Assembly: GCF_024298965.1 (NCBI RefSeq)
Contig: NZ_CP085193.1
Span: 4,464,001-4,528,000, forward strand
Length of the DNA: 64,000 nucleotides
From: Streptomyces rapamycinicus NRRL 5491
Lineage (GTDB): Bacteria; Actinomycetota; Actinomycetes; Streptomycetales; Streptomycetaceae
Direction: 5' to 3'
Both the position numbers and the translations under genes were made by a program. The notes beneath the pieces were generated by a model. The model did no database searches and was not told the DNA's origin. It saw only the letters and a program-made list of their open reading frames with translations. Below are positions 1 through 64,000 of the stretch, one piece after another (positions within the stretch are counted from its first letter, which is position 1; each line of letters begins with the position of its first letter).

Positions 1-338
1 GCCATGTCGATCCGCGGCACATGGCCCTCGGCCGAGCGCGCCGCCTCACGCAGCGGGGTGCCCTCCTCGCGGTAGTGGCCAAGGGCCCGCAGCTCGTGGC
101 CGGGCAGCAGCACACCGTCCGCGCGCACCACGCGCCACCACGGCACGGCGCCCCCGTAGAGCGCCATCACCCGCCCCACCTGGCGCGGGCCGCCCTCCTC
201 CAGCCATTCGGCGACGTCCCCGTAGGTCATCACGCGGCCGGAGGGGATCAGCTCGGCCACCTCCAGCACCCGCTCGGCGTACTCGGGCAGCTCCTCGGCG
301 CTGTCCCCGTCCTCCGGCTCCCTGCTCTCCCGGCTCAT
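1..338 (-). CDS. Alkyltransferase-like protein (ATL), MGMT DNA-binding fold, 3' end outside window
   Basis: The reverse strand reads MSRESREPEDG, then LIPSGRVMTYGDVAEWL, PRQVGRVM, GAVPWWRVV and HVPRID, which is the winged-helix domain of O6-alkylguanine-DNA alkyltransferases. The catalytic PCHRV motif is replaced by PWWRVV, so the alkyl-accepting cysteine is missing. By family knowledge this makes it an ATL that binds O6-alkylguanine and flags it for nucleotide excision repair rather than repairing it. The start at 338 is chosen; an in-frame ATG at 347 would add three residues. The gene runs off the left edge, losing only the last residues (family length about 105-115 aa). Actinobacterial ATL genes commonly lie near uvrD and moeZ, as here. 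Confidence 0.85.
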   Translation of the reverse strand, partial: MSRESREPEDGDSAEELPEYAERVLEVAELIPSGRVMTYGDVAEWLEEGGPRQVGRVMALYGGAVPWWRVVRADGVLLPGHELRALGHYREEGTPLREAARSAEGHVPRIDM

Positions 339-385
339 CCGCCCCATCCTGCCGCACCCCTCCGACAGCCCCGACGGCAGCCGCG

Positions 386-460
386 CCGCACGCCCCTCCG
401 CACCCCCCGCGGAACGCACCACCGCACGCCCCTCCGCACCCCCCGCGGAACGCACCACCG
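386..460. repeat. 36-bp tandem duplication in intergenic DNA
   Basis: Two exact head-to-tail copies of a 36-bp C-rich unit (386-421 and 422-457) lie upstream of the ATL gene. The rest of the 339-631 gap shows no convincing gene. This looks like a slippage or unequal-crossover product. Confidence 0.85.
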
Positions 461-631
461 CGCCCCCCGCGCGGGGTGGTGGCGGGCCCGTTCCGGGCCG
501 GGTCGCGGTTCGATCACGCATTGTGCGGGAATCCTCAGCAGGGCGTACCATTCGGGGTCCACGTCCCCGAAATGCACCCTGATGCCCCCCTCCGCAGCCC
601 GGGCATGCCACCATCTTCCGGGCGGTGACTG

Positions 632-3391
632 GTGATACGAGATCAAGAAGAGACGGCGAAGCACCAGGGTGCGCAGCCTCCGGAGGAGGAGGCCCGCACC
701 CCGGAGGCGTTGCCGCACTCCACGACACCGTCCGGTCGGCCGGAGACAGAGGCCCCGGGCTCGGGGGATGACTGCGGCCCGGACGGACCCGAGGGCCATG
801 TGGACCGGGTCTCCGGCGACGAGCCGCTGCTGCCGGCCCGCGTGCACCGCCCCTCCGATCTGCTGCGGACGCTGCTCGGGATCCTCGGCATGGCCCTCGT
901 GCTCGCCATCGCGGCCTTCGCCCACGGCACCACCGCGGGTCTGGAGAAGGACATCGGGCACGGCGCCAACCAGGCGCCCCCGCTACTGATCGACTTCGCG
1001 GGGCTCACGGCCGGAGTGGCCGTCCTCGTCCTGCCGGTGGCCTTCGCCTTCGAGCGGCTGATCAAGCGGGACGGACTGCGGATCGCCGACGGCGTGCTTG
1101 CCGCGGTGCTGGCCCACGGGGTGTCTCTCGCCATGGACCTCTGGGTCGCCAGGGGCGCCCCCGGCTCGCTCCGCGAGGCGCTCACCCAGCCCGCCCCCGG
1201 CGGCACCTTCAGCGACCCCGTGCACGGCTATCTCGCCCCTGTCATCGCCTATATGACGGCCGTCGGCATGGCCAGGCGCCCGCGCTGGCGGGTGGCCATG
1301 TGGTGCGTGCTGCTGCTCGACGCCTTCGCGGTGCTCGTGGGCGGCTACACCACACCGTTCTCGATCATCCTTACGGTGCTCATCGGCTGGGCGGTGGCCT
1401 ACGGCACGCTCTACGCGGTCGGCTCCCCCAATGTGCGCCCCACCGGCCAGCACCTGCTCGCCGGGCTGCGCCGGGTCGGCTTCAACCCGGTCAGCGCCAT
1501 GCGCGCCGAGGAGCCCGAGGACGAGCACGGCCATGGCGACCGGGGCCGCCGTTATCTGGTCACCCTGGAGGACGGCCCGCCCCTGGACGTCACGGTCGTC
1601 GACCGGGAGCAGCAGGCCCAGGGCTTCTTCTACGGCGTCTGGCAGCGGCTGACGCTGCGGACGATCACCCCGCCGCGCAGCCTCCAGTCGCTGCGCCAGG
1701 CCCTGGAGCAGGAGGCGCTGCTCGCCTACGCGGCCATCGCGGCCGGGGCCAACGCGCCCAAGCTGATCGCCACCTCCGAGCTGGGCCCGGACGCCGTGAT
1801 GCTCGTCTACGAGCACGTCGGCGGCCGCCCGCTGCACGCCCTGCCGGACGAGGCGATCACCGACGAACTGCTGGCCGGGGCCTGGCACCAGGTCCAGGCG
1901 CTCCAGTCGCGGCGGATCGCCCACCGGCGGCTGGACAGCGACGCCCTGCTGGTCGACCGCAACGGCACGGTCTTCCTGACCGAGCTGCGCAGCGGTGAGA
2001 TCGCGGCCGGAGACGTGGTGCTGCGGATGGATATCGCACAGCTGCTGACCACCCTGGGCCTGCGGGTGGGCGCCGAGCGCTCCGTGGCCGCCGCGGTGGA
2101 GGTCCTCGGCCCGGACGCGGTCGCCGGAAGCCTTCCGCTGCTCCAGCCCCTGGCGCTCGGCCGGGGCACCCGGGCGACCCTGCGCCAGCTCGCGCGCGAG
2201 CGCGCCCAGCGCCAGCGGGAGGCCGTCCTGGAGGCGTCCCACGCCGCCAAGGAGGCCCGGGACGCCGAGGCTCGGGAGGCCCTGGAGGCCGCCGGGGGCC
2301 CGGAGGCGGCCACCGGCGACCGTAAGACGGCCAAGGCCGAGAAACAGGCGGAGAAGCGCGCCATCGAGGAGGCCCTGGAGGACGCCCGCGAGGAGGATCT
2401 GCTCTCCCAGATCCGGCAGCAGGTGCTGCTGGTGAGGCCCCAGGCGCCGATACAGCCCGAACGGCTGGAGCGCATCAAGCCGCGCACCCTGGTCAGCTTC
2501 TGCGCGGGGGCCTTCGCCGCGTACTTCCTGCTGTCCCAGTTCACCCATCTCAAGCTGGGCGCCCTGGTCGGCGAGGCCAACTGGATCTGGGTCATCTTCG
2601 CGCTCGTCTTCTCCGCGCTCACCTATCTGGCCGCGGCGCTGAGCCTGCTCGGCTTCGTCCCGGAGAAGGTGCCCCTCGGGCGGACGGTGCTGGCGCAGGT
2701 GGCCGCCTCGTTCGTGAAGCTGGTGGCGCCCGCGGCGGTCGGCGGAGTCGCCCTCAACACCCGCTTCCTGCAGCGCGCGGGGGTGCGGCCGGGGCTCGCG
2801 GTGGCCAGTGTGGGCGCCTCCCAGCTGTTCGGGCTCGCCAGCCATATCGTGCTGCTGCTGACCTTCGGCTACATCACCGGCACCGAGCGCACTCCGGCGC
2901 TCTCGCCATCCCGGACGGTGATCGCCGGGCTGCTGACGGCCGCCGTCCTGGTGCTGGTGGTGACCGCGATTCCCGTGCTGCGGAAGTTCGTGTCCACCCG
3001 GGTGCGGTCGCTGTTCGCGGGCGTCGTGCCGCGCATGCTGGACGTGCTCCAGCGGCCCAAGAAGCTGCTCGCGGGCATCGGCGGCACCCTGCTGCTGACC
3101 GCCGCGAACGTGATGTGCCTCGACTCCGCGATCCGGGCGTTCGGCGGTGAGCTGAGCTACGCGAGCATCGCCGTCGTCTTCCTCGCGGGCAACGCCCTGG
3201 GGTCGGCGGCGCCCACCCCCGGCGGTGTGGGCGCGGTCGAGGCCGCCCTGATCGCGGGTCTGACCTTCGCCGGGCTGCCGTACGAGACGGCGGCTCCCGC
3301 GGTGCTGCTCTTCCGGCTGATGGTCTTCTGGCTGCCGGTGCTGCCCGGCTGGGTGGCCTTCACCCACCTCACCCGCAAAGAAGCGCTGTAG
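632..3391 (+). CDS. Lysylphosphatidylglycerol-synthase-like flippase fused to a degenerate kinase domain
   Basis: A 919-aa polytopic membrane protein. After a charged tail of about 75 residues there are several membrane segments (about 80-270), a cytosolic domain (about 290-510), a charged Ala/Glu/Arg coiled-coil stretch (about 515-590), and a C-terminal eight-helix flippase-like region (about 616-910) resembling the UPF0104/MprF membrane domain, with AAPTPGGVGAVEA near residue 865. The cytosolic part contains YEHVGGRPLHAL and HRRLDSDALLVDRNG near residue 430, which resembles a kinase catalytic loop whose HRD/DFG residues have decayed, so I read it as a pseudokinase. Probable role: transport of a lipid or lipid-linked substrate; the substrate is unknown. 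The GTG at 632 is the first usable in-frame start. Confidence 0.8.
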   Translation: MIRDQEETAKHQGAQPPEEEARTPEALPHSTTPSGRPETEAPGSGDDCGPDGPEGHVDRVSGDEPLLPARVHRPSDLLRTLLGILGMALVLAIAAFAHGTTAGLEKDIGHGANQAPPLLIDFAGLTAGVAVLVLPVAFAFERLIKRDGLRIADGVLAAVLAHGVSLAMDLWVARGAPGSLREALTQPAPGGTFSDPVHGYLAPVIAYMTAVGMARRPRWRVAMWCVLLLDAFAVLVGGYTTPFSIILTVLIGWAVAYGTLYAVGSPNVRPTGQHLLAGLRRVGFNPVSAMRAEEPEDEHGHGDRGRRYLVTLEDGPPLDVTVVDREQQAQGFFYGVWQRLTLRTITPPRSLQSLRQALEQEALLAYAAIAAGANAPKLIATSELGPDAVMLVYEHVGGRPLHALPDEAITDELLAGAWHQVQALQSRRIAHRRLDSDALLVDRNGTVFLTELRSGEIAAGDVVLRMDIAQLLTTLGLRVGAERSVAAAVEVLGPDAVAGSLPLLQPLALGRGTRATLRQLARERAQRQREAVLEASHAAKEARDAEAREALEAAGGPEAATGDRKTAKAEKQAEKRAIEEALEDAREEDLLSQIRQQVLLVRPQAPIQPERLERIKPRTLVSFCAGAFAAYFLLSQFTHLKLGALVGEANWIWVIFALVFSALTYLAAALSLLGFVPEKVPLGRTVLAQVAASFVKLVAPAAVGGVALNTRFLQRAGVRPGLAVASVGASQLFGLASHIVLLLTFGYITGTERTPALSPSRTVIAGLLTAAVLVLVVTAIPVLRKFVSTRVRSLFAGVVPRMLDVLQRPKKLLAGIGGTLLLTAANVMCLDSAIRAFGGELSYASIAVVFLAGNALGSAAPTPGGVGAVEAALIAGLTFAGLPYETAAPAVLLFRLMVFWLPVLPGWVAFTHLTRKEAL

Positions 3392-3599
3392 CGCCGGTGT
3401 CCGCCCGCGAAAGGGCGCTGTAGGGCTTTCGCCCGCTCCGCCCGCGAAGAGGCGCCGTAGCGCCCGTAGGGGCCCCGCTGGAGCCCTGCCGCGGTCGCCG
3501 GGCGACCCGGCCTCCCCTCACCCGTACGCCCCCGCTGTGCGCGCGTGCGGCGGCCACGGACCTCACGATGGCGGTACCCCCACCCACGGGAGAGCCGCC

Positions 3600-5108
3600 G
3601 TGTCCCGACCTCTGCGCCTCGGTGCGCTGTCCGCCGCCCTGCTGGTGACCGCCCTGGCCGCCGGATGCGGTGGCGACGGCGGACGGCCGGACACCTCGGC
3701 CCACCAGAAACCGGACTGGTCCGGCTGCCCCGCCCCCTCCTCGAGCCAGGACGCGGCCGCCACCAAGGCCCCGGGCGGGGAGTGGGAGTGCGCGACGCTC
3801 CATGTGCCGCTGGACTACCGCAAGCCGCGCGGCAAGACCATCGGCATCGCCATGATCCGCGCCAAGGCCACCGACCGGCGCCACCGGATCGGCTCGCTGA
3901 TCTTCAACTTCGGCGGCCCCGGCGGTTCGGGCGTGGCCACCCTCCCGGCGCTCGCGGGCAGCTACAAGCAACTGCGCACCCGCTACGACCTGGTCAGCTT
4001 CGATCCGCGCGGGGTCGGCCGCAGCAGCGGGGTACGTTGTCTCCCGGACCGGCAGCTCGACGCCTACTACGCCGCCGACTCCACCCCGAACGACAACGCC
4101 GAGGTGAAGAGCCTGGTCCGCCGGGTGAAGACCTACGCCGCCGGATGCGAGAAGAACTCCGGCACGGTCCTGCCGTACGTCGGCACCGCCAACGCCGCCC
4201 GTGACATGGATCTCATGCGGCGCGTCCTCGGCGACAAGAAGATGCACTACTTCGGCGTCTCCTACGGCACCGAACTCGGCGGCGTCTACGCCCATCTGTA
4301 CCCGAAGCAGGTGGGGCGCGCCCTCTTCGACGGGGTCGTGGACCCCATGCAGACGCCCGAACAGGGCGCGCTCGGCCAGGCCAAGGGGTTCCAGCGCGCC
4401 CTCGACGACTATCTGAAGGCGTGCACCAGGACCAGCGCCAACAGCTGCCCCACCCAGAACCGGATCCGCACGCTGCTGAAGCGGCTCGACGGCCGTCCGG
4501 TGCGCGGCTACGGCGGCCGGAAGCTGACCGAGTCCCTCGCCGACGGCGGTATCGCGCAGTCCCTGTACTCGCGGGAGTACTGGCAGTACCTCACCCAGGG
4601 GATCGCCGCCGCCCAGCAGGGCGACGGCAGGATCCTGCTGGCCCTGGGGGACGCCATGAACGGACGCGGCCCGGACGGCCGCTACAGCACCCTCCAGTCC
4701 GCCCTTACCGCCATCACCTGCGCCGACTTCAAGCAGCGCTATACGGTCCCGGACATCGAGCGGAAGCTGCCCACCTTCCGTAAGGTCTCCCCGGTCTTCG
4801 GCGACATGATGGCGTGGGGCCTGACCCAGTGCACCGACTGGCCGGTCCACGGCGCCTGGACCACGCCCGACGTGAGCGCCAAGGGGGCCGCGCCGATCCT
4901 GGTCGTCGGCAACACCGGCGACCCGGCGACCCCGTACGAGGGTGCCGCGCGGATGGCGAAGGAGCTGGGCCCCGGGGTCGGCGTCCAGCTCACCTACAAG
5001 GGCGAGGGCCATGGGGCGTACGACAGCGGCAACGCCTGTGTCCGAAGGACGGTCAACGACTATCTGCTCAAGGGCACGGTGCCTCCGAAGGGCAAGGTCT
5101 GCACCTAG
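3600..5108 (+). CDS. SlpD/SlpE-like tripeptidyl aminopeptidase, alpha/beta hydrolase lipoprotein (copy 1)
   Basis: A 502-aa secreted hydrolase. The GTG at 3600 follows a GGGAG-type ribosome site and gives MSRPLRLGALSAALL...AAGCGG, a signal peptide with a lipoprotein-like cysteine. The family signature GGPGGSG (near residue 104) is an oxyanion-loop motif. The triad is visible: Ser221 in GVSYG, Asp441 in NTGDPATPY and His471 in GEGHGAY. The C-terminal part matches the TAP_C domain of Streptomyces tripeptidyl aminopeptidases and the SlpD/SlpE mycelium-associated proteases. It should release short peptides at the outer membrane face. The adjacent gene is a paralogue, pointing to tandem duplication. 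Confidence 0.9.
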   Translation: MSRPLRLGALSAALLVTALAAGCGGDGGRPDTSAHQKPDWSGCPAPSSSQDAAATKAPGGEWECATLHVPLDYRKPRGKTIGIAMIRAKATDRRHRIGSLIFNFGGPGGSGVATLPALAGSYKQLRTRYDLVSFDPRGVGRSSGVRCLPDRQLDAYYAADSTPNDNAEVKSLVRRVKTYAAGCEKNSGTVLPYVGTANAARDMDLMRRVLGDKKMHYFGVSYGTELGGVYAHLYPKQVGRALFDGVVDPMQTPEQGALGQAKGFQRALDDYLKACTRTSANSCPTQNRIRTLLKRLDGRPVRGYGGRKLTESLADGGIAQSLYSREYWQYLTQGIAAAQQGDGRILLALGDAMNGRGPDGRYSTLQSALTAITCADFKQRYTVPDIERKLPTFRKVSPVFGDMMAWGLTQCTDWPVHGAWTTPDVSAKGAAPILVVGNTGDPATPYEGAARMAKELGPGVGVQLTYKGEGHGAYDSGNACVRRTVNDYLLKGTVPPKGKVCT

Positions 5109-5212
5109 GGGGTCCGCGGCCGGGCCCGCCGTACGGACGCCGCGCGAACCGTGACGGCTTTGAGAAGAGTTGCGGACGATTCCGCCCCCGCCTCCTCATA
5201 GGATCTCCGGAT

Positions 5213-6817
5213 ATGCCGAGTTCCCCACGCACCATACGGACCAGGGCGCTGGTCTCCATGACCGCCATGGTCACCCTCCTCACCGTCGCGGGCTGCGATG
5301 ACGACGGGGGAAACGAGCAGGGCAAGGCGTCGTCCGAGCCCTCGGCGTCGGCCCCGGCCGCGCCTTCGGATTCCGGGCTGCCGGGCTCGCTCACCGGTCA
5401 GAAGCTCAACTGGTCGTCCTGCCAGGCCCCGACCGCGATGCAGGGCACCGGTGAGAAGCCGGGAAGCGAGTGGGAATGCGCCACTCTGAAGGTGCCGCTG
5501 GACTACGCGAAGCCCAGAGGCGAAACGATCGATCTGGCCATGATCCGCGCCAAGGCCACCGGATCGGACAAGCGCATCGGCTCCCTGGTGTTCAACTTCG
5601 GCGGACCCGGCGGCTCCGGTGTCTCCTCGCTCCCCGGTTTCGCCGCCGCCTACGACACTCTGCGCTCACGCTATGACCTGGTGAGCTTCGATCCGCGCGG
5701 GGTCGGCGAGAGCGCCGGGGTGCGGTGCCAGAGCGACCAGGAGATCGACGCCTCGGACGCCGTGGACAGCACGCCGGACGACGACGCCGAGATCAAGACC
5801 GCGATGGCGGACGCCAAGGCGTTCATCGAGGGCTGCGAGAAGCGTTCCGGCAAGGTGCTCGGCCATGTGGACACCGTGAGCGCCGCCCGTGACATGGACC
5901 TCATGCGGCAGGTGCTGGGCGACGACAAGCTGTCGTACTTCGGCATCTCCTACGGCACCGAACTCGGCGGCGTCTACGCTCATCTGTACCCGAAGCGGGT
6001 GGGACGCGCGGTTCTGGACGCCGTGGTCGACCCCACCGAGGACCCCGAGCAGGGCTCTCTCGGCCAGGCGAAGGGGTTCCAGCTCGCGCTCGACAACTAC
6101 CTCGAGGACTGCGCCAAGAAGGGCACGGCCTGCCCGACCGGCGGCGACCCGGCGGCGGGCGCCGACCGGATCGTGGCCTTCCTGAAGAAGCTCGACAAGA
6201 AGCCGCTGTCCACCGAGAGCGGCCGCAAGCTCACCCAGGACGGGGCGCTGAGCGGTATCGCCGCCGCGCTCTACGACAAGGAGAGCTGGAAGTACCTGAC
6301 CCTCGGGCTGCAGGAGGCGATGCAGCTCGAGGAGGGCAACATGCTGCTCGCGATGGCCGATTCGATGTCCGGCCGCGACGAGAACGGCCACTACAGCAAC
6401 ATCAACACCGCCAACGCGGCCATCAACTGCGTGGACGACAGGCAGCGTTACACGGTGACCGATGTGAAGGCGCAGCTGCCGCGCTTCCGCAAGGCGTCAC
6501 CGGTCTTCGGCGAGTACCTGGCCTGGGGCATGCTCGGCTGTACCGGCTGGCCCGTGGACGGCACCACGGACACCCCTGATGTCAGCGCCCAGGGCTCGGC
6601 GCCGGTCCTCGTGGTCGGCAACACCGGCGACCCGGCCACCCCGTACGAGGGGGCCCGGAAGATGGTCCAGGAGCTGGGCAAGGGCGTGGGCGTCGAGGTC
6701 ACCTACAAGGGGCAGGGCCATGGCGCGTACAACAGCGGCAACGCCTGTATGACGAAGACCGTGAACGCCTATCTGCTGGACGGGAAGGTGCCCGCGGGCG
6801 GCAAGACGTGCCGCTGA
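5213..6817 (+). CDS. SlpD/SlpE-like tripeptidyl aminopeptidase, alpha/beta hydrolase lipoprotein (copy 2)
   Basis: A 534-aa paralogue of the upstream gene, 104 bp downstream on the same strand. The ATG at 5213 gives a signal peptide ending TVAGC, a good lipobox. The catalytic set is complete: GGPGGSG near residue 130, Ser246 in GISYG, Asp473 in NTGDPATPY and His503 in GQGHGAY. It differs from copy 1 by a longer low-complexity linker after the cysteine (about residues 24-60) and an insert near residue 310. The sequence TAGGAT lies 8 nt upstream of the ATG, so it may have its own near-leaderless promoter rather than depend on copy 1. The reading frame stays open upstream to 4814, but that stretch overlaps copy 1 out of frame and is not coding. 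Confidence 0.9.
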   Translation: MPSSPRTIRTRALVSMTAMVTLLTVAGCDDDGGNEQGKASSEPSASAPAAPSDSGLPGSLTGQKLNWSSCQAPTAMQGTGEKPGSEWECATLKVPLDYAKPRGETIDLAMIRAKATGSDKRIGSLVFNFGGPGGSGVSSLPGFAAAYDTLRSRYDLVSFDPRGVGESAGVRCQSDQEIDASDAVDSTPDDDAEIKTAMADAKAFIEGCEKRSGKVLGHVDTVSAARDMDLMRQVLGDDKLSYFGISYGTELGGVYAHLYPKRVGRAVLDAVVDPTEDPEQGSLGQAKGFQLALDNYLEDCAKKGTACPTGGDPAAGADRIVAFLKKLDKKPLSTESGRKLTQDGALSGIAAALYDKESWKYLTLGLQEAMQLEEGNMLLAMADSMSGRDENGHYSNINTANAAINCVDDRQRYTVTDVKAQLPRFRKASPVFGEYLAWGMLGCTGWPVDGTTDTPDVSAQGSAPVLVVGNTGDPATPYEGARKMVQELGKGVGVEVTYKGQGHGAYNSGNACMTKTVNAYLLDGKVPAGGKTCR

Positions 6818-6852
6818 CGCTCTCGCGGCAGCCGTAAGGGGGCCGACGACAG

Positions 6853-6902
6853 CCGTAAGGGGGCCGGATCGCCGTCGGCGCGGCGGTCCGGCCCCCTTAC
6901 GG
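6853..6902. terminator. Bidirectional terminator between slp copy 2 and moeZ
   Basis: A perfect 16-bp inverted repeat (6853-6868 with 6887-6902) with an 18-nt loop lies between two convergent genes. A partial copy of the left arm occurs at 6832-6844. Confidence 0.85.
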
Positions 6903-6919
6903 ACGGTGCGTACCGGGGA

Positions 6920-8098
6920 TCAGTAGACCGGCTTGTCGGGCTCGATCTGGTTGACCCAGCCGATCACGCCGCCGCCCACGTGGACGGCGTCGGAGAAGCC
7001 CGCGGACTTCAGGACGGCCAGGACTTCCGCGGACCGGACACCCGTCTTGCAGTGCAAGACGATCTTCTTGTCCTGCGGAAGGTCCTGGAGGGCGCCGCCC
7101 ATCAGGAACCCGTCCTTCGGGATCAGCCGGGCGCCGGGGATCGAGACGATCTCGTACTCGTTGGGCTCCCGGACGTCGATGATGTCGATGTTCTCGCCGT
7201 CGTCGATCCACTCCTTGAGCTGCTTGGGAGTGATCGTCGAACCGGCCGCCGCCTCCTGGGCCTCGTCCGACACCACACCGCAGAACGCCTCGTAGTCGAT
7301 CAGCTCGGTGACGGTCGGGTTCGGGCCGCAGACCGCGCAGTCCGGGTCCTTGCGGACCTTGACCTGGCGGTAGGTCATCTCCAGGGCGTCGTAGATCATC
7401 AGACGGCCGACCAGCGGGTCCCCGGTGCCGGTGAGCACCTTGATGGCCTCGGTGACCTGGATGGAGCCGATGGAGGCGCACAGCACGCCCAGCACGCCGC
7501 CCTCGGCGCAGGACGGGACCATGCCGGGCGGCGGGGGCTCCGGGTACAGGCAGCGGTAGCAGGGGCCGTGCTCGGACCAGAAGACCGACGCCTGGCCGTC
7601 GAAGCGGTAGATCGAACCCCACACGTACGGCTTGTTCAGCAGCACGCACGCGTCGTTGACCAGATAGCGGGTGGCGAAGTTGTCGGTGCCGTCCACGATC
7701 AGGTCGTACTCGGAGAAGATCTCCATGACGTTGTCCGCCTCGAGGCGGCCCTCGTGCAGCACGACGTTCACGTACGGGTTGATGCCGAGGACCGTGTCAC
7801 GGGCGGACTCCGCCTTGGACCGGCCGATGTCTGCCTGGCTGTGGATGACCTGGCGCTGCAGGTTGGACTCGTCGACCTCGTCGAACTCCACGATGCCGAG
7901 GGTGCCCACGCCGGCCGCGGCGAGGTACATCAGGGCCGGGGAGCCGAGGCCGCCCGCGCCCACACAGAGCACCTTGGCGTTCTTCAGCCGCTTCTGCCCG
8001 TCCATCCCGACATCGGGGATGATCAGATGGCGCGAGTACCTGCGGACCTCGTCGACGGTGAGCTCGGGAGCCGGCTCGACCAGGGGTGGCAGCGACAC
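6920..8098 (-). CDS. moeZ: MoeZ: adenylyltransferase/sulfurtransferase with ThiF and rhodanese domains
   Basis: A 392-aa protein, the usual length for actinobacterial MoeZ. The N-terminal E1-like domain has GAGGLGSPAL (ATP binding) and two CxxC pairs (CYRC and CAVC) that would hold zinc. The C-terminal rhodanese domain has the active loop HCKTGVRS, with Cys350 as persulfide carrier. By family knowledge it adenylates the C-terminus of sulfur-carrier proteins and passes sulfur to them, serving molybdopterin, cysteine or thiolated metabolite synthesis. The GTG at 8098 has GGAG five bases upstream and gives the family N-terminus MSLPPLVEPAPELT; the longer in-frame reading to 8317 is not needed. 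It converges on the upstream peptidase gene. Confidence 0.95.
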   Translation of the reverse strand: MSLPPLVEPAPELTVDEVRRYSRHLIIPDVGMDGQKRLKNAKVLCVGAGGLGSPALMYLAAAGVGTLGIVEFDEVDESNLQRQVIHSQADIGRSKAESARDTVLGINPYVNVVLHEGRLEADNVMEIFSEYDLIVDGTDNFATRYLVNDACVLLNKPYVWGSIYRFDGQASVFWSEHGPCYRCLYPEPPPPGMVPSCAEGGVLGVLCASIGSIQVTEAIKVLTGTGDPLVGRLMIYDALEMTYRQVKVRKDPDCAVCGPNPTVTELIDYEAFCGVVSDEAQEAAAGSTITPKQLKEWIDDGENIDIIDVREPNEYEIVSIPGARLIPKDGFLMGGALQDLPQDKKIVLHCKTGVRSAEVLAVLKSAGFSDAVHVGGGVIGWVNQIEPDKPVY

Positions 8099-8183
8099 GG
8101 GGACTCCGTAAGGGGAGGGAGCAGACGGTTCACCCCCGCGTGAGCGGGGTGGTTTTCTTCTCGTAACACTGCCACGCCCCATC

Positions 8184-8951
8184 TCATTCCATGACACGTG
8201 GTCCGAGTCGCGAGACGATTTCGTCCCAGTAGCCGGGCAGGGCCGTCCACGGGGAATCGGTGCAGGTCCGCCCCTCGGGGTGGGCCGTACGGTCGGTGAA
8301 GTAGATCGTGCCCGCACCCTGCCAGCGGGCGATCCTCAGCGCTTCCTCGAGATGCCGGCGGGGGACGCCGTGCACCTGGTGGCAGAACCGTTCGGGCGGA
8401 TACTCCGCGGTCCACTCGGCCACCTGGGACCAACGGTAGTCGGGCCACGAGCCCCGGAAGGTCACCAGCTGGTCGGCGAGCTCCATATAGCCCTCATGCG
8501 GATGGATGCCCTGGCCGAGCACCAGATAGGCCCCGCCCAGCAGCGCGCGCAGCGTGGCCGCCGTACGGCGGACCTCCGGCAGTCCGGGGCGGTCCACCGG
8601 GCAGCGCTCCAGACAGAAGCCGTCGACCTGGTACCAGTCCAGGAAGTGGTTCGCGTCACTGATCACCTCGCCGAAGGGGCGGGTGCCGCACCGCAGGTCG
8701 AGATGGCCCAGCACCCGTACGCCCGTGGCGCGCAGCCGGGCCGCCGCCGTGAGGCAGTGCGGATCCCGGCGCGCGCCGGGGCCGCGGGCGACATTGAGGA
8801 CCGCCCAGTGCAGGGGCGCGCCGGGGCGGGTGAGCTCGGCCCACTCGGTGGGCGCCACCAGGGGGTGGGCGTAGCCGGGCACTCCGAAGCCCAGCCTGGC
8901 GGCGGTGACCGGGACCTCGTGCCCGGGGTCCGCGGGGATCAGATGCGACAT
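8184..8951 (-). CDS. Spherulation-specific family 4 (Spherulin4/GH135-like) protein
   Basis: A 255-aa protein of the Spherulin4 family (PF12138), whose fungal member Sph3 (GH135) cleaves galactosaminogalactan. The visible pattern is FGVPGYAHPL, then GVRVLGHLDLRCGTR, DWYQVDGFCLERCP, GQGIHPHEGYMELAD and YFTDR, which follows the barrel strands of the family. No signal peptide or membrane segment is seen, so it is probably cytoplasmic, unlike Sph3. The usual acidic residue of the TFE-type motif appears as Arg (VTFRGSW), so catalysis is uncertain. It is the last gene of a four-gene operon; its ATG overlaps the upstream epimerase by 13 bp and has GGAGG five bases upstream. Its job in the polysaccharide-like operon is inferred from context only. 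Confidence 0.8.
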   Translation of the reverse strand: MSHLIPADPGHEVPVTAARLGFGVPGYAHPLVAPTEWAELTRPGAPLHWAVLNVARGPGARRDPHCLTAAARLRATGVRVLGHLDLRCGTRPFGEVISDANHFLDWYQVDGFCLERCPVDRPGLPEVRRTAATLRALLGGAYLVLGQGIHPHEGYMELADQLVTFRGSWPDYRWSQVAEWTAEYPPERFCHQVHGVPRRHLEEALRIARWQGAGTIYFTDRTAHPEGRTCTDSPWTALPGYWDEIVSRLGPRVME

Positions 8952-10003
8952 GCCGCCTCCATCCAGATGTCGGCGAGCGACTCCTCCAGCGGGATCCTGG
9001 AGCGCCAGCCGAGCCGGTCGCGGGCGGTGCGCACATCGGCCTGCTGCCAGCTGCCGCAGCCGTCCGGGTAGGGGTAGGTGGCGCCGCCGACACCCGCCGG
9101 GCCGCCGCCGTGCTCGCCCGCCACCTGGGGGTGGGAGGGCGCGTGACCGTGGGCGGTGGCGTGGCCGTGGGCCGCGCCATGGGGGTGGGCGGGCGCCGGG
9201 ACGTGGGCCGCGGCGGCCGGGACGTGATGCGGTCCCCCGCGCCCCGGCGGGCTGTCGATCTCGTGCAGGGCGCCGCCGAAGCCCGCCACCCTGGCGAGCA
9301 CGGAGGCCGCCTCGCGCATCCTCACGGCGCGCCCGCTGCCGATGTTGACCACGCCCTGCGCGGCCGACAGCGAGGCCGCGTGGACCGCCCGTGCCACGTC
9401 CCGTACGTCCACGAAGTCGCGCTGCACGCCCAGGCCGCTCAGTTTGAGCTCGCTCTCCCCGGACTGCATCGCGCGCCGCATCGCCTCCGCGAGCCGCCCC
9501 AGCGGCGACCCGGCCGGGGTGCCGGGGCCCACGGGCGAGAAGACCCGCAGCACCACCGCGTCCAGCCCGGAGCCCAGCACCAGCTCGGTCGCGGCGAGCT
9601 TGCTCACGCCGTACGGGCCGCCGGGGCGCGGCACGGCGTCCTCGGCGGTCGACGATCCGGGCTGCGAGGGCCCGTACTCGGAGGAGCAGCCGATCTGGAC
9701 GAGGCGGGCGCCGCAGCCGCTGCGGCGCAGCGACTCGCCGACGGTGGCCACGGCGACGGTGTTGTGCCGGGTGAGCTCGCGCGCCCCGCCACGGGTCGCC
9801 CCGGCGCAGTTGATCACCACGCCGGGGTGGACCGCGTTGAGGAAGCGGGTGAGTGCGCCCGGGCTGCCGTTGGACAGGTCGAACCGCACATCGGCGTCGT
9901 CGCCGCGGCCGAGCGCGGTGAGCTGGACGGCGGGGTCGGCGAGCAGGTGTTCGGCCACATAGCGGCCGAGGAATCCGCCGGACCCGAGCAACAGGACTCT
10001 CAT
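8939..10003 (-). CDS. NAD-dependent epimerase/dehydratase (extended SDR) with His-rich insert
   Basis: A 354-aa protein. The N-terminus MRVLLLGSGGFLG is the Rossmann dinucleotide loop; CSSEYG and the YGVSK pair (Tyr and Lys of the SDR active site) follow, and SPVGPG sits in the substrate part. It therefore resembles UDP-sugar 4-epimerases or dehydratases. Between about residues 255 and 310 a low-complexity insert carries many His residues in HPHGAAHGHATAHGHA, absent from ordinary family members. The ATG at 10003 has GGGGAGG eight bases upstream. Transcribed after the membrane protein and overlapping the spherulin-like gene, it probably supplies a nucleotide sugar to the glycosyltransferase of the same operon; the exact sugar is unknown. 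Confidence 0.85.
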   Translation of the reverse strand: MRVLLLGSGGFLGRYVAEHLLADPAVQLTALGRGDDADVRFDLSNGSPGALTRFLNAVHPGVVINCAGATRGGARELTRHNTVAVATVGESLRRSGCGARLVQIGCSSEYGPSQPGSSTAEDAVPRPGGPYGVSKLAATELVLGSGLDAVVLRVFSPVGPGTPAGSPLGRLAEAMRRAMQSGESELKLSGLGVQRDFVDVRDVARAVHAASLSAAQGVVNIGSGRAVRMREAASVLARVAGFGGALHEIDSPPGRGGPHHVPAAAAHVPAPAHPHGAAHGHATAHGHAPSHPQVAGEHGGGPAGVGGATYPYPDGCGSWQQADVRTARDRLGWRSRIPLEESLADIWMEAACRI

Positions 10004-10100
10004 CGGTCGCGCCTCCCCGTACCGGCGCGCTGATCGGTCATGTCGCAGCTCATGTGGTTGCTCCTCGGACTCATTGAGGGGGGGAAGGACGGGGGGGGGC

Positions 10101-10180
10101 GGGTTCGGTGGGCGCCTTACGGGCGCGGTGGGCCCCTTACGGGCGCGGTGGACGCCTTATGGGCGCGGTGGACGCCTTAT
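10101..10180. repeat. Four tandem 20-bp repeats
   Basis: Four contiguous 20-bp units start at 10101, 10121, 10141 and 10161. The last two are identical and the first two differ by a few bases. The array runs into the 3' end of the membrane protein gene and supplies its TAA stop (10177-10179 on the minus strand). The rest of the 10004-10176 gap is G-rich and shows nothing else. Confidence 0.9.
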
Positions 10181-11634
10181 GGGGCGCGGTCCGGGGCGGT
10201 GCCGGTCGTACGGGTGTCACAGGCGCCCCGGGCGGTACGCGCGCCGGGGTCGCCGTGGGCGGAAGCCCGGCACAGGACGCCGAACGCGCGGATCAGCAGG
10301 GCGAGCGCGGCGGCGCCGCAGGCGGCCGCGGGGACGGCGGCCGCGTCCTGGACGGCGGTCAGCCGTGCCACGGGCTCCCCGAACGGCGCGGCACCCGGCA
10401 GCCGGGCGGCCGCCGCCGTCGCCAGGGCCGCGGCCTGGACCGCACAGGCCACGGCGACGCCGCTGAGCGCGGCCCTCCGGAAGCCGTGGACGGCGAGCAG
10501 CCGGGCGAGGAACAGCAGCCCGCAGAGCGCCACGACGGCGGCCTCGGCCGTCGAGAGGGGCGCGGCGGCGGGAGGCGATCCGGGCACCGTGAGCCGGGCC
10601 GCGAGCACCAGGGCCGCCAGAGCGCAGAGGAAGGCCGTCACCACGCCCGCGAACAGCGGGCGCACCCCGGCCGCGAACTCCCCCAGACCACGGCTGACCG
10701 CCAGCCTGCGGCGCGCCCTGACGGCGAACCAGCGGGCGCACCACGCGGCGGGCGCGGCGGCCAGGGCGAAGAGGACGGCGGCCTCGGCCGCCGGCGCCGC
10801 GTCGTAAGGGCGGCGGCCGTCGAGGAGCCCGGTGAGCAGCCAGTCCCCGGCGGCGGCGTACCCGAGCAGCCACCCGGTGCCGAAGGCGTGCGCCATACGG
10901 CCCCCGCGCCCGCTCCCACGGACGCGCAGGGGACCACGGCGCAGACACAGCCACAGGGCGATGAGCGTCAGGACGGCGCCGCCCACACCCAGGGCGAGGC
11001 CGACGGTGGTGTCCTTACGGATGGCATCACGGATGGCATCGACGCGGAAGGCGGCGGAGGCGGTCGCCGCGCACAGGGCGCCCGGCAGCAGCCACCGCGC
11101 CGCGAGCGTGATCCGCGCGGCCGGCGCGCGCCCCGGCGCGGGGGCGTCCGGGGGCGCGGGCTCCTCGGCGCGCGGCACCCGGGCGTACAGCTCCTCGGCG
11201 AGCGAGAAGACATCGCGGTGCCGGAAGCGCGCGGCGGTGCGATCCGTCACACCGTGGGCCTCCAGCCCGGCGGCGATCTCCAGCGGATCGACGGCGCGGG
11301 CGCACAGGTCGTGGTGGCGGTGCATCAGCGCCCGCACCGGATCGGCGGGCCCGCGCCGCCCCTTCCCCTGCCCCTTCCCGGCGCCGGTGCGCGCGGACGC
11401 CTCGTCCGGCCGCCGGGAGACCGGCACCCGGGAGACCGGCACCCGGGCGGGCCCGGACAGCGCGGCGAGGCCGCGATCGGAGGTGGGGGCGCGATCGGAA
11501 GCGAGGCCGCGATCGGGGGCAGGGCCGCGGTCCGGGGCAGGGCCGCGATCGGGGGCAAGACCGCGATCAGAGGCGAAGCCTCGGTCCGAGGAGGCCGGAT
11601 CGAACGGGCCGTTCCGCCGGGAGGGCGTGGTCAT
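10177..11634 (-). CDS. Polytopic membrane protein of the glycosyltransferase operon
   Basis: A 485-aa protein I cannot place in a named family. Residues 1-130 are disordered and hydrophilic, with six-residue repeats of the type SDRGLA/PDRGPA (about residues 15-55), then a soluble stretch with PVRALMHRHHDLCARAVDP. From about residue 185 to the C-terminus there are roughly nine or ten hydrophobic segments. Its ATG overlaps the glycosyltransferase stop in ATGA (11631-11634), so the two are translationally coupled. By position it could be the export or assembly partner of the transferase, as PelG is in pel operons, but I see no PelG-specific motif. The TAA stop comes from the 20-bp repeat array. 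Confidence 0.75.
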   Translation of the reverse strand: MTTPSRRNGPFDPASSDRGFASDRGLAPDRGPAPDRGPAPDRGLASDRAPTSDRGLAALSGPARVPVSRVPVSRRPDEASARTGAGKGQGKGRRGPADPVRALMHRHHDLCARAVDPLEIAAGLEAHGVTDRTAARFRHRDVFSLAEELYARVPRAEEPAPPDAPAPGRAPAARITLAARWLLPGALCAATASAAFRVDAIRDAIRKDTTVGLALGVGGAVLTLIALWLCLRRGPLRVRGSGRGGRMAHAFGTGWLLGYAAAGDWLLTGLLDGRRPYDAAPAAEAAVLFALAAAPAAWCARWFAVRARRRLAVSRGLGEFAAGVRPLFAGVVTAFLCALAALVLAARLTVPGSPPAAAPLSTAEAAVVALCGLLFLARLLAVHGFRRAALSGVAVACAVQAAALATAAAARLPGAAPFGEPVARLTAVQDAAAVPAAACGAAALALLIRAFGVLCRASAHGDPGARTARGACDTRTTGTAPDRAP

Positions 11635-13523
11635 GCGCCCTCCTCGGACGGGCGCGGGCCCACGCCCAGCGGCTCGCGTGGCGGTGCACCGGCCCAGGTG
11701 GGGGTGTGCTCCGGGGCGGGGCGGGAGGCGGCCGGGCCGGGCGGCCGGTGCCCGGAGCCGTCACCGTCGCGGCCCGCGGTCCAGCGCCCCGGCACATGGG
11801 CCTCGGCGGGGCGGGCGAACGGCAGCGGCCCGCCGCTCTCGCCGACCTCCTCGCGCGGCACCGGGCAGTGCGACATCAGCTCCAGATAGATCCCCCGGAA
11901 CGCCGCGACGTTCTGCTCGACGGTGAACAGCTCCAGCGCACGGGCACGCGCGGCGGCGCCCAGGCGCGCACAGCGCTCGGCGTCGCTCAGCAGCGCCAGG
12001 CACGCGTCCGCGAGCGCCCGGGGATTGCGCGGGGGGACCACAAGGCCGGTCCCGCCGATGACCTCGCACACCGCGCCCACGTCCGTGGACACCGTGGCCC
12101 GTCCGCAGAACATCGCCTCGACCAGCCCGACCGGAAAGCCCTCGACCACGCTGGACAGCACCACGACGCCGCCCGCCCCATAGGCATCGGCCAGGGTCGG
12201 CACCTCGGGGTCGCCGAGCCGCTCGAAGGAGACGGGGTTGTCACCGGCGGAGTGGGCGTCCGCCGCCTCGTCGGGGAAGAGGTGGTCGGCCAGCGCCCGG
12301 CAGTGGGCCGGATAGCCGTCCGGCCCCGGGTCCTCGCCGCGCCGGGTCTCGATGATCCTCAGCCGGGCGTCCGGCTGCCACCGGCGCACCTCCGCGAAGG
12401 CGTGCAGCAGGGCGATGACGTCCTTGGGGGGCTCGATCCGGCCCACCCACACCAGCGTCCGGTCGTCGCCTTCTGAGGGGGCCGCGTCCTGCTCGCCGAC
12501 CTCCGCGAACCGGGCGGCGTCCATGCCCGGGTAGACGGTGCGCAGCCGCTCCCGGTCGGCGCCGCACCGTTCCTGCCAGCGGCGGGTGTGGGTATTTCCG
12601 GGGGTGATCAGATCCGCCCGCGCGTACGCCTCGGCGGCCAGCCGGCCGTGGAACGCGGTCAGCAGGGACCGTACGGGCCCGGAGAGCGGCCGTCCGCTCT
12701 CGGCACCGCCCCCAACGTCCCCACCCGCCGCACCCGCCAGATAGCACTCGCGCAGCCGTACGCCGTACTCGGTGAGCAGCAGCGGGGTGCCGAAGCGGCG
12801 CTTGGCCAGCAACCCGGGGAGCACGGCCGCGCCGCCGGTCGCGGCGTGGCACAGATCCACCCCGGCCAGCCCCGGATCGCCACCGGGCCCGTCGCCGTAC
12901 CAGTCGAGCGAGAGCGGGCGCAGTGCGCGCTCCAGGGCCTCGGTGACGGTCAGCAGATCGGCGACCCGCGCCCGCTGCGCGCCGTGCGGCGCCCCGAGGG
13001 TTCGGCAGGCCCGCTCCAGCGTCCTTACGGCGTCCTCGGAGCGGAGCGCGGCGGACAGTCCGCCGTACTCCCCCGCCAGGTCCGCGAGGCCGTGGAGACC
13101 ATTGGCGAAACGGTCCGCCTGGTCCGTGGAGCACCCGGGCGCACCGGAGCCATGGGGCACACACGAACCATGGGACGCATCAGGACCATGGGGCACACCG
13201 GAGCCGTAGGGCGCGCCGGAGCCGTAAGGCGCGCTGATCGCCGCGGCCAGTTCCCCGAAGTGCTCGGCGAACCGCCGCCGCTGCCGGCGGCCGCCCCACC
13301 CGCCCCGCCGGGGCTCGGGCTCTCCCCACAGCGGCGCCGTGCACACCCGGCCGACATGCCGCGGCAGCTCACCCCAGCCCGCACCCTCCTGGCCGGGGTC
13401 GCGGCTGAGCGCGTACACCTCGAACTCATGCTGGGCGAGCCCGCGCACCAGCCGGTCGCACCACACCCGCGCATCACCGATCGCATACGGATAGCCACCC
13501 TCCGTAAGCAGTCCCACGCGCAT
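11631..13523 (-). CDS. GT4 glycosyltransferase with N-terminal DUF3492 (PelF-type)
   Basis: A 630-aa protein starting MRVGLLTEGGYPYAIGDAR, the characteristic opening of DUF3492 glycosyltransferases such as PelF. The C-terminal GT-B half shows LVWVGRIEPPKDV (near residue 375), VSFERLGDP, and the E-x7-E donor site in VEGFPVGLVEAM, followed by VSTDVGAVCEVI. PelF polymerises cationic N-acetylgalactosamine-type polymer from a UDP-sugar in the cytosol; a similar role is inferred here. A low-complexity stretch of YGSGAPYGSGVPHG type (about residues 100-125) is an insertion. ATG 13523 is preferred over the in-frame start at 13571, because the family N-terminus begins there. First gene of the operon with the membrane protein, epimerase and spherulin-like gene. 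Confidence 0.88.
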   Translation of the reverse strand: MRVGLLTEGGYPYAIGDARVWCDRLVRGLAQHEFEVYALSRDPGQEGAGWGELPRHVGRVCTAPLWGEPEPRRGGWGGRRQRRRFAEHFGELAAAISAPYGSGAPYGSGVPHGPDASHGSCVPHGSGAPGCSTDQADRFANGLHGLADLAGEYGGLSAALRSEDAVRTLERACRTLGAPHGAQRARVADLLTVTEALERALRPLSLDWYGDGPGGDPGLAGVDLCHAATGGAAVLPGLLAKRRFGTPLLLTEYGVRLRECYLAGAAGGDVGGGAESGRPLSGPVRSLLTAFHGRLAAEAYARADLITPGNTHTRRWQERCGADRERLRTVYPGMDAARFAEVGEQDAAPSEGDDRTLVWVGRIEPPKDVIALLHAFAEVRRWQPDARLRIIETRRGEDPGPDGYPAHCRALADHLFPDEAADAHSAGDNPVSFERLGDPEVPTLADAYGAGGVVVLSSVVEGFPVGLVEAMFCGRATVSTDVGAVCEVIGGTGLVVPPRNPRALADACLALLSDAERCARLGAAARARALELFTVEQNVAAFRGIYLELMSHCPVPREEVGESGGPLPFARPAEAHVPGRWTAGRDGDGSGHRPPGPAASRPAPEHTPTWAGAPPREPLGVGPRPSEEGA

Positions 13524-13725
13524 GAGCGCACCCCCGATCTCCCAAACGGGCCGTTCGTCTGCCGTCGTCACCGGCGGCGGCCGCCGTCAGGCAGCGGGAG
13601 CACGTTATGCGCGCAGGGCCATGGCGCGATGGACGGTTGTCCGTCGCACCACCGGAAGGGGTGAACGCACGTGACCTATCGGGAATTCAGGCGTTGCGAG
13701 GCGCTATATGGGCCGTACGGGCCCG

Positions 13726-15354
13726 TCAGCCCTTGGGGAACGGCCAGGCGTTGGGGCGGCAGGTGGCGCCGTCCGTCGACAGGAACTTGGTCTGCTGCAT
13801 CATCACCGGTGCGAGCGCGCCCTGCTTGGAGCAGATCTCGTGGTTGTGGCCGAGACGGTGGCCCACCTCGTGGTTGATGAGCATCTGGCGGTAGGAGTGC
13901 ACCTTGTCGTCGCCGAAGGTCTTGGCGCCCTGCGCCCACCGATAGGCGTTGATCATGACGCGCTCGGTGGACGCCGAGTCGCAGGAGACGTTGTCCTCGG
14001 TGGTGTCCAGGCCGGACTTGGCGCACCACGCCGCCGTGGTCCCGGGGCTCGCGAGGGTGATCACGAAGTCCGCATGCCCGGACGAGACCCGCTCGAAGGT
14101 GCGAACGCCGCCATGCCCCCAACTGCGGTCGTCGTTCAGCGTCTTGTGCACGGCCTCGGCGAACAGCTCGCCGTCGAGCGGCAGTCCCTTCTCCACATCG
14201 ACGCGGTAGCGCAGCACCTGGCCGCGGCCGGGCCCCTTGTCACGCCCGCCGACGGTCCGGAAGGCGCCGGAGCCGCGCAGCTTGGCGTCAAGCGGAAAGA
14301 GGGCCGCCATCTTCTCGTCATAGGTGACGGGGGCGGGCGAGTTCGCCGAGCGGGCCGCACCGCGGCCGTCGTCGGCGTGGGAGCCGCGGCCGCCGCGGGA
14401 GGCGGTGTCGTCGCCGCTCTCCGAACCGCCCCGGGCCTGCGTCTTACCGCCGCCGCCCTGCGGTCCGCTCGCGACCTGTCCGGCCACCACGACGGCCAGC
14501 ACGGTGGTCACGGCCGCGGCGGCGACACCGGTGAACGTGCGCCCCTTACCGCCCTTGGTGACGCCGCGCGCCCCCTTGCCCGGGAGCTCCTGCCCGTCGT
14601 CGTCCGGCCCGTTCCCGCCGTCGCCGCCCGAGCCGCCGCCGAACCCCCCGGAGGGGGTGGCCGCCCGCTGCGTACGGCGCTGCGGGGGCACGCCGCCCGG
14701 CGCACCGGCGGCGAAGACGTCGTCGCCGTCGCAGTCCAGGGCGTCGGGGGTGTCGAACGCCTCGATGTACTCCTTGCGCGGGCCGGGCATCAGACCGGCC
14801 GCGCCCCCCGTGCCGCCTGTGGTCGGGCGCTGCGGCGGGTTCATGGTGCGCATGCCGTAAGGGGGCCGCTGACCGCCGGGACCGCCGCGGAACCCGGGAC
14901 CACCGGGTCCACCGGGTCCACCGGGACCGCCACGACCACCAGGGCCACCGGGTCCACCGGGTCCGCCAGGACCACCGCGACCACCAGGGCCGCCGGGCCC
15001 ACCAGGGCCTCTGACCCCGCCCGGACCGCCGCCGCGGCCGCCGACCGCGCCCCAGCCGCCGCCCGCCTCGCGCTGCTCGGGATGTCCGCCCCTGGTGCGC
15101 GCCGCGGGCCCGTCGGCTCCGTAAGGCAGTCTCGGCACACCCTGCGGCGGGGTGACCCCGGGATCCGGGGCGCCGGGCCCCGGGGCGGCCCGGCGGCGCC
15201 CGGTCCCCGGTCTGCCGCCGTCGGCCGCGGAGGCCTCACCGGACGCGCTGTACTCGACGAACTCGGGGCCCGAGCCCTGCCCCTGGCCGGAGCCCGCCGC
15301 GGCGGACCGGCGTTCCCGGCCCTCCTGGCTGCCACGTGCGCTGTGTTTACCCAC
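13726..15354 (-). CDS. DUF3152 protein: membrane-anchored metzincin-like domain with collagen-like linker
   Basis: A 542-aa protein. The cytosolic part (1-290) is disordered and contains about 50 residues of GGPGGPGGRGGPGG type, collagen-like. A membrane segment follows near residues 295-315 (VAAAAVTTVLAVVVAGQVA). The extracellular C-terminal DUF3152 domain carries HEVGHRLGHNH: His495, Glu496, His499 and His505 match the metzincin zinc motif HExxHxxGxxH, and APVMMQQ just after could be the Met-turn. I infer a zinc protease fold; the substrate is unknown. The GTG at 15354 has GGGAG upstream and overlaps the preceding hydrolase gene by 8 bp. The M. tuberculosis equivalent (Rv3207c) also lies next to moeZ and the TetR gene. 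Confidence 0.85.
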   Translation of the reverse strand: MGKHSARGSQEGRERRSAAAGSGQGQGSGPEFVEYSASGEASAADGGRPGTGRRRAAPGPGAPDPGVTPPQGVPRLPYGADGPAARTRGGHPEQREAGGGWGAVGGRGGGPGGVRGPGGPGGPGGRGGPGGPGGPGGPGGRGGPGGPGGPGGPGFRGGPGGQRPPYGMRTMNPPQRPTTGGTGGAAGLMPGPRKEYIEAFDTPDALDCDGDDVFAAGAPGGVPPQRRTQRAATPSGGFGGGSGGDGGNGPDDDGQELPGKGARGVTKGGKGRTFTGVAAAAVTTVLAVVVAGQVASGPQGGGGKTQARGGSESGDDTASRGGRGSHADDGRGAARSANSPAPVTYDEKMAALFPLDAKLRGSGAFRTVGGRDKGPGRGQVLRYRVDVEKGLPLDGELFAEAVHKTLNDDRSWGHGGVRTFERVSSGHADFVITLASPGTTAAWCAKSGLDTTEDNVSCDSASTERVMINAYRWAQGAKTFGDDKVHSYRQMLINHEVGHRLGHNHEICSKQGALAPVMMQQTKFLSTDGATCRPNAWPFPKG

Positions 15355-16381
15355 GCGCCGCACCGCTCCCGTCCGCGCCGGACACCGGTACGGCCCCCCG
15401 CGCCTCCCGGCTCTCCCGGTCATCTCGTTGATCAACGTCGTCGAGCAGCTCGCGCATCCCGCGCGCCACCGCCTCGGGATACTCCATCATCGCGACATGC
15501 CCGGCGTCCAACAGCGTCAACAGACGCGAGTCGCGGAAGGTGGCGTTGGCCCGATCCGCCATCCTTACGGACACCAACTGGTCCCGGCCGCCGTAGACGA
15601 GCAGTGTCGGGGCGAGCACCCGCTCGGCCTGACGCCACAGGGAGTGCTGACCGCCCAGGGTGTACGAATCGACGACACCGCGTGCGGAGCGGGTGAGCGC
15701 GTCCCAGAAGTACGGGAGGGTGAGCCGGCGTTCGAACTCCTCCACCGCGTGGCCGAAAGCCTCCCGGGTGACCAGGGACGGATCGCCGAAGGTGAGCAGC
15801 ATCACCTCGCGGGTGCGCCGCTCCGCGTCCCAGTCCCTGGTCAAGCGGGTGAACAGCCGGGTCACCCCGGGCACCGCGAGCAGGCCGGTCGGCACCGCGG
15901 TGCGCTGCGGGCGCAGTTCGGGCAGCGCGGGCGAGACGAGCGTGAGGGTGCGCACCAGATCGGGCCGCACCGCCGCGACGCGGGTGGCGATCGCGCCGCC
16001 CATCGAATTGCCGACCAGATGGACCGGTCCGCGGGCCTGCGCGTCGAGGTAGCGGATCATGGCGCGGGCATGGCCGGTTATCGAGTAGTTGCCGTCGTCC
16101 GGCGGCGGGGAGTCGCCGAAGCCGGGGAGGTCGAGCGCCTCGCCCTCCACCCGGTCGGCGAGCAGCTCCATGAGCGCGGACCAGTTCTGCGAGGAGCCGC
16201 CGAGGCCGTGGACGAAGAGCGCGGGCGGCAGCCCGGAGGCGGCCGGCGGACGGCAGCGCACGGTCATCGTGAGCCCCGGGAGGGCGGCGGTCCGCAGCTT
16301 CTCCCCCGCTCCGACCCGCACGGGCCTCGCGGGCGGCACCGCCGCGACGATGCGGGCTTCCGGCGGCTCTGTCGAAGACAT
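15347..16381 (-). CDS. Alpha/beta hydrolase
   Basis: A 344-aa cytosolic hydrolase. FVHGLGGSSQNW carries the oxyanion HG motif; Ser126 in GNSMGG is the nucleophile, Asp in YGGRDQLV and His in DAGHVAMMEYP complete the triad. The charged tail after about residue 310 is non-conserved. The substrate cannot be told from sequence. The TAACAT hexamer lies 6 nt upstream of the ATG, suggesting a leaderless transcript. Its 3' end overlaps the DUF3152 gene by 8 bp, so the two form an operon. Confidence 0.9.
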   Translation of the reverse strand: MSSTEPPEARIVAAVPPARPVRVGAGEKLRTAALPGLTMTVRCRPPAASGLPPALFVHGLGGSSQNWSALMELLADRVEGEALDLPGFGDSPPPDDGNYSITGHARAMIRYLDAQARGPVHLVGNSMGGAIATRVAAVRPDLVRTLTLVSPALPELRPQRTAVPTGLLAVPGVTRLFTRLTRDWDAERRTREVMLLTFGDPSLVTREAFGHAVEEFERRLTLPYFWDALTRSARGVVDSYTLGGQHSLWRQAERVLAPTLLVYGGRDQLVSVRMADRANATFRDSRLLTLLDAGHVAMMEYPEAVARGMRELLDDVDQRDDRESREARGAVPVSGADGSGAARG

Positions 16382-16387
16382 GCGGCA

Positions 16388-16393
16388 ATGTTA
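16388..16393 (-). promoter_or_regulatory. Leaderless-type -10 (TAACAT) for alpha/beta hydrolase 16381
   Basis: The minus strand reads TAACAT, six bases, then the ATG at 16381. Six to seven bases between a TANNNT hexamer and a start codon place transcription at or next to the A of the ATG. Confidence 0.55.
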
Positions 16394-16494
16394 CGAGACG
16401 ATCACGCGCGTGACCGTGTGTTCACGCTCACAGACCACGTAGCGTCCGAAAGTGACCTCTCCTAGGCTCGTAAGTCACAGGGGCGATCACCTTG

Positions 16495-16597
16495 CCACTG
16501 GCTCACCACCGGTTGGCCGCCACCGGGCAGCCGTCGGTGGAAAGCCGCCGTAAGTGGGAACCCATCACTGGCGCCCTCCACTGGCGAACCACCGGTG
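16495..16597. repeat. Two 20-bp direct repeats upstream of the acidic small protein
   Basis: Imperfect copies of CCACTGGCtcACCACCGGT lie at 16495-16514 and 16578-16597, 83 bp apart, in the 250-bp gap between the hydrolase and the 76-aa gene. A GGTGG-rich stretch lies between them. They could be operator sites, perhaps for the TetR protein encoded downstream, but nothing proves this. Confidence 0.5.
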
Positions 16598-16631
16598 CGA
16601 AGCCGCCACAGGGAACAGGGAAGGGGAGTAC

Positions 16632-16862
16632 ATGTCCATCGACCCAACCGACCCCGACACCTTCGAGGACTCCGTGGAGAACGCCGACGAGACCGCCGTG
16701 CGCGACGTCGAGGCTCCCGAGGCGGACGCCGTCGAACAGCACCGCGAGGTGATCTCCCGCCGCGACGAACGGCCCAGGGCCGACGAGTCCATGGAAGCCA
16801 ACGAGGCCGACCGGGCGGAACAGGCACGGATCGTCGAGGAGAACGAGGAGGACTACCGGTGA
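16632..16862 (+). CDS. Small acidic hypothetical protein
   Basis: A 76-aa highly charged protein (MSIDPTDPDTFEDSVENA... ending EENEEDYR) with roughly one third Asp/Glu and no hydrophobic segment. It is probably disordered or helical and cytosolic. The ATG at 16632 has GGGGAG six bases upstream; the longer frame to 16554 lacks such a site. It sits alone between the hydrolase and the TetR gene, preceded by the direct repeats. Codon use is typical of the host. I know no function for this family. Confidence 0.75.
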   Translation: MSIDPTDPDTFEDSVENADETAVRDVEAPEADAVEQHREVISRRDERPRADESMEANEADRAEQARIVEENEEDYR

Positions 16863-16999
16863 CCAGCGTCATTTATGGGCTTTTCATAGAGTCCGGTACA
16901 TGAAATTCTCCGCACGAACAGCGCGCCGCACTGTTACCCAAAAGTACGATGGCGGGCGCGATGGACATCGTGCACAGGGATCATTCATTGGGAGGCGGC

Positions 17000-17641
17000 G
17001 TGACAGCCATCGAGCAGACCGAGGCGCGCCCACGGGGTACGCGCCTGCCGCGCCGAGCCCGACGTAATCAGCTGCTGGGGGCGGCTCAGGAGGTCTTTGT
17101 CGCGCAGGGCTACCACGCGGCCGCGATGGACGACATCGCCGAGCGCGCCGGGGTCAGCAAGCCGGTGCTGTACCAGCACTTCCCGGGCAAGCTGGAGCTG
17201 TATCTGGCCCTGCTCGACCAGCACTGCGACGCCCTGCTCCAGGCGGTGCGCACCGCGCTCGCCTCGACCACCGAGAACAAGCAGCGCGTCGCGGCGACCA
17301 TGGAGGCGTACTTCGCCTACGTCGAGGAGGAAGGCGGCGCCTTCCGGCTCGTCTTCGAGTCCGATCTGACCAACGAGCCCGCGGTGCGCGAGCGCGTGGA
17401 CCGCGTCTCGCTGCAGTGCGCCGAGGCGATCTGCGAGGTCATCGCCGAGGACACCGGGCTGTCCCGGGACGAGTCGATGCTGCTGGCCGTGGGCCTCGGC
17501 GGGGTGTCCCAGGTGGTCGCGCGCTACTGGCTCTCCAGCGAGAGCGCCGTGCCGCGGGACACCGCTGTGCAGCTGCTCACCTCGCTGGCCTGGCGGGGTA
17601 TCGCGGGCTTCCCGCTGCACGGGTCCGAGGGCGGCCACTGA
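17000..17641 (+). CDS. TetR family transcriptional regulator
   Basis: A 213-aa regulator. The N-terminal helix-turn-helix is clear: RRNQLLGAAQEVFVAQGYH, MDDIAERAGVSKPVLYQHF, then GKLELYLALLDQH. The C-terminal ligand/dimer domain is helical and of ordinary length. The GTG at 17000 is preceded by GGAGG five bases upstream; the ATG at 16949 has no ribosome site. The M. tuberculosis equivalent by position is Rv3208. The ligand is unknown; the target may be its own promoter or the neighbouring DUF3107 or acidic-protein genes. Confidence 0.92.
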   Translation: MTAIEQTEARPRGTRLPRRARRNQLLGAAQEVFVAQGYHAAAMDDIAERAGVSKPVLYQHFPGKLELYLALLDQHCDALLQAVRTALASTTENKQRVAATMEAYFAYVEEEGGAFRLVFESDLTNEPAVRERVDRVSLQCAEAICEVIAEDTGLSRDESMLLAVGLGGVSQVVARYWLSSESAVPRDTAVQLLTSLAWRGIAGFPLHGSEGGH

Positions 17642-17866
17642 GCGGGACCGCCGGGCGGACCCGCTGAGCGCGGCGGGGCGGATGGGCGCGGCCGCTCAGC
17701 GGCCGGGGACCGTTCCCGGCCGCGAAGCGGCGTGTTCGCGGCGGCGGGCGTGTTCGCTGCCGGCGTGCGCCCGCGGCCCCCGGCGGGTGTTCCGGCCCGG
17801 CTAGTGTGTGCTGGGTACGGCGCGGATGGCCGCGCCACCCCAGTTGACCGTCGGAGGGACAAGGCC

Positions 17867-18094
17867 GTGGAGGTCAAGATCGGCGTGCAGCACGCGCCCC
17901 GCGAGATCACCTTGGAGAGCGGGCAGTCTGCCGAGGAGGTCGAGCGCCTGGTGGCCGAGGCGCTCGGCGGCAAGGCTCAGGTGCTGACCCTGGAGGACGC
18001 CCACGGCCGCAAGGTCCTGGTTCCGTCCGACCGGCTCGCCTACGTCGAGCTCGGCGAGCCGTCCGCCCGCAAGGTCGGTTTCGGCGCGGCCTGA
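17867..18094 (+). CDS. DUF3107 family protein
   Basis: A 75-aa protein starting MEVKIGVQHAPREI, with LTLEDAHGRKVLVP and AYVELGEP, matching the actinobacterial DUF3107 family (M. tuberculosis Rv3208A/TB9.4). Function is unknown; the fold is probably a small beta-rich domain. The GTG at 17867 follows GGAGGG by about ten bases. It lies downstream of the TetR gene with its own leader, in the same order as in mycobacteria. Confidence 0.9.
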   Translation: MEVKIGVQHAPREITLESGQSAEEVERLVAEALGGKAQVLTLEDAHGRKVLVPSDRLAYVELGEPSARKVGFGAA

Positions 18095-18298
18095 GGATTC
18101 ACCCACAGCGGCGGGGTCGGGTGGAACGAGACCACCGGACCCCGCCGGTGTTTGCGCTCGCACGCACGCCCCCGGCCCAACATGCGCCACAGACCGCCCC
18201 CATGGACAGGGTTGCCTCCGGTCGGGCACGGGTAGGACGGGCGTGACCGACTCGTGATCACGTATCGGTCCCGGTCCGCTCACGGGAAGGACGCGCCA

Positions 18299-18571
18299 AT
18301 GCTGTTCTGGGAAGCGCTCGCCTCGGTACTGATCGGTCTCGGCGTCGCGTACGGGGCGCTCCACCGGCTCCCCCGAAGGCTGCCCGCACGGCCCCTCGTC
18401 CTGTCCACCGGCCCCGCCGCCGCGCTTCTGGGTGCTCTGCTGACCCATACGGTGCTGGGCTCGGGGCACACGGCGGCCGTGCTGATCGTCGCGCTCGGCT
18501 TCGCGGCGGCGCTGCTGTCGCTGCTCATCCGACCGGCCAGGACGCGCCGTAGGCGTTCGGTCCCGGCGTAA
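18299..18571 (+). CDS. Small integral membrane protein
   Basis: A 90-aa protein with three hydrophobic segments (about residues 3-20, 34-52 and 57-76) and a basic C-terminal tail (RPARTRRRR). The ATG at 18299 has a GAAGGA site upstream; the frame open to 18254 is not needed. No named family recognised. It faces the ferritin-like gene across a gap rich in tandem repeats. Confidence 0.7.
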   Translation: MLFWEALASVLIGLGVAYGALHRLPRRLPARPLVLSTGPAAALLGALLTHTVLGSGHTAAVLIVALGFAAALLSLLIRPARTRRRRSVPA

Positions 18572-18615
18572 GGCCGTGGGGCCTTCGGTCCGTAAGGCCG
18601 TGGGGCCTTCGGTCC
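18568..18615. repeat. Two tandem 24-bp units forming small hairpins
   Basis: Identical 24-bp units at 18568-18591 and 18592-18615 each contain AAGGCCgtgGGGCCTT. The first overlaps the stop of the small membrane gene. They may act as a weak terminator between convergent genes. Confidence 0.7.
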
Positions 18616-18755
18616 CGGCGTAAGGCCACAGGCCCGTGGACGCGGGGCCGTGAGCTCAAGCCCTCAGACCCTTTCCGGCCGGGCTCCGTAGCGGCATCAG
18701 CCGCCGGAGCCCCCCGTTCCGTAGCCGTTCCCCGGTCGTTCCCAGTCGTTCGAAC

Positions 18756-19556
18756 CTAGGCGGAGAGCCCCAGGGCGGCCATCCGCTTGGTGTGGGCCTC
18801 GGTGATCCGGGAGAACATCCGGCCCACCTCCGCCAGGTCGAAGCCGTCGGCCAGCCCGCCGACCAGCATCGTGGAGAGCGCGTCGCGGTCCGCGACCACC
18901 CGCTGGGCCTGCGACAGCGCCTCGCCCATCAGCCGCCGCGCCCACAGCGCCAGCCGCCCGCCGACCCGCGGATCGGCCTCGATCGCGGCCCGTACCTTCT
19001 CGATCGCGAACGAGGCGTGGCCGGTGTCGTCGAGCACCTGGAGCACCAGATCGCGGGTGTCGGAGTCCAGCCGGGCCGCGACCTCGCGATAGAAGTCACT
19101 GGCGATCGAGTCGCCCACATACGCCTTGACCAGGCCCTCCAGCCAGTCGGACGGCGCGGTCTGACGGTGGAACCCGTCCAGCGCCGCCGCGAACGGCTCC
19201 ATCGCCTCCGTCGGCTCCTCGCCGATCGCCGAGAGCCGCCCCCGAAGCCGCTCGAAGTGGTGGAACTCGGCGGACGCCATCTTCGCCAGCTCCGCCTTTT
19301 CCTCGAGGGTGGGCGCCAGCTTCGCGTCCTCCGCCAGCCGCTCGAAGGCGGCCAGCTCGCCGTACGCGAGGGCGCCGAGCAGATCCACCACGGCGGCCCG
19401 GTACTGCGGCTCGGCGGCCGCCGTGTCCCAGTCCTGGGCGGCGATCCCGGTGGGCTCCGGGGCCTTCTCCCCGCCGCCCTCCCCCGGAGCTGCGTCGTCC
19501 CCGGCGCGGTCCCCGGTGGTCGCGGCGGGCGTCTCAGGCGTGTCAGGCGTCTCCAT
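18756..19556 (-). CDS. Ferritin-like fold protein (MiaE/rubrerythrin-like)
   Basis: A 266-aa protein. After an acidic N-terminal tail of 45 residues comes an all-helical domain with YGELAAFERL, then ASAEFHHFERLRG (an ExxH metal pattern), GDSIASDFYREVA and DDTGHASFAIEKV, a second set of acidic and His ligands expected for a di-iron four-helix bundle. Similar to tRNA-hydroxylase-like or ferritin-like proteins of actinobacteria; the reaction is unknown. The ATG at 19556 lies 7 nt after TATTGT, suggesting a leaderless transcript. The M. tuberculosis equivalent by position is Rv3210c, also opposite the helicase gene. Confidence 0.85.
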   Translation of the reverse strand: METPDTPETPAATTGDRAGDDAAPGEGGGEKAPEPTGIAAQDWDTAAAEPQYRAAVVDLLGALAYGELAAFERLAEDAKLAPTLEEKAELAKMASAEFHHFERLRGRLSAIGEEPTEAMEPFAAALDGFHRQTAPSDWLEGLVKAYVGDSIASDFYREVAARLDSDTRDLVLQVLDDTGHASFAIEKVRAAIEADPRVGGRLALWARRLMGEALSQAQRVVADRDALSTMLVGGLADGFDLAEVGRMFSRITEAHTKRMAALGLSA

Positions 19557-19563
19557 GGAGCGC

Positions 19564-19569
19564 ACAATA
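19564..19569 (-). promoter_or_regulatory. Leaderless-type -10 (TATTGT) for the ferritin-like gene
   Basis: The minus strand reads TATTGT, seven bases, then the ATG at 19556. Confidence 0.5.
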
Positions 19570-19928
19570 GCCCTCTCCGTGCCCCGGGGAAGGCCCTGGT
19601 CAGCCATGCCCACGGAGGCCCCGCATCGGACAGCCCGGTCACAGATGCGCGCTTACGGGGTACAGTGATAAATGCGCCCGTCGAGTATCGGCGGGTTGTT
19701 CCACGAATGCGGATGCCCGGTCGGTGGCCCGATCGGCTCCAAACCCGACCGCCCTCCGCGCGGCGCACATCACCTGTGCGCATGGCAGGAGGGACCCGCT
19801 CGCGGCGTGTGCGCTCGAGCGAAGGCCGTGGTCCCGCGCCGAATCGGCCATCCCCAAGGCCGGTGCACCCGGGCGCCGTGCGACCCCCTTCGCCGCCTCC
19901 CGCCGCGCTCACAGAAGAGGCAAGCATC

Positions 19929-22508
19929 CTGACCACCTTCCGAGAGCTCGGGATCCTCCCCGAGACTGCCGAGGCCCTGGAAGCCGTCGGCATCACGTCC
20001 CCGTTCCCCATCCAGGAGATGACGCTTCCGGTCGCCCTCTCCGGCACCGACGTCATCGGCCAGGCCAAGACCGGCACCGGCAAGACGCTGGGCTTCGGCC
20101 TCCCCCTGCTGGAGCGCGTCATCGTCCCCGCGGACGTCGAGGCGGGCCGGGCCAAGCCCGAGCAGCTGACCGAGGCTCCGCAGGCGCTCGTGGTCGTCCC
20201 CACCCGCGAGCTGTGCCAGCAGGTGACCAACGACCTGCTGACCGCCGGTAAGGTCCGCGACGTCCGCGTGCTGTCGATCTACGGCGGCCGCGCCTACGAA
20301 CCGCAGGTCGAGGCCCTCAAGAAGGGCGTCGACGTGGTCGTCGGCACCCCGGGCCGGCTGCTGGACCTGGCGGGCCAGAAGAAGCTGCGGCTCTCCGCCG
20401 TCAAGGCGCTCGTCCTGGACGAGGCCGACGAAATGCTCGACCTGGGCTTCCTGCCCGACGTTGAGAAGATCATCCAGCTGCTGCCCGCCAAACGCCAGAC
20501 GATGCTCTTCTCGGCCACCATGCCGGGCCAGGTCATCTCGCTGGCCCGGCGCTACATGTCGCAGCCCACGCACATCCGTGCCACCGCGCCGGACGACGAG
20601 GGCCAGACCGTCGCCAACACCACCCAGCACGTCTTCCGCGCCCACTCCATGGACAAGCCGGAGGTCGTGGCGCGCGTGCTCCAGGCCGACGGCCGCGGCC
20701 TCGCGATGATCTTCTGCCGTACGAAGCGCACCGCCGCCGACATCGCCGATCAGCTCTCGCGCCGTGGCTTCGCCTCCGGCGCGGTCCACGGCGACCTCGG
20801 CCAGGGGGCGCGCGAGCAGGCGCTGCGCGCCTTCCGCAACGGCAAGGTCGACGTGCTGGTGTGCACCGACGTCGCCGCGCGCGGCATCGACGTCGAGGGC
20901 GTCACGCATGTGATCAACTACCAGTCGCCCGAGGACGAGAAGACCTATCTGCACCGCATCGGCCGTACGGGTCGCGCGGGCGCCTCGGGCATCGCGATCA
21001 CGCTCGTCGACTGGGACGACATCCCGCGCTGGCAGCTGATCAACAAGGCGCTGGACCTGCCGTTCAACGACCCGGAGGAGACGTACTCCACCTCCGACCA
21101 CCTCTACGAGCTGCTGAGCATCCCCCAGGGCATCACCGGTGTTCTCCCGCGTGCCGAGCGCACCCGGGCCGGGCTCGCCGCCGAGGAGGTCGAGGACCTG
21201 GGCGAGACCGGAGGCCGTGGCGGTCGAGGCCGCCGGGCCGCCGCCCCGCCCGCGGAGGAGCGCCCCGCGCGCAACCGCCGGAACCGGCGCCGCACCCGTG
21301 GCGGTGTGAGCCTGGACGGCGCGGGCGCGCCGGGGAGCGCGGAGGCGGCCGAGTCCGCCGCCGACATCGCCGAGTCCGCCACCGAGCCCCGTCGGCCCCG
21401 CCGACGTCGCCGTACGCGCGGCGGCACGGCGACGGCCGGTTCCGAGGCGGCCACGGCCGCCGTCGAGACGGCGGAGGCGGCCCAGCCGGAGGCGGAGCCC
21501 GCCGAGGCCGCCGCAAAGCCGCGCCGCCGCCGCACGCGGGGCGCGAGGACCACCGAGGCGGCCACAGCGGCTGTCGAGACGGCCGAGGGCACCGAGGGCG
21601 CCACGGAGGAGTCCGGGCACGCCGCCGAGGCTCCGGAGGCCGCAGTGACGGCGGAGGCTCCGGAGGCCGCAGCGACGGCTGTGACGACGGCGGAGGTTCC
21701 GGAGGCCGTGGAGGCCCCCGCGAAGCCGCGCCGCCGGACCCGCGCCAAGGCCGCCGAGGCCATCGAGACGGCCGAGGGCACCACCGAGGCAGACGGCGCG
21801 AAGCCGCGGCGCCGTACGCGCGCCAAGGCCACCGAGGCCGCCCAGACCGCCGCGGAAGCGGCCGAGGGCACGACGGAATCGGTGGACACCGCCGAGTCCG
21901 CCGAGTCTCCCGCCAAGCCGCGCCGTCGCACCCGTAAGGCCACCGAAGCGGCGGAGGCCGCCGTGGAGACGGCAGAGGGCACGGCGGAGGAGGCCAAGCC
22001 CCGGCGCCGCACCCGTAAGGCCACCGAGACGGCCCAGGCCGCCGTGGAGACGGCCGAAGGTGCGACGGACCCGGGGAACGCCGCCGAGACCGCCGACGCC
22101 CCGGCCAAGCCGCGCCGTCGCACCCGTAAGGCCACCGAAGCGGCGGAGGCCGCCGTGGAGACGGCCGAAGGGACGACGGAGGAGGCCAAGCCCCGGCGCC
22201 GCACCCGCGCCGCCGCCAAGGCCGAAACCGTCGACGCGCAGCCGGAGGCGGAAGCCGCCGAGGCTCCCGCCAAGCCGCGGCGCACCCGCGCCAAGGCGAC
22301 GAAGGCCGCGGAAGCCGCTGTCGCGAGCGCCGAGGGCACCACCGAGGCCGCCGACGGCGATGAGGCCGCCAAGCCGCGGCGCCGCACGCGCGCCAAGGCC
22401 ACCACGGCGGCACCGGCGGCGGACGAGGCCGAGGCCGCGCCCGCCAAGCCCCGGCGCCGTACGCGTGCCAAGGCGGCCGAGACCGTCGAGGCCACGGTCG
22501 AGGGCTGA
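19929..22508 (+). CDS. DEAD-box RNA helicase with long basic Ala/Lys/Arg repeat tail
   Basis: About 859 aa if translation begins at CTG 19929, which follows AGAAGAGG at good spacing and gives the normal LTTFRELGILPETAEAL start. In-frame GTGs at 19878 or 19863 are alternatives without a ribosome site; automated calls may use them. All core motifs are present: Q motif ITSPFPIQ, AKTGTGKT (residues 46-53), PTREL, TPGR, DEAD (from residue 164), SAT, RGID and HRIGRTGR. The core ends near residue 400. The remaining 450 residues are a tail with ten copies of KPRRRTR-type boxes separated by Ala/Glu-rich spacers, plus RNRRNRRRTRGG, probably binding RNA. ATP-dependent RNA remodelling in ribosome assembly or mRNA decay is likely (Rv3211/RhlE by position). 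Confidence 0.93.
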   Translation: MTTFRELGILPETAEALEAVGITSPFPIQEMTLPVALSGTDVIGQAKTGTGKTLGFGLPLLERVIVPADVEAGRAKPEQLTEAPQALVVVPTRELCQQVTNDLLTAGKVRDVRVLSIYGGRAYEPQVEALKKGVDVVVGTPGRLLDLAGQKKLRLSAVKALVLDEADEMLDLGFLPDVEKIIQLLPAKRQTMLFSATMPGQVISLARRYMSQPTHIRATAPDDEGQTVANTTQHVFRAHSMDKPEVVARVLQADGRGLAMIFCRTKRTAADIADQLSRRGFASGAVHGDLGQGAREQALRAFRNGKVDVLVCTDVAARGIDVEGVTHVINYQSPEDEKTYLHRIGRTGRAGASGIAITLVDWDDIPRWQLINKALDLPFNDPEETYSTSDHLYELLSIPQGITGVLPRAERTRAGLAAEEVEDLGETGGRGGRGRRAAAPPAEERPARNRRNRRRTRGGVSLDGAGAPGSAEAAESAADIAESATEPRRPRRRRRTRGGTATAGSEAATAAVETAEAAQPEAEPAEAAAKPRRRRTRGARTTEAATAAVETAEGTEGATEESGHAAEAPEAAVTAEAPEAAATAVTTAEVPEAVEAPAKPRRRTRAKAAEAIETAEGTTEADGAKPRRRTRAKATEAAQTAAEAAEGTTESVDTAESAESPAKPRRRTRKATEAAEAAVETAEGTAEEAKPRRRTRKATETAQAAVETAEGATDPGNAAETADAPAKPRRRTRKATEAAEAAVETAEGTTEEAKPRRRTRAAAKAETVDAQPEAEAAEAPAKPRRTRAKATKAAEAAVASAEGTTEAADGDEAAKPRRRTRAKATTAAPAADEAEAAPAKPRRRTRAKAAETVEATVEG
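21912..22165 (+). repeat. Nearly identical repeats inside the helicase tail
   Basis: A 62-bp stretch at 21912-21973 recurs without change at 22104-22165, and weaker copies of the same KPRRRTR...EAAVETAEGT unit run from about 21510 to 22480. The array stays in frame and is a likely site for copy-number change. Confidence 0.85.
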
Positions 22509-22546
22509 CCCGGCACAACGGCACCATGGCGCCACGCCACAGCAAC

Positions 22547-22594
22547 ACGCCCAGGGGCCCGTACCGCGACACCGCGGCACGGGCCCCTGGGCGT
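22547..22594 (+). terminator. Terminator after the helicase gene
   Basis: A perfect 16-bp stem (22547-22562 with 22579-22594) and a 16-nt GC-rich loop follow the helicase stop by 38 bp. No U-tract follows, as usual in Streptomyces. Confidence 0.85.
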
Positions 22595-22620
22595 GCATAT
22601 GCCGTTTCCCGCAGGCTGTA

Positions 22621-22626
22621 TAGCCT
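22621..22626 (+). promoter_or_regulatory. Leaderless-type -10 (TAGCCT) for alpha/beta hydrolase 22633
   Basis: TAGCCT is followed by six bases and the ATG at 22633. Confidence 0.55.
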
Positions 22627-22632
22627 CGTTCC

Positions 22633-23499
22633 ATGAGCAGGCCGCCCTTTCTCACACTGCCCGCGAGCGCCCGCGCGTACCGCCTCCGGACCGCGCGCGG
22701 CGAGTTCGCCGCCCATGACGCGCGGCCCGCTTCGGCGGCGCGCGGGACCGTCCTGCTGGTCCCGGGGTTCACCGGGAGCAAGGAGGACTTCATCGCGCTG
22801 CTGGAGCCGCTCGCCGCGGCCGGTTTCCGGGCCGTCGCCGTCGACGGCCGGGGGCAGCACGAGAGCCCTGGCCCCCGTAAGGAGGCCGCGTACGCCCTGG
22901 ACGAGCTGGCGCAGGATCTGCTCGCGCAGGTCACCGCCCTGAGCGCGGCGACCGAGGACCCCGTCCATGTGCTCGGGCATTCGCTCGGCGGGCTGATCGC
23001 GCGGGCCGCCGCACTGCGCGACCCGGGGGCGTTCGCCTCGCTGACGATCATGAGTTCCGGCCCGGCGGCCATCTCCGCCCCGCAGCGCGCCCGGATCAAG
23101 CTGCTGATCGACGCGCTGACCGTGATGGACATGGAGTCCGTATGGCGGGCGATGCGCGAGCTTGATCCGCCCGAGGCCGCCGATGAGTCGACACCGCCCG
23201 GGGTGGCGGAGTTCCTGCACCGGCGCTGGCTGGGGACCGTCCCGGAGCAGCTGATCGTCACCGGGCGGCAGCTGTCCGACGAGCCGGACCGGGTCGATGA
23301 GCTGGCGGCGCTGCGGCTGCGCGTCCATGTGCTGTCGGGCGAGGCGGACTACGCCTGGCCGGTGCCGCTGATGGACGAGATGGCCGGACGGCTGGCCGCC
23401 CGCCGGACCGTGATCGAGGGGGCCGGGCACTCCCCCAACGCCGAGCGGGCCCACCCCACCGCCGACGCCCTGATCTCCTTCTGGCGCGATGTGGGCTGA
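22633..23499 (+). CDS. Alpha/beta hydrolase
   Basis: A 288-aa cytosolic hydrolase. LLVPGFTGSKEDF forms the oxyanion region, Ser117 in GHSLGG is the nucleophile and His266 in GAGHSPN closes the triad; an acidic residue in SGEADYAWP fits the third member. The closest family by pattern is the general hydrolase/haloperoxidase-like group; the substrate is not readable. No ribosome site precedes the ATG, but a TANNNT box at 6 nt suggests leaderless expression. It is isolated from the helicase by a strong terminator. Confidence 0.9.
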   Translation: MSRPPFLTLPASARAYRLRTARGEFAAHDARPASAARGTVLLVPGFTGSKEDFIALLEPLAAAGFRAVAVDGRGQHESPGPRKEAAYALDELAQDLLAQVTALSAATEDPVHVLGHSLGGLIARAAALRDPGAFASLTIMSSGPAAISAPQRARIKLLIDALTVMDMESVWRAMRELDPPEAADESTPPGVAEFLHRRWLGTVPEQLIVTGRQLSDEPDRVDELAALRLRVHVLSGEADYAWPVPLMDEMAGRLAARRTVIEGAGHSPNAERAHPTADALISFWRDVG

Positions 23500-23601
23500 G
23501 CACTAAGACATGGGCTGGCTGAGACGTCGGCTGGCACTGAGATGTCAGCTGCGCGCTGAGACGTCGGCTGCGCCCGAAGCCCACCCAGAACCCCGACCGG
23601 C

Positions 23602-24531
23602 TCAGTACTGCGCCTGCAGATGCTCCCAGAAGCCGTCCCGCAGGGCCCGCCGCAGATCGGCGTGGGCACGCAGCGAGAGCCGCAGCAGCCCCTCCGCGTC
23701 GATCAGCAGCTCCTGGTCCACGGAGCCGGGCAGATACGGATGGCCCGGCAGCAGCTCGGCGAGGGTCTCACGGCCGCGTGAGGACAGCCACTGGGCGGCG
23801 ATCTGCGCCCCGATGAAGCGCACCTCGTCCCGGGTCGGGGCGGGCCCGCACAGGGGCGCGTCGCCGTTCGGCTCGTAGCCGGTGGCGCGCCGGGTGACGT
23901 ACGGCTTGCAGAAGTCGAGGTCGAAGGTGCGCTGGCTGTCGACCTCCCACAGCAGCGGCTCGGCCTGGTTGCGCCCGTCGAGGGCCTCGATGCCCCAGAG
24001 GTGGACGCGTGCGCCGTAGCCCTGGGCCGCCTCGACGGCCGAGACCAGGTCCTCGTCGCCGCCGATCAGCACGGCGTCGCCGATGGCGCGGTGGCGGGCG
24101 AGGGACTCCAGGTCGGAGCGGATGAGCGAGTCGACGCCCTTCTGCTGGTTGTTGGCGTTGAGGTTGCCGAGCCGGACCTTGACGTCGGGCAGCTCGGCGA
24201 TGCCCTGCTGCTCCGGGGTGTGGATCCGGCGCCGGGCGCCGTCGAACCAGTAGACGCGCAGCAGCCTGCTGTCCGGGAAGATCGTGCGCGCCTTGTCGAT
24301 GAACGCCTCGATGAGCCCCTCGGCGTCCAGCTCGAACGCCCGGCGGTCCTCCGTGCCCGCGACCAGCCGCCCGGCGGCCGCATAGACATACCCCGCGTCC
24401 ACGAAGATCGCGTGAGTCGAGGGCGTGGTCGCGACCTCGGCGAGTACGCGCTGCAGCAGCTCGTTCGTGCGCTCGATGCCCGCGACGATCGAGGCGAGGT
24501 CTTGTTGGCCCGGAGGCATGGTCTCACTCAT
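23602..24531 (-). CDS. NYN domain (PIN-like) ribonuclease-family protein
   Basis: A 309-aa protein. The NYN/LabA-like domain (about residues 40-215) shows AIFVDAGYVYAA with its first Asp, KGVDSLIRSDL, and IGGDEDLVSAVEAA, supplying the acidic residues expected to bind a metal ion. The last 90 residues form a separate domain (DEVRFIGAQIAAQWL...), perhaps an OST-HTH/winged-helix type RNA-binding part. Such proteins are predicted RNA-processing nucleases. The ATG at 24531 (MSETMPPGQQ) is preferred to the frame start at 24570. It converges on the hydrolase gene across a gap with short repeats. Confidence 0.88.
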   Translation of the reverse strand: MSETMPPGQQDLASIVAGIERTNELLQRVLAEVATTPSTHAIFVDAGYVYAAAGRLVAGTEDRRAFELDAEGLIEAFIDKARTIFPDSRLLRVYWFDGARRRIHTPEQQGIAELPDVKVRLGNLNANNQQKGVDSLIRSDLESLARHRAIGDAVLIGGDEDLVSAVEAAQGYGARVHLWGIEALDGRNQAEPLLWEVDSQRTFDLDFCKPYVTRRATGYEPNGDAPLCGPAPTRDEVRFIGAQIAAQWLSSRGRETLAELLPGHPYLPGSVDQELLIDAEGLLRLSLRAHADLRRALRDGFWEHLQAQY

Positions 24532-24608
24532 ACGCGGTTCATTCTCCGGGCGGCTCTGTGGGGGGCACAACCGGACCCCGCCCCGGCTACCAGCGGATAC
24601 TTAGGCTG

Positions 24609-24745
24609 CGAAAAAATTTTATTAGCGTAGGGAATGTTTTCGGGGGACCCTCTGGTTGAACACGTACAGGAGGGCGCGGCAGCGACGCTGCGCGACTCCG
24701 TACACATCAGTTCTCCTTCAGGAGGATCAGACGAAGGGAGAAGCC
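24609..24745 (+). promoter_or_regulatory. AT-rich patch and structured leader of the 50-aa gene
   Basis: From about 24609 the sequence is unusually A/T-rich (AAAAAATTTTATTAG), likely a promoter. It is followed by a possible stem-loop at 24664-24703 (GTACxGGAG pairing with CTCCGTAC, with an inner GGCAGC/GCTGC arm). A second short hairpin at 24713-24724 precedes the GGAG used by the TTG start at 24746. The 100-nt leader could be a cis-regulatory RNA, but no known riboswitch consensus was recognised. Confidence 0.4.
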
Positions 24746-24898
24746 TTGCGCTTCGAGATCATGCGCCTTGACGACATCGATGGCAGCGCCATTGAGAGCA
24801 CCGTCGTAGACGCCGCCTCCGTCAACCGGATCGTGCAGCAGGCCGCCGCAATCGGCCAGCGCATCTACATCCGTCCAGCCGACACCGCCGCCCGGTAG
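24746..24898 (+). CDS. Small conserved protein (50 aa)
   Basis: The TTG at 24746, five bases after GGAG, starts a 50-aa protein reading MRFEIMRLDDIDG, STVVDAASVNRIV and AAAIGQRIYIRPAD. The longer frame from 24656 runs through the structured leader and is unlikely to be translated. The sequence looks like a compact alpha/beta domain; I recall similar small proteins across Streptomyces but no function. It is followed 32 bp later by a perfect terminator, so it is probably a single-gene transcript. Confidence 0.75.
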   Translation: MRFEIMRLDDIDGSAIESTVVDAASVNRIVQQAAAIGQRIYIRPADTAAR

Positions 24899-24930
24899 TG
24901 CCGTAAGGCCCTCCCAGCAGCACAGAGCGC

Positions 24931-24965
24931 CGAGCGCCCCCGTACAGACGGTACGGGGGCGCTCG
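24931..24965. terminator. Bidirectional terminator between the 50-aa gene and marC
   Basis: A perfect 15-bp stem (24931-24945 with 24951-24965) with a five-base loop lies between two convergent genes. Confidence 0.9.
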
Positions 24966-24971
24966 CGCGTG

Positions 24972-25577
24972 TCAGGCGGTGTGGGCCACCTGGATGACGC
25001 CGTTGATGATCTGCTGGACCGCGATGGCGGAGAGCATCATGCCGGACAGCCGGGTGACCAGCACCACTCCCCCCTCCTTGATCACGCGGATGATCAGCAG
25101 CGAGTAGCGCATGGTGACCCACAGCACGACATGCATGGCCGCGATCGCGGTCCACACCGCCACCTGATCGCCGACCCCACTCGCGTGCTGGACGGCGAGG
25201 ATCACCGAGACGATCGCGCCCGGCCCGGCCAGCAGCGGCATGCCGAGCGGGACGAGCGCGACGTTGACGTCCTTGGTCTGGGTCGGCTCGTCGTTCTTGC
25301 CGGTGAGCAGATCGAGCGCGATCAGCAGGAGCAGCAGCCCGCCCGCGATCATCAGCGCGGGGACCGAGACATGCAGATAGTCGAGGATCTGCTGACCCCC
25401 GATGCCGAAGACGGCGATGACGCCGAAGGCGACGGCCGCCGCCTGGCCCGCCATCCTGCGCTGCACCTTGGCGGGGCGGCCCGAGGTCAGTGCCAAGAAG
25501 ATGGGCGTGATGCCCGGCGGGTCCATGATCACGAACAGGGTGAGGAAGAGGGAGCCGAAGACGGCGAAGTCGAACAC
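24972..25577 (-). CDS. MarC family integral membrane protein
   Basis: A 201-aa protein with six membrane segments. Family marks are FVIMDPPGITPIF in the first helices, then GGLLLLLIALDLL, VPLGMPLLAGPGAI in the second half, and RLSGMMLSAIAVQ near the end. MarC proteins were once linked to multiple antibiotic resistance, but their substrate is unknown. The GTG at 25577 (MFDFAVFGSLF) gives the usual family length; the frame stays open to 26030 but crosses the PHP gene. It lies downstream of the PHP gene on the same strand, 85 bp apart. Confidence 0.9.
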   Translation of the reverse strand: MFDFAVFGSLFLTLFVIMDPPGITPIFLALTSGRPAKVQRRMAGQAAAVAFGVIAVFGIGGQQILDYLHVSVPALMIAGGLLLLLIALDLLTGKNDEPTQTKDVNVALVPLGMPLLAGPGAIVSVILAVQHASGVGDQVAVWTAIAAMHVVLWVTMRYSLLIIRVIKEGGVVLVTRLSGMMLSAIAVQQIINGVIQVAHTA

Positions 25578-25662
25578 GGTGAATGGCCTTGCGGGGACGG
25601 GCAGCGGTGCTGAGCGGGTACGGGAAACGGAGGGAAGACGGAGCAGCGGGAGGAGCGGGGGC

Positions 25663-26517
25663 TCAGCCGCCCGCGCCCGGCACCGGGAAGGCCCCGGTCG
25701 CCCGGCGCACGATCTCCCCGTAGATCTCGGGGTCGGTCGTGTACTCGCCGAGCCGACAGGTCTTACGGCTGCCGTGATAGTCGCTGGAGCCGGTGGTGAG
25801 CACGCCGAGCTCGGCGGCGAGACCGCGCAGCCGGGCGCGGGTGTCCTCGGTGTGGTCCATATGGTCGACCTCGATACCGTCGAGGCCCGCCGCGGCCAGC
25901 TCGCCGATCGCGCTCTCCGGGACGCACTGGCCGCGCTTGACGGCCAGCGGATGCGCGAAGACCGCGACCCCGCCGGCGCCCTTGACCAGCCGGATCGCCT
26001 CGAACGGGTCCAGCTCGTGCTTCTCCACATGCGCCCGGCCGCCGTCGGCCAGCCAGTCCTGGGTGAAGGCGTCCGAGACGCTCTCCACGACGCCCAGCTC
26101 GACCAGCGCGGTGGCGATGTGCGGCCGTCCGACGGCCCCGTCCCCGGCGATCTCCGCCACCCGCTCCCAGGTGATCGGCACGTCCAGCTCGCGCAGCTTC
26201 GCGACCATCGCCTGGGCCCGGGGCACCCGGTCGTCGCGCACCAGCTCGCGCTCGCGCGCCAGCTCGGGCTCGGCCGGGTCGAAGAGGTAGGCCAGCATGT
26301 GCAGGCTGACCCCGTTGAGACGGCAGGACAGCTCGGCGCCGGTGACCAGCGTCAGCCCGGAGGGCAGCGCCTTCGTCGCCTCCTCATAGCCGCCGACGGT
26401 GTCGTGATCGGTGAGCGCGACGACGTCCAGGCCCTGGGCGGCGGCGTTCCGTACCAGCTCGGCGGGGGTGTCCGTACCGTCCGACGCAGTGGAGTGGGTG
26501 TGCAGATCGATGCGCAC
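25663..26517 (-). CDS. PHP domain metal-dependent phosphoesterase
   Basis: A 284-aa protein. The PHP metal motifs are present in order: RIDLHTHSTASDG at the N-terminus, LTDHDTVGGY, VTGAELSC, then VFAHPLAV and GSSDYHG near the C-terminus. These His and Asp residues would bind two or three metal ions. Related enzymes are RNase AM and nucleoside 3',5'-bisphosphate phosphatases, so hydrolysis of a nucleotide or RNA 5' end is likely. The GTG at 26517 has GGAG nine bases upstream and starts right at the first motif; the in-frame start at 26613 is less likely. Confidence 0.9.
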   Translation of the reverse strand: MRIDLHTHSTASDGTDTPAELVRNAAAQGLDVVALTDHDTVGGYEEATKALPSGLTLVTGAELSCRLNGVSLHMLAYLFDPAEPELARERELVRDDRVPRAQAMVAKLRELDVPITWERVAEIAGDGAVGRPHIATALVELGVVESVSDAFTQDWLADGGRAHVEKHELDPFEAIRLVKGAGGVAVFAHPLAVKRGQCVPESAIGELAAAGLDGIEVDHMDHTEDTRARLRGLAAELGVLTTGSSDYHGSRKTCRLGEYTTDPEIYGEIVRRATGAFPVPGAGG

Positions 26518-26647
26518 GGCACGGGCTCCAAGCTGCGTTCGGGATGGACCGAGGGAACGCCCCAGCATAACCACGCCCGCGGCTGCCCGCGTCGGCGGCC
26601 CTGACCTGTGCATGACGCCGCAGCAGCCCAGGCAGCGGCGAAAGGGC

Positions 26648-27289
26648 TCAGGGCGAGAGCAGCCTCGGGGAGAGCGCCCCGCAGGGCACCAGGTCGACCT
26701 CGGCCCCCGCGTCCCGCAGATCGGTGAGCACCATCTCGTCGTACATCAGCAGCCCCGTCTGCTCGGGCCAGACGACCGCCCACAGCCACAGCCCGCACGC
26801 CTCGCCCGCGAAGACCGCGCGGTCGTCCGGGGTGCCCTCGACATGCCACAGCGGGGTGGGCCGCCCGGCGGCCAGCACCTTGACGTGCGGCGGCTTGTCC
26901 ACCCGCATCCCCGGCCCCGGATCGGGCCCCGGGAGGCCCGCGAAACGCGCGCCCAGGCCGACGCCCAGCTCCTCGGCGATCAGCAGCAGCTCACCCGGGC
27001 CGCCCAGCGGTCCGGGTCCTGAGCAGGCCACGGCGGTGGCACGGCCACCGCTGCGGTCGTCCCCGGCGCAGGCCACACCGGTGAACAGCCAGCCCACGGG
27101 CAGCGGCCACGGCATCCATACGGGCACCCGGGCGCGGTTGGTGACGACCACGAGTGCTTCGACGCTCGGCGGGACGACCGGCTGGAGGGGGTGCACCGTG
27201 CCGTGCACACCGCACTGCCAGGAGTCGGCGAAGAGACCGGGCGCTCGCACCCGGCCACCGCACTTCGGGCAACTGGGTTCGCCCCTCAT
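26648..27289 (-). CDS. DUF6758 family protein with zinc-ribbon start
   Basis: A 213-aa protein opening with SCPKCGGRVRAPG and WQCGVHG, a zinc-ribbon-like set of four Cys/His ligands. The rest is a globular domain with VPVWMPWPLPVGWLFTGVA and WAVVWPEQTGLLMYDEM. The length and pattern fit DUF6758 of actinobacteria; function unknown. The ATG at 27289 overlaps the TGA of a possible short upstream ORF in ATGA. It probably lies in one unit with the PHP and MarC genes downstream. Confidence 0.85.
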   Translation of the reverse strand: MRGEPSCPKCGGRVRAPGLFADSWQCGVHGTVHPLQPVVPPSVEALVVVTNRARVPVWMPWPLPVGWLFTGVACAGDDRSGGRATAVACSGPGPLGGPGELLLIAEELGVGLGARFAGLPGPDPGPGMRVDKPPHVKVLAAGRPTPLWHVEGTPDDRAVFAGEACGLWLWAVVWPEQTGLLMYDEMVLTDLRDAGAEVDLVPCGALSPRLLSP

Positions 27290-27501
27290 AGGGCCCCACG
27301 GTCCTCCCCGGTCGTCGCCGCGTCAAGGACGATCACCCGTCCGGAGGTCACTTCCCGCACCAGTTCCCGCCCGCCCCCGCCACGGTCCCCGTCCGGCACC
27401 GCCGCGGCCCTCGTCCAGCCCCGCCACGATCCTCGTCCGGCACCGCCACGATCCTCGTCCGGCACCGCCGCGGCCCCCGTCCGGCACCGCTCCCGGGGCA
27501 T
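27286..27501 (-). CDS. Doubtful short ORF coupled to DUF6758
   Basis: A 71-codon frame ending RVIVLDAATTGEDRGAL whose TGA overlaps the DUF6758 ATG by four bases. Its first 45 codons consist of 22-bp repeats, whose length would shift frame with each copy change, so only the last 25 codons look protein-like. It may instead be a remnant or leader. Start unknown. Confidence 0.25.
   Translation of the reverse strand: MPRERCRTGAAAVPDEDRGGAGRGSWRGWTRAAAVPDGDRGGGGRELVREVTSGRVIVLDAATTGEDRGAL
27398..27488. repeat. 22-bp imperfect tandem repeats
   Basis: About four copies of a CGCCRCGRYCCYCGTCCGGCAC-like unit with a 22-bp period occupy the gap between the SUFU gene and the DUF6758 gene. Two central copies (27422 and 27444) are identical. 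Confidence 0.8.
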
Positions 27502-27531
27502 CGCGGGGCTTCCGTACGGGTCGTACGGGTC

Positions 27532-28137
27532 TCAGCCCGACAGCGGCACCCCGGTCCGCACCGGGTCGCGCAGATCCGTGCCGTGCCGCAGCCAGCGGTC
27601 CTGGAGGGCGCCGGCGCCGTGCACCCGCTTCCACGCCGCCTCGTTCGTGGTCATCGGCAGCATCGGCAGGAAGCGCACCGGCTCCAGGGGCTCCAGCAGC
27701 TCCAAGTCCTCGACCAGGCCGCCCGGTTCGGCGACGAGGACGGAGCTGAAGGGCGCCCCGGGCCACAGCGGCCCGCCGAGGTCCAGCGACGCGCCGGGGG
27801 TCACCACGACCCCCTCGACCTGGGGCGAGGCGGCCAGCACGGCGAGCGGGCGGAGCACCTCGTCGAGGACGGGGAGGTCGGGACCGGAACCGCCCGTCCT
27901 TACGGTCAGCACCAGTTCGGCGCGCGGCCCGCGCAGCGGGTCGGCGACGGCGGCGGTCGGGCTGGTCATCGGATGGTCCGACATGCCGAGCGTGGCGTAG
28001 CGGATCACATCGCTCTCATCGCGGAATCGCAGCACCTCGATGCGGTCCGTACCGACGAAGGTGACGGCGGCGCGGGCGTCCGGCTCGCCCAGCGCGGTGA
28101 TCAACCGGGCCTCGACCAGCTGAAGAACGTCTGACAT
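27532..28137 (-). CDS. Suppressor-of-fused (SUFU) domain protein
   Basis: A 201-aa protein with the bacterial SUFU-like pattern: MSDVLQLVEARL, RYATLGMSDHPM, ELVLTVR, PGASLDLGGPL and FLPMLPMTTNEAAW. Bacterial SUFU proteins are widespread, sometimes acting as immunity proteins to toxins, but most have no known role, and no toxin gene is adjacent here. The ATG at 28137 lies 6 nt after TATGCT, a leaderless arrangement, so the frame extension to 28170 is not needed. Confidence 0.88.
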   Translation of the reverse strand: MSDVLQLVEARLITALGEPDARAAVTFVGTDRIEVLRFRDESDVIRYATLGMSDHPMTSPTAAVADPLRGPRAELVLTVRTGGSGPDLPVLDEVLRPLAVLAASPQVEGVVVTPGASLDLGGPLWPGAPFSSVLVAEPGGLVEDLELLEPLEPVRFLPMLPMTTNEAAWKRVHGAGALQDRWLRHGTDLRDPVRTGVPLSG

Positions 28138-28143
28138 GCGGTG

Positions 28144-28149
28144 AGCATA
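28144..28149 (-). promoter_or_regulatory. Leaderless-type -10 (TATGCT) for the SUFU gene
   Basis: The minus strand reads TATGCT, six bases, then the ATG at 28137. Confidence 0.6.
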
Positions 28150-28278
28150 GATCGCGTATCGAACAGGCAAAGCGGCGACGTAACGGTTCAGCCGACTGAT
28201 AGCCTTAATCCCTGCCCAGGGAGTTACAGATCGTCCCTCATGGGGGACCGGCCGGAGGAGGTGGGGCTGCGGTGGATC

Positions 28279-28338
28279 CTAGTCGACCGTGCAGTACCGA
28301 CAGTTCTCCCGTCGTTTCCCCTCGGTATGCGACTTCAT
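28279..28338 (-). CDS. 19-residue peptide with C-terminal CxxC
   Basis: ATG 28338 begins MKSHTEGKRRENCRYCTVD followed by a TAG. A strong GGAAGG ribosome site lies about 10 bases upstream, in a 450-bp gap with no larger gene. The frame is open upstream to 28467 and contains another CPGCEW pair, so a 62-aa zinc-ribbon-like protein is the alternative. The basic residues and Cys pair suggest metal or nucleic-acid binding. The remaining gap (28339-28586) holds only the CorA leader. Confidence 0.5.
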   Translation of the reverse strand: MKSHTEGKRRENCRYCTVD

Positions 28339-28586
28339 GATCTGAGCCTTCCGTACCCCGCCGCTCGGCGGTGAAACACGCGAAGCCCACTCGCATCCAG
28401 GGCATCTGACGGTAGAGCGCCTTCGTACCGCTTTGTTCAGTTCCGAAGAACCTTCCGTCAGCGCCATCGCACGGAGCGCCGCCCGCTTTGCGGACGTACG
28501 GGCACCGGATGTCGTACGTCCACCTTCCGGGCGCTGCGCTGCGCCGCGCGCCCACCGCTGACGGCCGGCCTGTGAAGGAGCCCGTC

Positions 28587-29687
28587 ATGTCGATGATCCG
28601 TGACCTGCGCGCAGCCGTTCGGCCCGCCCTGCGCCGTTCCCGTACCGCCAGCGACTACGACGCGACGCGTGACCCGTCGGTCACCAGCGCCGTGGTCGAC
28701 TGCGGGGTCTACCGCGACGGCAAGCGGGTCAGCGAACACGTGAGCCCGGCGAAGGCCATGGAGCGGGTCCGCGAGGAGGGCGGGTTCGCCTGGATCGGGC
28801 TGCACGAGCCGACCGAGCGCGAGTTCGCGGGGATCGCCCAGGAGTTCGGGCTGCACCCGCTGGCGGTCGAGGACGCGGTGCAGGCGCACCAGCGGCCCAA
28901 GCTGGAGCGGTACGACGACACCCTCTTCACCGTCTTCAAGACCATCCACTACGTGGAGCACGCCGAACTCACCTCGACCAGCGAGGTCGTGGAGACCGGT
29001 GAGGTGATGTGCTTCACCGGCCGGAACTTCATCGTGACCGTCCGGCACGGCGGCCAGGGCTCATTGCGCGCCCTGCGCCACCGGCTCCAGCAGGACCCGG
29101 AGCTGCTCGCCAAGGGCCCCTCGGCGGTGCTGCACGCCATCGCCGACCAGGTGGTCGACGGCTATCTCGCGGTCGCCGACGCGGTCCAGGACGACATCGA
29201 CGAGGTCGAGATCGACGTCTTCTCCGCCGCGACCTCCCGGCGGGGCGGCGACGCGGGCCGGATCTACCAGCTCAAGCGCGAGGTCCTGGAGTTCAAGCGG
29301 GCCGTCTCGCCGCTGCTGCGGCCGATGCAGCTGCTGAGCGAGCGTCCGATGCGGCTGGTGGACCCGGACATCCAGAAGTACTTCCGGGATGTCGCGGACC
29401 ATCTGGCGCGGGTCAACGAGCAGGTACTGGCCTTCGACGACCTGCTGAACTCGATCCTCCAGGCCAATCTGGCGCAGGCCACGGTCGCGCAGAACGAGGA
29501 CATGCGGAAGATCACGTCCTGGGCCGCGATCTTCGCCGTGCCGACGATGATCGCGGGGATCTACGGCATGAACTTCGACTACATGCCGGAGCTGCGCTGG
29601 AAGTTCGGCTACCCGACGGTGCTCGTGGTCACGGTGGGCATCTGCTTCGCGATCCACCGCGGCTTCAAGCGCAACGGCTGGCTGTAG
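28587..29687 (+). CDS. corA: CorA family magnesium/divalent-cation channel
   Basis: A 366-aa protein. The long N-terminal cytosolic funnel ends in two C-terminal membrane helices, with the signature GMN at residues 327-329 (in IAGIYGMNF) and a basic tail (GFKRNGWL). The helix preceding the pore includes QVLAFDDLLNSILQANLAQ, typical of CorA. It conducts Mg2+ and possibly Co2+ or Ni2+. The ATG at 28587 has GAAGGAG seven bases upstream; earlier in-frame codons lack one. Two other Mg-transport-like genes (MgtE_N protein, DUF1003) lie 4 kb away, an order shared with mycobacteria. Confidence 0.95.
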   Translation: MSMIRDLRAAVRPALRRSRTASDYDATRDPSVTSAVVDCGVYRDGKRVSEHVSPAKAMERVREEGGFAWIGLHEPTEREFAGIAQEFGLHPLAVEDAVQAHQRPKLERYDDTLFTVFKTIHYVEHAELTSTSEVVETGEVMCFTGRNFIVTVRHGGQGSLRALRHRLQQDPELLAKGPSAVLHAIADQVVDGYLAVADAVQDDIDEVEIDVFSAATSRRGGDAGRIYQLKREVLEFKRAVSPLLRPMQLLSERPMRLVDPDIQKYFRDVADHLARVNEQVLAFDDLLNSILQANLAQATVAQNEDMRKITSWAAIFAVPTMIAGIYGMNFDYMPELRWKFGYPTVLVVTVGICFAIHRGFKRNGWL

Positions 29688-29759
29688 GGCCGGACGGCGG
29701 GCGGGCCCTCATCAAGGGGGTCGGGCCCTGGCTCATCGGCCGGGTCGGGCCCTGGCTCA

Positions 29760-30719
29760 TCAGCCGGGTTCGTTCGCCGCGCGCTTCCCGTCCGCCATGA
29801 TGACCAGGGCGAGCCCACCGAGGATCACCGCGAGCGCCGGGTAGGCGGCCACGGGCGGCATCTGGCCCAGCCACAGGGCCGCGATCAGCGCCGCGCCCGG
29901 CGTCTCCAGCAGGATCGCGGTCGAGGTGACGGACGGGCCGAGGCCCTTGACCACCCGGTTGATGAGGGTGTGCCCCAGCAGCTGCGCGGTGACCGTCAGC
30001 GCGGCCAGCCGCAGCCAGGTGGTGCCGCTGTAGCCGCCCAGCTCCGCGCCCGCCACCAGGCAGGTCAGCAGCAGGAGCACGCTGGTGGTGGTGTAGCAGA
30101 CGTAGGCGTACGCGGTGGTGCTCACCGAGCGGCGCACCTCCGCGCCGAGCAGCACGTACCCGGCCGCCGCGATCCCGCCCAGCAACGCGAGCCCGTCGCC
30201 CAGCAGGGCTCGTGGGGAGGCGGACAGGTCGACCCCGGTGAGGATCACCACACCGAGGATCGCCAGGCCCATGCCCAGCCAGGCGAGCGTGGGCGGGCGG
30301 TGGCCGCGCAGCCGCAGCAGCAGCGCCGTCCAGATGGGGGTCGTGGTCACCAGCGCGGTCGAGGACGCAACGGAGGTCATGTGCAGGCTCGGCAGCCAGG
30401 CCCCGAAGTGCACCGCGAGCAGCGCCCCCGCCCCGACCGACAACAGCGCCGTCCGGCGGCCCATCCCGCGCAGCTCGCCCCGGTGGCGCCACAGGGCGAA
30501 CGGAGTGAGCGCGCCCACCGCCATGGCGTTGCGCCAGAAGGCGATGGCGAGCGCGGGCGCCACCGTCGCGGCGGCCAGCGGCGCGGAGAGCGAGACCCCG
30601 GCGATGGCGACCGTAAGGAGCACGACGTCCACAGGACCGCTGTGGAAGCGGCCACCGTCACCGGGCGCGGTGGGCGTGGCGGCGGGGGCTGAGACGCGGG
30701 CGGCACGGGCGGTGGACAC
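29760..30719 (-). CDS. EamA/DMT family transporter
   Basis: About 319 aa from GTG 30719, or 333 aa from ATG 30761; neither has a clear ribosome site. Ten hydrophobic helices form two EamA repeats, the first with FWRNAMAVGALTPFALW, the second with EVRRSVSTTAYAYVCYTTTSV and LETPGAALIAALWLGQ. It probably exports a small metabolite or amino acid; the substrate is not readable. Short direct repeats (29713-29768) lie at its 3' end opposite corA, and the MITE-like element sits 72 bp beyond its start. Confidence 0.88.
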   Translation of the reverse strand: MSTARAARVSAPAATPTAPGDGGRFHSGPVDVVLLTVAIAGVSLSAPLAAATVAPALAIAFWRNAMAVGALTPFALWRHRGELRGMGRRTALLSVGAGALLAVHFGAWLPSLHMTSVASSTALVTTTPIWTALLLRLRGHRPPTLAWLGMGLAILGVVILTGVDLSASPRALLGDGLALLGGIAAAGYVLLGAEVRRSVSTTAYAYVCYTTTSVLLLLTCLVAGAELGGYSGTTWLRLAALTVTAQLLGHTLINRVVKGLGPSVTSTAILLETPGAALIAALWLGQMPPVAAYPALAVILGGLALVIMADGKRAANEPG

Positions 30720-30790
30720 GCGGCCAGGGTAAGGCGCGTGGCCGTACGACGGAACTGACATTTCACGGGCCGGGACGGGTGCGTGGCTGG

Positions 30791-30960
30791 CTAGGCCCTG
30801 TCCGGTGGACCTTCGCGGATCAGCCCGCGGCGTCTGGTGCGGTGCATCGCAAGGCGGAGGGTCGTCCTCGTACCGGGTTGTACTCGGACGATCCCGACAA
30901 CGCAGCGAGGTGCCGTGCCAGGCGTCGCGGGCCCGCGAAGGTCCGCCGGACAGGGCCTAG
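30791..30960. mobile_element. MITE-like element, copy 1 (170 bp)
   Basis: Ends are inverted repeats of CTAGGCCCTGTCCGGYGGAC continuing to about 28 bp with one mismatch. There is no transposase inside. The same sequence recurs inverted at 46123-46319 with only about five substitutions outside one internal replacement. The outer TA or CTAG suggests a TA/YTAR target duplication, as with IS5- or IS630-type transposases. It ends 9 bp before the start codon of the next gene. Confidence 0.85.
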
Positions 30961-30963
30961 GCT
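30958..30963 (+). promoter_or_regulatory. Leaderless-type -10 (TAGGCT) spanning the MITE end
   Basis: TAG from the MITE terminus plus GCT of the flank, then six bases and the ATG at 30970. The -35 region would therefore lie inside the element. Confidence 0.5.
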
Positions 30964-30969
30964 GTCGGC

Positions 30970-31515
30970 ATGACGCAGACGCCGATGGACCGTGCCCTTG
31001 TCGAGGAGGCGGCCAAGAAGTCCGCCCTCATCTGGGTCCAGGGCACCGAGGGTGCCCCGCGCGCCCTGTGGCACATCTGGCACGAGGGCGCGGTCTGTCT
31101 CGTCGGGGACGGGCCCGGCGAACAGCCCCTTGAGGACCTCGGGCTGGCCGACGGCGGCAGCGCGACCGTGACCGTGCGCAGCAAGGACAAGGGCGGCCGC
31201 CTGGTGAGCTGGTCCGCGCGGGTGGTCGAGCTGACCCCGGGCGGCGAGGCGTGGACCGCGGCGGTCGACGAACTCAAGGGCAAGCGGCTGAACGCGGCGG
31301 ACGCCGACCACATCGCGGAGCGCTGGGCCCGTGAATGCCGGGTGCTGCGGCTGGAGCCCGCGTCCGGGGCGCTCGCCGAGCACCCCACCGGCTCCCTGGC
31401 GGCGGCCCCGCTGCCGTCCCCCGCGATCACCCGCCGTCCGATCCCGGCGGCGCTCCCCAAGCTCCTGGCCCGCCGCAAGAAGCGGGCCCGTGACGCCCGT
31501 AAGGACGCGTCCTAG
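30970..31515 (+). CDS. Conserved hypothetical protein, possible FMN split-barrel
   Basis: A 181-aa protein. Residues 1-130 carry alternating strands: SALIWVQG, RALWHIWHEGAVCLV, GSATVTVRSKDKGG, VELTPG and RLNAADADHIAERW, which resembles the pyridoxamine-phosphate-oxidase-like split barrel, though I cannot identify flavin contacts. The tail is Pro-rich then strongly basic (LLARRKKRARDARK). The ATG at 30970 has no ribosome site and appears leaderless, with its promoter touching the MITE. It is otherwise isolated. Confidence 0.7.
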   Translation: MTQTPMDRALVEEAAKKSALIWVQGTEGAPRALWHIWHEGAVCLVGDGPGEQPLEDLGLADGGSATVTVRSKDKGGRLVSWSARVVELTPGGEAWTAAVDELKGKRLNAADADHIAERWARECRVLRLEPASGALAEHPTGSLAAAPLPSPAITRRPIPAALPKLLARRKKRARDARKDAS

Positions 31516-31602
31516 CCGTCCGACGGCCATCCGACGGCCATCCGGCGACCGGGCTGACGACCGTAAGGACGCGCCCTTGGAGCCTTACCGGCGCACCCGC
31601 GC

Positions 31603-32346
31603 CTATGGCGTCTCCGGGATCTGCTGCCCGTAGTCGAGCACATGGCCCTTCTCCGGGGCGGTGAGCTTGAAGCCCTTGTTCCAGTCCGCGAGCCGGATCA
31701 CCCCCGCGCCGCCCGCCCGCCGCAACCGCAGCGGATACGGCCTTCCCTCCAGGGAGACGTCGAGCGAGCCGCCCTCACCGGCCTTACCGGCGCTGATGGT
31801 GATAGTCCGCACGCCGTCCACCCGGCCGTGGTCGCCCGTGGCGATCTTGCCGTGCAGTCCGAGCAACCCGTCGAGCAGCAGCTTCATATCGGTGAAACCG
31901 CTGAGCCGCTGGTAGGAGGGGTCGCCGGAGGGGACCTTCACATACTTGTTGTCCAGCTTGCCGGCCGCGTTGCCCGCGCCGCCGCCGTCACTCTTGCCGT
32001 CGTGCGACCAGAAGCCCGCGTCGGCCTTGAGGTAGAGCTCCTTGCCGACGCGCAGCAGCTCGAAGCTGGAGCCCTTGGTGGAGACCTGGCCCGTGCCGCC
32101 GTCGGCGTTGAGCCGCATGTTCAGCTTGTAGGTGGCTCCACTGGTGACGAGGCTGCCGGAGAGCCGCACCGATTTCGCGCCGCCGGCCGCCTGACGGGCC
32201 TTGCTCTCGATCTTCGTGGCGGGGAGCTTTCCCACGCCGTTCGTCCCCGCGTCGGGGTCCTTCTCCCCGCCGCCGCCACACGCGGCGAGCGTGGCGGCCA
32301 ACCCCGCGCACATCGCCGTAACGACAGCCCTGTTCCGGGTGCGCAC
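31603..32346 (-). CDS. LppX/LprAFG-like lipoprotein
   Basis: A 247-aa lipoprotein. The GTG at 32346, eight to ten bases after AGGAGG, gives a signal peptide ending ATLAACGGGG, with the lipid-modified Cys in LAAC. The mature part, with KSVRLSGSL, YKLNMRLNADGGTG, GKELYLKAD and GYxRL-like segments, resembles the LppX/LprG fold that carries lipids between membrane and wall in mycobacteria; the homology is moderate. It faces the MgtE_N gene divergently. The reading frame beyond 32346 is not used. Confidence 0.8.
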   Translation of the reverse strand: MRTRNRAVVTAMCAGLAATLAACGGGGEKDPDAGTNGVGKLPATKIESKARQAAGGAKSVRLSGSLVTSGATYKLNMRLNADGGTGQVSTKGSSFELLRVGKELYLKADAGFWSHDGKSDGGGAGNAAGKLDNKYVKVPSGDPSYQRLSGFTDMKLLLDGLLGLHGKIATGDHGRVDGVRTITISAGKAGEGGSLDVSLEGRPYPLRLRRAGGAGVIRLADWNKGFKLTAPEKGHVLDYGQQIPETP

Positions 32347-32546
32347 GTCCGCTCTGCCTCCTGATGCCGGTGCAGTAGGGCAGCGTACCGGTGCCGTCCC
32401 GCGGTGTCCGCAGGGTGCCGCGGTGCCCTCGCCCGGCGGCAGGGCAGGTGCGGGCACGTTAGCCTGAACCCGGTGAAGAGCGGATCATTGCCTTGAATGA
32501 CCACGAAACCTGACAAGGAAGCCCCAGATACAAGGGGAGGCAGGGC

Positions 32547-33830
32547 ATGCCGACAGGCACCCCCCGGGTCTTCGTCTCGCATCTCGCGGGCGTCGCCGTG
32601 TTCGACCCGAACGGCGACCAGGTGGGGCGGGTGCGCGATGTCGTGGCGATGCTGCGGCTGGCCGGCCGCCCGCCGCGGGTGCTCGGCCTGGTGGTCGAGG
32701 TGATCGGCCGCCGCCGGATCTTCCTGCCCATGACCCGGGTGACCGGTGTGGAGTCCGGCCAGGTCATCACCACCGGTGTGCTCAACATGCGCCGTTTCGA
32801 ACAGCGCCCCACCGAGACCCTGGTCCTCGGCGAACTGCTCGACCGCACCGTGCGGCTGGTCGAGACCGGTGACCCGGTGACGGTCCTGGACGTGGCGATG
32901 AGCCAGCTGCCCGCGCGCCGGGACTGGGAGGTCGACAAGGTCTTCGTCCGCCGCGGCAGGACCCGCGCGCTGCGCCGCCGCGGCGAGGCGCTGACCGTGG
33001 ACTGGTCGGCGGTCACCGGCTTCTCGCTGGAGGAGCAGGGGCAGGGCGCGGAGAACCTGCTGGCCACCTTCGAGCAGCTGCGCCCCGCCGATCTGGCCAA
33101 TGTGCTGCACCATCTGTCCGCCAAGCGCCGGGGCGAGGTGGCGGCCGCCCTGGACGACGAGCGGCTCGCGGACGTCCTGGAGGAGCTGCCCGACGACGAC
33201 CAGGTGGAGATCCTCGGCAAGCTCAAGGAGGAGCGCGCGGCCGACGTCCTGGAGGCCATGGACCCCGATGACGCGGCCGATCTGCTCTCCGAGCTCCCCG
33301 AGCCCGACAAGGAGCGGCTGCTGGACCTGATGCGCCCCCGGGACGCGGCGGACATGCGGCGGCTGATGTCGTACGAGGAGGGGTCGGCGGGCGGTCTGAT
33401 GACCACCGAGCCGATCGTGCTGCGCCCGGACGCCACCGTCGCGGACGCGCTCGCCCGGGTGCGCGACCAGGACCTGACCCCCGCGCTCGCCGCCCAGGTC
33501 TATGTCTGCCGCCCGCCCGACCAGACGCCGACCGGGCGCTATCTGGGCATCATCCACTTCCAACGGCTGCTGCGCGACCCGCCGTTCACCCTCGTCGGCG
33601 CGGCCGTCGACGTCGATCTGCCGACGCTGCCGCCGGACACCCCGCTGCCCGTCGTCGCCGGCCATCTGGCCACGTACAACCTGCTCGCGGCGCCCGTCGT
33701 GGACGAGACCGGCTCGCTGCTCGGCGCGGTGACGGTCGACGACGTCCTGGACCATCTGCTGCCGTCCGACTGGCGGGAGCGCGAGCTGCACGCCGGGATG
33801 GCCCTGCCGGAGGCCGCCGATGGACGGTGA
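32547..33830 (+). CDS. MgtE N-terminal/CBS domain protein without membrane part
   Basis: A 427-aa cytosolic protein. Two PRC-barrel-like repeats come first (VSHLAGVAVFDPNGDQVG; VLDVAMSQLPAR), then an MgtE_N superhelix (about 180-285: LRPADLANVLHHL, RAADVLEAMDPDDAADLL), then two CBS motifs (LMTTEPIVLRPDATVADAL and AAPVVDETGSLLGAVTVDDV). The Mg2+ channel helices of true MgtE are missing, so it is more likely a Mg-sensing regulator than a transporter. The DUF1003 gene overlaps its end by 11 bp. Equivalent to M. tuberculosis Rv1232c by position and content. Confidence 0.9.
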   Translation: MPTGTPRVFVSHLAGVAVFDPNGDQVGRVRDVVAMLRLAGRPPRVLGLVVEVIGRRRIFLPMTRVTGVESGQVITTGVLNMRRFEQRPTETLVLGELLDRTVRLVETGDPVTVLDVAMSQLPARRDWEVDKVFVRRGRTRALRRRGEALTVDWSAVTGFSLEEQGQGAENLLATFEQLRPADLANVLHHLSAKRRGEVAAALDDERLADVLEELPDDDQVEILGKLKEERAADVLEAMDPDDAADLLSELPEPDKERLLDLMRPRDAADMRRLMSYEEGSAGGLMTTEPIVLRPDATVADALARVRDQDLTPALAAQVYVCRPPDQTPTGRYLGIIHFQRLLRDPPFTLVGAAVDVDLPTLPPDTPLPVVAGHLATYNLLAAPVVDETGSLLGAVTVDDVLDHLLPSDWRERELHAGMALPEAADGR

Positions 33831-34335
33831 CGGCGGCCGTCTGGACCGGCCCAAGGCGCGGCGCCGCAGCCCGCTGCCGCGCTGGGACCCCGAGGCGTTC
33901 GGCAAGGCGTCGGAGCGGATCGCGCGCTTCCTGGGCACCGGGCGGTTCATCGCCTGGATGACGGCCTTCGTGGCCTTATGGCTGCTCTGGAACATCCTGG
34001 CGCCGGCACGGCTGCGGTTCGACCCGTTCCCGTTCATCTTCCTGACGCTGATGCTCTCGCTCCAGGCGTCGTACTCCGCCCCGCTGATCCTGCTGGCCCA
34101 GTACCGGCAGGCCGACCGCGACCGGGTCAATCTCGAGCAGGACCGCAAGCAGAACGAACGGTCCATCGCCGACACCGAATTCCTCACCCGGGAGATCGCG
34201 GCGCTGCGGACAGGGCTGGGCGAGGTGGCCACCCGCGACTGGCTCCGCGACCAGCTGGCGGACCTGCGCCAGGGACCGGACGGCGGCCGGAGCGCCCCGC
34301 GGCCGGGCGGCCACGGCGAACCCCCGGCCGAGTGA
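33820..34335 (+). CDS. DUF1003 membrane protein
   Basis: A 171-aa protein with two membrane helices (about 42-62 and 75-95) separated by LRFDPFPFIFL, the DUF1003 signature, and followed by a charged helix (YRQADRDRVNLEQDRKQNERSIADTEFLTREIA). Function unknown. Overlaps the MgtE_N gene by 11 bp and is surely co-translated, suggesting joint action in ion homeostasis. Confidence 0.9.
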   Translation: MDGDGGRLDRPKARRRSPLPRWDPEAFGKASERIARFLGTGRFIAWMTAFVALWLLWNILAPARLRFDPFPFIFLTLMLSLQASYSAPLILLAQYRQADRDRVNLEQDRKQNERSIADTEFLTREIAALRTGLGEVATRDWLRDQLADLRQGPDGGRSAPRPGGHGEPPAE

Positions 34336-34380
34336 GGAACACGACCGCTGACGGCCGTCCGCGCCCCGCCCACGGCGCCG

Positions 34381-34386
34381 TACCAT
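34381..34386 (+). promoter_or_regulatory. Leaderless-type -10 (TACCAT) for mrp
   Basis: TACCAT, six bases, then the ATG at 34393; no ribosome site is present. Confidence 0.6.
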
Positions 34387-34392
34387 CTCCAT

Positions 34393-35547
34393 ATGGCTAC
34401 CGACACCCTCCCAGCACCGAGCGAAGACGCGGTACGCGCCGCGCTCGCGACGGTCAACGACCCGGAGATCCACAAGCCGATCACCGAACTCGGCATGGTC
34501 AAATCCGTCGAGATCGCGGCGGATGGCTCGGTCGCCGTGGTGGTCTACCTCACGGTCTCCGGCTGTCCGATGCGGGACACGATCACCAGCAATGTGCGGA
34601 CGGCGGTCACCGGGGTCGAGGGTGTGACCGGAGTCACGGTCGACCTCGAGGTGATGAGCGACGAGCAGCGGCGTGAGCTGGCCACCTCGCTGCGCGGCGG
34701 CCAGGCCGAGCGCGAGGTGCCCTTCGCCAAGCCCGGCTCGCTGACCCGGGTGTACGCGGTGGCCTCCGGCAAGGGCGGGGTCGGCAAGTCCTCGGTGACG
34801 GTCAACCTGGCCGCCGCGCTGGCCGCGGACGGGCTCAAGGTCGGCGTGGTGGACGCCGACATCTACGGCCACTCGGTGCCCCGCATGCTGGGCGCCGACG
34901 GACGGCCCACCCAGGTCGAGAACATGATCATGCCGCCGTCGGCGAACGGCGTGAAGGTGATCTCTATCGGGATGTTCACCCCCGGGAACGCCCCGGTGGT
35001 CTGGCGCGGGCCGATGCTGCACCGCGCGCTCCAGCAGTTCCTGGCCGATGTCTACTGGGGCGACCTCGATGTGCTGCTGCTCGACCTCCCCCCGGGCACC
35101 GGCGACATCGCGATCTCCGTCGCCCAGCTGGTGCCCAATGCCGAGATCCTGGTGGTGACCACGCCGCAGCAGGCCGCGGCCGAGGTCGCCGAGCGGGCCG
35201 GCGCCATCGCCGTCCAGACCCATCAGAAGATCGTCGGCGTGGTGGAGAACATGTCCGGGCTGCCCTGCCCGCACTGCGACGAGATGGTCGACGTCTTCGG
35301 TACCGGCGGTGGCCAGGTGGTCGCCGATGGGCTCAGCCGGACCACCGGTACGACGGTGCCGGTGCTGGGCGCCATCCCGATCGACGTACGGCTGCGCGAG
35401 GGCGGCGACGAGGGCAAGCCGGTCGTGCTGACCGACCCCGACTCCCCGGCGGGCAGCGCGCTCAAGGCGATCGCAGGCAAGATCGGCGGCCGCCAGCGCG
35501 GCCTCGCGGGCATGTCGCTGGGCGTCACCCCGCGCAACAAGTTCTGA
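34393..35547 (+). CDS. mrp: Mrp/ApbC family Fe-S cluster carrier P-loop ATPase
   Basis: A 384-aa protein. The N-terminal MIP18/DUF59 domain (about 1-90) has VNDPEIHKPITELGM and SGCPMRD. The ATPase has the deviant Walker A GKGGVGKSS (near residue 125), DADIYGHSVPRM, LDLPPGTGD, and CPHC near residue 290, the Cys pair that bridges an Fe-S cluster between subunits. It delivers iron-sulfur clusters in the cytosol. It is probably transcribed from its own leaderless promoter and followed by a very strong terminator. The same gene lies near sigE in mycobacteria. Confidence 0.95.
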   Translation: MATDTLPAPSEDAVRAALATVNDPEIHKPITELGMVKSVEIAADGSVAVVVYLTVSGCPMRDTITSNVRTAVTGVEGVTGVTVDLEVMSDEQRRELATSLRGGQAEREVPFAKPGSLTRVYAVASGKGGVGKSSVTVNLAAALAADGLKVGVVDADIYGHSVPRMLGADGRPTQVENMIMPPSANGVKVISIGMFTPGNAPVVWRGPMLHRALQQFLADVYWGDLDVLLLDLPPGTGDIAISVAQLVPNAEILVVTTPQQAAAEVAERAGAIAVQTHQKIVGVVENMSGLPCPHCDEMVDVFGTGGGQVVADGLSRTTGTTVPVLGAIPIDVRLREGGDEGKPVVLTDPDSPAGSALKAIAGKIGGRQRGLAGMSLGVTPRNKF

Positions 35548-35570
35548 GCGGGAACGGTCGGCCACGGCTA

Positions 35571-35614
35571 ATGGCTCAGGGGCGGTTTCCCCGGGGAAAC
35601 CGCCCCTGAGCCAT
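35571..35614. terminator. Perfect 22-bp palindromic terminator after mrp
   Basis: A continuous 44-bp palindrome (35571-35592 with 35593-35614) lies between convergent mrp and the 219-aa gene, with no spacer. It can fold as a hairpin with a four-base loop. Confidence 0.9.
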
Positions 35615-35636
35615 ACGCGCGGCACGCCGTACGCCC

Positions 35637-36296
35637 CTACTCGTCGTAGCGGGCGATGTCCTTCACGACGGCGAAGCCCAGGCCGTAAGCGCTCATCCCG
35701 CGCCCGTACGCCCCGATGTGCACGTCCTCGTTCGCCGTACCGGCCAGCACCCAGCCGTACTCCGACTCGCGGTAGTGGAAGTCGGTCGGCACCCCGTCCA
35801 CCGGGAGCGACAGCTGCGACCAGCTCTCGCCCTCCAGATCGTCCGCCAGCTCCCAGGCGATCGCGGTCTGCTGGTCCAGCCAGTCCTGGCGCAGCGCCCG
35901 CTCCATGCGGGTCGGCCAGGTGCACGACAACAGACCGGAGCCGGCCAGCCAGGCGGCCGAGGAGACCGAGGTGGCCTCCAGCTTGCCGGTGCCGTCGGCG
36001 CTGTCCCGCCCCGGGCGGCTGGCGACGGTGACGACCACCGTGAAGCGCTGCTGGTCCATATCGGTCTCGACCCGCAGGGACGGCTCCTCGCCATGGCCGG
36101 TCGAGCCGTACTCGACGATGCCGTCCGCGGCCGCACCCACCTGCATCAGCCAGCGGGGGCCGGTGAACGCCTCGTCAAGCCCGTACCAGGGGAAGGCGGC
36201 CATCAGATAGCCGTCGACGCTCCGCCGGGCATCGGCGGGCATCCCCTGCGCGGCCGCTGCCACCCCTCGTTCCCCTAGCCGACCCTTGGTCTCCAT
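35637..36296 (-). CDS. Conserved hypothetical protein
   Basis: A 219-aa soluble protein that I do not recognise. It starts METKGRLGERGVAAAAQGMPADARR and has YLMAAFPWYGLDEAF, RFTVVVTVASRPGRDS, LAGSGLLSCTWPTRM and ending GLGFAVVKDIARYDE. No signal peptide, membrane helix or metal motif stands out. It is followed by mrp's terminator on the other strand and preceded 120 bp upstream by the tatB stop. Confidence 0.7.
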   Translation of the reverse strand: METKGRLGERGVAAAAQGMPADARRSVDGYLMAAFPWYGLDEAFTGPRWLMQVGAAADGIVEYGSTGHGEEPSLRVETDMDQQRFTVVVTVASRPGRDSADGTGKLEATSVSSAAWLAGSGLLSCTWPTRMERALRQDWLDQQTAIAWELADDLEGESWSQLSLPVDGVPTDFHYRESEYGWVLAGTANEDVHIGAYGRGMSAYGLGFAVVKDIARYDE

Positions 36297-36415
36297 GTGC
36301 GCGCGGCCTCCTCGTTTGCCCTGCGTCGTGGGCGGCCCGCCCCCCTCGGGCGACCCTCACCCCGGACAAAGGGAGGATAGCCATACGGGTCAACCAGGCC
36401 GGGCATACGGGGGGA

Positions 36416-36886
36416 TCAAGTGGCGTCGGAGTCGAAAGGCGGACGCTCCTCGCGTCCCGGCTCCTCACGCTTGCGCAGCAGGTCAGGCGTGCTGGAGTCG
36501 TCCTTGGAGAGGGACAGCGGGGTGGAGCCGGAAGCCCCTGAAGAGCCCTGTGGCGGATCACTCTCCCGGCCGTGCACCGCGTCGGCGACCTCCGCCATCT
36601 CCTTGCGGAGGTCGAAGCCGTTACGGATCTCCTTCAGGCCCAGCTCATCGGAGTCCAGCACGTGCTTGCGCACGAACGTCTTGGGGTTGAGGTCCTCGAA
36701 CTCGAAGTCCTTGAACTCCGGCCCCAGCTCGGAGCGGATGTCCTCCTTGGCGCTGTCGGAGAACTCCCGGATCTTCCGGATGAACTGCGTCACGTCCCGA
36801 ATCACCTTCGGGAGCTTGTCCGGGCCGAAGACGAGCACCGCAAGGACAACGAGCGCGACAAGCTCGAGAGGTCCTATGTCCAACAC
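36416..36886 (-). CDS. tatB: Sec-independent translocase subunit TatB
   Basis: A 156-aa protein. The GTG at 36886, with GAGGAG upstream, gives MLDIGPLELVALVVLAVLVFGPDKLPKVI: one membrane helix, then an amphipathic helix and a charged tail, the Hha/TatB plan, with the conserved FGPDKLP turn. With TatA and TatC it exports folded twin-arginine proteins; TatB binds the signal peptide. It lies 100 bp downstream of htrA in the sigE module, as in mycobacteria. The ORF extension to 36979 is rejected. Confidence 0.93.
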   Translation of the reverse strand: MLDIGPLELVALVVLAVLVFGPDKLPKVIRDVTQFIRKIREFSDSAKEDIRSELGPEFKDFEFEDLNPKTFVRKHVLDSDELGLKEIRNGFDLRKEMAEVADAVHGRESDPPQGSSGASGSTPLSLSKDDSSTPDLLRKREEPGREERPPFDSDAT

Positions 36887-36985
36887 CTTGCAGCTCCTCA
36901 AGACGTCTGGGCCCCGGCCTGGGCCACTCAATACCGTACCTGGCGGTGGGGTCGGCGCGGGAGACGGCCGGGCCAACAACGGGCG

Positions 36986-38719
36986 TCAGCCGCTGCTCGC
37001 CGACCCCAGGGTCAGCTCCGCGGCGCGCTCCTTGCCGTCGCGCCTGACGGTGAGCCCGAGCCGGTCCCCGGGGCGGTGGCTGCGGATCTTCACGATCAGC
37101 TCCTGGCCGCTGTGCACCCGGACGCCGTCCACCTCCGTGATCACGTCACCGGGCTCGATCCCCGCCTTGTCGCCGGGGCCGCCCGCGGTGACCGGCGCGC
37201 CGCCGCCGGCGCCCTTGGTGTTCACCCGTGCGCCGTCGCCCGTATAGCCCATGTCGAGGGTCACGCCGATGACCGGATGGGTGGCCTTCCCGGTGTTGAT
37301 CAGCTCCTCGGCGACCCGCTTGCCCTGGTTGATCGGGATGGCGAAGCCCAGGCCGATGCTGCCGCCCTGGCCGCCGCCGAGGCCCGAGCCGTCGTCGGCC
37401 GCCCGGATCGCGCTGTTGATCCCGATGACCCGCGCCTTGCGGTCGACCAGGGGGCCGCCGGAGTTCCCCGGGTTGATCGGGGCGTCGGTCTGCAGCGCGT
37501 CGACATAGCTGACGTCGCTGCCGTCCTCTTTCTCGCCGCCCGCGGTGATGGGGCGCTCCTTGGCGCTGATGATCCCGGAGGTGACCGTGCCCGCCAGGTC
37601 GAAGGGGGCGCCGATGGCCACGACGGGGTCGCCGACGCGCACCGAGTCGGAGTTGCCCAGCGGCAGCGGGGTGAGCCCGGAGACCCGGTCGACCTTGATC
37701 ACCGCCAGGTCGTACCCGGTGTCCCGGCCGATCACCTCGGCCTTGGCGTCCTGGCCGCTGTTGAAGGTCACCGATATGTCGCCGTCCGTGCCGGCGGACT
37801 GCACGACATGGTTGTTGGTGAGGATGTGGCCCCGCTTGTCGAGGACGAAGCCGGTGCCGGTGCCCTCCTCCGCGCTGCCGCGCACATGGATGGTCACCAC
37901 GCCGGGCAGCGACCTGGCGGCGATCCCGGCGACGCTGCCCGGGGACCTGGCCTCCTTCTCCACCGGGGCCTGCGGCAGCTTCACATCGACACCCCCGGAG
38001 GCGCGGTCCCGCTCCGCGTAGGCGCCGATACCGCCGCCGAGGCACCCCGCGACCAGGGCGATCAGCAGCACGGCGATCCAGGCGCCACGGCGGGAGACGG
38101 TCTTACGCTCGCGCTCGGCGGGCGGCGGAACCACGGTCCAGGGGTCGTAGCCGCCCCACTGGACGCCCTGGGCGGGCTGCGCCATGGGGGCGCCCTGGTG
38201 GCCCTGGTGGCTCTGGTGGGGCTCTCCGGGGCCCGGAGGCAGCTGGGTGCCGTGCGGCGGGGTCATCCCGGGGTGCCGCGGCAGGGGCGGGGGCGCGCCC
38301 TGGCCCGGTACGGGCCCCGTGGCGGGCGGCACGGTGGTGCCGTGCGGCGGGGTCATCCCGGGCGCCTGGGGCGGCGTCTGGGGCGGTGCCTGGGCCATCC
38401 CTGGCGGGACATGCGTGCCCTGCGCGGGGGTGGCCACCGGGTGCTGTACGGGCGGGGCCGGGGCCCAGGGCCCCGGGTCGCCGTAGGGCGGGGTGCTGTA
38501 CGGGTCGGGCTCATGCAACGGCCGGGGCGCCCGCTCCTCGGGCGCCGGGCCCTCCACGGGGGCGTCCACCGGCTCCGGCGCCGCCTGCGCGGCGGCCGCC
38601 TCCGTACGCTCCTCGGCGCCCTCCGCCGCGTCGTTCGGCCGGTCGCCGGGTCGCGCGGCGGCCGGGCGGCTCCACCACTTCGGCTTCGACTTGGGCCCAG
38701 GGGCCCTCGGCTCGTCCAT
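36986..38719 (-). CDS. htrA: HtrA/DegP family serine protease with PDZ domain
   Basis: A 577-aa membrane-anchored protease. The Pro/Gly-rich cytosolic part (1-205) contains HGTxxPPG repeats, then one membrane helix (about 215-235). The trypsin-like domain has His304 (TNNHVV), Asp337 (GYDLAVIKV) and Ser420 (GNSGGPL), the complete triad. A PDZ domain (about 480-575: KAGIEPGDVITEVDG) follows. It degrades misfolded proteins outside the membrane and in mycobacteria may cleave the anti-sigma factor. ATG 38719 has GGGGAG upstream; the frame to 38812 is not needed. It belongs to the sigE-rseA-htrA-tatB module. Confidence 0.95.
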   Translation of the reverse strand: MDEPRAPGPKSKPKWWSRPAAARPGDRPNDAAEGAEERTEAAAAQAAPEPVDAPVEGPAPEERAPRPLHEPDPYSTPPYGDPGPWAPAPPVQHPVATPAQGTHVPPGMAQAPPQTPPQAPGMTPPHGTTVPPATGPVPGQGAPPPLPRHPGMTPPHGTQLPPGPGEPHQSHQGHQGAPMAQPAQGVQWGGYDPWTVVPPPAERERKTVSRRGAWIAVLLIALVAGCLGGGIGAYAERDRASGGVDVKLPQAPVEKEARSPGSVAGIAARSLPGVVTIHVRGSAEEGTGTGFVLDKRGHILTNNHVVQSAGTDGDISVTFNSGQDAKAEVIGRDTGYDLAVIKVDRVSGLTPLPLGNSDSVRVGDPVVAIGAPFDLAGTVTSGIISAKERPITAGGEKEDGSDVSYVDALQTDAPINPGNSGGPLVDRKARVIGINSAIRAADDGSGLGGGQGGSIGLGFAIPINQGKRVAEELINTGKATHPVIGVTLDMGYTGDGARVNTKGAGGGAPVTAGGPGDKAGIEPGDVITEVDGVRVHSGQELIVKIRSHRPGDRLGLTVRRDGKERAAELTLGSASSG

Positions 38720-38944
38720 GATCTCCCCAAGTTCCCGCAGACAGGCAGGGACCGCACCCATCCGGGGCATAACATCGCCGCCTCCGGGTCGCGCTGCCCG
38801 GAGGCGATTCAATCAGGTCCGTCGGCGCTCGCGCAGGGCGGACGAAAAGACCTTGTCATGATCGGCAAAGACACGGACGGCCCGAGACCGGGCGCCCTGA
38901 TCGCCGTCGTATTGCTTCCGCGCTACTTCCGTACCGCTTCCGCG

Positions 38945-39886
38945 CTACTTCGGGGGCGCGCTGACCCCGAGGTACGGCGAGCCGCCCGGCGCGGGCCCGG
39001 ACGGGACCTCCAGCTGGGTCGGCCGGGGGGCCGGGGGCGTGGAGTTCGACGTCCGCAGCAGCTCCGTGACCGACAGAATCGGCTGTATCAACGGATTCAG
39101 CGCCGCCGCGGGCTGGCGCAGGGACGGTGGGTACGAGGTGGCCGTCGGGGACGGGGCGACCGTGCTGGTGTCCGTGGTGGTGCCCGTGGTGGCCAGCAGG
39201 CCCACCTCCTGGCGGGTGCGCTCCCGCACGCCCGCGTTCACGGCGGTGTCGGCGACCGGGGAGACCGCGGTGTCGGCGCCGTCGGCCGAATTGCCAGGGG
39301 GGTCGACCGCCGCGTCCAGCGGCAGGGCCGCGCCGAGCGCGAAGGCCGCCAGGGAGACCGCTCCGGCCGCCGCGAAGGCGAACCTGCGGCGCGGGGCGGG
39401 GCGCTCGACCTCATGGATCCGGAAGCCGCGCTGACGCGAGGCACGGGCCGACGCCGCCGGTGCGATCGCGGTGCCCGGGGGCATCGCGGGCACGAAGGCG
39501 AACGCCCGCTCCCGTCTCTCCTCCGGCTCCCGCACATCGCGCAGCTCGCGCACGTCCCGCGAGCCGCCCCGCAGATCGCGCGGGCCGAAGACGCCCGAGC
39601 CCCCGAAGGGGGAGCCGCCCATGCCGTCCATACCGTCATCGCCGCCCGTGGCCGGCAGGCCCTGGAGACGGGCCAGAAAGCCCTCCGACGGTGCCGGGGG
39701 CGCCGTCTGGGCGAACACGTTTTTCAGCCGACGCTGAGCATCGGCCTCCGCCTTGCACTTGCAGCAGGTGGCGAGGTGGGCGAGGACGCGCTCGCGCGCG
39801 TCATGCCCCAGCTCACCGTCGACCAGAGCCGCAAGGCGGTCGCCGAGATGCTGCTCGGCGGGGGACGGACCGCCTGATCGGGTCAC
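38945..39886 (-). CDS. rseA: Zinc-containing anti-sigma factor (RseA-like), membrane-spanning
   Basis: A 313-aa protein. The N-terminal ZAS domain contains HLATCCKC (His-x3-Cys-x2-Cys; residues about 37-44), which binds zinc and the sigma factor. A membrane segment follows near 170-190 ([20 protein letters not shown]), and the C-terminal 120 residues are extracellular and Thr/Pro-rich. The GTG start overlaps the sigma factor stop in GTGA, ensuring co-translation. By family knowledge it holds SigE inactive until envelope or redox stress. It differs from the M. tuberculosis RseA in being longer and membrane-spanning. Confidence 0.9.
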
Positions 39887-40698
39887 GCGATTCCGACCTC
39901 CCCGCTCAGCCGGGGGGCCGTGACACCCGGCGCCACCGCGGCGACCTCATGCTGCTGCCCGGTCCGCGCCGCGGGGGCGCGGTGCTGCAGCGCCTTGCGC
40001 AGATGCGAGCGGCCGCGGTGGATGCGGCTGCGCACGGTGCCCAGCTTGACGCCCAGGGTGGCCGCGATCTCCTCGTACGACAGCCCTTCGATGTCACAGA
40101 GCACCACGGCGGCACGGAACTCCGGGGCGAGGGTGTCCAGCGCCTGCTGCACATCCGCGTCGAAGTGGGTGTCGTTGAAGTGCTGCTGGGGAGAGGGCTC
40201 GCGGCTGGGGAGCCGCTCCGCCGCGTCCTCGCCGAGCGCGTCGAAGCGGATGCGCTGCCGACGGCGGACCATGTCGAGGAAGAGATTGGTGGTGATGCGG
40301 TGCAGCCAGCCCTCGAAGGTGCCCGGGGTGTACGTCGACAGCGAGCGGAAGACGCGGACGAACACTTCCTGGGTGAGATCCTCGGCATCGTGCTGGTTAC
40401 CGGTGAGCCGGTAGGCGAGGCGGTAGACCCGTGCGCTATGAGTGCTGACGATCTCCTCCCAGGTAGGAGGCGTCCACGCCGCGTCCGCATCCGTGGCGAA
40501 GGTCGCGGTGGTGGCGGACTCGGCGTGGGGCGCACCTCCCGTGCCCTTCGGGCTACGGGGGTGAGAACGGTCAGCGGTGTTGGTCACGGATTTCGGCTCG
40601 CCCACTGACCTGCGAAAGCGCTTCAGCACTCTCCGGTCACCGGCCGCAGCCGCACCTCCCCTGTCGGCTCTGGTGGTGTCCAGTAGAGCCCCTACCAT
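39883..40698 (-). CDS. sigE: ECF sigma factor, SigE-type
   Basis: A 271-aa sigma factor. Region 2 shows [23 protein letters not shown] and RRRQRIRFD; region 4 shows [23 protein letters not shown] and [12 protein letters not shown]. The N-terminal 80 residues are an extension. The ATG at 40698 ([14 protein letters not shown] site) is preferred; the ATG at 40758 would add 20 codons such as AAA AAT GCT TAT that are not host-like. In the block it corresponds to mycobacterial SigE rather than S. coelicolor SigE (a different locus). A GGAACC-N16-CGTT promoter upstream suggests autoregulation. Confidence 0.92.
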
Positions 40699-40778
40699 AT
40701 CCACCTCGCCCGTTAGCTCCGGATAAGCATTTTTGACCTGCATTTGGTCGTGATCCATACGGTCCCCCCGGCTTCTAC

Positions 40779-40804
40779 AACGCCTGGTCCCATCTGCGGG
40801 TTCC
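40779..40804 (-). promoter_or_regulatory. Predicted SigE-dependent promoter of sigE
   Basis: On the minus strand GGAACC (40804-40799), 16 bases, then CGTT (40782-40779). This matches the mycobacterial SigE consensus GGAAC-N15/16-GTT. Transcription would start about 8-10 bases further, giving a roughly 70-base leader to the ATG at 40698. The site lies in the divergent region with the methyltransferase gene. Confidence 0.7.
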
Positions 40805-40828
40805 CGTGCGCAGCGGATACAGTCACCG

Positions 40829-41494
40829 TTGCGCCAACTACGGGGACAGGAGAGGGTCATTACCGGCAACCGGCAGACGAGCTGGGCGTTCGCCGACGCG
40901 TTCGTCGCCGAGGACGAAGCCCTTCACTGGGCCCGTGACCGGGCCCGGGAAGCAGGGCTGCGCTCGGTGTCGGCGGGCACCGGCGCCGCGCTGCGGCTGC
41001 TCGCTGCCACCGCCGATGCCAAGGTCGTCGCCGAGATCGGCACCGGGACCGGCGTCTCCGGGATCCACTTGCTGCGCGGAATGCGCCCGGACGGCGTGCT
41101 GACCACCGTGGACACCGAACCGGAGATGCAGCAGTTCGCCCGGCAGGCGTTCCGCACCGCCGGATTCACCGGGAACCGGGCGCGCTTCATCCCCGGCCGC
41201 GCCCTCGACGTACTGCCCCGGCTGGCCGACGGCGGATACGACCTGGTCTTCTGCGACGGCGACCGGCTGGAGTGCCTGGACTACCTAGCCGAATCGTTGC
41301 GGCTGCTGCGGCCCGGCGGGCTGGTCTGCTTCGAGGGGGTCTTCACCAACGGGCGGACCGTGGACTCCGCGGCACAGCCCACGGAGGTGCTGCGGGTGCG
41401 CGAGCTGCTGCGGACCGTACGGGAGTCCACCGTGCTCCAGTCGTCCCTGCTGCCGGTCGGCGACGGCCTGCTCTGCGCGGTCAAGCGGGGCTGA
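40829..41494 (+). CDS. SAM-dependent O-methyltransferase
   Basis: A 221-aa protein as annotated from TTG 40829, with [12 protein letters not shown] as the SAM-binding glycine loop, [26 protein letters not shown] and [14 protein letters not shown], close to catechol/caffeoyl-CoA O-methyltransferases. The ribosome site GGAGAGG is at 40849-40855, so translation more likely begins at the ATT at 40859 (211 aa: ITGNRQTSW); the preceding codon is GTC, where a GTG start would be expected. Divergent from sigE, as in M. tuberculosis (Rv1220c). The acceptor is unknown. Confidence 0.88.
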
Positions 41495-41654
41495 ACCCCA
41501 CGGCCGGACGGGGCTGAACCCTCACGGCCGGAACGGCCGGGAAGAACCGGAACAACCGGAACAGCCCGAACGGCCAGGAACGGCCCGAACGCCCGGGAAC
41601 AGCCCCAATGGTCGGCAGCGGCCGTCCGCCGCCTCCGGCCGGACCCCCGTACGA

Positions 41655-41703
41655 GCGCTGCCCCGGCGGCCGGTACTTGAGGTACCGGCCGCCGGGGCAG
41701 CGC
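41655..41703. terminator. Strong terminator between the methyltransferase and DUF3117 genes
   Basis: A perfect 22-bp stem (41655-41676 with 41682-41703) with a five-base loop. Upstream, 41495-41600 is low-complexity with repeated GGAACxGCC units and no gene. Confidence 0.92.
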
Positions 41704-41728
41704 GCGGGTGATGGTGGGCCGCAAGCCG

Positions 41729-41896
41729 TCAGCCGACAACCTTCTTCAGGGCATCGCCGAGGGCGTCGGCCTCGTCCGGTGTCAGCTCGACGACGAGCCG
41801 ACCGCCGCCTTCGAGCGGAACGCGCATGACGATGCCCCGCCCCTCCTTGGTCACCTCGAGCGGGCCGTCGCCCGTCCGCGGCTTCATGGCCGCCAT
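41729..41896 (-). CDS. DUF3117 family protein
   Basis: A 55-aa protein reading MAAMKPRTGDGPLEVTKEG, VMRVPLEGGGRLVVELTPDE and DALKKVVG, the full DUF3117 family. It is very conserved in actinobacteria (Rv1211) and has no known function. The ATG at 41896 follows GGAAGGGG; the extension to 41962 is not needed. The gap upstream (41897-42251) is a divergent promoter region, with TTGACG at 42113-42118 and GGTCGGT repeats; nothing else is seen there. Confidence 0.93.
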   Translation of the reverse strand: MAAMKPRTGDGPLEVTKEGRGIVMRVPLEGGGRLVVELTPDEADALGDALKKVVG

Positions 41897-42251
41897 GCTC
41901 GTTCCCCTTCCTGAAACCAGCTCATCGCAGCCGACAACCCAGGTGTCACCGGCATCGAACACGTTGCTTCCCCCTCATTATCCCGCATGGCACGACCCGA
42001 TGACCAACATCGGTCGGCAACGCCTGTGCGAGGCGTTCCCCCAAAACCACTCAATTCGGGGAGGGGATCGCGGTAGCGTACGCCCGCCGTCACCGAACGA
42101 AGGGTCGGTTCTTTGACGCAGGTCACATGTCGGTCGGTCATGATCTCCGGCATGCTGTGCGCTGACCGCCGCGGCGGGCTCCCTTCCGGGCCCGCCGACG
42201 CGGCCGCAGCCCGAGCCGCCCACCCGCCTCGCCCACCGCCGGAGGACCGCC

Positions 42252-43058
42252 ATGGCCGACGCCGTGCTCTACGACCTCACCGAGGGTCTCGCGACGATCA
42301 CGCTGAATCGTGCCGACGCGATGAACGCCCTGAACATCGACACCAAGGAGGCGCTGCGCGACGCGCTGTTGCAGGCCGCGGAGAGCCCGGCGGTACGGGC
42401 CGTGCTGCTCACCGGCTCCGGGCCGCGCGCCTTCTGCGTCGGCCAGGACCTCAAGGAGCACATCGGACTGCTGGCCGCCGACCGCGACGGCGGCGGCGAG
42501 GGCTCGACCATGAGCACGGTGGCGCTGCACTACAACCCGATCGTCACCGCGATCGCCGGGATGCCGAAGCCCGTGGTCGCCGCGGTCAACGGCGTCGCGG
42601 CGGGCGCCGGGGCGGGCTTCGCCTTCGCCGCCGACTACCGGATCGTCGCCGACACCGCCTCCTTCAACACCTCCTTCGCCGGGGTCGCGCTGACCGCCGA
42701 CTCGGGGGTTTCCTGGACCCTTCAGCGGCTGATCGGCTACGGCCGGGCGGCTGATCTCCTGCTCTTCCCGCGCACCATCGACGCCCAGGAGGCGCTCGGC
42801 CTGGGCATCGCCCACCGGGTGGTCCCGGCGGCCGAGCTGGCCTCCGAGGCGGCGGCGGTCGCCCGGCGGCTGGCCGAGGGACCCACCGCGGCCTATGCGG
42901 CGATCAAGGAGTCCCTGGCCTTCGCCGCGGGCCACACCCTCACCGAGGCCCTGGCCATGGAGGACGAGTTGCAGCGCCGCGCGGGGGCCTCGGACGACCA
43001 CGCCATCGCGGTGAACGCGTTCGTGAACAAGGAGAAGCCGAGGTTCACCGGCCGCTGA
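42252..43058 (+). CDS. Enoyl-CoA hydratase/isomerase family protein
   Basis: A 268-aa crotonase-fold protein. RAFCVGQDLKEH forms the first half of the oxyanion hole with GVAAGAGAGFAFAADYRI as the second; the following TSFAGVALTADSG and GLGIAHRVV are typical. Of the two catalytic Glu residues of true hydratases, the second position reads Asp (LTADSG), as in PaaG-like isomerases, so it may be an isomerase or ring-hydrolase-related enzyme. It uses acyl-CoA in the cytosol. The ATG at 42252 has GGAGG upstream. Convergent with tag. Confidence 0.9.
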   Translation: MADAVLYDLTEGLATITLNRADAMNALNIDTKEALRDALLQAAESPAVRAVLLTGSGPRAFCVGQDLKEHIGLLAADRDGGGEGSTMSTVALHYNPIVTAIAGMPKPVVAAVNGVAAGAGAGFAFAADYRIVADTASFNTSFAGVALTADSGVSWTLQRLIGYGRAADLLLFPRTIDAQEALGLGIAHRVVPAAELASEAAAVARRLAEGPTAAYAAIKESLAFAAGHTLTEALAMEDELQRRAGASDDHAIAVNAFVNKEKPRFTGR

Positions 43059-43067
43059 CGGGAGCCG

Positions 43068-43091
43068 GCCCCGGCCGCCGACGGCCGGGGC
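43068..43091. terminator. Terminator between the crotonase gene and tag
   Basis: A nine-base stem (43068-43076 with 43083-43091) with a six-base loop lies between convergent genes. Confidence 0.75.
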
Positions 43092-43093
43092 GC

Positions 43094-43690
43094 TCAGACC
43101 GCGTCGCGGATGTGGCAGTCGGCCAGATGGTCGTTGACCAGGCCGCATGCCTGCATCAGCGCGTACGCCGTGGTGGGGCCGACGAAGCGGAAGCCGTGCT
43201 TCTTGAGGTCGCGGCTGAGGGCCGTGGACTCCGGGGTGATCGCGGGGACATCGGCGAAGGTCCGCGGCACCGGGCGGCCGTCGGAGGCCGGGGCGTGGGA
43301 CCAGATCAGCTCGCTCAGCTCACCGGGGGCCAGGGCCGCCGCGGCCCGGGCGTTGGCGATCGTGGCGGCGATCTTGGCGCGGTTGCGGATGATGCCGGGG
43401 TCGGCGAGCAGCCGCTCCTGGTCGGCCTCGGTGAACTCCGCGACCTTCTTGATCGAGAAGTCGGCGAAGGCGGCCCGGAACCCCTCCCGGCGGCGCAGGA
43501 TCGTCAGCCAGGACAGCCCCGACTGGAACGCCTCCAGGGAGACCCGCTCGTAGAGCGCGTCATCGCCGTGGACCGGGCGGCCCCACTCCGTGTCGTGGTA
43601 GACGCGGTAGTCGGCCATGGACTCGCTCTCCAGGCCCCAGGGACAGCGCGGCAGACCGTCCGGACCCTCGACCACACCCTGCTCGCTCAT
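43094..43690 (-). CDS. tag: DNA-3-methyladenine glycosylase I
   Basis: A 198-aa enzyme. RCPWGLES, YHDTEWGRPVH, FQSGLSWLTIL, IRNRAKI and the C-terminal LADCHIRDAV give the Cys/His zinc ligands and the HhH-like glycosylase core of Tag. It removes 3-methyladenine from alkylated DNA in base-excision repair. The start overlaps the DivIVA-like gene stop in ATGA, so both are co-translated. In mycobacteria tagA has the same neighbours. Confidence 0.95.
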   Translation of the reverse strand: MSEQGVVEGPDGLPRCPWGLESESMADYRVYHDTEWGRPVHGDDALYERVSLEAFQSGLSWLTILRRREGFRAAFADFSIKKVAEFTEADQERLLADPGIIRNRAKIAATIANARAAAALAPGELSELIWSHAPASDGRPVPRTFADVPAITPESTALSRDLKKHGFRFVGPTTAYALMQACGLVNDHLADCHIRDAV

Positions 43691-44208
43691 GCGCCATGCC
43701 CTTCGTAACCGCGGCCCTCGAAGCCGTTCCCGTCGATACCGCGCCGCCCGAAGGCGTCGAAGCCCCTGCCCTCGAAATCGCCGTCCTCGAAGCCGCCGTC
43801 CTCGAAACCGCGCCGCTCCGGGCCCGCGCCCTCGAGGCCGCCCGGCCCGAAACCATGGTCGCTCTCCGGGGCCGACAGCGGATCGGGGCCGGGCCCGGAG
43901 GGCGACAAGGGCTTCGGACGCGGACCGGCGAGCGCCGTCTCCAGCTCGGCGATCCGGGCGTCGCGCTCGGCGAGCTCGGCGCCGAGGCGCCCCAGCACAT
44001 CGTCCACGTCCGCCATCCGGTAGCCCCGCAGCGTCATGGGGAGCCGCAGCGACTCCACATCGGCGCGCGCCAGCGGCCGGTCGGCGGGCAGCGGATCGTC
44101 CAGCCGGTCCGGGGGCGCGTCGGTGAGCGGACCGTCACCGCCGCCGACGACGGCGAGCGTGACCCCGCCGACCACAACGACAAGCGCGATCAGCAAGAAC
44201 AAGAACAC
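43687..44208 (-). CDS. DivIVA-like domain membrane protein with GFE repeat tail
   Basis: A 173-aa protein. The GTG at 44208, nine bases after GGGGAG, gives one membrane helix (MFLFLLIALVVVVGGVTLAVV), then the DivIVA-type module LRGYRMADVDDVLGRLGAELAERDARI. The last 50 residues repeat GFEDGGFEDGDFEGRGF, rich in Gly/Phe/acidic residues. By position it matches M. tuberculosis Rv1209. It could scaffold at curved membrane or the cell pole. It is transcribed before tag and divergent from folP. Confidence 0.85.
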   Translation of the reverse strand: MFLFLLIALVVVVGGVTLAVVGGGDGPLTDAPPDRLDDPLPADRPLARADVESLRLPMTLRGYRMADVDDVLGRLGAELAERDARIAELETALAGPRPKPLSPSGPGPDPLSAPESDHGFGPGGLEGAGPERRGFEDGGFEDGDFEGRGFDAFGRRGIDGNGFEGRGYEGHGA

Positions 44209-44346
44209 GGTGATCGTCTCCCCGTCAGATGCATGGTTGAGTCTGTGTCCGTCGGCCTCGATAACTGTCTGCCCCGATCGTGCCATGCCCCTCGGACAGT
44301 TATCGTCGCTGCCCGCAACCTGGAAAGAAGACGTGAGGGAAGTTCG

Positions 44347-45207
44347 ATGCTGCGGCTGGGACGACGTGAGTTCGGCGAGAACGACCGGGTGATCATGGCG
44401 ATCGTGAACCGGACACCGGATTCCTTCTACGACCAGGGTGCGACCTTCCGCGACGAGCCCGCCCTGACCCGGGTGGAGCAGGCGGTCGCGGACGGCGCCG
44501 CGATCATCGACGTCGGCGGCGTCAAGGCCGGCCCGGGCGACGAGGTGAGCGCCGAGGAGGAGGCGCGCCGCACGGTGGGCTTCGTGGCCGAGGTGCGCAG
44601 GCGCCATCCGGACGTGGTGATCAGCGTGGACACCTGGCGCCATGAGGTCGGCGAGGCGGTCTGCGCCGCGGGCGCGGATGTGCTCAACGACGCCTGGGGC
44701 GGGGTCGACCCCAAGCTGGCCGAGGTCGCCGCCCGCTACGGCGCCGGGCTGGTGTGCACCCACGCGGGCGGGGCCCGGCCGCGCACCCGCCCGCACCGGA
44801 TCGGCTACGACGATGTGGTGGAGGACATCCTGCGGGTCACCCTGGAGCTCGCGGAGCGCGCCGTCGAGCTGGGGGTGCGGCGCGACGGGATCATGATCGA
44901 CCCGGGCCATGACTTCGGTAAGAACACCCGCCACTCACTGGAGGCGACGCGCCGGCTGGGCGAGCTGACGGAGACCGGCTGGCCCGTCCTGGTCTCGCTG
45001 TCCAACAAGGACTTCGTCGGCGAGAGCCTGGACCGCCCGGTCAAGGAGCGGCTGATCGGCACGCTCGCGACGACCGCCGTATCGGCCTGGCTGGGGGCCC
45101 GGATCTACCGGGTGCACGAGGTGGCGGAGACCCGTCAGGTGCTGGACATGGTGTCGTCCATCGCGGGCCACCGGCCCCCGGCGGTCGCCCGCCGGGGACT
45201 GGCCTGA
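44347..45207 (+). CDS. folP2: Dihydropteroate synthase family protein, FolP2-type
   Basis: A 286-aa TIM-barrel protein. It has IMAIVNRTPDSFYDQ, DVGGVKAGPGDEVSAEEE, ISVDTWRHEV, DPGHDFGKNT, SLSNKDFVGE and RVHEV, the DHPS order. The normal GxLNVTPDSF reads NRTPDSF, as in M. tuberculosis FolP2 (Rv1207), which was reported not to make dihydropteroate; a folate role is therefore uncertain. ATG 44347 has GAGGG upstream; the frame from 43696 is antisense. Divergent from the DivIVA-like gene. Confidence 0.88.
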   Translation: MLRLGRREFGENDRVIMAIVNRTPDSFYDQGATFRDEPALTRVEQAVADGAAIIDVGGVKAGPGDEVSAEEEARRTVGFVAEVRRRHPDVVISVDTWRHEVGEAVCAAGADVLNDAWGGVDPKLAEVAARYGAGLVCTHAGGARPRTRPHRIGYDDVVEDILRVTLELAERAVELGVRRDGIMIDPGHDFGKNTRHSLEATRRLGELTETGWPVLVSLSNKDFVGESLDRPVKERLIGTLATTAVSAWLGARIYRVHEVAETRQVLDMVSSIAGHRPPAVARRGLA

Positions 45208-45215
45208 GCGGCCCG

Positions 45216-45234
45216 CTGACGGAGACACCGTCAG
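45216..45234. terminator. Short hairpin between folP2 and the LOG gene
   Basis: A seven-base stem (45216-45222 with 45228-45234) overlaps the end of the LOG gene between convergent genes. Confidence 0.5.
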
Positions 45235-45980
45235 GGGCCGGACTCCTTGGTCACCAGGTCGATCACCTCGTCGATGTCATCGGTGAGGTGGAACAGGTCC
45301 AGATCGTGCGGGGACGCCTTGCCCTCGGCGATGAGGGTGTTGGTGAGCCAGTCGACCAGGCCCTTCCAGTAGGCGCTGCCGAAGAGGACGATCGGGAAGC
45401 GGGTGACCTTCTTGGTCTGGACGAGGGTGAGCGCCTCGAAGCACTCGTCGAGCGTGCCGAGCCCGCCGGGCAGCACCACGAACCCCTGGGCGTACTTCAC
45501 GAACATCGTTTTTCGCACGAAGAAGTAGCGGAAGTTGACCCCGATGTCGACGTACGGGTTCAGGCCCTGCTCGTACGGCAGCTCGATGCCCAGCCCGACC
45601 GAGACACCGCCCGCCTCGGTCGCACCGCGGTTGGCCGCCTCCATCGCGCCGGGGCCGCCGCCGGTGATCACCCCGAAGCCCGCCTCCGCGAGCGCCCGGC
45701 CGATCCGCACCCCCGCCTCGTACTCCGGGGACCCCTCGGGCGTACGGGCGGAACCGAACACGCTGATCGCCCGGCCCAGCTCCGCCAGGGTGCCGAAGCC
45801 CTCGACGAACTCCGACTGGATGCGCATCACCCGGAACGGGTCCTCGTGCACCCAGTGGGTGGCCCCCTGGGTGTCCAGGAGCCGCTGGTCGGTCGTCTCG
45901 GGTCGCATCTGATGGCGGCGGCGCACGACCGGGCCCAGACGCTGCTCCCGCAGCGCTCGCTCTTCTTCGGCGTTGCCCAC
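45231..45980 (-). CDS. LOG family (TIGR00730) Rossmann protein
   Basis: A 249-aa protein. ISVFGSARTPEGSPEYE, ITGGGPGAMEAANRGATEAGG, FFVRKTMFVKYAQG and LPGGLGTLDECFEALT are the LOG signature; the PGGxGTxxE motif binds nucleotide phosphate and catalyses AMP cleavage from cytokinin-like nucleotides in characterised members. The bacterial substrate is not settled. The GTG at 45980 lies six bases after GGGAG. The upstream gap (45981-46510) carries MITE copy 2 and a palindromic element but no gene. Confidence 0.92.
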   Translation of the reverse strand: MGNAEEERALREQRLGPVVRRRHQMRPETTDQRLLDTQGATHWVHEDPFRVMRIQSEFVEGFGTLAELGRAISVFGSARTPEGSPEYEAGVRIGRALAEAGFGVITGGGPGAMEAANRGATEAGGVSVGLGIELPYEQGLNPYVDIGVNFRYFFVRKTMFVKYAQGFVVLPGGLGTLDECFEALTLVQTKKVTRFPIVLFGSAYWKGLVDWLTNTLIAEGKASPHDLDLFHLTDDIDEVIDLVTKESGP

Positions 45981-46122
45981 TGAGTGCTCCCTTCGCCAAG
46001 ACCAAGATCTGGTCAAAGATCTGTGCTTCAGGGTAGGCCCCTCGGACGGCATACAGCCGAAATCCGGGCCACGCTCACCCACCGAACCGCTGATCACACA
46101 GGTGCGCGAACCGCCGGTGCCG

Positions 46123-46319
46123 CTAGGCCCTGTCCGGCGGATCTTCGCGGGCCCGCGACGCCTGGCACGGCACCTCGCCGCGTTGTCGGGATCGTCCGAG
46201 TACGACCCGGTACGAGGACGACCCTCCGCCTTGCGATTCTCCCCCAGCTACCGCTGGGAGGTGCCCCCTGCACCAGACGCCGCGGGCTGATCCGCGAAGA
46301 TCCACCGGACAGGGCCTAA
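46123..46319. mobile_element. MITE-like element, copy 2 (197 bp, inverted relative to copy 1)
   Basis: Starts CTAGGCCCTGTCCGGCGGAT and ends in its inverted repeat with CTAA. Aligned to the reverse complement of 30791-30960 it differs by about five base changes and by a roughly 33-bp insertion at 46237-46269 that carries the CCCCCAGCTACCGCTGGG hairpin. No transposase gene is present. Confidence 0.85.
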
Positions 46320-46326
46320 GGGTGAC

Positions 46327-46488
46327 GCCTGCGGCGGGCTTTCCCCTCCCCGCCCCTTCCCACAACTGGGGCTCCGCCCCAGACCCCGCTCCTCAAACGC
46401 CGGAGAGGCTGATTTCAGCCCGTCAGGGGTCTGGGGCGGAGCCCCATGGTTCGGGAAGGGGCGGGCAGGGGAACAGCCCGCCGCAGGC
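46327..46488. repeat. Long imperfect palindromic (REP-like) element 1
   Basis: Arms of about 60 bp (GCCTGCGGCGGGCT...GGGGCTCCGCCCCAGACCCC and its inverse) enclose about 40 bp. It lies after the dapE stop. Copies like this are scattered in Streptomyces genomes; it may act as terminator and mRNA stabiliser. Confidence 0.85.
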
Positions 46489-46510
46489 GGCACGGCCGGC
46501 CGGACACCCC

Positions 46511-47581
46511 CTAGCTGGTCAGCCAGGCCCGCAGGCGCTCCTCGGCCTCCAGGACGGCGGCGACCGGGACGTGCTCCTCGCGGGTGTGGGCCAGCTTCGG
46601 ATCGCCGGGTCCGTAGTTCACGGCGGGCACGCCGAGCGCCGAGAAGCGGGCCACGTCGGTCCAGGCGTCCTTGGGCGCCACCTCCACCCCGAGCGTCGCC
46701 ACGAGGGCGGCGGCCGACGGATGGGCGAGACCGGGCAGGGCGCCGGGCGCGCTGTCGGTGAGCTCGACCTCGAAGCCGGTGAAGACCTCGCGGACGTGCG
46801 CGAGCGCCTCGTCCTCGGAGCGGTCGGGGGCGAAGCGGAAGTTCACCGTCACCGTGCAGAAGTCGGGGATGACGTTGGTCGCGTGGCCACCCTCGATCGT
46901 CACGGCGTTGAGGCCCTCGCGGTAGGTGAGCCCGTCGATCTCCGCCCGCCGGGGCACATAGCAGGCCAGCCGGTCCAGGATCGGCGCGGCCTTGTGGATG
47001 GCGTTCTCGCCGAGCCAGCTGCGCGCGGAGTGGGCGCGCCGCCCCTGGGTGCTCACCCGTACCCGCAGCGTGCCCTGGCAGCCGCCCTCGACCTTGCCGT
47101 CGGTGGGCTCCAGCAGCACGGCGAAGTCCCCGGCCAGCCACTCGGGGTGGTTCCTGGCCAGCCGCCCCAGCCCGTTGAGCTCGGCGGCGACCTCCTCGTG
47201 GTCGTAGAAGACGAAGGTGAGGTCGCGGTTGGGTGCGGGCACGGTGGCGGCCATGCGCAGCTGTACGGCGACGCCGGACTTCATGTCGGAGGTGCCGCAG
47301 CCCCACAGCACGCCGTCGTCGTCGAGGCGCGAGGGCACGTTGTCGGCGATCGGCACGGTGTCCAGGTGGCCCGCCAGCACGACCCGCTCGTCCCGGCCCA
47401 GGTTCGTGCGGGCCACGACGGCGTCCCCGTCCCGGTCGACGGTCAGCTGGGGCAGGGCCCGCAGGGCCTGCTCCACGGCGTCGGCGAGCGCCTTCTCCTC
47501 ACCGCTGACCGAGGGGAAGTCGACGAGCCGGGCGGTGAGCCGGGCCGCGTCCAGGGACAGGTCGAGTGCTGGGTGTGCCAT
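46511..47581 (-). CDS. dapE: Succinyl-diaminopimelate desuccinylase
   Basis: A 356-aa M20 metallohydrolase. [12 protein letters not shown] and [13 protein letters not shown] give the first His and bridging Asp, [15 protein letters not shown] gives the Glu-Glu pair (catalytic base and ligand), [15 protein letters not shown] another ligand, and TREEHVPV the last His. It converts N-succinyl-LL-DAP to LL-DAP for lysine and peptidoglycan. Actinobacterial DapE is of this size. The ATG at 47581 is seven bases after TAGGGT, so leaderless. The dapC partner lies 2.3 kb away on the same strand. Confidence 0.95.
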
Positions 47582-47588
47582 ACCCGCG

Positions 47589-47594
47589 ACCCTA
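47589..47594 (-). promoter_or_regulatory. Leaderless-type -10 (TAGGGT) for dapE
   Basis: The minus strand reads TAGGGT, seven bases, then the ATG at 47581. Confidence 0.6.
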
Positions 47595-47702
47595 GCCGGT
47601 CGGCCCGCGCGCCCGGCGGCCCCGGCCCCCGGCCGCCGGGCGCGAACGTGGCGTTCCCCACCCCGCGCCCGGGAACCGGAAACAGGCCGCGTGAGGCTCC
47701 AG

Positions 47703-47708
47703 TACCGT
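47703..47708 (+). promoter_or_regulatory. Leaderless-type -10 (TACCGT) for the lysozyme-like gene
   Basis: TACCGT is followed by seven bases and the GTG at 47716, supporting that start over the GTG at 47707, which falls inside the hexamer. Confidence 0.5.
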
Positions 47709-47715
47709 GTGGCCC

Positions 47716-48627
47716 GTGCCCCTGTCCGTCTTCTCCCACCGCGCCCGTCTGCTGCGGGCCGCGGTCGCCTGTGCCGTACTGCTGGGCCTGGCCGGATATC
47801 TGGCGGCGCAGCTGGTGACGGGCGGTGTGGGACCGCCGCGCTGTGTCGTACGGGCGGGCGGTGTCCAGGTGCGGCTCTCCCCCGAACAGACCGTGAACGC
47901 CGCGACGATCGAGGCCGTGGCCGCCTCCCGCGGGCTGCCCGAGCGGGCCGTCACCATCGCGCTGGCCACCGCCCTCCAGGAGTCGGGGCTGCGCAACATC
48001 CGCCACGGCGACCGGGATTCACAGGGACTGTTCCAGCAACGCCCCTCCCAGGGCTGGGGAAGCGTGCGGCAGATCCGCGATCCGGTCTACGCCGCCGGGC
48101 AGTTCTACGACGACCTGGTGCGGATGCCCGGCTATTCGCGGCTGCCGCTGACGGTGGCGGCGCAGCGGGTGCAGCGCAGCGGCTTCCCGCAGGCGTACGC
48201 GAAGCACGAGACCGAAGCGGTGGTGCTGACCGGCGCGCTCACCGGGCGCTCCGGGGCGGCCCTCAGCTGTCCGGGGCCGCCGGACGACGGCGAGGCGGGC
48301 GATCCGGTGCGCGTACGGGCCGCGCTGAAGCGGGAGTTCGGCCCGGAGACGGAGGCGCGGCCGGCCCTGGCCGGGCACGGCGGCGGTCAGCAGGCCGCCC
48401 CCTCGCCGCACACGGTGCTGGTTCCGGTGCCCAAGGCGGCGGCCCCGGGACGCGCCGGGCAGCGCGGCTGGGAGATCGCGCACTGGGCGGTGGCCCACTC
48501 GGACGAGTTGCGCATCGAACGTGTCTCTTACGGCGAGCGCGAATGGAACGCGCGGAATTCCGGAGCGGGTTGGCGTCCGGCCAAGGGGATTTCCGGGGCG
48601 GAAGTACACATCGACACCATGCGATAG
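47716..48627 (+). CDS. Membrane-anchored lysozyme-like (transglycosylase-fold) protein
   Basis: A 303-aa protein with one N-terminal membrane anchor ([21 protein letters not shown]). The extracellular domain (about 55-170) has [15 protein letters not shown] with a candidate catalytic Glu, [15 protein letters not shown] and [13 protein letters not shown], the soluble lytic transglycosylase-like fold of actinobacteria. The second half has a spacer and a C-terminal domain ([28 protein letters not shown]) seen in similar cell-wall proteins. It is probably involved in peptidoglycan cleavage; databases sometimes call it heavy-metal transporter without evidence. Divergent from dapE. Confidence 0.8.
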
Positions 48628-48841
48628 CGCATGGAATCACCGCAGTTCAGAGGGGCTGACGGTGGATTGCGTGGCACGTACGGCGGAATGGCCCGGACAT
48701 ATTACGCGCAGAAACGAATAATGCGACGCATTGCCAACTCTTTACCTGGGGGCACCGCAACCTTCGCGAGGTTCACGCGGTATTCACAGCGTCCGAATCG
48801 CCGGACACAGACGCCGATTGTCCCCTCGTCAAAGGAGCACC

Positions 48842-49468
48842 ATGTCCCTCCCTCTCACCCGTCGGATCGCCCGCGCGGCGCTACTGGTCGCGGCGAGCGC
48901 GGCTCCCGTCGTCGGCGCCGCCGGCGCCGCGAGTGCGGCGGAGCCGGCCCAGCCGCAGGCCTCCAACCTGGGGCTGTCCTCGCTGGACGCCGCCTCGGTC
49001 GGTGAGGTCGCCGACGTCGCCTCGCAGCAGGTCGGGAGCACGGCGGGTGAAGTCAGCGGCAAGGCCGGCGGGACCGTCAAGGGGATCCTGCCCGGCAGGG
49101 CCCCGGCGAACGTGACCCCGGCCAAGCCCGCGAAGCCCGCCAAGCCCGCCGATTCCGCGAAGCCCGCGAAGCCCGCGAAGCCCGCGAAGCCCATCAAGGG
49201 CGTGAAGGCCGCCAAGTCCCACAAGGCCGCCAAGAGCACCCCGGTCAGGGCCGCCCATGCCAAGGCCGCCGGTAAGGGCGAGAGCCGGGCCCTCGGGCAC
49301 GGGAAGGGCAAGGGCGGCGCCCACGCCAAGGGCAAGGCGGTGCGGCCCGCACAGCCCGCACCGGCCGCCCCGGCCGCCGCCCCGCAGGCCCCCGCGCCCA
49401 GCGCCCCGCAGGGCCCGGACCTCCCGGTCAAGGGCCTGCCGATCAAGGGCCTGCCGCTGCTCGGCTGA
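48842..49468 (+). CDS. Secreted Ala/Lys/Pro-rich protein
   Basis: A 208-aa protein. The ATG at 48842 has AAAGGAG six bases upstream and starts a Sec signal peptide (TRRIARAALLVAASAAPVVGAAGAASAAEP; cleavage likely after ASA). The mature part has AKPAKPAKPA repeats (about 95-125), then basic KAAKSHKAAK and GHGKGKGGAHAKGK, then a Pro-rich end. It looks like a histone-H1-like or cell-wall-associated polymer-binding protein; no catalytic motif. The 48628-48841 leader is relatively A/T-rich and probably holds its promoter. Confidence 0.8.
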   Translation: MSLPLTRRIARAALLVAASAAPVVGAAGAASAAEPAQPQASNLGLSSLDAASVGEVADVASQQVGSTAGEVSGKAGGTVKGILPGRAPANVTPAKPAKPAKPADSAKPAKPAKPAKPIKGVKAAKSHKAAKSTPVRAAHAKAAGKGESRALGHGKGKGGAHAKGKAVRPAQPAPAAPAAAPQAPAPSAPQGPDLPVKGLPIKGLPLLG

Positions 49469-49486
49469 TCGTCGGCCCGGACGTAC

Positions 49487-49526
49487 GAAGGGGCCCGGGG
49501 AGTTCTCGAACTCCCCGGGCCCCTTC
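49487..49526 (+). terminator. Terminator after the secreted Ala/Lys/Pro-rich gene
   Basis: A 19-bp inverted repeat (49487-49505 with 49508-49526) around CCCCGGGGAG lies 18 bp past the stop. The inner pairs must open to leave a loop. Confidence 0.85.
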
Positions 49527-49556
49527 GGGTCCATCAGCCGCTACGAGAAGGTCCGG

Positions 49557-49845
49557 CGGATGCGGAGCTTTCCCCTACCCGCCCCTTCCCGAAACTGGGG
49601 CTCCGCCCCAGACCCCGGTCCGCAATCGCCGGACGGGCTGGAAAATCCAGCCCGTCCGGCGATTGAGGACACGCCCGAAGGGCGCCCGGGGCGGAGCCCC
49701 CTTCCAGCCCCTCCAGGGGGCGCCTCCCAGCGGTAGCTGGGGGAGTTTGAGGAGCGGGCTCCGGGGCGGAGCCCCGGCGGGGTCGGGGGCGCAGCCCCCG
49801 GTTCGGGAAGGGGCGGGTAGGGGAACAGCCCGCCGCAGGCGTCAA
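49557..49845. repeat. Long palindromic (REP-like) element 2 with nested hairpins
   Basis: The outer arms resemble element 1 (CTTTCCCCTACCCGCCCCTTCCCG with its inverse AAGGGGCGGGTAGGGGAACAGCCCGCCGCAGGC). Inside are a perfect 19-bp hairpin (49624-49642 with 49646-49664) and, at 49719-49745, the same 27-bp hairpin found in MITE copy 2. It fills the gap between convergent genes and probably terminates both. Confidence 0.85.
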
Positions 49846-49880
49846 GGCCCATCGGGCACCCCCCAGTCGGCTTCAGCCCC

Positions 49881-51002
49881 TCAGCCCGCCAGTCGGCGGA
49901 CCGCCGCTTCCACGCGCTCGTCGGTCGCCGTGAACGCGACCCGGACGTGCCGCTCCCCCGCCGCGCCGTAGAACTCGCCCGGGGCCACCAGGATGCCCAG
50001 TTCGGCGAGGGCGCCCACGGTGTCCCAGCAGGGCTCGTCCCGCGTCGCCCACAGGTACAGCGACGCCTCGCTGTGCTCGACGCGGAGGCCGTGGCCCGCC
50101 AGCGCCGACCGCAGCGCGGCCCGGCGCCGCTCGTAGCGCTCGCGCTGCTCCGTCACATGCTTGTCGTCGCCGAGCGCCGCGACCGTGGCGGCCTGCACCG
50201 GGGCGGGGACCATCATCCCGCCGTGCTTGCGGATCTTCAGCAGCTCGCCCAGCACCGCCTCGTCACCGGCGAGGAAGGCCGCCCGGTAGCCCGCCAGGTT
50301 GGACCGCTTGGAGAGCGAGTGGACCGCCACCAGCCCCTCGAAGGAGCCGCCGGAGATCTCCGGGTGGAGCACCGAGACCGGGTCCGCTTCCCAGCCCAGC
50401 TCCAGATAGCACTCGTCGCTGACCACCAGCACCCCGTGGGCGCGGGCCCAGGCGACCGCGGTGCGCAGTTCGTCCTGGGACAGCACCCGGCCGGTGGGGT
50501 TGGACGGGGAGTTGAGCCAGAGCAGCTTCAGCCCGGCCGGGTCGAGCTCCGTGCCCGTGGCGCCGGCCGCGAATGTCCGCTCGTCGTACGGCACCGGCTC
50601 GGCGCCCGCCAGCCGCGCGCCCACCTCGTACGTCGGGTAGGCGAGCCGCGGGAAGGCGACCCGGTCGCCGGGGCCCAGGCCCAGCTGCGCCGGCAGCGAG
50701 GCCACCAGCTCCTTGGAGCCGACCACCGGCAGCACCTGGGTGTGGGTCGCCCCGGCCGCGCCCAGCCGCCGCTCCACCCAGCCGGTGAGTGCGTCACGCA
50801 GCGCGGCCGTGCCCCAGACGGTCGGATAGCCGGGGCTGTCCGAGGCGTCGGCGAGCGCCGCGCGGATCAGCTCGGGGACCGGGTCGACGGGGGTGCCCAC
50901 CGAGAGGTCGACAATGCCGTCGGGGTGGGCCGCGGCGGTCGCCTTGTACGGTTCGAGCCGGTCCCAGGGGAAGACCGGGAGACGGGCGGAGACGGGTGGC
51001 AC
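49881..51002 (-). CDS. dapC: Succinyldiaminopimelate transaminase
   Basis: A 373-aa fold-type I PLP aminotransferase. SVGTPVDPVPE, VGSKELVASLP, WLNSPSNPTGRVL, VVSDECYLELGW, and HSLSKRSNLAGYRAAF (Schiff-base Lys) then ERHVRVAFTATDERV with the substrate-binding Arg. It makes N-succinyl-LL-DAP from the keto acid in lysine/peptidoglycan synthesis, one step before DapE. GTG 51002 gives the normal family start (VPPVSARLPVFPWDRL); the frame to 51110 lies in the ferredoxin gap. Downstream of fdxA, as in mycobacteria. Confidence 0.93.
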   Translation of the reverse strand: MPPVSARLPVFPWDRLEPYKATAAAHPDGIVDLSVGTPVDPVPELIRAALADASDSPGYPTVWGTAALRDALTGWVERRLGAAGATHTQVLPVVGSKELVASLPAQLGLGPGDRVAFPRLAYPTYEVGARLAGAEPVPYDERTFAAGATGTELDPAGLKLLWLNSPSNPTGRVLSQDELRTAVAWARAHGVLVVSDECYLELGWEADPVSVLHPEISGGSFEGLVAVHSLSKRSNLAGYRAAFLAGDEAVLGELLKIRKHGGMMVPAPVQAATVAALGDDKHVTEQRERYERRRAALRSALAGHGLRVEHSEASLYLWATRDEPCWDTVGALAELGILVAPGEFYGAAGERHVRVAFTATDERVEAAVRRLAG

Positions 51003-51155
51003 GGGGTGGCTCGCTTTCTTCGGAACTGCCCGGGCCGGGGGAGCCCGGGAAAGCCGCGGAGCGCCGACACGGCCCGGGAAACAGCCCGGTCCCGCAGGCC
51101 ACAAGGCCATACGGGACCGCCGACTGCTTCCGGGCGATGGCGCCGGGGCAGGGGT

Positions 51156-51482
51156 TTACTCGTCGTGCTCCTGCGGCGGAAGCGCGGCGATGAAGGGGTG
51201 GTCCCGCTCGATCAGGCCGAGCTTGCTCGCGCCACCGGGCGAACCGAGCTCGTCGAAGAACTCGACGTTCGCCTTGTAGTAGTCCTTCCACTCCTCCGGA
51301 GTGTCGTCCTCGTAGAAGATCGCCTCGACCGGGCAGACCGGCTCACAGGCCCCGCAGTCGACGCATTCGTCCGGGTGGATGTACAAGGACCGCTGGCCCT
51401 CGTAGATACAGTCGACGGGGCACTCCTCGATGCACGCCTTGTCCTTCAGGTCGACACAAGGCTGCGCGATGACGTAGGTCAC
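51156..51482 (-). CDS. fdxA: 7Fe ferredoxin
   Basis: A 108-aa electron carrier. It has CVDLKDKACIEECPVDCI and CVDCGACEPVCP, the Cys sets for one [3Fe-4S] and one [4Fe-4S] cluster, then the usual acidic tail EEWKDYYKANVEFFDELG. It passes electrons to cytochromes P450 or other oxidoreductases. GTG 51482 lies after GAGGAGG; the frame from 51545 is not needed. It is followed by dapC after 150 bp, the order Rv1177-Rv1178 in M. tuberculosis (fdxC). Confidence 0.95.
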   Translation of the reverse strand: MTYVIAQPCVDLKDKACIEECPVDCIYEGQRSLYIHPDECVDCGACEPVCPVEAIFYEDDTPEEWKDYYKANVEFFDELGSPGGASKLGLIERDHPFIAALPPQEHDE

Positions 51483-51596
51483 GCTGTCGTTCCTCCTCGT
51501 TAGGGCTGCTATCGCGCGGGAGCGCGGCGTCGTCGATGCCCACACCTAGTATCTCCGTTCTTGGGCACCGAGCGCACATGAGGGGCTGACAGAGCT

Positions 51597-52613
51597 GTGG
51601 ATTTCACCACTGGCGGACGTCTCGAAGTCCGGATCACCCCGGATGACGTGGGAAAACGCGTCTCGGTCAGGCTTCTGACCGAAGATCGTGAGCCCGGTGC
51701 CACCTTCACCGACGTGGTCGGGGTTCTCACATCGTGGACCGAGGGCGCGCTCTCCATCACCCGGCGTACCGGTGAGCCGGTGCGGATCGCCGAGTCGTCC
51801 CTGGTGGCGGGAAAGGTGGTGCCCGCCGCACCGGCCCGCCGCCGCGGCCCCGCGGCGAGCGCGCCCGAGCTGGACCGGGTCGCCGCCCGGGCCTGGCCGC
51901 CGGTGACCAGCGAACCACTGGGCGAATGGACGCTGCGCGCCTCCGGCGGATTCACCCGGCGCGCCAATTCGGTACTGCCCCTCGGCGACCCCGGGATGGG
52001 TCTCGACGCGGCGCTGCGCCGGGTGACCGAATGGTACGCGGCCCGGGGGCTGCCCGCGTACATCCAGGTCAGCACGGGCGCCGAGGGCACCCAGGAACTG
52101 CTCGCGGCGGAGCTGGAGAGCCGCGGCTGGCTACGGGAGGTCTCCTCGCGGATGGAGATCGCGGCGCTCGCCCCCATCGGGGACCTGGACGCCGACACCT
52201 CGGCGGTGACGCTCTCCGGCCGACTCGACGACGCCTGGCTGACCCGCTACCAGCGGTCGTCCGGCGAGCCCTCGCCCGAGGCGCGGACGGTGCTGTCCGG
52301 CGGCCCGTCGGTGTGGTTCGCGACCATAGCGGCGGAAGGGGGCGGCGCCCCGGCCGCGATCGGGCGCTGTGTGGTGGACGGCCGCTGGGCCGGGTTCACC
52401 GCCGTGGAGGTCGCCCCGGAGCGGCGGCGCCAGGGGCTGGCCAAGGCCGTGATGACGGCGCTGGCCCGCAAGGCGCTCGACGAGGGCGCCTCGGCCGCGT
52501 ATCTCCAGGTGGAGACGGACAACGGCGGGGCGCACGCCCTCTACGAGGGCATGGGCTTCACCGTCCACCACGGCTATCATCACTGGCGCGCGTCCGGGGA
52601 GGATCCGCGCTGA
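51597..52613 (+). CDS. GNAT family N-acetyltransferase with N-terminal barrel
   Basis: A 338-aa protein. Residues 1-85 form a beta-rich N-terminal domain (GRLEVRITPDDVGKRVSVR; VVGVLTSW), then a GNAT domain. The acetyl-CoA loop is VAPERRRQGLAKAVM (about residue 275), then LQVETDNGGAHALYEGMGF. The middle part, with WTLRASGGFTRRANSVLP, is typical of two-domain actinobacterial GNATs. Substrate unknown. The GTG at 51597 is divergent from fdxA; the SirB1-like gene follows 18 bp later. Confidence 0.9.
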   Translation: MDFTTGGRLEVRITPDDVGKRVSVRLLTEDREPGATFTDVVGVLTSWTEGALSITRRTGEPVRIAESSLVAGKVVPAAPARRRGPAASAPELDRVAARAWPPVTSEPLGEWTLRASGGFTRRANSVLPLGDPGMGLDAALRRVTEWYAARGLPAYIQVSTGAEGTQELLAAELESRGWLREVSSRMEIAALAPIGDLDADTSAVTLSGRLDDAWLTRYQRSSGEPSPEARTVLSGGPSVWFATIAAEGGGAPAAIGRCVVDGRWAGFTAVEVAPERRRQGLAKAVMTALARKALDEGASAAYLQVETDNGGAHALYEGMGFTVHHGYHHWRASGEDPR

Positions 52614-52631
52614 GCAGGGTACGAGGCGGCT

Positions 52632-53468
52632 ATGCCACGGATGAACGACGTCTCCCGCCGCCGCTGGTTCGCCGACGCGGCCCGCGAAGAGCGCCCCGAT
52701 CTGGCGCTGCTGTGCCTGCTGGTGGGCATGGAGGCCGACCCCGGCCTGGACGAGACCGGAATCGACGAAGCGCAGATCGAGCTGGACCGGCTGGCCGGTC
52801 AGCTCCCCTTCTCCCCCGGCGGCCCCGAGGACTGGGCCGCCGCGCTGGCCCGCCTCCTCGGTGAGCGCCATGGCTTCCGGGGCGGCCCGGCCGACTACCG
52901 GCGGCTGCAGTCCTCGCTCCTCCACCAGGTGCTGCGGCGCCGCCGCGGGCTGCCGATCCTGCTGTCCGTGGTGTGGATGGAGGTGGCGCGACGGGCGGGC
53001 GCGCCGGTGTACGGGGTGGGGCTGCCGGGCCACTTCGTGGTCGGCTTCGGGGATCCTTACGGCGGCCATGTGCTGGCCAATCCGTTCGACGGCGGGCGGC
53101 CGCTGTCCGCCGAGGACGCGGCGACGCTGGTGTCGGGGGCCACGGGCGCCCCGCTGTCGCCGTCGATGCTGACCCCGGCCGGGCCGCTGGACATCGTGCT
53201 GCGGATCCTCAACAACATCCGCGCCTGGGCGTCCGCCCGCCCCGAGCGCACCGATGTCCGGCTCTGGGCACTGGAGCTGTCCCTGCTGCTGCCCAGCCAT
53301 CCGGCCGAGTTGCGCTACGAGCGGGCGAAACTCCTCGTGGAGCGGGGCGAGTTCCTGACCGGCGCCAGGGAGCTGGAGGACTACGCGGAGATCGTGGCGG
53401 CGGTGGAGCCCGACGCCGCCGAGACGATACGCAGGCAGGCCCGCGCCGCCCGCGCGATGCTGAACTGA
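52632..53468 (+). CDS. SirB1/transglutaminase-like family protein
   Basis: A 278-aa protein with LLCLLVGMEADPGLD, SSLLHQVLRRRRGLPILLSVVWMEVARR, VYGVGLPGHFVVGF and ILNNIRAW, the SirB1 pattern. In the transglutaminase fold the nucleophile would be Cys before the helix, but here the ILLSVVW position has Ser, so the enzyme may be inactive. The GH motif in LPGHFVV could supply a His. The C-terminal part is tetratricopeptide-like. Co-transcribed with the GNAT gene. Confidence 0.85.
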   Translation: MPRMNDVSRRRWFADAAREERPDLALLCLLVGMEADPGLDETGIDEAQIELDRLAGQLPFSPGGPEDWAAALARLLGERHGFRGGPADYRRLQSSLLHQVLRRRRGLPILLSVVWMEVARRAGAPVYGVGLPGHFVVGFGDPYGGHVLANPFDGGRPLSAEDAATLVSGATGAPLSPSMLTPAGPLDIVLRILNNIRAWASARPERTDVRLWALELSLLLPSHPAELRYERAKLLVERGEFLTGARELEDYAEIVAAVEPDAAETIRRQARAARAMLN

Positions 53469-53514
53469 GCGCCCCGCCCGGCGCGGCCCCGCGCCCCCGT
53501 CCAGGGCTCGGTCG

Positions 53515-54120
53515 CTACAGCCACCCCTTGTCGCGGGCGATGCGGACGGCGTCGGCGCGGTTGCGGGCGGCGGTCTTCTGGATGGCCGTGGAGAGGTAGT
53601 TGCGGACCGTGCCCGCCGACAGGTTCAGGGCGCGGGCCAGCTCCGCGTTGGTCGAACCGTCCGCCGAGGCGCGCAGCACCTCGCGCTCCCGCGCGGTCAG
53701 CGGGCTGGCCCCGTCCACGAGCGCGGCGGCGGCCAGCGTGGGGTCGATCACCCGCTCCCCGCGCAGCACCCGCCGTATCGCGTCCGCGAGCTGCGCCGCC
53801 GGGGCGTCCTTGACCAGGAAGGCGTCGGCGCCGGACTCCATGGCGCGGCGCAGATAGCCGGGGCGGCCGAAGGTGGTCAGGATCACGATCCGGATCCCGG
53901 GCTCGGCCCGGTGCAGCGCGGCGGCGGCCTCGATCCCGCTCATACCGGGCATCTCGATGTCCAGCAGCGCCACATCGGGGCGATGGGTCCGGGTGGCGTC
54001 CACGACCTCGTCGCCGCGCGCCACCTGCGCGACGACCTCGATCTCGTCGTCGAGCCCGAGGAGCGCGGCCAGCGCCTCCCGCACCATGGACTGGTCCTCG
54101 GCCAGCAGTACCCGGATCAC
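53515..54120 (-). CDS. NarL/DesR-type response regulator
   Basis: A 201-aa regulator. The receiver has AEDQ acidic residues, LLDIEMPG with the phosphoacceptor Asp near residue 54, and VKDAPAAQLADAI; the LuxR-type helix-turn-helix has LTAREREVL, STNAELARAL and SAGTVRNYLSTAI. It is paired with the histidine kinase upstream, 57 bp apart, and probably controls the adjacent ABC transporter. Confidence 0.95.
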   Translation of the reverse strand: MIRVLLAEDQSMVREALAALLGLDDEIEVVAQVARGDEVVDATRTHRPDVALLDIEMPGMSGIEAAAALHRAEPGIRIVILTTFGRPGYLRRAMESGADAFLVKDAPAAQLADAIRRVLRGERVIDPTLAAAALVDGASPLTAREREVLRASADGSTNAELARALNLSAGTVRNYLSTAIQKTAARNRADAVRIARDKGWL

Positions 54121-54177
54121 GCCCCGCAGCGTAGCCGCTCCCGTGGTGGCCAGGGCCCACCGGACCGCCCGCCCTCG

Positions 54178-55449
54178 CTACGGCGCGGCCTTCGAGGGCA
54201 ACTCCACGCGGGCGCCGCGGGAGAGCGGGACCAGGGCCCGGAGGGTGAAGCCGCCGCGCTCGCCGGGGCCGGTCTCCAGGCGGCCGTCGGCCAGCTGGAG
54301 CCGCTCGGCCAGCCCGGTGAGCCCGTTGCCGTGCGGGCCGGTGGCGCCGCGGCCGTCGTCGGTGACGGTCAGGCGCAGCTCGTCGCCCGTCTCGTCGAGC
54401 GTCACCGCACAGCGCCGCGCCCCGCTGTGCCGCACCACATTGGTGACCGCCTCGCGCAGCGCCCAGGCCAGCGCCCCCTCCTGGTCGGGCGGGAGGTCGG
54501 GGTGGTGGATACCGGCCCGGCTCAGATCGGCGGCGATGCCCCCGGCGGCGAGGGCGGTACGGGCCCCGGCGACCTCGGCCTCCAGAGTGGGGCGGCGAAA
54601 GCCGCTGACCGCTTCCCTGACGTCCACCAGCGCCTGCCTGCTGACCCGCTCGATATCGGCCACCTGCCGCGCCGCCTGCTCGGGCTTGTCGGGCAGCATC
54701 CGGCCCGCCAGCTCGCTCTTGAGCGTGATCAGGGAGAGCGAGTGGCCCAGCAGATCGTGCAGATCGCGGGCGAGCCGCAGCCGCTCCTCGTTGGCGGCGA
54801 GCTGGGCCACGGTGGCGCGGGCGGCGCGCAGCGCCCGGGTGGTGCGGACCATCTGCCCCACCGCGCTCATCGCGAAGCCGCCGAGCAGCGAGGGGATGAC
54901 CAGGGCGGACACCAGTCCGTGCGAGCCGCGCACCAGCACCCCGATACCCACCATGAACGCCGTGTTCAGCGGGATCGCCCAGCTCGACAGCCGCAGCGGC
55001 AGCACCGCCCCGAAGGCGACGGACACATAGACCGAGAGCACCAGCCAGGCGTCGCCCATGGTGAGGGTGAGCACGGCGGCGAGGACGCTGATCATGCCCA
55101 GCGCCCCCAGGACCGCGGCCCGGCTCAGCGCCCGCCCGGTGTGCCGGAAGACCAGCATCAGATAGACGGCGACGAAGACCAGCAGGCCGAGACCGCCGCA
55201 CACGGTGGCCGGGGCGGTGTGGTGGCCGTCGGCCAGATCGCTCACCGGCGCGCCCATATAGGCCATCCAGATCCCGATCCACATCAGCTTGACCAGCGCC
55301 TGTTTGCGGTTCTCGGGGGGCTGCCCGATGGCGGCCACCCGGTCGTTCTCCTCGTCGTACGCCATCGCGTCGGCCCACCAGGTCAGCCGGCGGCGCCCGC
55401 CGGGGCGGACTTCCGGATCGCCGTCGGTCCACTCGGCCCGGTCAGCCAT
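54178..55449 (-). CDS. DesK-type sensor histidine kinase
   Basis: A 423-aa kinase with four to six membrane helices (about 60-185), then a HisKA_3 domain with RLARDLHDLLGHSLS (phospho-His231) and a HATPase with VTNVVRHSGARR and TVTDDGRGATG. Membrane-only sensing suggests lipid, cell-wall or antibiotic stress as signal. The ATG follows GAGGAGGG. It lies downstream of the ABC transporter genes. Confidence 0.93.
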   Translation of the reverse strand: MADRAEWTDGDPEVRPGGRRRLTWWADAMAYDEENDRVAAIGQPPENRKQALVKLMWIGIWMAYMGAPVSDLADGHHTAPATVCGGLGLLVFVAVYLMLVFRHTGRALSRAAVLGALGMISVLAAVLTLTMGDAWLVLSVYVSVAFGAVLPLRLSSWAIPLNTAFMVGIGVLVRGSHGLVSALVIPSLLGGFAMSAVGQMVRTTRALRAARATVAQLAANEERLRLARDLHDLLGHSLSLITLKSELAGRMLPDKPEQAARQVADIERVSRQALVDVREAVSGFRRPTLEAEVAGARTALAAGGIAADLSRAGIHHPDLPPDQEGALAWALREAVTNVVRHSGARRCAVTLDETGDELRLTVTDDGRGATGPHGNGLTGLAERLQLADGRLETGPGERGGFTLRALVPLSRGARVELPSKAAP

Positions 55450-55495
55450 GGTTCTTCCCTCCTCGGATCCCGCCTCGGGCCACGCCCTCGGTCAT

Positions 55496-55552
55496 GCCTT
55501 ACGGGTGCGCTCACGCCTTACGGGTGCGCTCACTCCTTACGGCGTCCCTCAC
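55496..55552. repeat. Three 19-bp tandem repeats at the end of the permease gene
   Basis: Two identical 19-bp units (55496-55514 and 55515-55533) and a third variant (55534-55552) overlap the permease stop codon region and each contain CCTTACGG. Confidence 0.85.
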
Positions 55553-56292
55553 GCCTTGCGGGTGTCCTTGCGGTACAGCCACGCCGCACCGCCCGCGAAG
55601 ACCACGAGGTAGCCGATGAGCAGCGCCACGTCCTTGGTGTGCGGGGCGCCGCCCAGCTCGATCGCCTGGCCGAGCGCGGTGTAGGCGTGGGTGGGCAGAT
55701 AGTCGCCGATGTTCTCCAGCCACTGCGGATACGACGTGGTGGGCATCCACAGCCCGCCGAGGATCGAAAGACCGAAGTAGATGATCATCGTCAGCGGCCG
55801 TACCGCGTCGCCGCTCGCCAGATAGCCGATGGCCACCCCGAGCGCGGCGAAGACCAGGGAGCCCGCCCAGATGGCGCCGGTCAGCGCCGCCCACTCCCAG
55901 ACGGCGTCCAGCCGTACGCCCTTGACGGCGGCGGCCACCACGAAGACGATCACGATCGAGGGCAGGGTGGCCACCGCGCCCACGGCGATCTTGGCCGCCA
56001 CATAGCCGTGCCCGGGCAGCGGGGTGAGCCGCAACTGCCGGGTCCAGCCGCCCTCGCGCTCCTTGGCGATCCGCTCGCCGTTGCCCATCAGCCCGGCGGT
56101 CAGCGCTCCGAAGGAGGCCATCGCGACCATGTAGTAGAGCGGCATCGACAGCCGGGTGCCGGGCACGTGGTCGTGGGCGTCGGTGCTGCCCGCGATCAGC
56201 AGGAAGAGCACGGACGGATAGATGATCGTGAAGAACATGAACTTGCGATTGCGCAGGGTCCGCGCGATCTCCAGCTTGACCAGCGCCTTCAT
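55549..56292 (-). CDS. ABC-2 type transporter permease
   Basis: A 247-aa protein with six membrane helices and FFTIIYPSVLFLLIAGS near the start and WTRQLRLTPLPGHGYVAAK in the loop typical of ABC-2 permeases. It probably exports a drug or lipid. The ATG overlaps the ATPase stop (ATGA). Ends in the 19-bp repeats. Confidence 0.93.
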   Translation of the reverse strand: MKALVKLEIARTLRNRKFMFFTIIYPSVLFLLIAGSTDAHDHVPGTRLSMPLYYMVAMASFGALTAGLMGNGERIAKEREGGWTRQLRLTPLPGHGYVAAKIAVGAVATLPSIVIVFVVAAAVKGVRLDAVWEWAALTGAIWAGSLVFAALGVAIGYLASGDAVRPLTMIIYFGLSILGGLWMPTTSYPQWLENIGDYLPTHAYTALGQAIELGGAPHTKDVALLIGYLVVFAGGAAWLYRKDTRKA

Positions 56293-57284
56293 CGTGCGGA
56301 CTCCTCAACTGTGGGCGCGGTGTCGCCGGCCAGGTCGGTGGCGGCGTCGGTGATGGCGAGGAACGCCTGCTCCAGGCCGAGGCCGGTGACCTCGAGCCCG
56401 TGCGGATAGAGCCCGAGCCCGTAGACCGCGTGGACGGTCGCGTCCGCGTCGGTGGACCGTATCCGTACGGTACGCCCCGAAATCTCGATCCCGGTCAGCG
56501 CGGGCAGGGCGCGCAGCGCCGGCTCGTCGACCGGCCCGTCCAGTTCGAAGGAGATCCGGCGGGCCCCGGCCATCGCCTTGATCTCGGCGGAGGAGCCGTC
56601 GGCCAGCACCCGGCCGCCGTGCAGCACGATCACCCGGTCGGCGATGGCGTCGGCCTCGTCGAGGTAGTGGGTGGCGAACAGGATGGTGCGGCCCTGCTTC
56701 GCCTGGTCCCGCATCGCGCCCCAGAAGGTCTGCCGGGACGAGACGTCCATACCGGTCGTGGGCTCGTCCAGCACGATCAGATCGGAGGCCCCGGCGGTCG
56801 CGAACGCGAAGCGCACCCGCTGCTCCTGGCCGCCGGAGAGCTTGTTCACCTTGCGGGAGGCGATCTCGGTGATCCCCGCCCGCTCCAGCACCTCGTCCAC
56901 CGGATGGCCCTTGGGGTGCAGATCGCAGGCCAGCCCCACCAGCTCGCGGACCGTCACCTCCTCCATCAGAGCGCCGCTCTGGAGCATCGCGCCGACCCGG
57001 CCGCGGACGATGGCCTGGCGCGGGGTGGTGCCGAAGACCTCCACCCGGCCGGAGTCGGGGTGGCGCAGGCCGAGCAGCAGATCGAGGCTGGAGGACTTGC
57101 CGGCGCCGTTGGGGCCCAGCAGGGCGACGGTCTCCCCCGGATACAGGGTGAGATCGAGATCGGTCACGGCGCGCACACTGCCGTAGGCCTTGTTCACCTT
57201 CTCGAAGCGGACCACGGGCGGGGCGCCCGTGGTGGCGGCCCCGGCGCCGGGGGCGGAAACAGCGGTCGTTGCGGTCATGGCCAT
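56289..57284 (-). CDS. ABC transporter ATP-binding protein
   Basis: A 331-aa ATPase of the DrrA/CcmA-like group. Walker A GPNGAGKSS, LSGGQEQRVRFAFAT as signature, LIVLDEPTTGMD as Walker B, and FATHYLDEADAIADR as H-loop. A C-terminal extension of about 85 residues follows. The start is ATG 57284 or 57278. First gene of the four-gene ABC/two-component unit; substrate unknown. Confidence 0.95.
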   Translation of the reverse strand: MAMTATTAVSAPGAGAATTGAPPVVRFEKVNKAYGSVRAVTDLDLTLYPGETVALLGPNGAGKSSSLDLLLGLRHPDSGRVEVFGTTPRQAIVRGRVGAMLQSGALMEEVTVRELVGLACDLHPKGHPVDEVLERAGITEIASRKVNKLSGGQEQRVRFAFATAGASDLIVLDEPTTGMDVSSRQTFWGAMRDQAKQGRTILFATHYLDEADAIADRVIVLHGGRVLADGSSAEIKAMAGARRISFELDGPVDEPALRALPALTGIEISGRTVRIRSTDADATVHAVYGLGLYPHGLEVTGLGLEQAFLAITDAATDLAGDTAPTVEESAR

Positions 57285-57407
57285 AAGACTGGCCGAGGGC
57301 GGGGCGTGACCGGCAGTGTCAGCGGTCGTGACCTGGAGATGACAGATGTCATGGGTCGGGCTGTGAAGCGGCCCGGCGAAGGACGGGGCTCAAAAGGCCG
57401 GGCGCAC

Positions 57408-57441
57408 CGCGGCCCCCGCCCGGTGCCGGGCGGGGGCCGCG
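57408..57441 (-). terminator. Terminator after the PG_binding_4 gene
   Basis: A perfect 16-bp stem (57408-57423 with 57426-57441) lies 27 bp past the stop of the minus-strand gene and before the ABC operon start. Confidence 0.85.
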
Positions 57442-57467
57442 TCGTCCGACCGCGGGTGAGGGGCCGG

Positions 57468-59663
57468 TCAGTTGTCCTTGCCGACGACGCTGATGCGCTC
57501 GCTGGGCGTCTTGCCGCGCAGCGCCAGGCGCAGCGCCGACTCCACGTCCTCCGGGGTGACGGGCTTCTTGGAGCCGTCGCCCCGCTCGAGCAGGACACCG
57601 TCGAAGGTCCCGCCGTAGAGCTGCTTGAGGACGGCCAGGTCGTAGTGCTCCACCAGCTTGCCGTCGACCACCCGCATGGAGAGGATCTTCGGCAGCGACT
57701 TGTCCGGGCCGAACTGGATCGAGTGCTGGGCGTCCGTCTGGACCGTGGCCAGCCCCGACATCGCGGGCTCGGCGAAGCTCTTCAGCTTCCGGTCCACCTC
57801 GGCCTTGCTGACCGTGGGGCGCTTGACGGTGACCGGCAGGGTGATGGCCTTGTTCTGGCCGGTCTCGGCGCGCAGCTGGAACCCGTCCGAGACGGCCTTG
57901 ACCGCCTTGTCCACGTCCAGCCCCTTGCCCTCCTTGCCGTACACCGGGACGGCCTTGCCGGAGGTGAAGCTGATGCCGCCCTCGCGGGCCGTGCCGGAGT
58001 CGCCCGCGAGCCGCTCCAGGGCGTCCCGCAGCTTCTCCTCGTCGACGGTGACCGCCGGTTCGGCCTCATGGGTGCCGCCGAAGAGCGAGCCGATCACGGT
58101 GACCGGGTTGTAGTCCCGGCCCGCGACGTTCCGGACCGTGGCCTCGGTGTCGAGTGCCAGGCCCGCGACGGACGGCTTGATCTCCTTCTCCTGGCCGTCG
58201 ACCGACACCGTCAGCGGGGCGGTGGTGCGCTTGCCCAGCTTGGAGTCCAGCTTGTCACCGGCGACCTCCTTGGAGGTGCCGCCGATGTCGACGCCGAGGA
58301 CGGTGGTGCCGTTCGGCACATCGGCGTGGTTCATCACCAGACCGGCCGCGTAGGCCCCGCCCGCGATCACGAACAGCAGGCCCCCGGCCATGACGACCTT
58401 GGACCGGCCCTTCTTCTTCTTGGACTTGCCGGCCTTCGGGGCGGACGGCGCCGGGGCGCTGTCGCCGCCGGGCGCCGGGGCCCCCGGACCGCCCGGAACG
58501 GGCGGGGCCGGCGGCTTGGCCCGGCCCTCGGCCGAGGGCACCACGGGCACCCCGCTGACCAACGTGTCGCTGGAGATCTGCTCCGGCGGCACGCCGCCGG
58601 TCGGCGTGGGCTCGGGATCCCGGAACAGCGAGGGGGACGGGTCGGCTCCGAGGCCGTCCGCGGTTCCCGCCCCGGGGCCGGTCAGCGGGCCCACGCCGGT
58701 GGTGGCGCCGAGGCTGCCGGACAGCGGCGAACCACCCGGCGGGGTCGGCGGCTGACCGGCCGGGCCTCCCCCGGCCAGCGGGCCCACTCCGCCCGGGGGC
58801 GTCTGCGGGTCAGCGCCGTACGGGCCGCCCGCGGGGCCCGGTCCGGGCGGGGCCAGCAGGTCGCTGTCGTGCGGGCCCGCACCGGGGCCGGACGGCGGCA
58901 AGTACATGTCGCCGGTGACCGGGCCGGTGGTGGGCCCGGTCGGCTCGGGGTGGCCGGACGGGGCCTGGGCGTCGGTGAAGTACGGCAGATCGGCGACGGG
59001 GCCGCCGCCCTGCTGCGGCACCGGGAAACCCTGAGTGGTGTCGGGGGCCGGGAATCCCTGCGTGGTGTCCGGCGAGGGGAATCCCTGAGTGGTGTCGGGT
59101 GCGGGGAATCCCTGGGTGGTGTCCGGGGCCGGGGGCATCGGCGGCTTCGGGGTGCTGCCGGTGGCCGACGAGCCGCTTCTGGGCTTACGGGGCGCGAACC
59201 AGTCGCTGGTCCGCTCACCGTCGCCCTTGCCGCTCTTCCGCTCCCGGCCCTCGGTGGGCTCGTTGGCCCCGCCGGGCTCGGCCGGCACACCGCGCTCGGG
59301 TGTCGGCGTGAAGTCGGCCCGGGGCAGGGCGCTGGTGCGCTCGGCGGCGTCCTCGTCCCCGCCGGAGCGCGGCGCGGGCACGCCGTCCTCCGCGACGGGC
59401 GTGCGCATGACCACCGGCGGGATGGGCCGCGACCCCGGAATGTTGATCTTGATCCGGGTCGTCAGCGTGGTCTCGGTCTTCGGCTCCTCCGGCTTGGCCG
59501 CGGCACGCGCCTGCCCATCCTCGGCGGCGCCCTGCGGGGCCTCCTGCGTGGGGTTCGGCGAGGGGTACTGGCGGGATCCGTACGGCGGGGTGCCGGACGG
59601 GTAGGCGGCACCGCCGCTTCCCTCCCGGGGCCCGGAGGACGAACTGTCAGATTCACGGCTCAA
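57468..59663 (-). CDS. PG_binding_4 (VanW/YoaR-like) membrane protein with long disordered region
   Basis: A 731-aa protein. Residues 1-415 are disordered, Pro/Gly-rich and contain four copies of PDTTQGFPA (about 180-210). A basic KSKKKKGRSK stretch precedes one membrane helix (about 425-445). The extracellular half has two PG_binding_4-type domains (VPNGTTVLGVDIGGTS; TVDEEKLRDALERLA) and ISVVGKDN at the end. It probably binds peptidoglycan; no L,D-transpeptidase Cys is present. It starts at TTG 59663 after GGGAG. Upstream 59664-59859 has no gene. Confidence 0.85.
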   Translation of the reverse strand: MSRESDSSSSGPREGSGGAAYPSGTPPYGSRQYPSPNPTQEAPQGAAEDGQARAAAKPEEPKTETTLTTRIKINIPGSRPIPPVVMRTPVAEDGVPAPRSGGDEDAAERTSALPRADFTPTPERGVPAEPGGANEPTEGRERKSGKGDGERTSDWFAPRKPRSGSSATGSTPKPPMPPAPDTTQGFPAPDTTQGFPSPDTTQGFPAPDTTQGFPVPQQGGGPVADLPYFTDAQAPSGHPEPTGPTTGPVTGDMYLPPSGPGAGPHDSDLLAPPGPGPAGGPYGADPQTPPGGVGPLAGGGPAGQPPTPPGGSPLSGSLGATTGVGPLTGPGAGTADGLGADPSPSLFRDPEPTPTGGVPPEQISSDTLVSGVPVVPSAEGRAKPPAPPVPGGPGAPAPGGDSAPAPSAPKAGKSKKKKGRSKVVMAGGLLFVIAGGAYAAGLVMNHADVPNGTTVLGVDIGGTSKEVAGDKLDSKLGKRTTAPLTVSVDGQEKEIKPSVAGLALDTEATVRNVAGRDYNPVTVIGSLFGGTHEAEPAVTVDEEKLRDALERLAGDSGTAREGGISFTSGKAVPVYGKEGKGLDVDKAVKAVSDGFQLRAETGQNKAITLPVTVKRPTVSKAEVDRKLKSFAEPAMSGLATVQTDAQHSIQFGPDKSLPKILSMRVVDGKLVEHYDLAVLKQLYGGTFDGVLLERGDGSKKPVTPEDVESALRLALRGKTPSERISVVGKDN
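59028..59135. repeat. Four 27-bp in-frame repeats
   Basis: Four copies of a 27-bp unit encode PDTTQGFP(A/S/V) in the PG_binding_4 gene. The first and third copies are nearly identical. Confidence 0.85.
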
Positions 59664-59859
59664 AGCAGGTTCTCCCAGTTAGCTCCGCCGCCCGTCAGAC
59701 CTCGCGCGGGCGGCTCGGCGGCGGCACCACCATACTGGGCGGTGCGGACGCGCACTTGACGGCCGCCGGATCACCGCATCCGGTACGCCCGAGGCGCACC
59801 CTTCGCCGTGTGTCCGAAGGGCCTCCGAGTGCCGGGGACGTCGTGCCAAAAACGTCACG

Positions 59860-60228
59860 TCACTTACCAAGTCGGACCGGCGGGCCAGGAGGTTGCGGCA
59901 CCAAAGGCAGCGTGGCACACATCACACCGATGAACATCCCGCCGAGGAGGAAAGCGTACGACCCCAGCCCGGCGCCGAAAAGGAAATCCCCTTCCGGACG
60001 GGAGGAAGTGAGCAGCAACACGGCCACCGTCCAGGCGCCCGCGGGCACTCCGCCGCCCATCCGGGCGCCCATGGCCTTGACCCCGCCGTAGCACAGGCCC
60101 CCGACCGCGAGCAGCGCGAGCAGCAACCCGCCCGGGAACCACGCCGCTTGGACCAGCGCGCCCGCGGCGCCCACCAGCACCCCGGCCACGGCGAGCAGGG
60201 CGTATCCGCCCAGGCGCGGGGCCGTCAT
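59860..60228 (-). CDS. DUF6113 membrane protein
   Basis: A 122-aa protein with four hydrophobic helices, [27 protein letters not shown], then [34 protein letters not shown] and [15 protein letters not shown], as in DUF6113 proteins. Its start overlaps the mshB stop in ATGA, so it is translationally coupled to mycothiol synthesis; function unknown. Confidence 0.88.
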
Positions 60229-61109
60229 GCCGTCACCCCCGCGAACAGGTCGTCCTCGCGGTCCGCCCCGGCCTCGCCCTTGACGAGCCGGTAGTGCTCA
60301 TGGAGGAACATCGGCTGGACCAGTTCGTTGGAGAGCGCGAAGAAGGGTCCGTCCACCGCGATCTGGCTGGCGTGGGCGCGCATCGCCGCGGCCTTCGCCC
60401 CGGCGTGGCGGACGCCGTCGATGAACGCGGTGACGTCCGCGTCGGCCACGACCCCGGGGACGTCGGCCACCGTGGCGACGCCGGGGAAGAGGGAGTCGCG
60501 GCCCTCGGCCCGCAGCCGGGCGAAGCCCTCCTCGACGGCCGAGCGCGGCACGCAGTTCCAGTAGACCTTCGCGATGTCGTGCGGCTCGCCGAGGTCGGGA
60601 CGGAAGCCGGGATCGGCGGCCAGCTCCACGGCGCGCATCGCCACGCGATGCGCCTGGATGTGATCGGGGTGGCCGTAGCCCCCATTGGTGTCGTACGCCA
60701 CCAGGACCTGTGGCCGGATCTCGCGGACCACGGCCACCAGCTGCCCGGCGGCCTCGTCCAGGTCGGCCCGCCAGAAGCAGTCCGGCCGGTCGTTCTGCGG
60801 GGCGCCCATCATCCCGGAGTCGCGATAGCGGCCGGGCCCGCCCAGGAAGCGGTGGTCCTCGACCCCCAAGGCGTCCATGGCCGCGGCGAGTTCGCCGATC
60901 CGGTGCGGGCCGAGCGCGTCGTCGCGGTCGGCGGCGAGATGCGCGAGGGCGGGCGGAATGACCTCGCCCTCCTCACCGAGGGTGCAGGTCACCAGGGTGA
61001 CGTGTGCGCCCTCGGCGGCATACTTCGCCATGGTCGCGCCGTTATTGATCGACTCGTCGTCCGGATGTGCGTGCACCAGCAGCAGACGACGGGCGGGAAG
61101 AACGGTCAT
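60225..61109 (-). CDS. mshB: Mycothiol deacetylase MshB
   Basis: A 294-aa metal-dependent amidase. [15 protein letters not shown] (AHPDDE metal site), [27 protein letters not shown] and [12 protein letters not shown] (third ligand) are the LmbE/MshB marks. It removes the acetyl group from GlcNAc-inositol in mycothiol synthesis, the main thiol of actinobacteria. The ATG at 61109 lies six bases after TAGGCT, so leaderless; the GTG at 61115 is inside that window. Confidence 0.95.
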
Positions 61110-61115
61110 GGGCAC

Positions 61116-61121
61116 AGCCTA
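61116..61121 (-). promoter_or_regulatory. Leaderless-type -10 (TAGGCT) for mshB
   Basis: The minus strand reads TAGGCT, six bases, then the ATG at 61109. Confidence 0.6.
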
Positions 61122-61172
61122 CGATTCGCACACACGTGCCCATGGGCCGCACGCCCCGGCCCCGCTCGGGAC

Positions 61173-61367
61173 TCAGATCTTCACGCCGCCGATCATGTCC
61201 GCCACGTTGGTGGTGAGGTCGTCGATCGTCGGAGCGACCGAGGAACTGGCCAGGTAGAAGCCGAGGAGGACACAGACGATCGCATGAACCGCCTTCAGTC
61301 CTGCCTTGTTCACGAGCATGAAGACGATGATCAGCAGCAGCACTGACACCGAGATCGAGAGCGCCAC
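61173..61367 (-). CDS. Small membrane protein (64 aa)
   Basis: The GTG at 61367, six to eight bases after GGAGGTGA, starts a protein with two membrane helices (ISVSVLLLIIVFMLVNKAG and AIVCVLLGFYLASSSVA) and TIDDLTTNVADMIGG at the end. Similar two-helix proteins occur in Streptomyces chromosomes and plasmids; function unknown. The 61368-61687 gap is a divergent regulatory region, relatively A/T-rich at 61405-61465, with no gene seen. Confidence 0.8.
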   Translation of the reverse strand: MALSISVSVLLLIIVFMLVNKAGLKAVHAIVCVLLGFYLASSSVAPTIDDLTTNVADMIGGVKI

Positions 61368-61675
61368 AGCGGCTCACCTCCAGTTACACGCACTCGGACG
61401 GACAACATATAGATGCCACAGGGGGGCTACCCACTATGCGCAATCGATCATAACTATGGCGGTGTGCACATGACTCGGTGCACGGGAGCATGACAGGGGC
61501 GCATGCCTGATCGCACGAACTTCCCGGCCCCGGAGGCGACTTCTCGTTGGTTATGCGCCATCTCGCCATCGCCGGGGGCCGCTTGACACCCGCGCCTTCC
61601 CGGCCGGACCGTGCCGGGGGCAACGCCCGCCCGGCCTACCGATCCGTACCCTCCCCCGCGCTGATCCGACGGCCG

Positions 61676-61681
61676 TACGCT
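61676..61681 (+). promoter_or_regulatory. Leaderless-type -10 (TACGCT) for the S9 peptidase
   Basis: TACGCT, six bases, then the ATG at 61688. Confidence 0.6.
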
Positions 61682-61687
61682 CCCCCT

Positions 61688-63850
61688 ATGACCGGACAGC
61701 TCTCGTTCCCACGGCAGCACGCGCGCACCCAACGTTTCACCCTCGGGACACCGCGGGCCCTCGCCGTGGCCCCCGACGACTCACGCGTCGCCTTCCTCCG
61801 CTCCCGCTCGGGCACCGACCGGACCGGCCTGTTGTGGGTGTACGACCTCGCCGGGCGGCGCGAGTACCCCGCCGCCGACCCGGCCGAGCTGCTCGGCGGC
61901 GCCGGCGAGGAGCTGTCCCCCGAGGAGCGGGCGCGGCGCGAGCGCAGCCGCGAGGGGTCGGCCGGGGTGGTCGGCTACGCGGTGGACGCCGCGGTCGAGC
62001 GGGCCGCCTTCGCCCTCTCCGGGCGGCTGTTCACCACGGAGCTGCCCACGGGCACCACCCGCGAGCTGCGCGTCCCCGGCCCGGTCGTGGATCCGCGCCC
62101 CTCGCCCGACGGCCGCCACATCGCCTACGCGGCGGGCGGGGCGCTCCGGGTCACCGGCGCGGACGGCGCGGGGGACCGGGCGCTCGCCGAGCCGGAGGGG
62201 GACTCCGTCACCTATGGCCTCGCGGAGTTCATCGCGGCCGAGGAGATGGACCGCTCACGCGGCTTCTGGTGGTCGCCGCGGAGCGACGCCCTGCTGGCCG
62301 CCCGGGCCGACGAGTCCCCCGTACGGCGCTGGTGGATCGCCGACCCCGCCCACCCCGGCCGGGAACCCGCGGAGGTGGCCTATCCCGCCGCGGGCACCGC
62401 CAACGCGGAGGTGCGGCTGGTTCTGCTCGGTCTGGACGGCTCCCGTACGGAGATCGAGTGGGACCGGGAGCGCTATCCGTACCTCGCACGGGTGCATTGG
62501 TCGGCCTACGGTCCACCGCTGCTTCTGGTCCAGGCCAGGGACCAGCGCAGCCAGCTCTACCTGGCCGTGGACACCGACACCGGCCGGACCAGCACGGTCC
62601 ACGTGGACGAGGACGCGGTTTGGCTGGATCTTTTCCCCGGGGTGCCGGCCTGGACCGAAGATGGACGACTCGTCCGGATCGCGGACGAAGGGGGCGCCCG
62701 GGTCCTCATGGTCGGCGACCGCAAGCTGACCTCCAGCGCCCTCCAGGTGCGCGCGGTCCTCGACATCGGCACGGACGACGTGCTGTTCTCCGCCTCCTCC
62801 GGGGCCGGTGCCCCACTCCCCGAGCAGCCCGGCGAGATCGCCGTCCACCGCGCCTGGTTCCGGGGCAGCGGCGACCAGGGCGGCTGGGAGCCGGTCGGCA
62901 AGCGGCCCTTCCCGGCGGTCCACTCCGCCGTGCGCGGCGGTGAGGTGATCGCGCTGTCGTACACGGGTCTTGAGCGGCCCGGGGTGAGCGTGGAGCTCCT
63001 CCGGCCCGCCGACCACGGCGCGGCCGAGCGCATCGCCGAACTCGACGCGTACCCGGAGCGGCCCGTCATCACCGCCCGCCCCGAACTCGTCTTCGCGGGC
63101 AAGCGGGACATCCCGTGCGCCGTGCTGCTGCCCAGCGGCTATCAGGAGGGCGACGGGCCGCTGCCGGTCCTGATGGACCCCTACGGCGGCCCGCACGGCC
63201 AGCGCGTGGTCGCCTCGCACAACGCCCATCTCACCTCGCAGTGGTTCGCCGACCAGGGCTTCGCGGTGGTCGTCGCCGACGGCCGCGGCACCCCCGGCCG
63301 CTCCCCCGCCTGGGAGAAGGCGGTGCGCGACGACCTGGCCGCGGTCACGCTGGAGGACCAGGTCGAGGCGGTGACGGCGCTCGCCGGGCGCTATCCGCTG
63401 GACCTCGGCCGGGTGGCCATCCGCGGCTGGTCCTACGGCGGCTATCTGGCCGCGCTGGCGGTGCTGCGCCGCCCCGATGTCTTCCACGCGGGCGTGGTGG
63501 GCGCCCCGGTGACGGACTGGCGGCTGTACGACACCCACTACACCGAGCGGTATCTGGGCCTGCCGGACGAACAGCCCGAGGTCTACGCGGCCAACGCGCT
63601 GATGACCGACGAGGGGCTGTCCGGCGCGGCCGACACCGCACGGCCGATGATGATCATCCACGGGCTGGCGGACGACAACGTGGTGGCCGCGCACACCCTG
63701 CGGCTCTCCTCGGCGCTGCTGGCCGCGGGCCGTCCGCATGAGGTGCTGCCGCTGTCCGGGGTGACCCATATGACCCCGCAGGAGCAGGTCGCGGAGAATC
63801 TGCTCCTGCTCCAGGTGGACTTCCTCAAGCGGTCGCTCGCTCTGCGGTAG
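61688..63850 (+). CDS. S9 family prolyl oligopeptidase (DPP IV-like)
   Basis: A 720-aa cytosolic protease. The N-terminal beta-propeller (about 30-440) has the DPP IV region with AEFIAAEEMDRSRGFWWSP, including the Glu pair that binds the substrate N-terminus. The alpha/beta domain has MDPYGGPH, Ser582 in GWSYGGY, Asp662 or Asp663 in GLADDNV and His694 in GVTHM. It cleaves short peptides after Pro or Ala. No signal peptide. ATG 61688 fits a leaderless arrangement; the frame from 61547 is upstream DNA. Confidence 0.93.
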   Translation: MTGQLSFPRQHARTQRFTLGTPRALAVAPDDSRVAFLRSRSGTDRTGLLWVYDLAGRREYPAADPAELLGGAGEELSPEERARRERSREGSAGVVGYAVDAAVERAAFALSGRLFTTELPTGTTRELRVPGPVVDPRPSPDGRHIAYAAGGALRVTGADGAGDRALAEPEGDSVTYGLAEFIAAEEMDRSRGFWWSPRSDALLAARADESPVRRWWIADPAHPGREPAEVAYPAAGTANAEVRLVLLGLDGSRTEIEWDRERYPYLARVHWSAYGPPLLLVQARDQRSQLYLAVDTDTGRTSTVHVDEDAVWLDLFPGVPAWTEDGRLVRIADEGGARVLMVGDRKLTSSALQVRAVLDIGTDDVLFSASSGAGAPLPEQPGEIAVHRAWFRGSGDQGGWEPVGKRPFPAVHSAVRGGEVIALSYTGLERPGVSVELLRPADHGAAERIAELDAYPERPVITARPELVFAGKRDIPCAVLLPSGYQEGDGPLPVLMDPYGGPHGQRVVASHNAHLTSQWFADQGFAVVVADGRGTPGRSPAWEKAVRDDLAAVTLEDQVEAVTALAGRYPLDLGRVAIRGWSYGGYLAALAVLRRPDVFHAGVVGAPVTDWRLYDTHYTERYLGLPDEQPEVYAANALMTDEGLSGAADTARPMMIIHGLADDNVVAAHTLRLSSALLAAGRPHEVLPLSGVTHMTPQEQVAENLLLLQVDFLKRSLALR

Positions 63851-64000
63851 CGCTCCGCTGGGGGTGCCCTGACCTGTGTGAGTGCCCTGATCCGCGGTCG
63901 ATCGGCCGCGGCGCCGTCGTGGCTTGTCGCGCAGTTCCCCGCGCCCCTTCGGGGCCCGGCCGCCGTCACCAGCCCGGTGGCGGTGCCGGGGGCGCGGACG
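63851..64000. other. Noncoding end of window with a common Streptomyces repeat
   Basis: No gene was seen. GTCGCGCAGTTCCCCGCGCC followed by CCTTCGGGG (63926-63955) is a short sequence I recognise as recurrent in Streptomyces intergenic DNA; its CCCC..GGGG can form a hairpin and may end the peptidase transcript. Confidence 0.5.

Follow-up and report, generated by a model that had tools for sequence, protein, structure and literature searches.

A four-gene operon beside moeZ in Streptomyces may be a repurposed descendant of an Agd3-type polysaccharide cluster

Between moeZ and a DUF3152 gene of Streptomyces rapamycinicus NRRL 5491 lie four genes with the look of a polysaccharide operon; from which pathway do they descend, and what might they do now? 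In the window, the whole stretch of 64,000 nucleotides analysed, ORF calling confirmed four minus-strand genes: a GT4 transferase with a DUF3492 N-domain (646 aa, 11631-13571; PF11997, 5.7e-26), a polytopic membrane protein (MP; 485 aa, 10177-11634), an extended SDR (354 aa, 8939-10003; PF01370, 1.3e-35) and a Spherulin4/GH135-family protein (Sph4; 255 aa, 8184-8951; Pfam Spherulin4, 9.6e-18). The transferase and MP genes overlap by 4 bp and the SDR and Sph4 genes by 13 bp, with gaps of 173 bp between MP and SDR and 85 bp to the moeZ start at 8098. The downstream flank is moeZ (392 aa, 6920-8098, minus strand; NF005902, 750.7 bits; ThiF/Rhodanese), matching residues 74-465 of the ORF 6920-8317; the upstream flank is the DUF3152 gene (13726-15435, minus strand; PF11350, 8.2e-60). 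A sequence-only reading had described four overlapping or close minus-strand genes with DUF3492, epimerase-family and Spherulin4 domains, and so we find them, but its position 13523 is an internal ATG, and the transferase gene starts with a GTG at 13571.

The set is most closely related to the Agd3-type (galactosaminogalactan-like) cluster of Actinobacteria, which comprises an Agd3-like gene, a DUF3492 transferase, an MP, a LegB-like dehydratase, a nucleotidyltransferase, an SDR, GH135 and often GH114. The DUF3492 GT4 of this cluster is present in the window set, whose genes are collinear with it, and the two are of common ancestry, judging from collinearity, trees, a shared MP N-domain and a bridging protein of locus L133. 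Operons of this type with spherulin-4 genes had already been reported in some Actinobacteria, according to the available part of PMC7229062. Agd3, LegB-like, nucleotidyltransferase and GH114 genes are missing from the window locus. The comparison used a named Streptomyces set, the best 80 of 422 loci picked by likeness of their Spherulin4 protein, and 20 genus loci fetched around a transferase or SDR match, with three loci common to both. The Agd3 (CE18) deacetylase had no match in the 20 genus loci or in these best 80 of 422, nor in the own genome in a search that had no positive control. Among the paralog-type loci 20 of 31 carry GH114, as does L133; none of the 20 plus 80 (best of 422) moeZ-linked Streptomyces loci does, and one GH114 gene lies elsewhere in the own genome.

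Of the 20 family loci that were fetched, one (G268) carries a complete cluster beside moeZ with intact motifs. Its SDR and GH135 proteins group with the window lineage, the SDR within a fork that is not resolved, and the transferase tree is no more than compatible with this placement. No DUF3152 match was found in the 7 kb upstream of this cluster. The intact moeZ-linked arrangement is known from one genome.

The surviving enzymes differ from their intact relatives at active-site positions. In the transferase, the second Gly of the paralogs' HGGV loop is replaced by D33 (codon 13473-13475, minus strand): Asp or Glu occupies this position in 61 of 68 rows from the best 80 of 422 loci, with 3 gaps, and Gly in 30/30 paralogs and L133. 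The His of the paralogs' TEHG motif is Y269 (12765-12767, minus strand), with Tyr in 66 and His in 2 of the same 68 rows, against His in all 30 paralogs and L133. The EX7E motif (E477 and E485; 12117-12143, minus strand) is retained, E477 in 66 and E485 in 67 of these rows; in the 20 genus loci, a less selected sample, the counts are 15 and 19. The Arg and Lys are likewise mostly kept, and some genus loci (L079-L083) carry degenerate transferases. In the SDR the catalytic Ser is replaced by Cys, C106 (9686-9688, minus strand), in 80/80 rows of the best-80-of-422 set, with Ser in 26/26 paralogs and L133; its catalytic Tyr and Lys are retained, and an insert of aa 246-318 (9050-9268, minus strand) holds 12 His. 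Its closest solved relative is the GDP-6-deoxy-D-lyxo-4-hexulose reductase (PDB 2pk3, E 5.7e-22). The protein had been read as a sugar epimerase with an SDR active site; the family, Tyr and Lys hold, but with Cys at the Ser position and a reductase as best solved relative the label "epimerase" is not established.

The Spherulin4 assignment of the 255-aa protein is secure (PF12138, 65 bits, cut-off 30.2), and no hydrophobic segment was found in it. The position of the GH135 acid/base Glu (Glu222 of Sph3) is R166 (8454-8456, minus strand). This Glu occurs in 0/121 aligned proteins of a second alignment set, built from the 120 most window-like of 1283 sequences found, and in 0/81 rows of the best-80 set. 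The GH135 Asp position, E115 in the window (8607-8609, minus strand), is Asp in 98 and Glu in 16 of the 121 rows. The "different hydrolase" of the earlier reading thus belongs to a galactosaminidase family but lacks the catalytic Glu.

The MP matched nothing in NCBIfam, nor in Pfam at E up to 1. Its conserved N-terminal soluble domain (aa 97-155; 11170-11346, minus strand) is homologous to the intact-cluster protein (hhalign 97.7%, E 2e-12) and was the only part matched in a direct profile comparison of the window and intact types. An AlphaFold2 model (mean pLDDT 69.1, pTM 0.60) predicts about eight long helices in the membrane region (aa 171-456; 10267-11124, minus strand), versus 12 in the intact-cluster relative, which has a MOP/MATE fold. 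The MP is probably a shortened MOP/MATE-type protein.

All four genes and moeZ are present in 66 of the best 80 of 422 loci; of the other 14, 12 are at a contig end, and in L177 and L201, which are not, no MP was found. In the 20 genus loci the transferase is present in 20, the MP in 19, the SDR in 20 and Sph4 in 18. Such conservation across Streptomyces excludes a chance arrangement. With E477 kept in only 15 of the 20, Sph4 unseen in two of them and found in only 7/20 family loci, the set is not uniformly maintained either. A close-group SDR is present in 57/61 genus genomes and was not found in G001, G010, G017 and G050, G001 and G050 being incomplete. The adjacency of moeZ and DUF3152 that the earlier reading gave for M. 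tuberculosis is real in other families, since their matches lie less than 200 bp apart in 9/89 class genomes (five families); in four further class genomes they are 1.9-2.9 kb apart, versus 5.6 kb in the window genome.

All four genes have pairwise dN/dS values under 1 (0.07-0.57, many of the pairs having a dS of just 0.03-0.2); the ratio is 0.07-0.22 for the SDR and reaches 0.57 for the MP, above both controls. The window set corresponds by gene order and annotation, rather than by sequence, to SCO5174-SCO5177 of S. coelicolor. According to published data, three of these four genes are induced in the second mycelium (SCO5176 is absent from the published table), and SCO5174 transposon mutants make less actinorhodin, in a study that puts false positives at about a quarter of its mutants and in which no complementation of SCO5174 was found.

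We favour, with some confidence, the view that the four genes descend from a complete Agd3-type cluster that adjoined moeZ in an ancestor within the Streptomycetaceae and have since been repurposed. The Agd3, LegB-like, nucleotidyltransferase and GH114 genes would have gone from the locus, the GH135 Glu, SDR Ser and transferase loop Gly and His would have been lost, with Cys fixed in the SDR, and the MP would have shrunk from 12 to about eight predicted helices. Given the changed active-site residues and shortened predicted exporter, the set has probably ceased to make and export the ancestral polymer and been kept for another role. The remaining proteins may form a complex tethered to the membrane. 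In it the transferase would still bind a sugar nucleotide, though its acceptor or reaction may have changed; the SDR would still handle a nucleotide sugar; and a glycan or partner would be bound, without being cut, by the GH135 relative. Such a complex could serve cell-envelope homeostasis in differentiating hyphae, with the ancestral polymer neither made, exported nor trimmed. More tentatively, a polysaccharide machine may have become a pseudoenzyme complex of changed transferase, sugar reductase and glycosidase with a truncated exporter, which would sense the supply of envelope sugars in development or act as a scaffold for it. If true, repurposing explains a widely conserved, reportedly development-induced operon, and the intact-to-altered evolutionary series can be tested residue by residue. 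The kept donor-side residues of the transferase and Tyr/Lys of the SDR, which mean that both may be active enzymes, count against repurposing, as do the GH135 Asp kept in 98/121 of the best-120-of-1283 set, the uneven maintenance of the genes, the MP dN/dS above both controls, the MP profile match confined to the N-domain and the single genome with an intact moeZ-linked cluster.

A rival reading is a retooled, fully enzymatic pathway, in which Asp/Glu33, Tyr269 and Cys106 would confer new specificity and a different surface glycan would be made and exported, the GH135 relative serving to bind it or another ligand. The replacements are near-fixed rather than random (C106 in every row and Y269 in 66/68 of the best-80 set), the Tyr/Lys, Arg, Lys and EX7E persist in those best 80 of 422 loci, and SDR dN/dS is low. 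This is unlikely, as the MP has fewer predicted helices, sugar-supply genes are missing from the locus, and in the eight fetched loci of genera g92, g93, g100 and g103 the transferase EX7E is lost and GH135 undetected while the SDR stays. Less likely still is slow decay into a functionless remnant. The family does change stepwise, L144 having lost the transferase loop Gly and His with the GH135 Glu and SDR Ser kept; EX7E and detectable GH135 are lost in L127-L131, L142, L143 and L145; and the degenerate transferases and high MP dN/dS fit. A dying set sits poorly with the constrained, widely kept SDR, its fixed rather than scattered replacement at position 106, and the induction and mutant phenotype described in the literature. 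The original proposal, an active pel-like operon that produces a galactosamine polymer, is very improbable: a DUF3492 transferase is present, its intact-cluster relative scores above the PelF cut-off and the related exporter has a MOP-type fold, yet PelG by Pfam and a deacetylase gene are missing, the window transferase scores below that cut-off, the GH135 Glu is absent in 121/121 of the best-120-of-1283 set, and the MP has fewer predicted helices.

PelG is a MOP-type exporter. Its profile (PF16933) had no match in 75 window-type MPs, 26 of them in set A2, in 44 intact-type MPs or in the own genome, and exceeded the cut-off in 2/246 phylum genomes, a Thermotoga control being positive; hhalign gave a probability of 0.1-0.2 against a thin PelG profile of two sequences. 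PelD (PF16963) had no match in a search where no control gave a signal. The NCBIfam PelF model (NF038011) scores the window transferase at 97.4 bits, marginal to the cut-off of 100, and the intact-cluster relative at 172.8. Identity with the pel operon was rejected on the Agd3/galactosaminogalactan parts list, the lack of PelG and the missed PelF cut-off. What survives of the earlier claim is descent from a polysaccharide operon with a PelF-related transferase, an exporter-type MP and a protein of a galactosaminidase family; the pel parts list does not, and in place of a new Pel-like pathway stands an altered remnant of an Agd3-type cluster.

As far as the available part of PMC7112168 describes it, the Gram-positive pelDEADAFG operon shares a PelF-related GT4 with the window locus and a MOP-type exporter fold with the intact-cluster relatives, whereas neither a PelG match nor an Agd3-type deacetylase is present at the window locus. 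Agd3-type operons, in the available part of Bamford et al. (2020; PMC7229062), combine a cytoplasmic transferase, a multi-spanning MP and, in some Actinobacteria, spherulin-4, as does the window, and the clusters fetched here keep the GT-MP-...-SDR-Sph4 order; the window differs by its four missing genes, changed active sites and fewer predicted helices. Sph3 (PDB 5c5g/5d6t) shares the Spherulin4 Pfam family with the window protein, but the E value against 5d6t is 2.4e-13 for an intact relative, and the window protein, without the acid/base Glu, matches only at E 0.1. The fungal galactosaminogalactan cluster uge3-sph3-ega3-agd3-gtb3, as the available part of PMC4817252 presents it, shares Agd3-like, Sph3- (GH135) and often Ega3- (GH114) families and a transferase with the intact actinobacterial relatives; only the transferase, MP, SDR and Glu-less GH135 relative remain in the window. 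At least one genome thus has a complete actinobacterial relative of that cluster next to moeZ, a finding relevant to the bacterial origin proposed for the fungal cluster in the available part of PMC7229062. Gtb3 is described in the available part of PMC4817252 as a single integral membrane glycosyltransferase, whereas the window transferase and membrane protein are separate.

As the sequence-only reading claimed, four genes lie on the minus strand between a DUF3152 gene and moeZ: a DUF3492 GT4 transferase (GT, 11631-13571), a polytopic membrane protein (MP, 10177-11634), an extended SDR (8939-10003) and a Spherulin4/GH135-family protein (Sph4, 8184-8951). All have Pfam support except MP, which lacks a Pfam match. 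The adjacency of moeZ and DUF3152 invoked by that reading is real in other families: in 9 of 89 genomes of the class, from five families, less than 200 bp separates the two hits, and thus in this lineage the four genes part a pair that adjoins elsewhere. The window (positions 4464001-4528000) comes from a 12.47 Mb genome, and its closest named matches are Streptomyces, e.g., S. endocoffeicus, S. iranensis, S. antioxidans and S. violaceusniger. Several database entries of the Sph4 family are named "phage tail protein," yet Pfam assigns Spherulin4; the name looks like a spreading misannotation. Upstream of the block, two similar, adjacent ORFs (3537-6817) resemble alpha/beta-hydrolases by eye.

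Among 61 genus genomes, the transferase, MP and SDR have matches in 59, 58 and 59, paralogs counted in. Members of the close SDR group, with E values of 3.5e-132 or better, occur in 57 and were not found in G010, G017, G001 and G050; G010 and G017 still hold MP pieces, and G010 also GT pieces. Across the family, a close SDR (E 1e-85 or better) is present in 112 of 121 genomes and adjoins moeZ in all 20 fetched loci, in which GT was detected 17 times, MP 16 and Sph4 7; the counts for 20 genus loci are SDR 20, GT 20, MP 19 and Sph4 18. The four genes and moeZ occur together in 66 of 80 named Streptomyces loci (the best 80 of 422, ranked by Sph4 likeness), and 12 of the remaining 14 are at contig ends.

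A second, paralog-type SDR (E 1e-43 to 1e-54) is found in 16 of the 61 genus genomes. In nine of 11 surroundings fetched, it is accompanied by an Agd3-like protein, a DUF3492 GT, a membrane protein, a LegB-like dehydratase, a nucleotidyltransferase and Spherulin4; L091 and L097 lack this full set, and L093 is the clearest copy. A GH114 ORF is present in 20 of 31 scanned paralog-type stretches and in L133, a moeZ-linked locus of genome G268. The window genes are collinear with this Agd3-type cluster, but four members are missing. In the window genome, no second DUF3492 locus was found, Agd3 gave no match in a search run without a positive control, and the one GH114 gene is located elsewhere.

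The acid/base Glu of GH135, Glu222 in Sph3 (PMC12054363), is E in 28/28 paralogs and L133; all 121 rows of the window set, made up of the window protein and its 120 best relatives out of 1283, have S, A, T, R, C or N there. Measured on columns that the paralogs and L133 together conserve at 90% or more, GH135 retains 39/59 and has lost 7, SDR retains 75/94 and has lost 7, Ser106 and Asn156 among these, and GT retains 122/219 and has lost 53. Fungal Sph3 is described as membrane-bound, whereas neither the window GH135 protein (8184-8951) nor that of L093 (11090-11872, read from its likely start, 40 residues into the longer ORF) has a detectable hydrophobic signal or anchor; for an enzyme that trims a polymer, a cytoplasmic location would be unusual. 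In SDR, Cys replaces Ser in 80/80 rows, with Tyr and Lys retained in every row; across 20 family loci, the catalytic position is Ser in 12 and Cys in 8. The window SDR also has a His-rich insert (9050-9268, aa 246-318) with 12 His; 41 of 80 relatives measured have 3-12 in this region (median 3). In GT, the second Gly of the loop becomes Asp/Glu in 61 of 68 rows and His becomes Tyr in 66, while R (68), K (65) and EX7E (66 and 67) are retained. GT varies more in 20 less selected genus loci, with D/E33 in 19, Y269 in 16 (two others have H), and K and E477 in 15 each.

These changes are stepwise across genera. In L144, the GT loop is altered and Tyr has replaced His, with the GH135 Glu and SDR Ser still there; eight fetched loci of genera g92, g93, g100 and g103 keep the SDR Ser, have GT without EX7E, and yielded no detectable GH135. 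One genome of the 20 fetched family loci, G268 (genus g104), has a complete cluster, GH114 included, adjoining moeZ across a single ORF that resembles biotin synthase by eye; this is probably the ancestral arrangement at the site. Its GT retains HGGVS, TEHG, K and EX7E, its GH135 retains Asp and Glu, and its SDR retains Ser. In midpoint-rooted trees, the G268 GH135 and all other members of the moeZ lineage form sister groups (98/93), the SDR joins the base of that lineage in an unresolved fork (group support 96/96), and the GT is on a short branch between lineages, which is compatible. No DUF3152 match was found within 7 kb upstream. Membrane-protein ORFs upstream of the G268 cluster (L250 81-3544) resemble an envelope polysaccharide region by eye.

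The four genes are probably not dead: dN/dS against eight relatives (NG86, with low dS in many pairs) is 0.07-0.22 for SDR, 0.18-0.32 for GT, 0.08-0.31 for GH135 and 0.39-0.57 for MP, the least constrained, with 0.06-0.23 for moeZ and 0.18-0.42 for DUF3152 in the flanks. Gene order and annotation (transferase for SCO5174, moeB for SCO5178) point to SCO5174-SCO5177 as the probable S. coelicolor counterpart. A published list of the 53 conserved, functionally unassigned genes that change most from first to second mycelium includes SCO5174, SCO5175 and SCO5177, with log2 changes of 3.0-3.8 at 48-72 h; SCO5176 is absent from that list (PMC3610822). Actinorhodin is reported to be lower in SCO5174 transposon mutants, in a study that put its own share of false-positive mutants at about one in four (PMC6585502).

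The locus is kin to and collinear with an Agd3-type cluster, lacks four of its members, carries changed active-site residues and has dN/dS below 1; the window-type MP is predicted to have fewer membrane helices. We infer that the products form a complex that may bind a sugar nucleotide or glycan and would support envelope homeostasis in differentiating hyphae, the ancestral polymer probably being no longer made, exported and trimmed. The main rival is a retooled but still enzymatic pathway. Repurposing is in keeping with the bridging L133 protein and with the less selected genus loci.

In the intact cluster, L093 (8526-10294) and L133 (5539-7628) encode a nucleotidyltransferase and a 4,6-dehydratase that is LegB-like but scores below cut-off, without a clear UDP-glucose epimerase; a 6-deoxy amino sugar may therefore be part of its polymer. 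Operons of the Agd3 type have already been reported in Actinobacteria, spherulin-4 genes occurring in some of them (PMC7229062), and the intact actinobacterial cluster has a parts list similar to that of the fungal cluster for galactosaminogalactan, with uge3, sph3, ega3, agd3 and gtb3 (PMC4817252).
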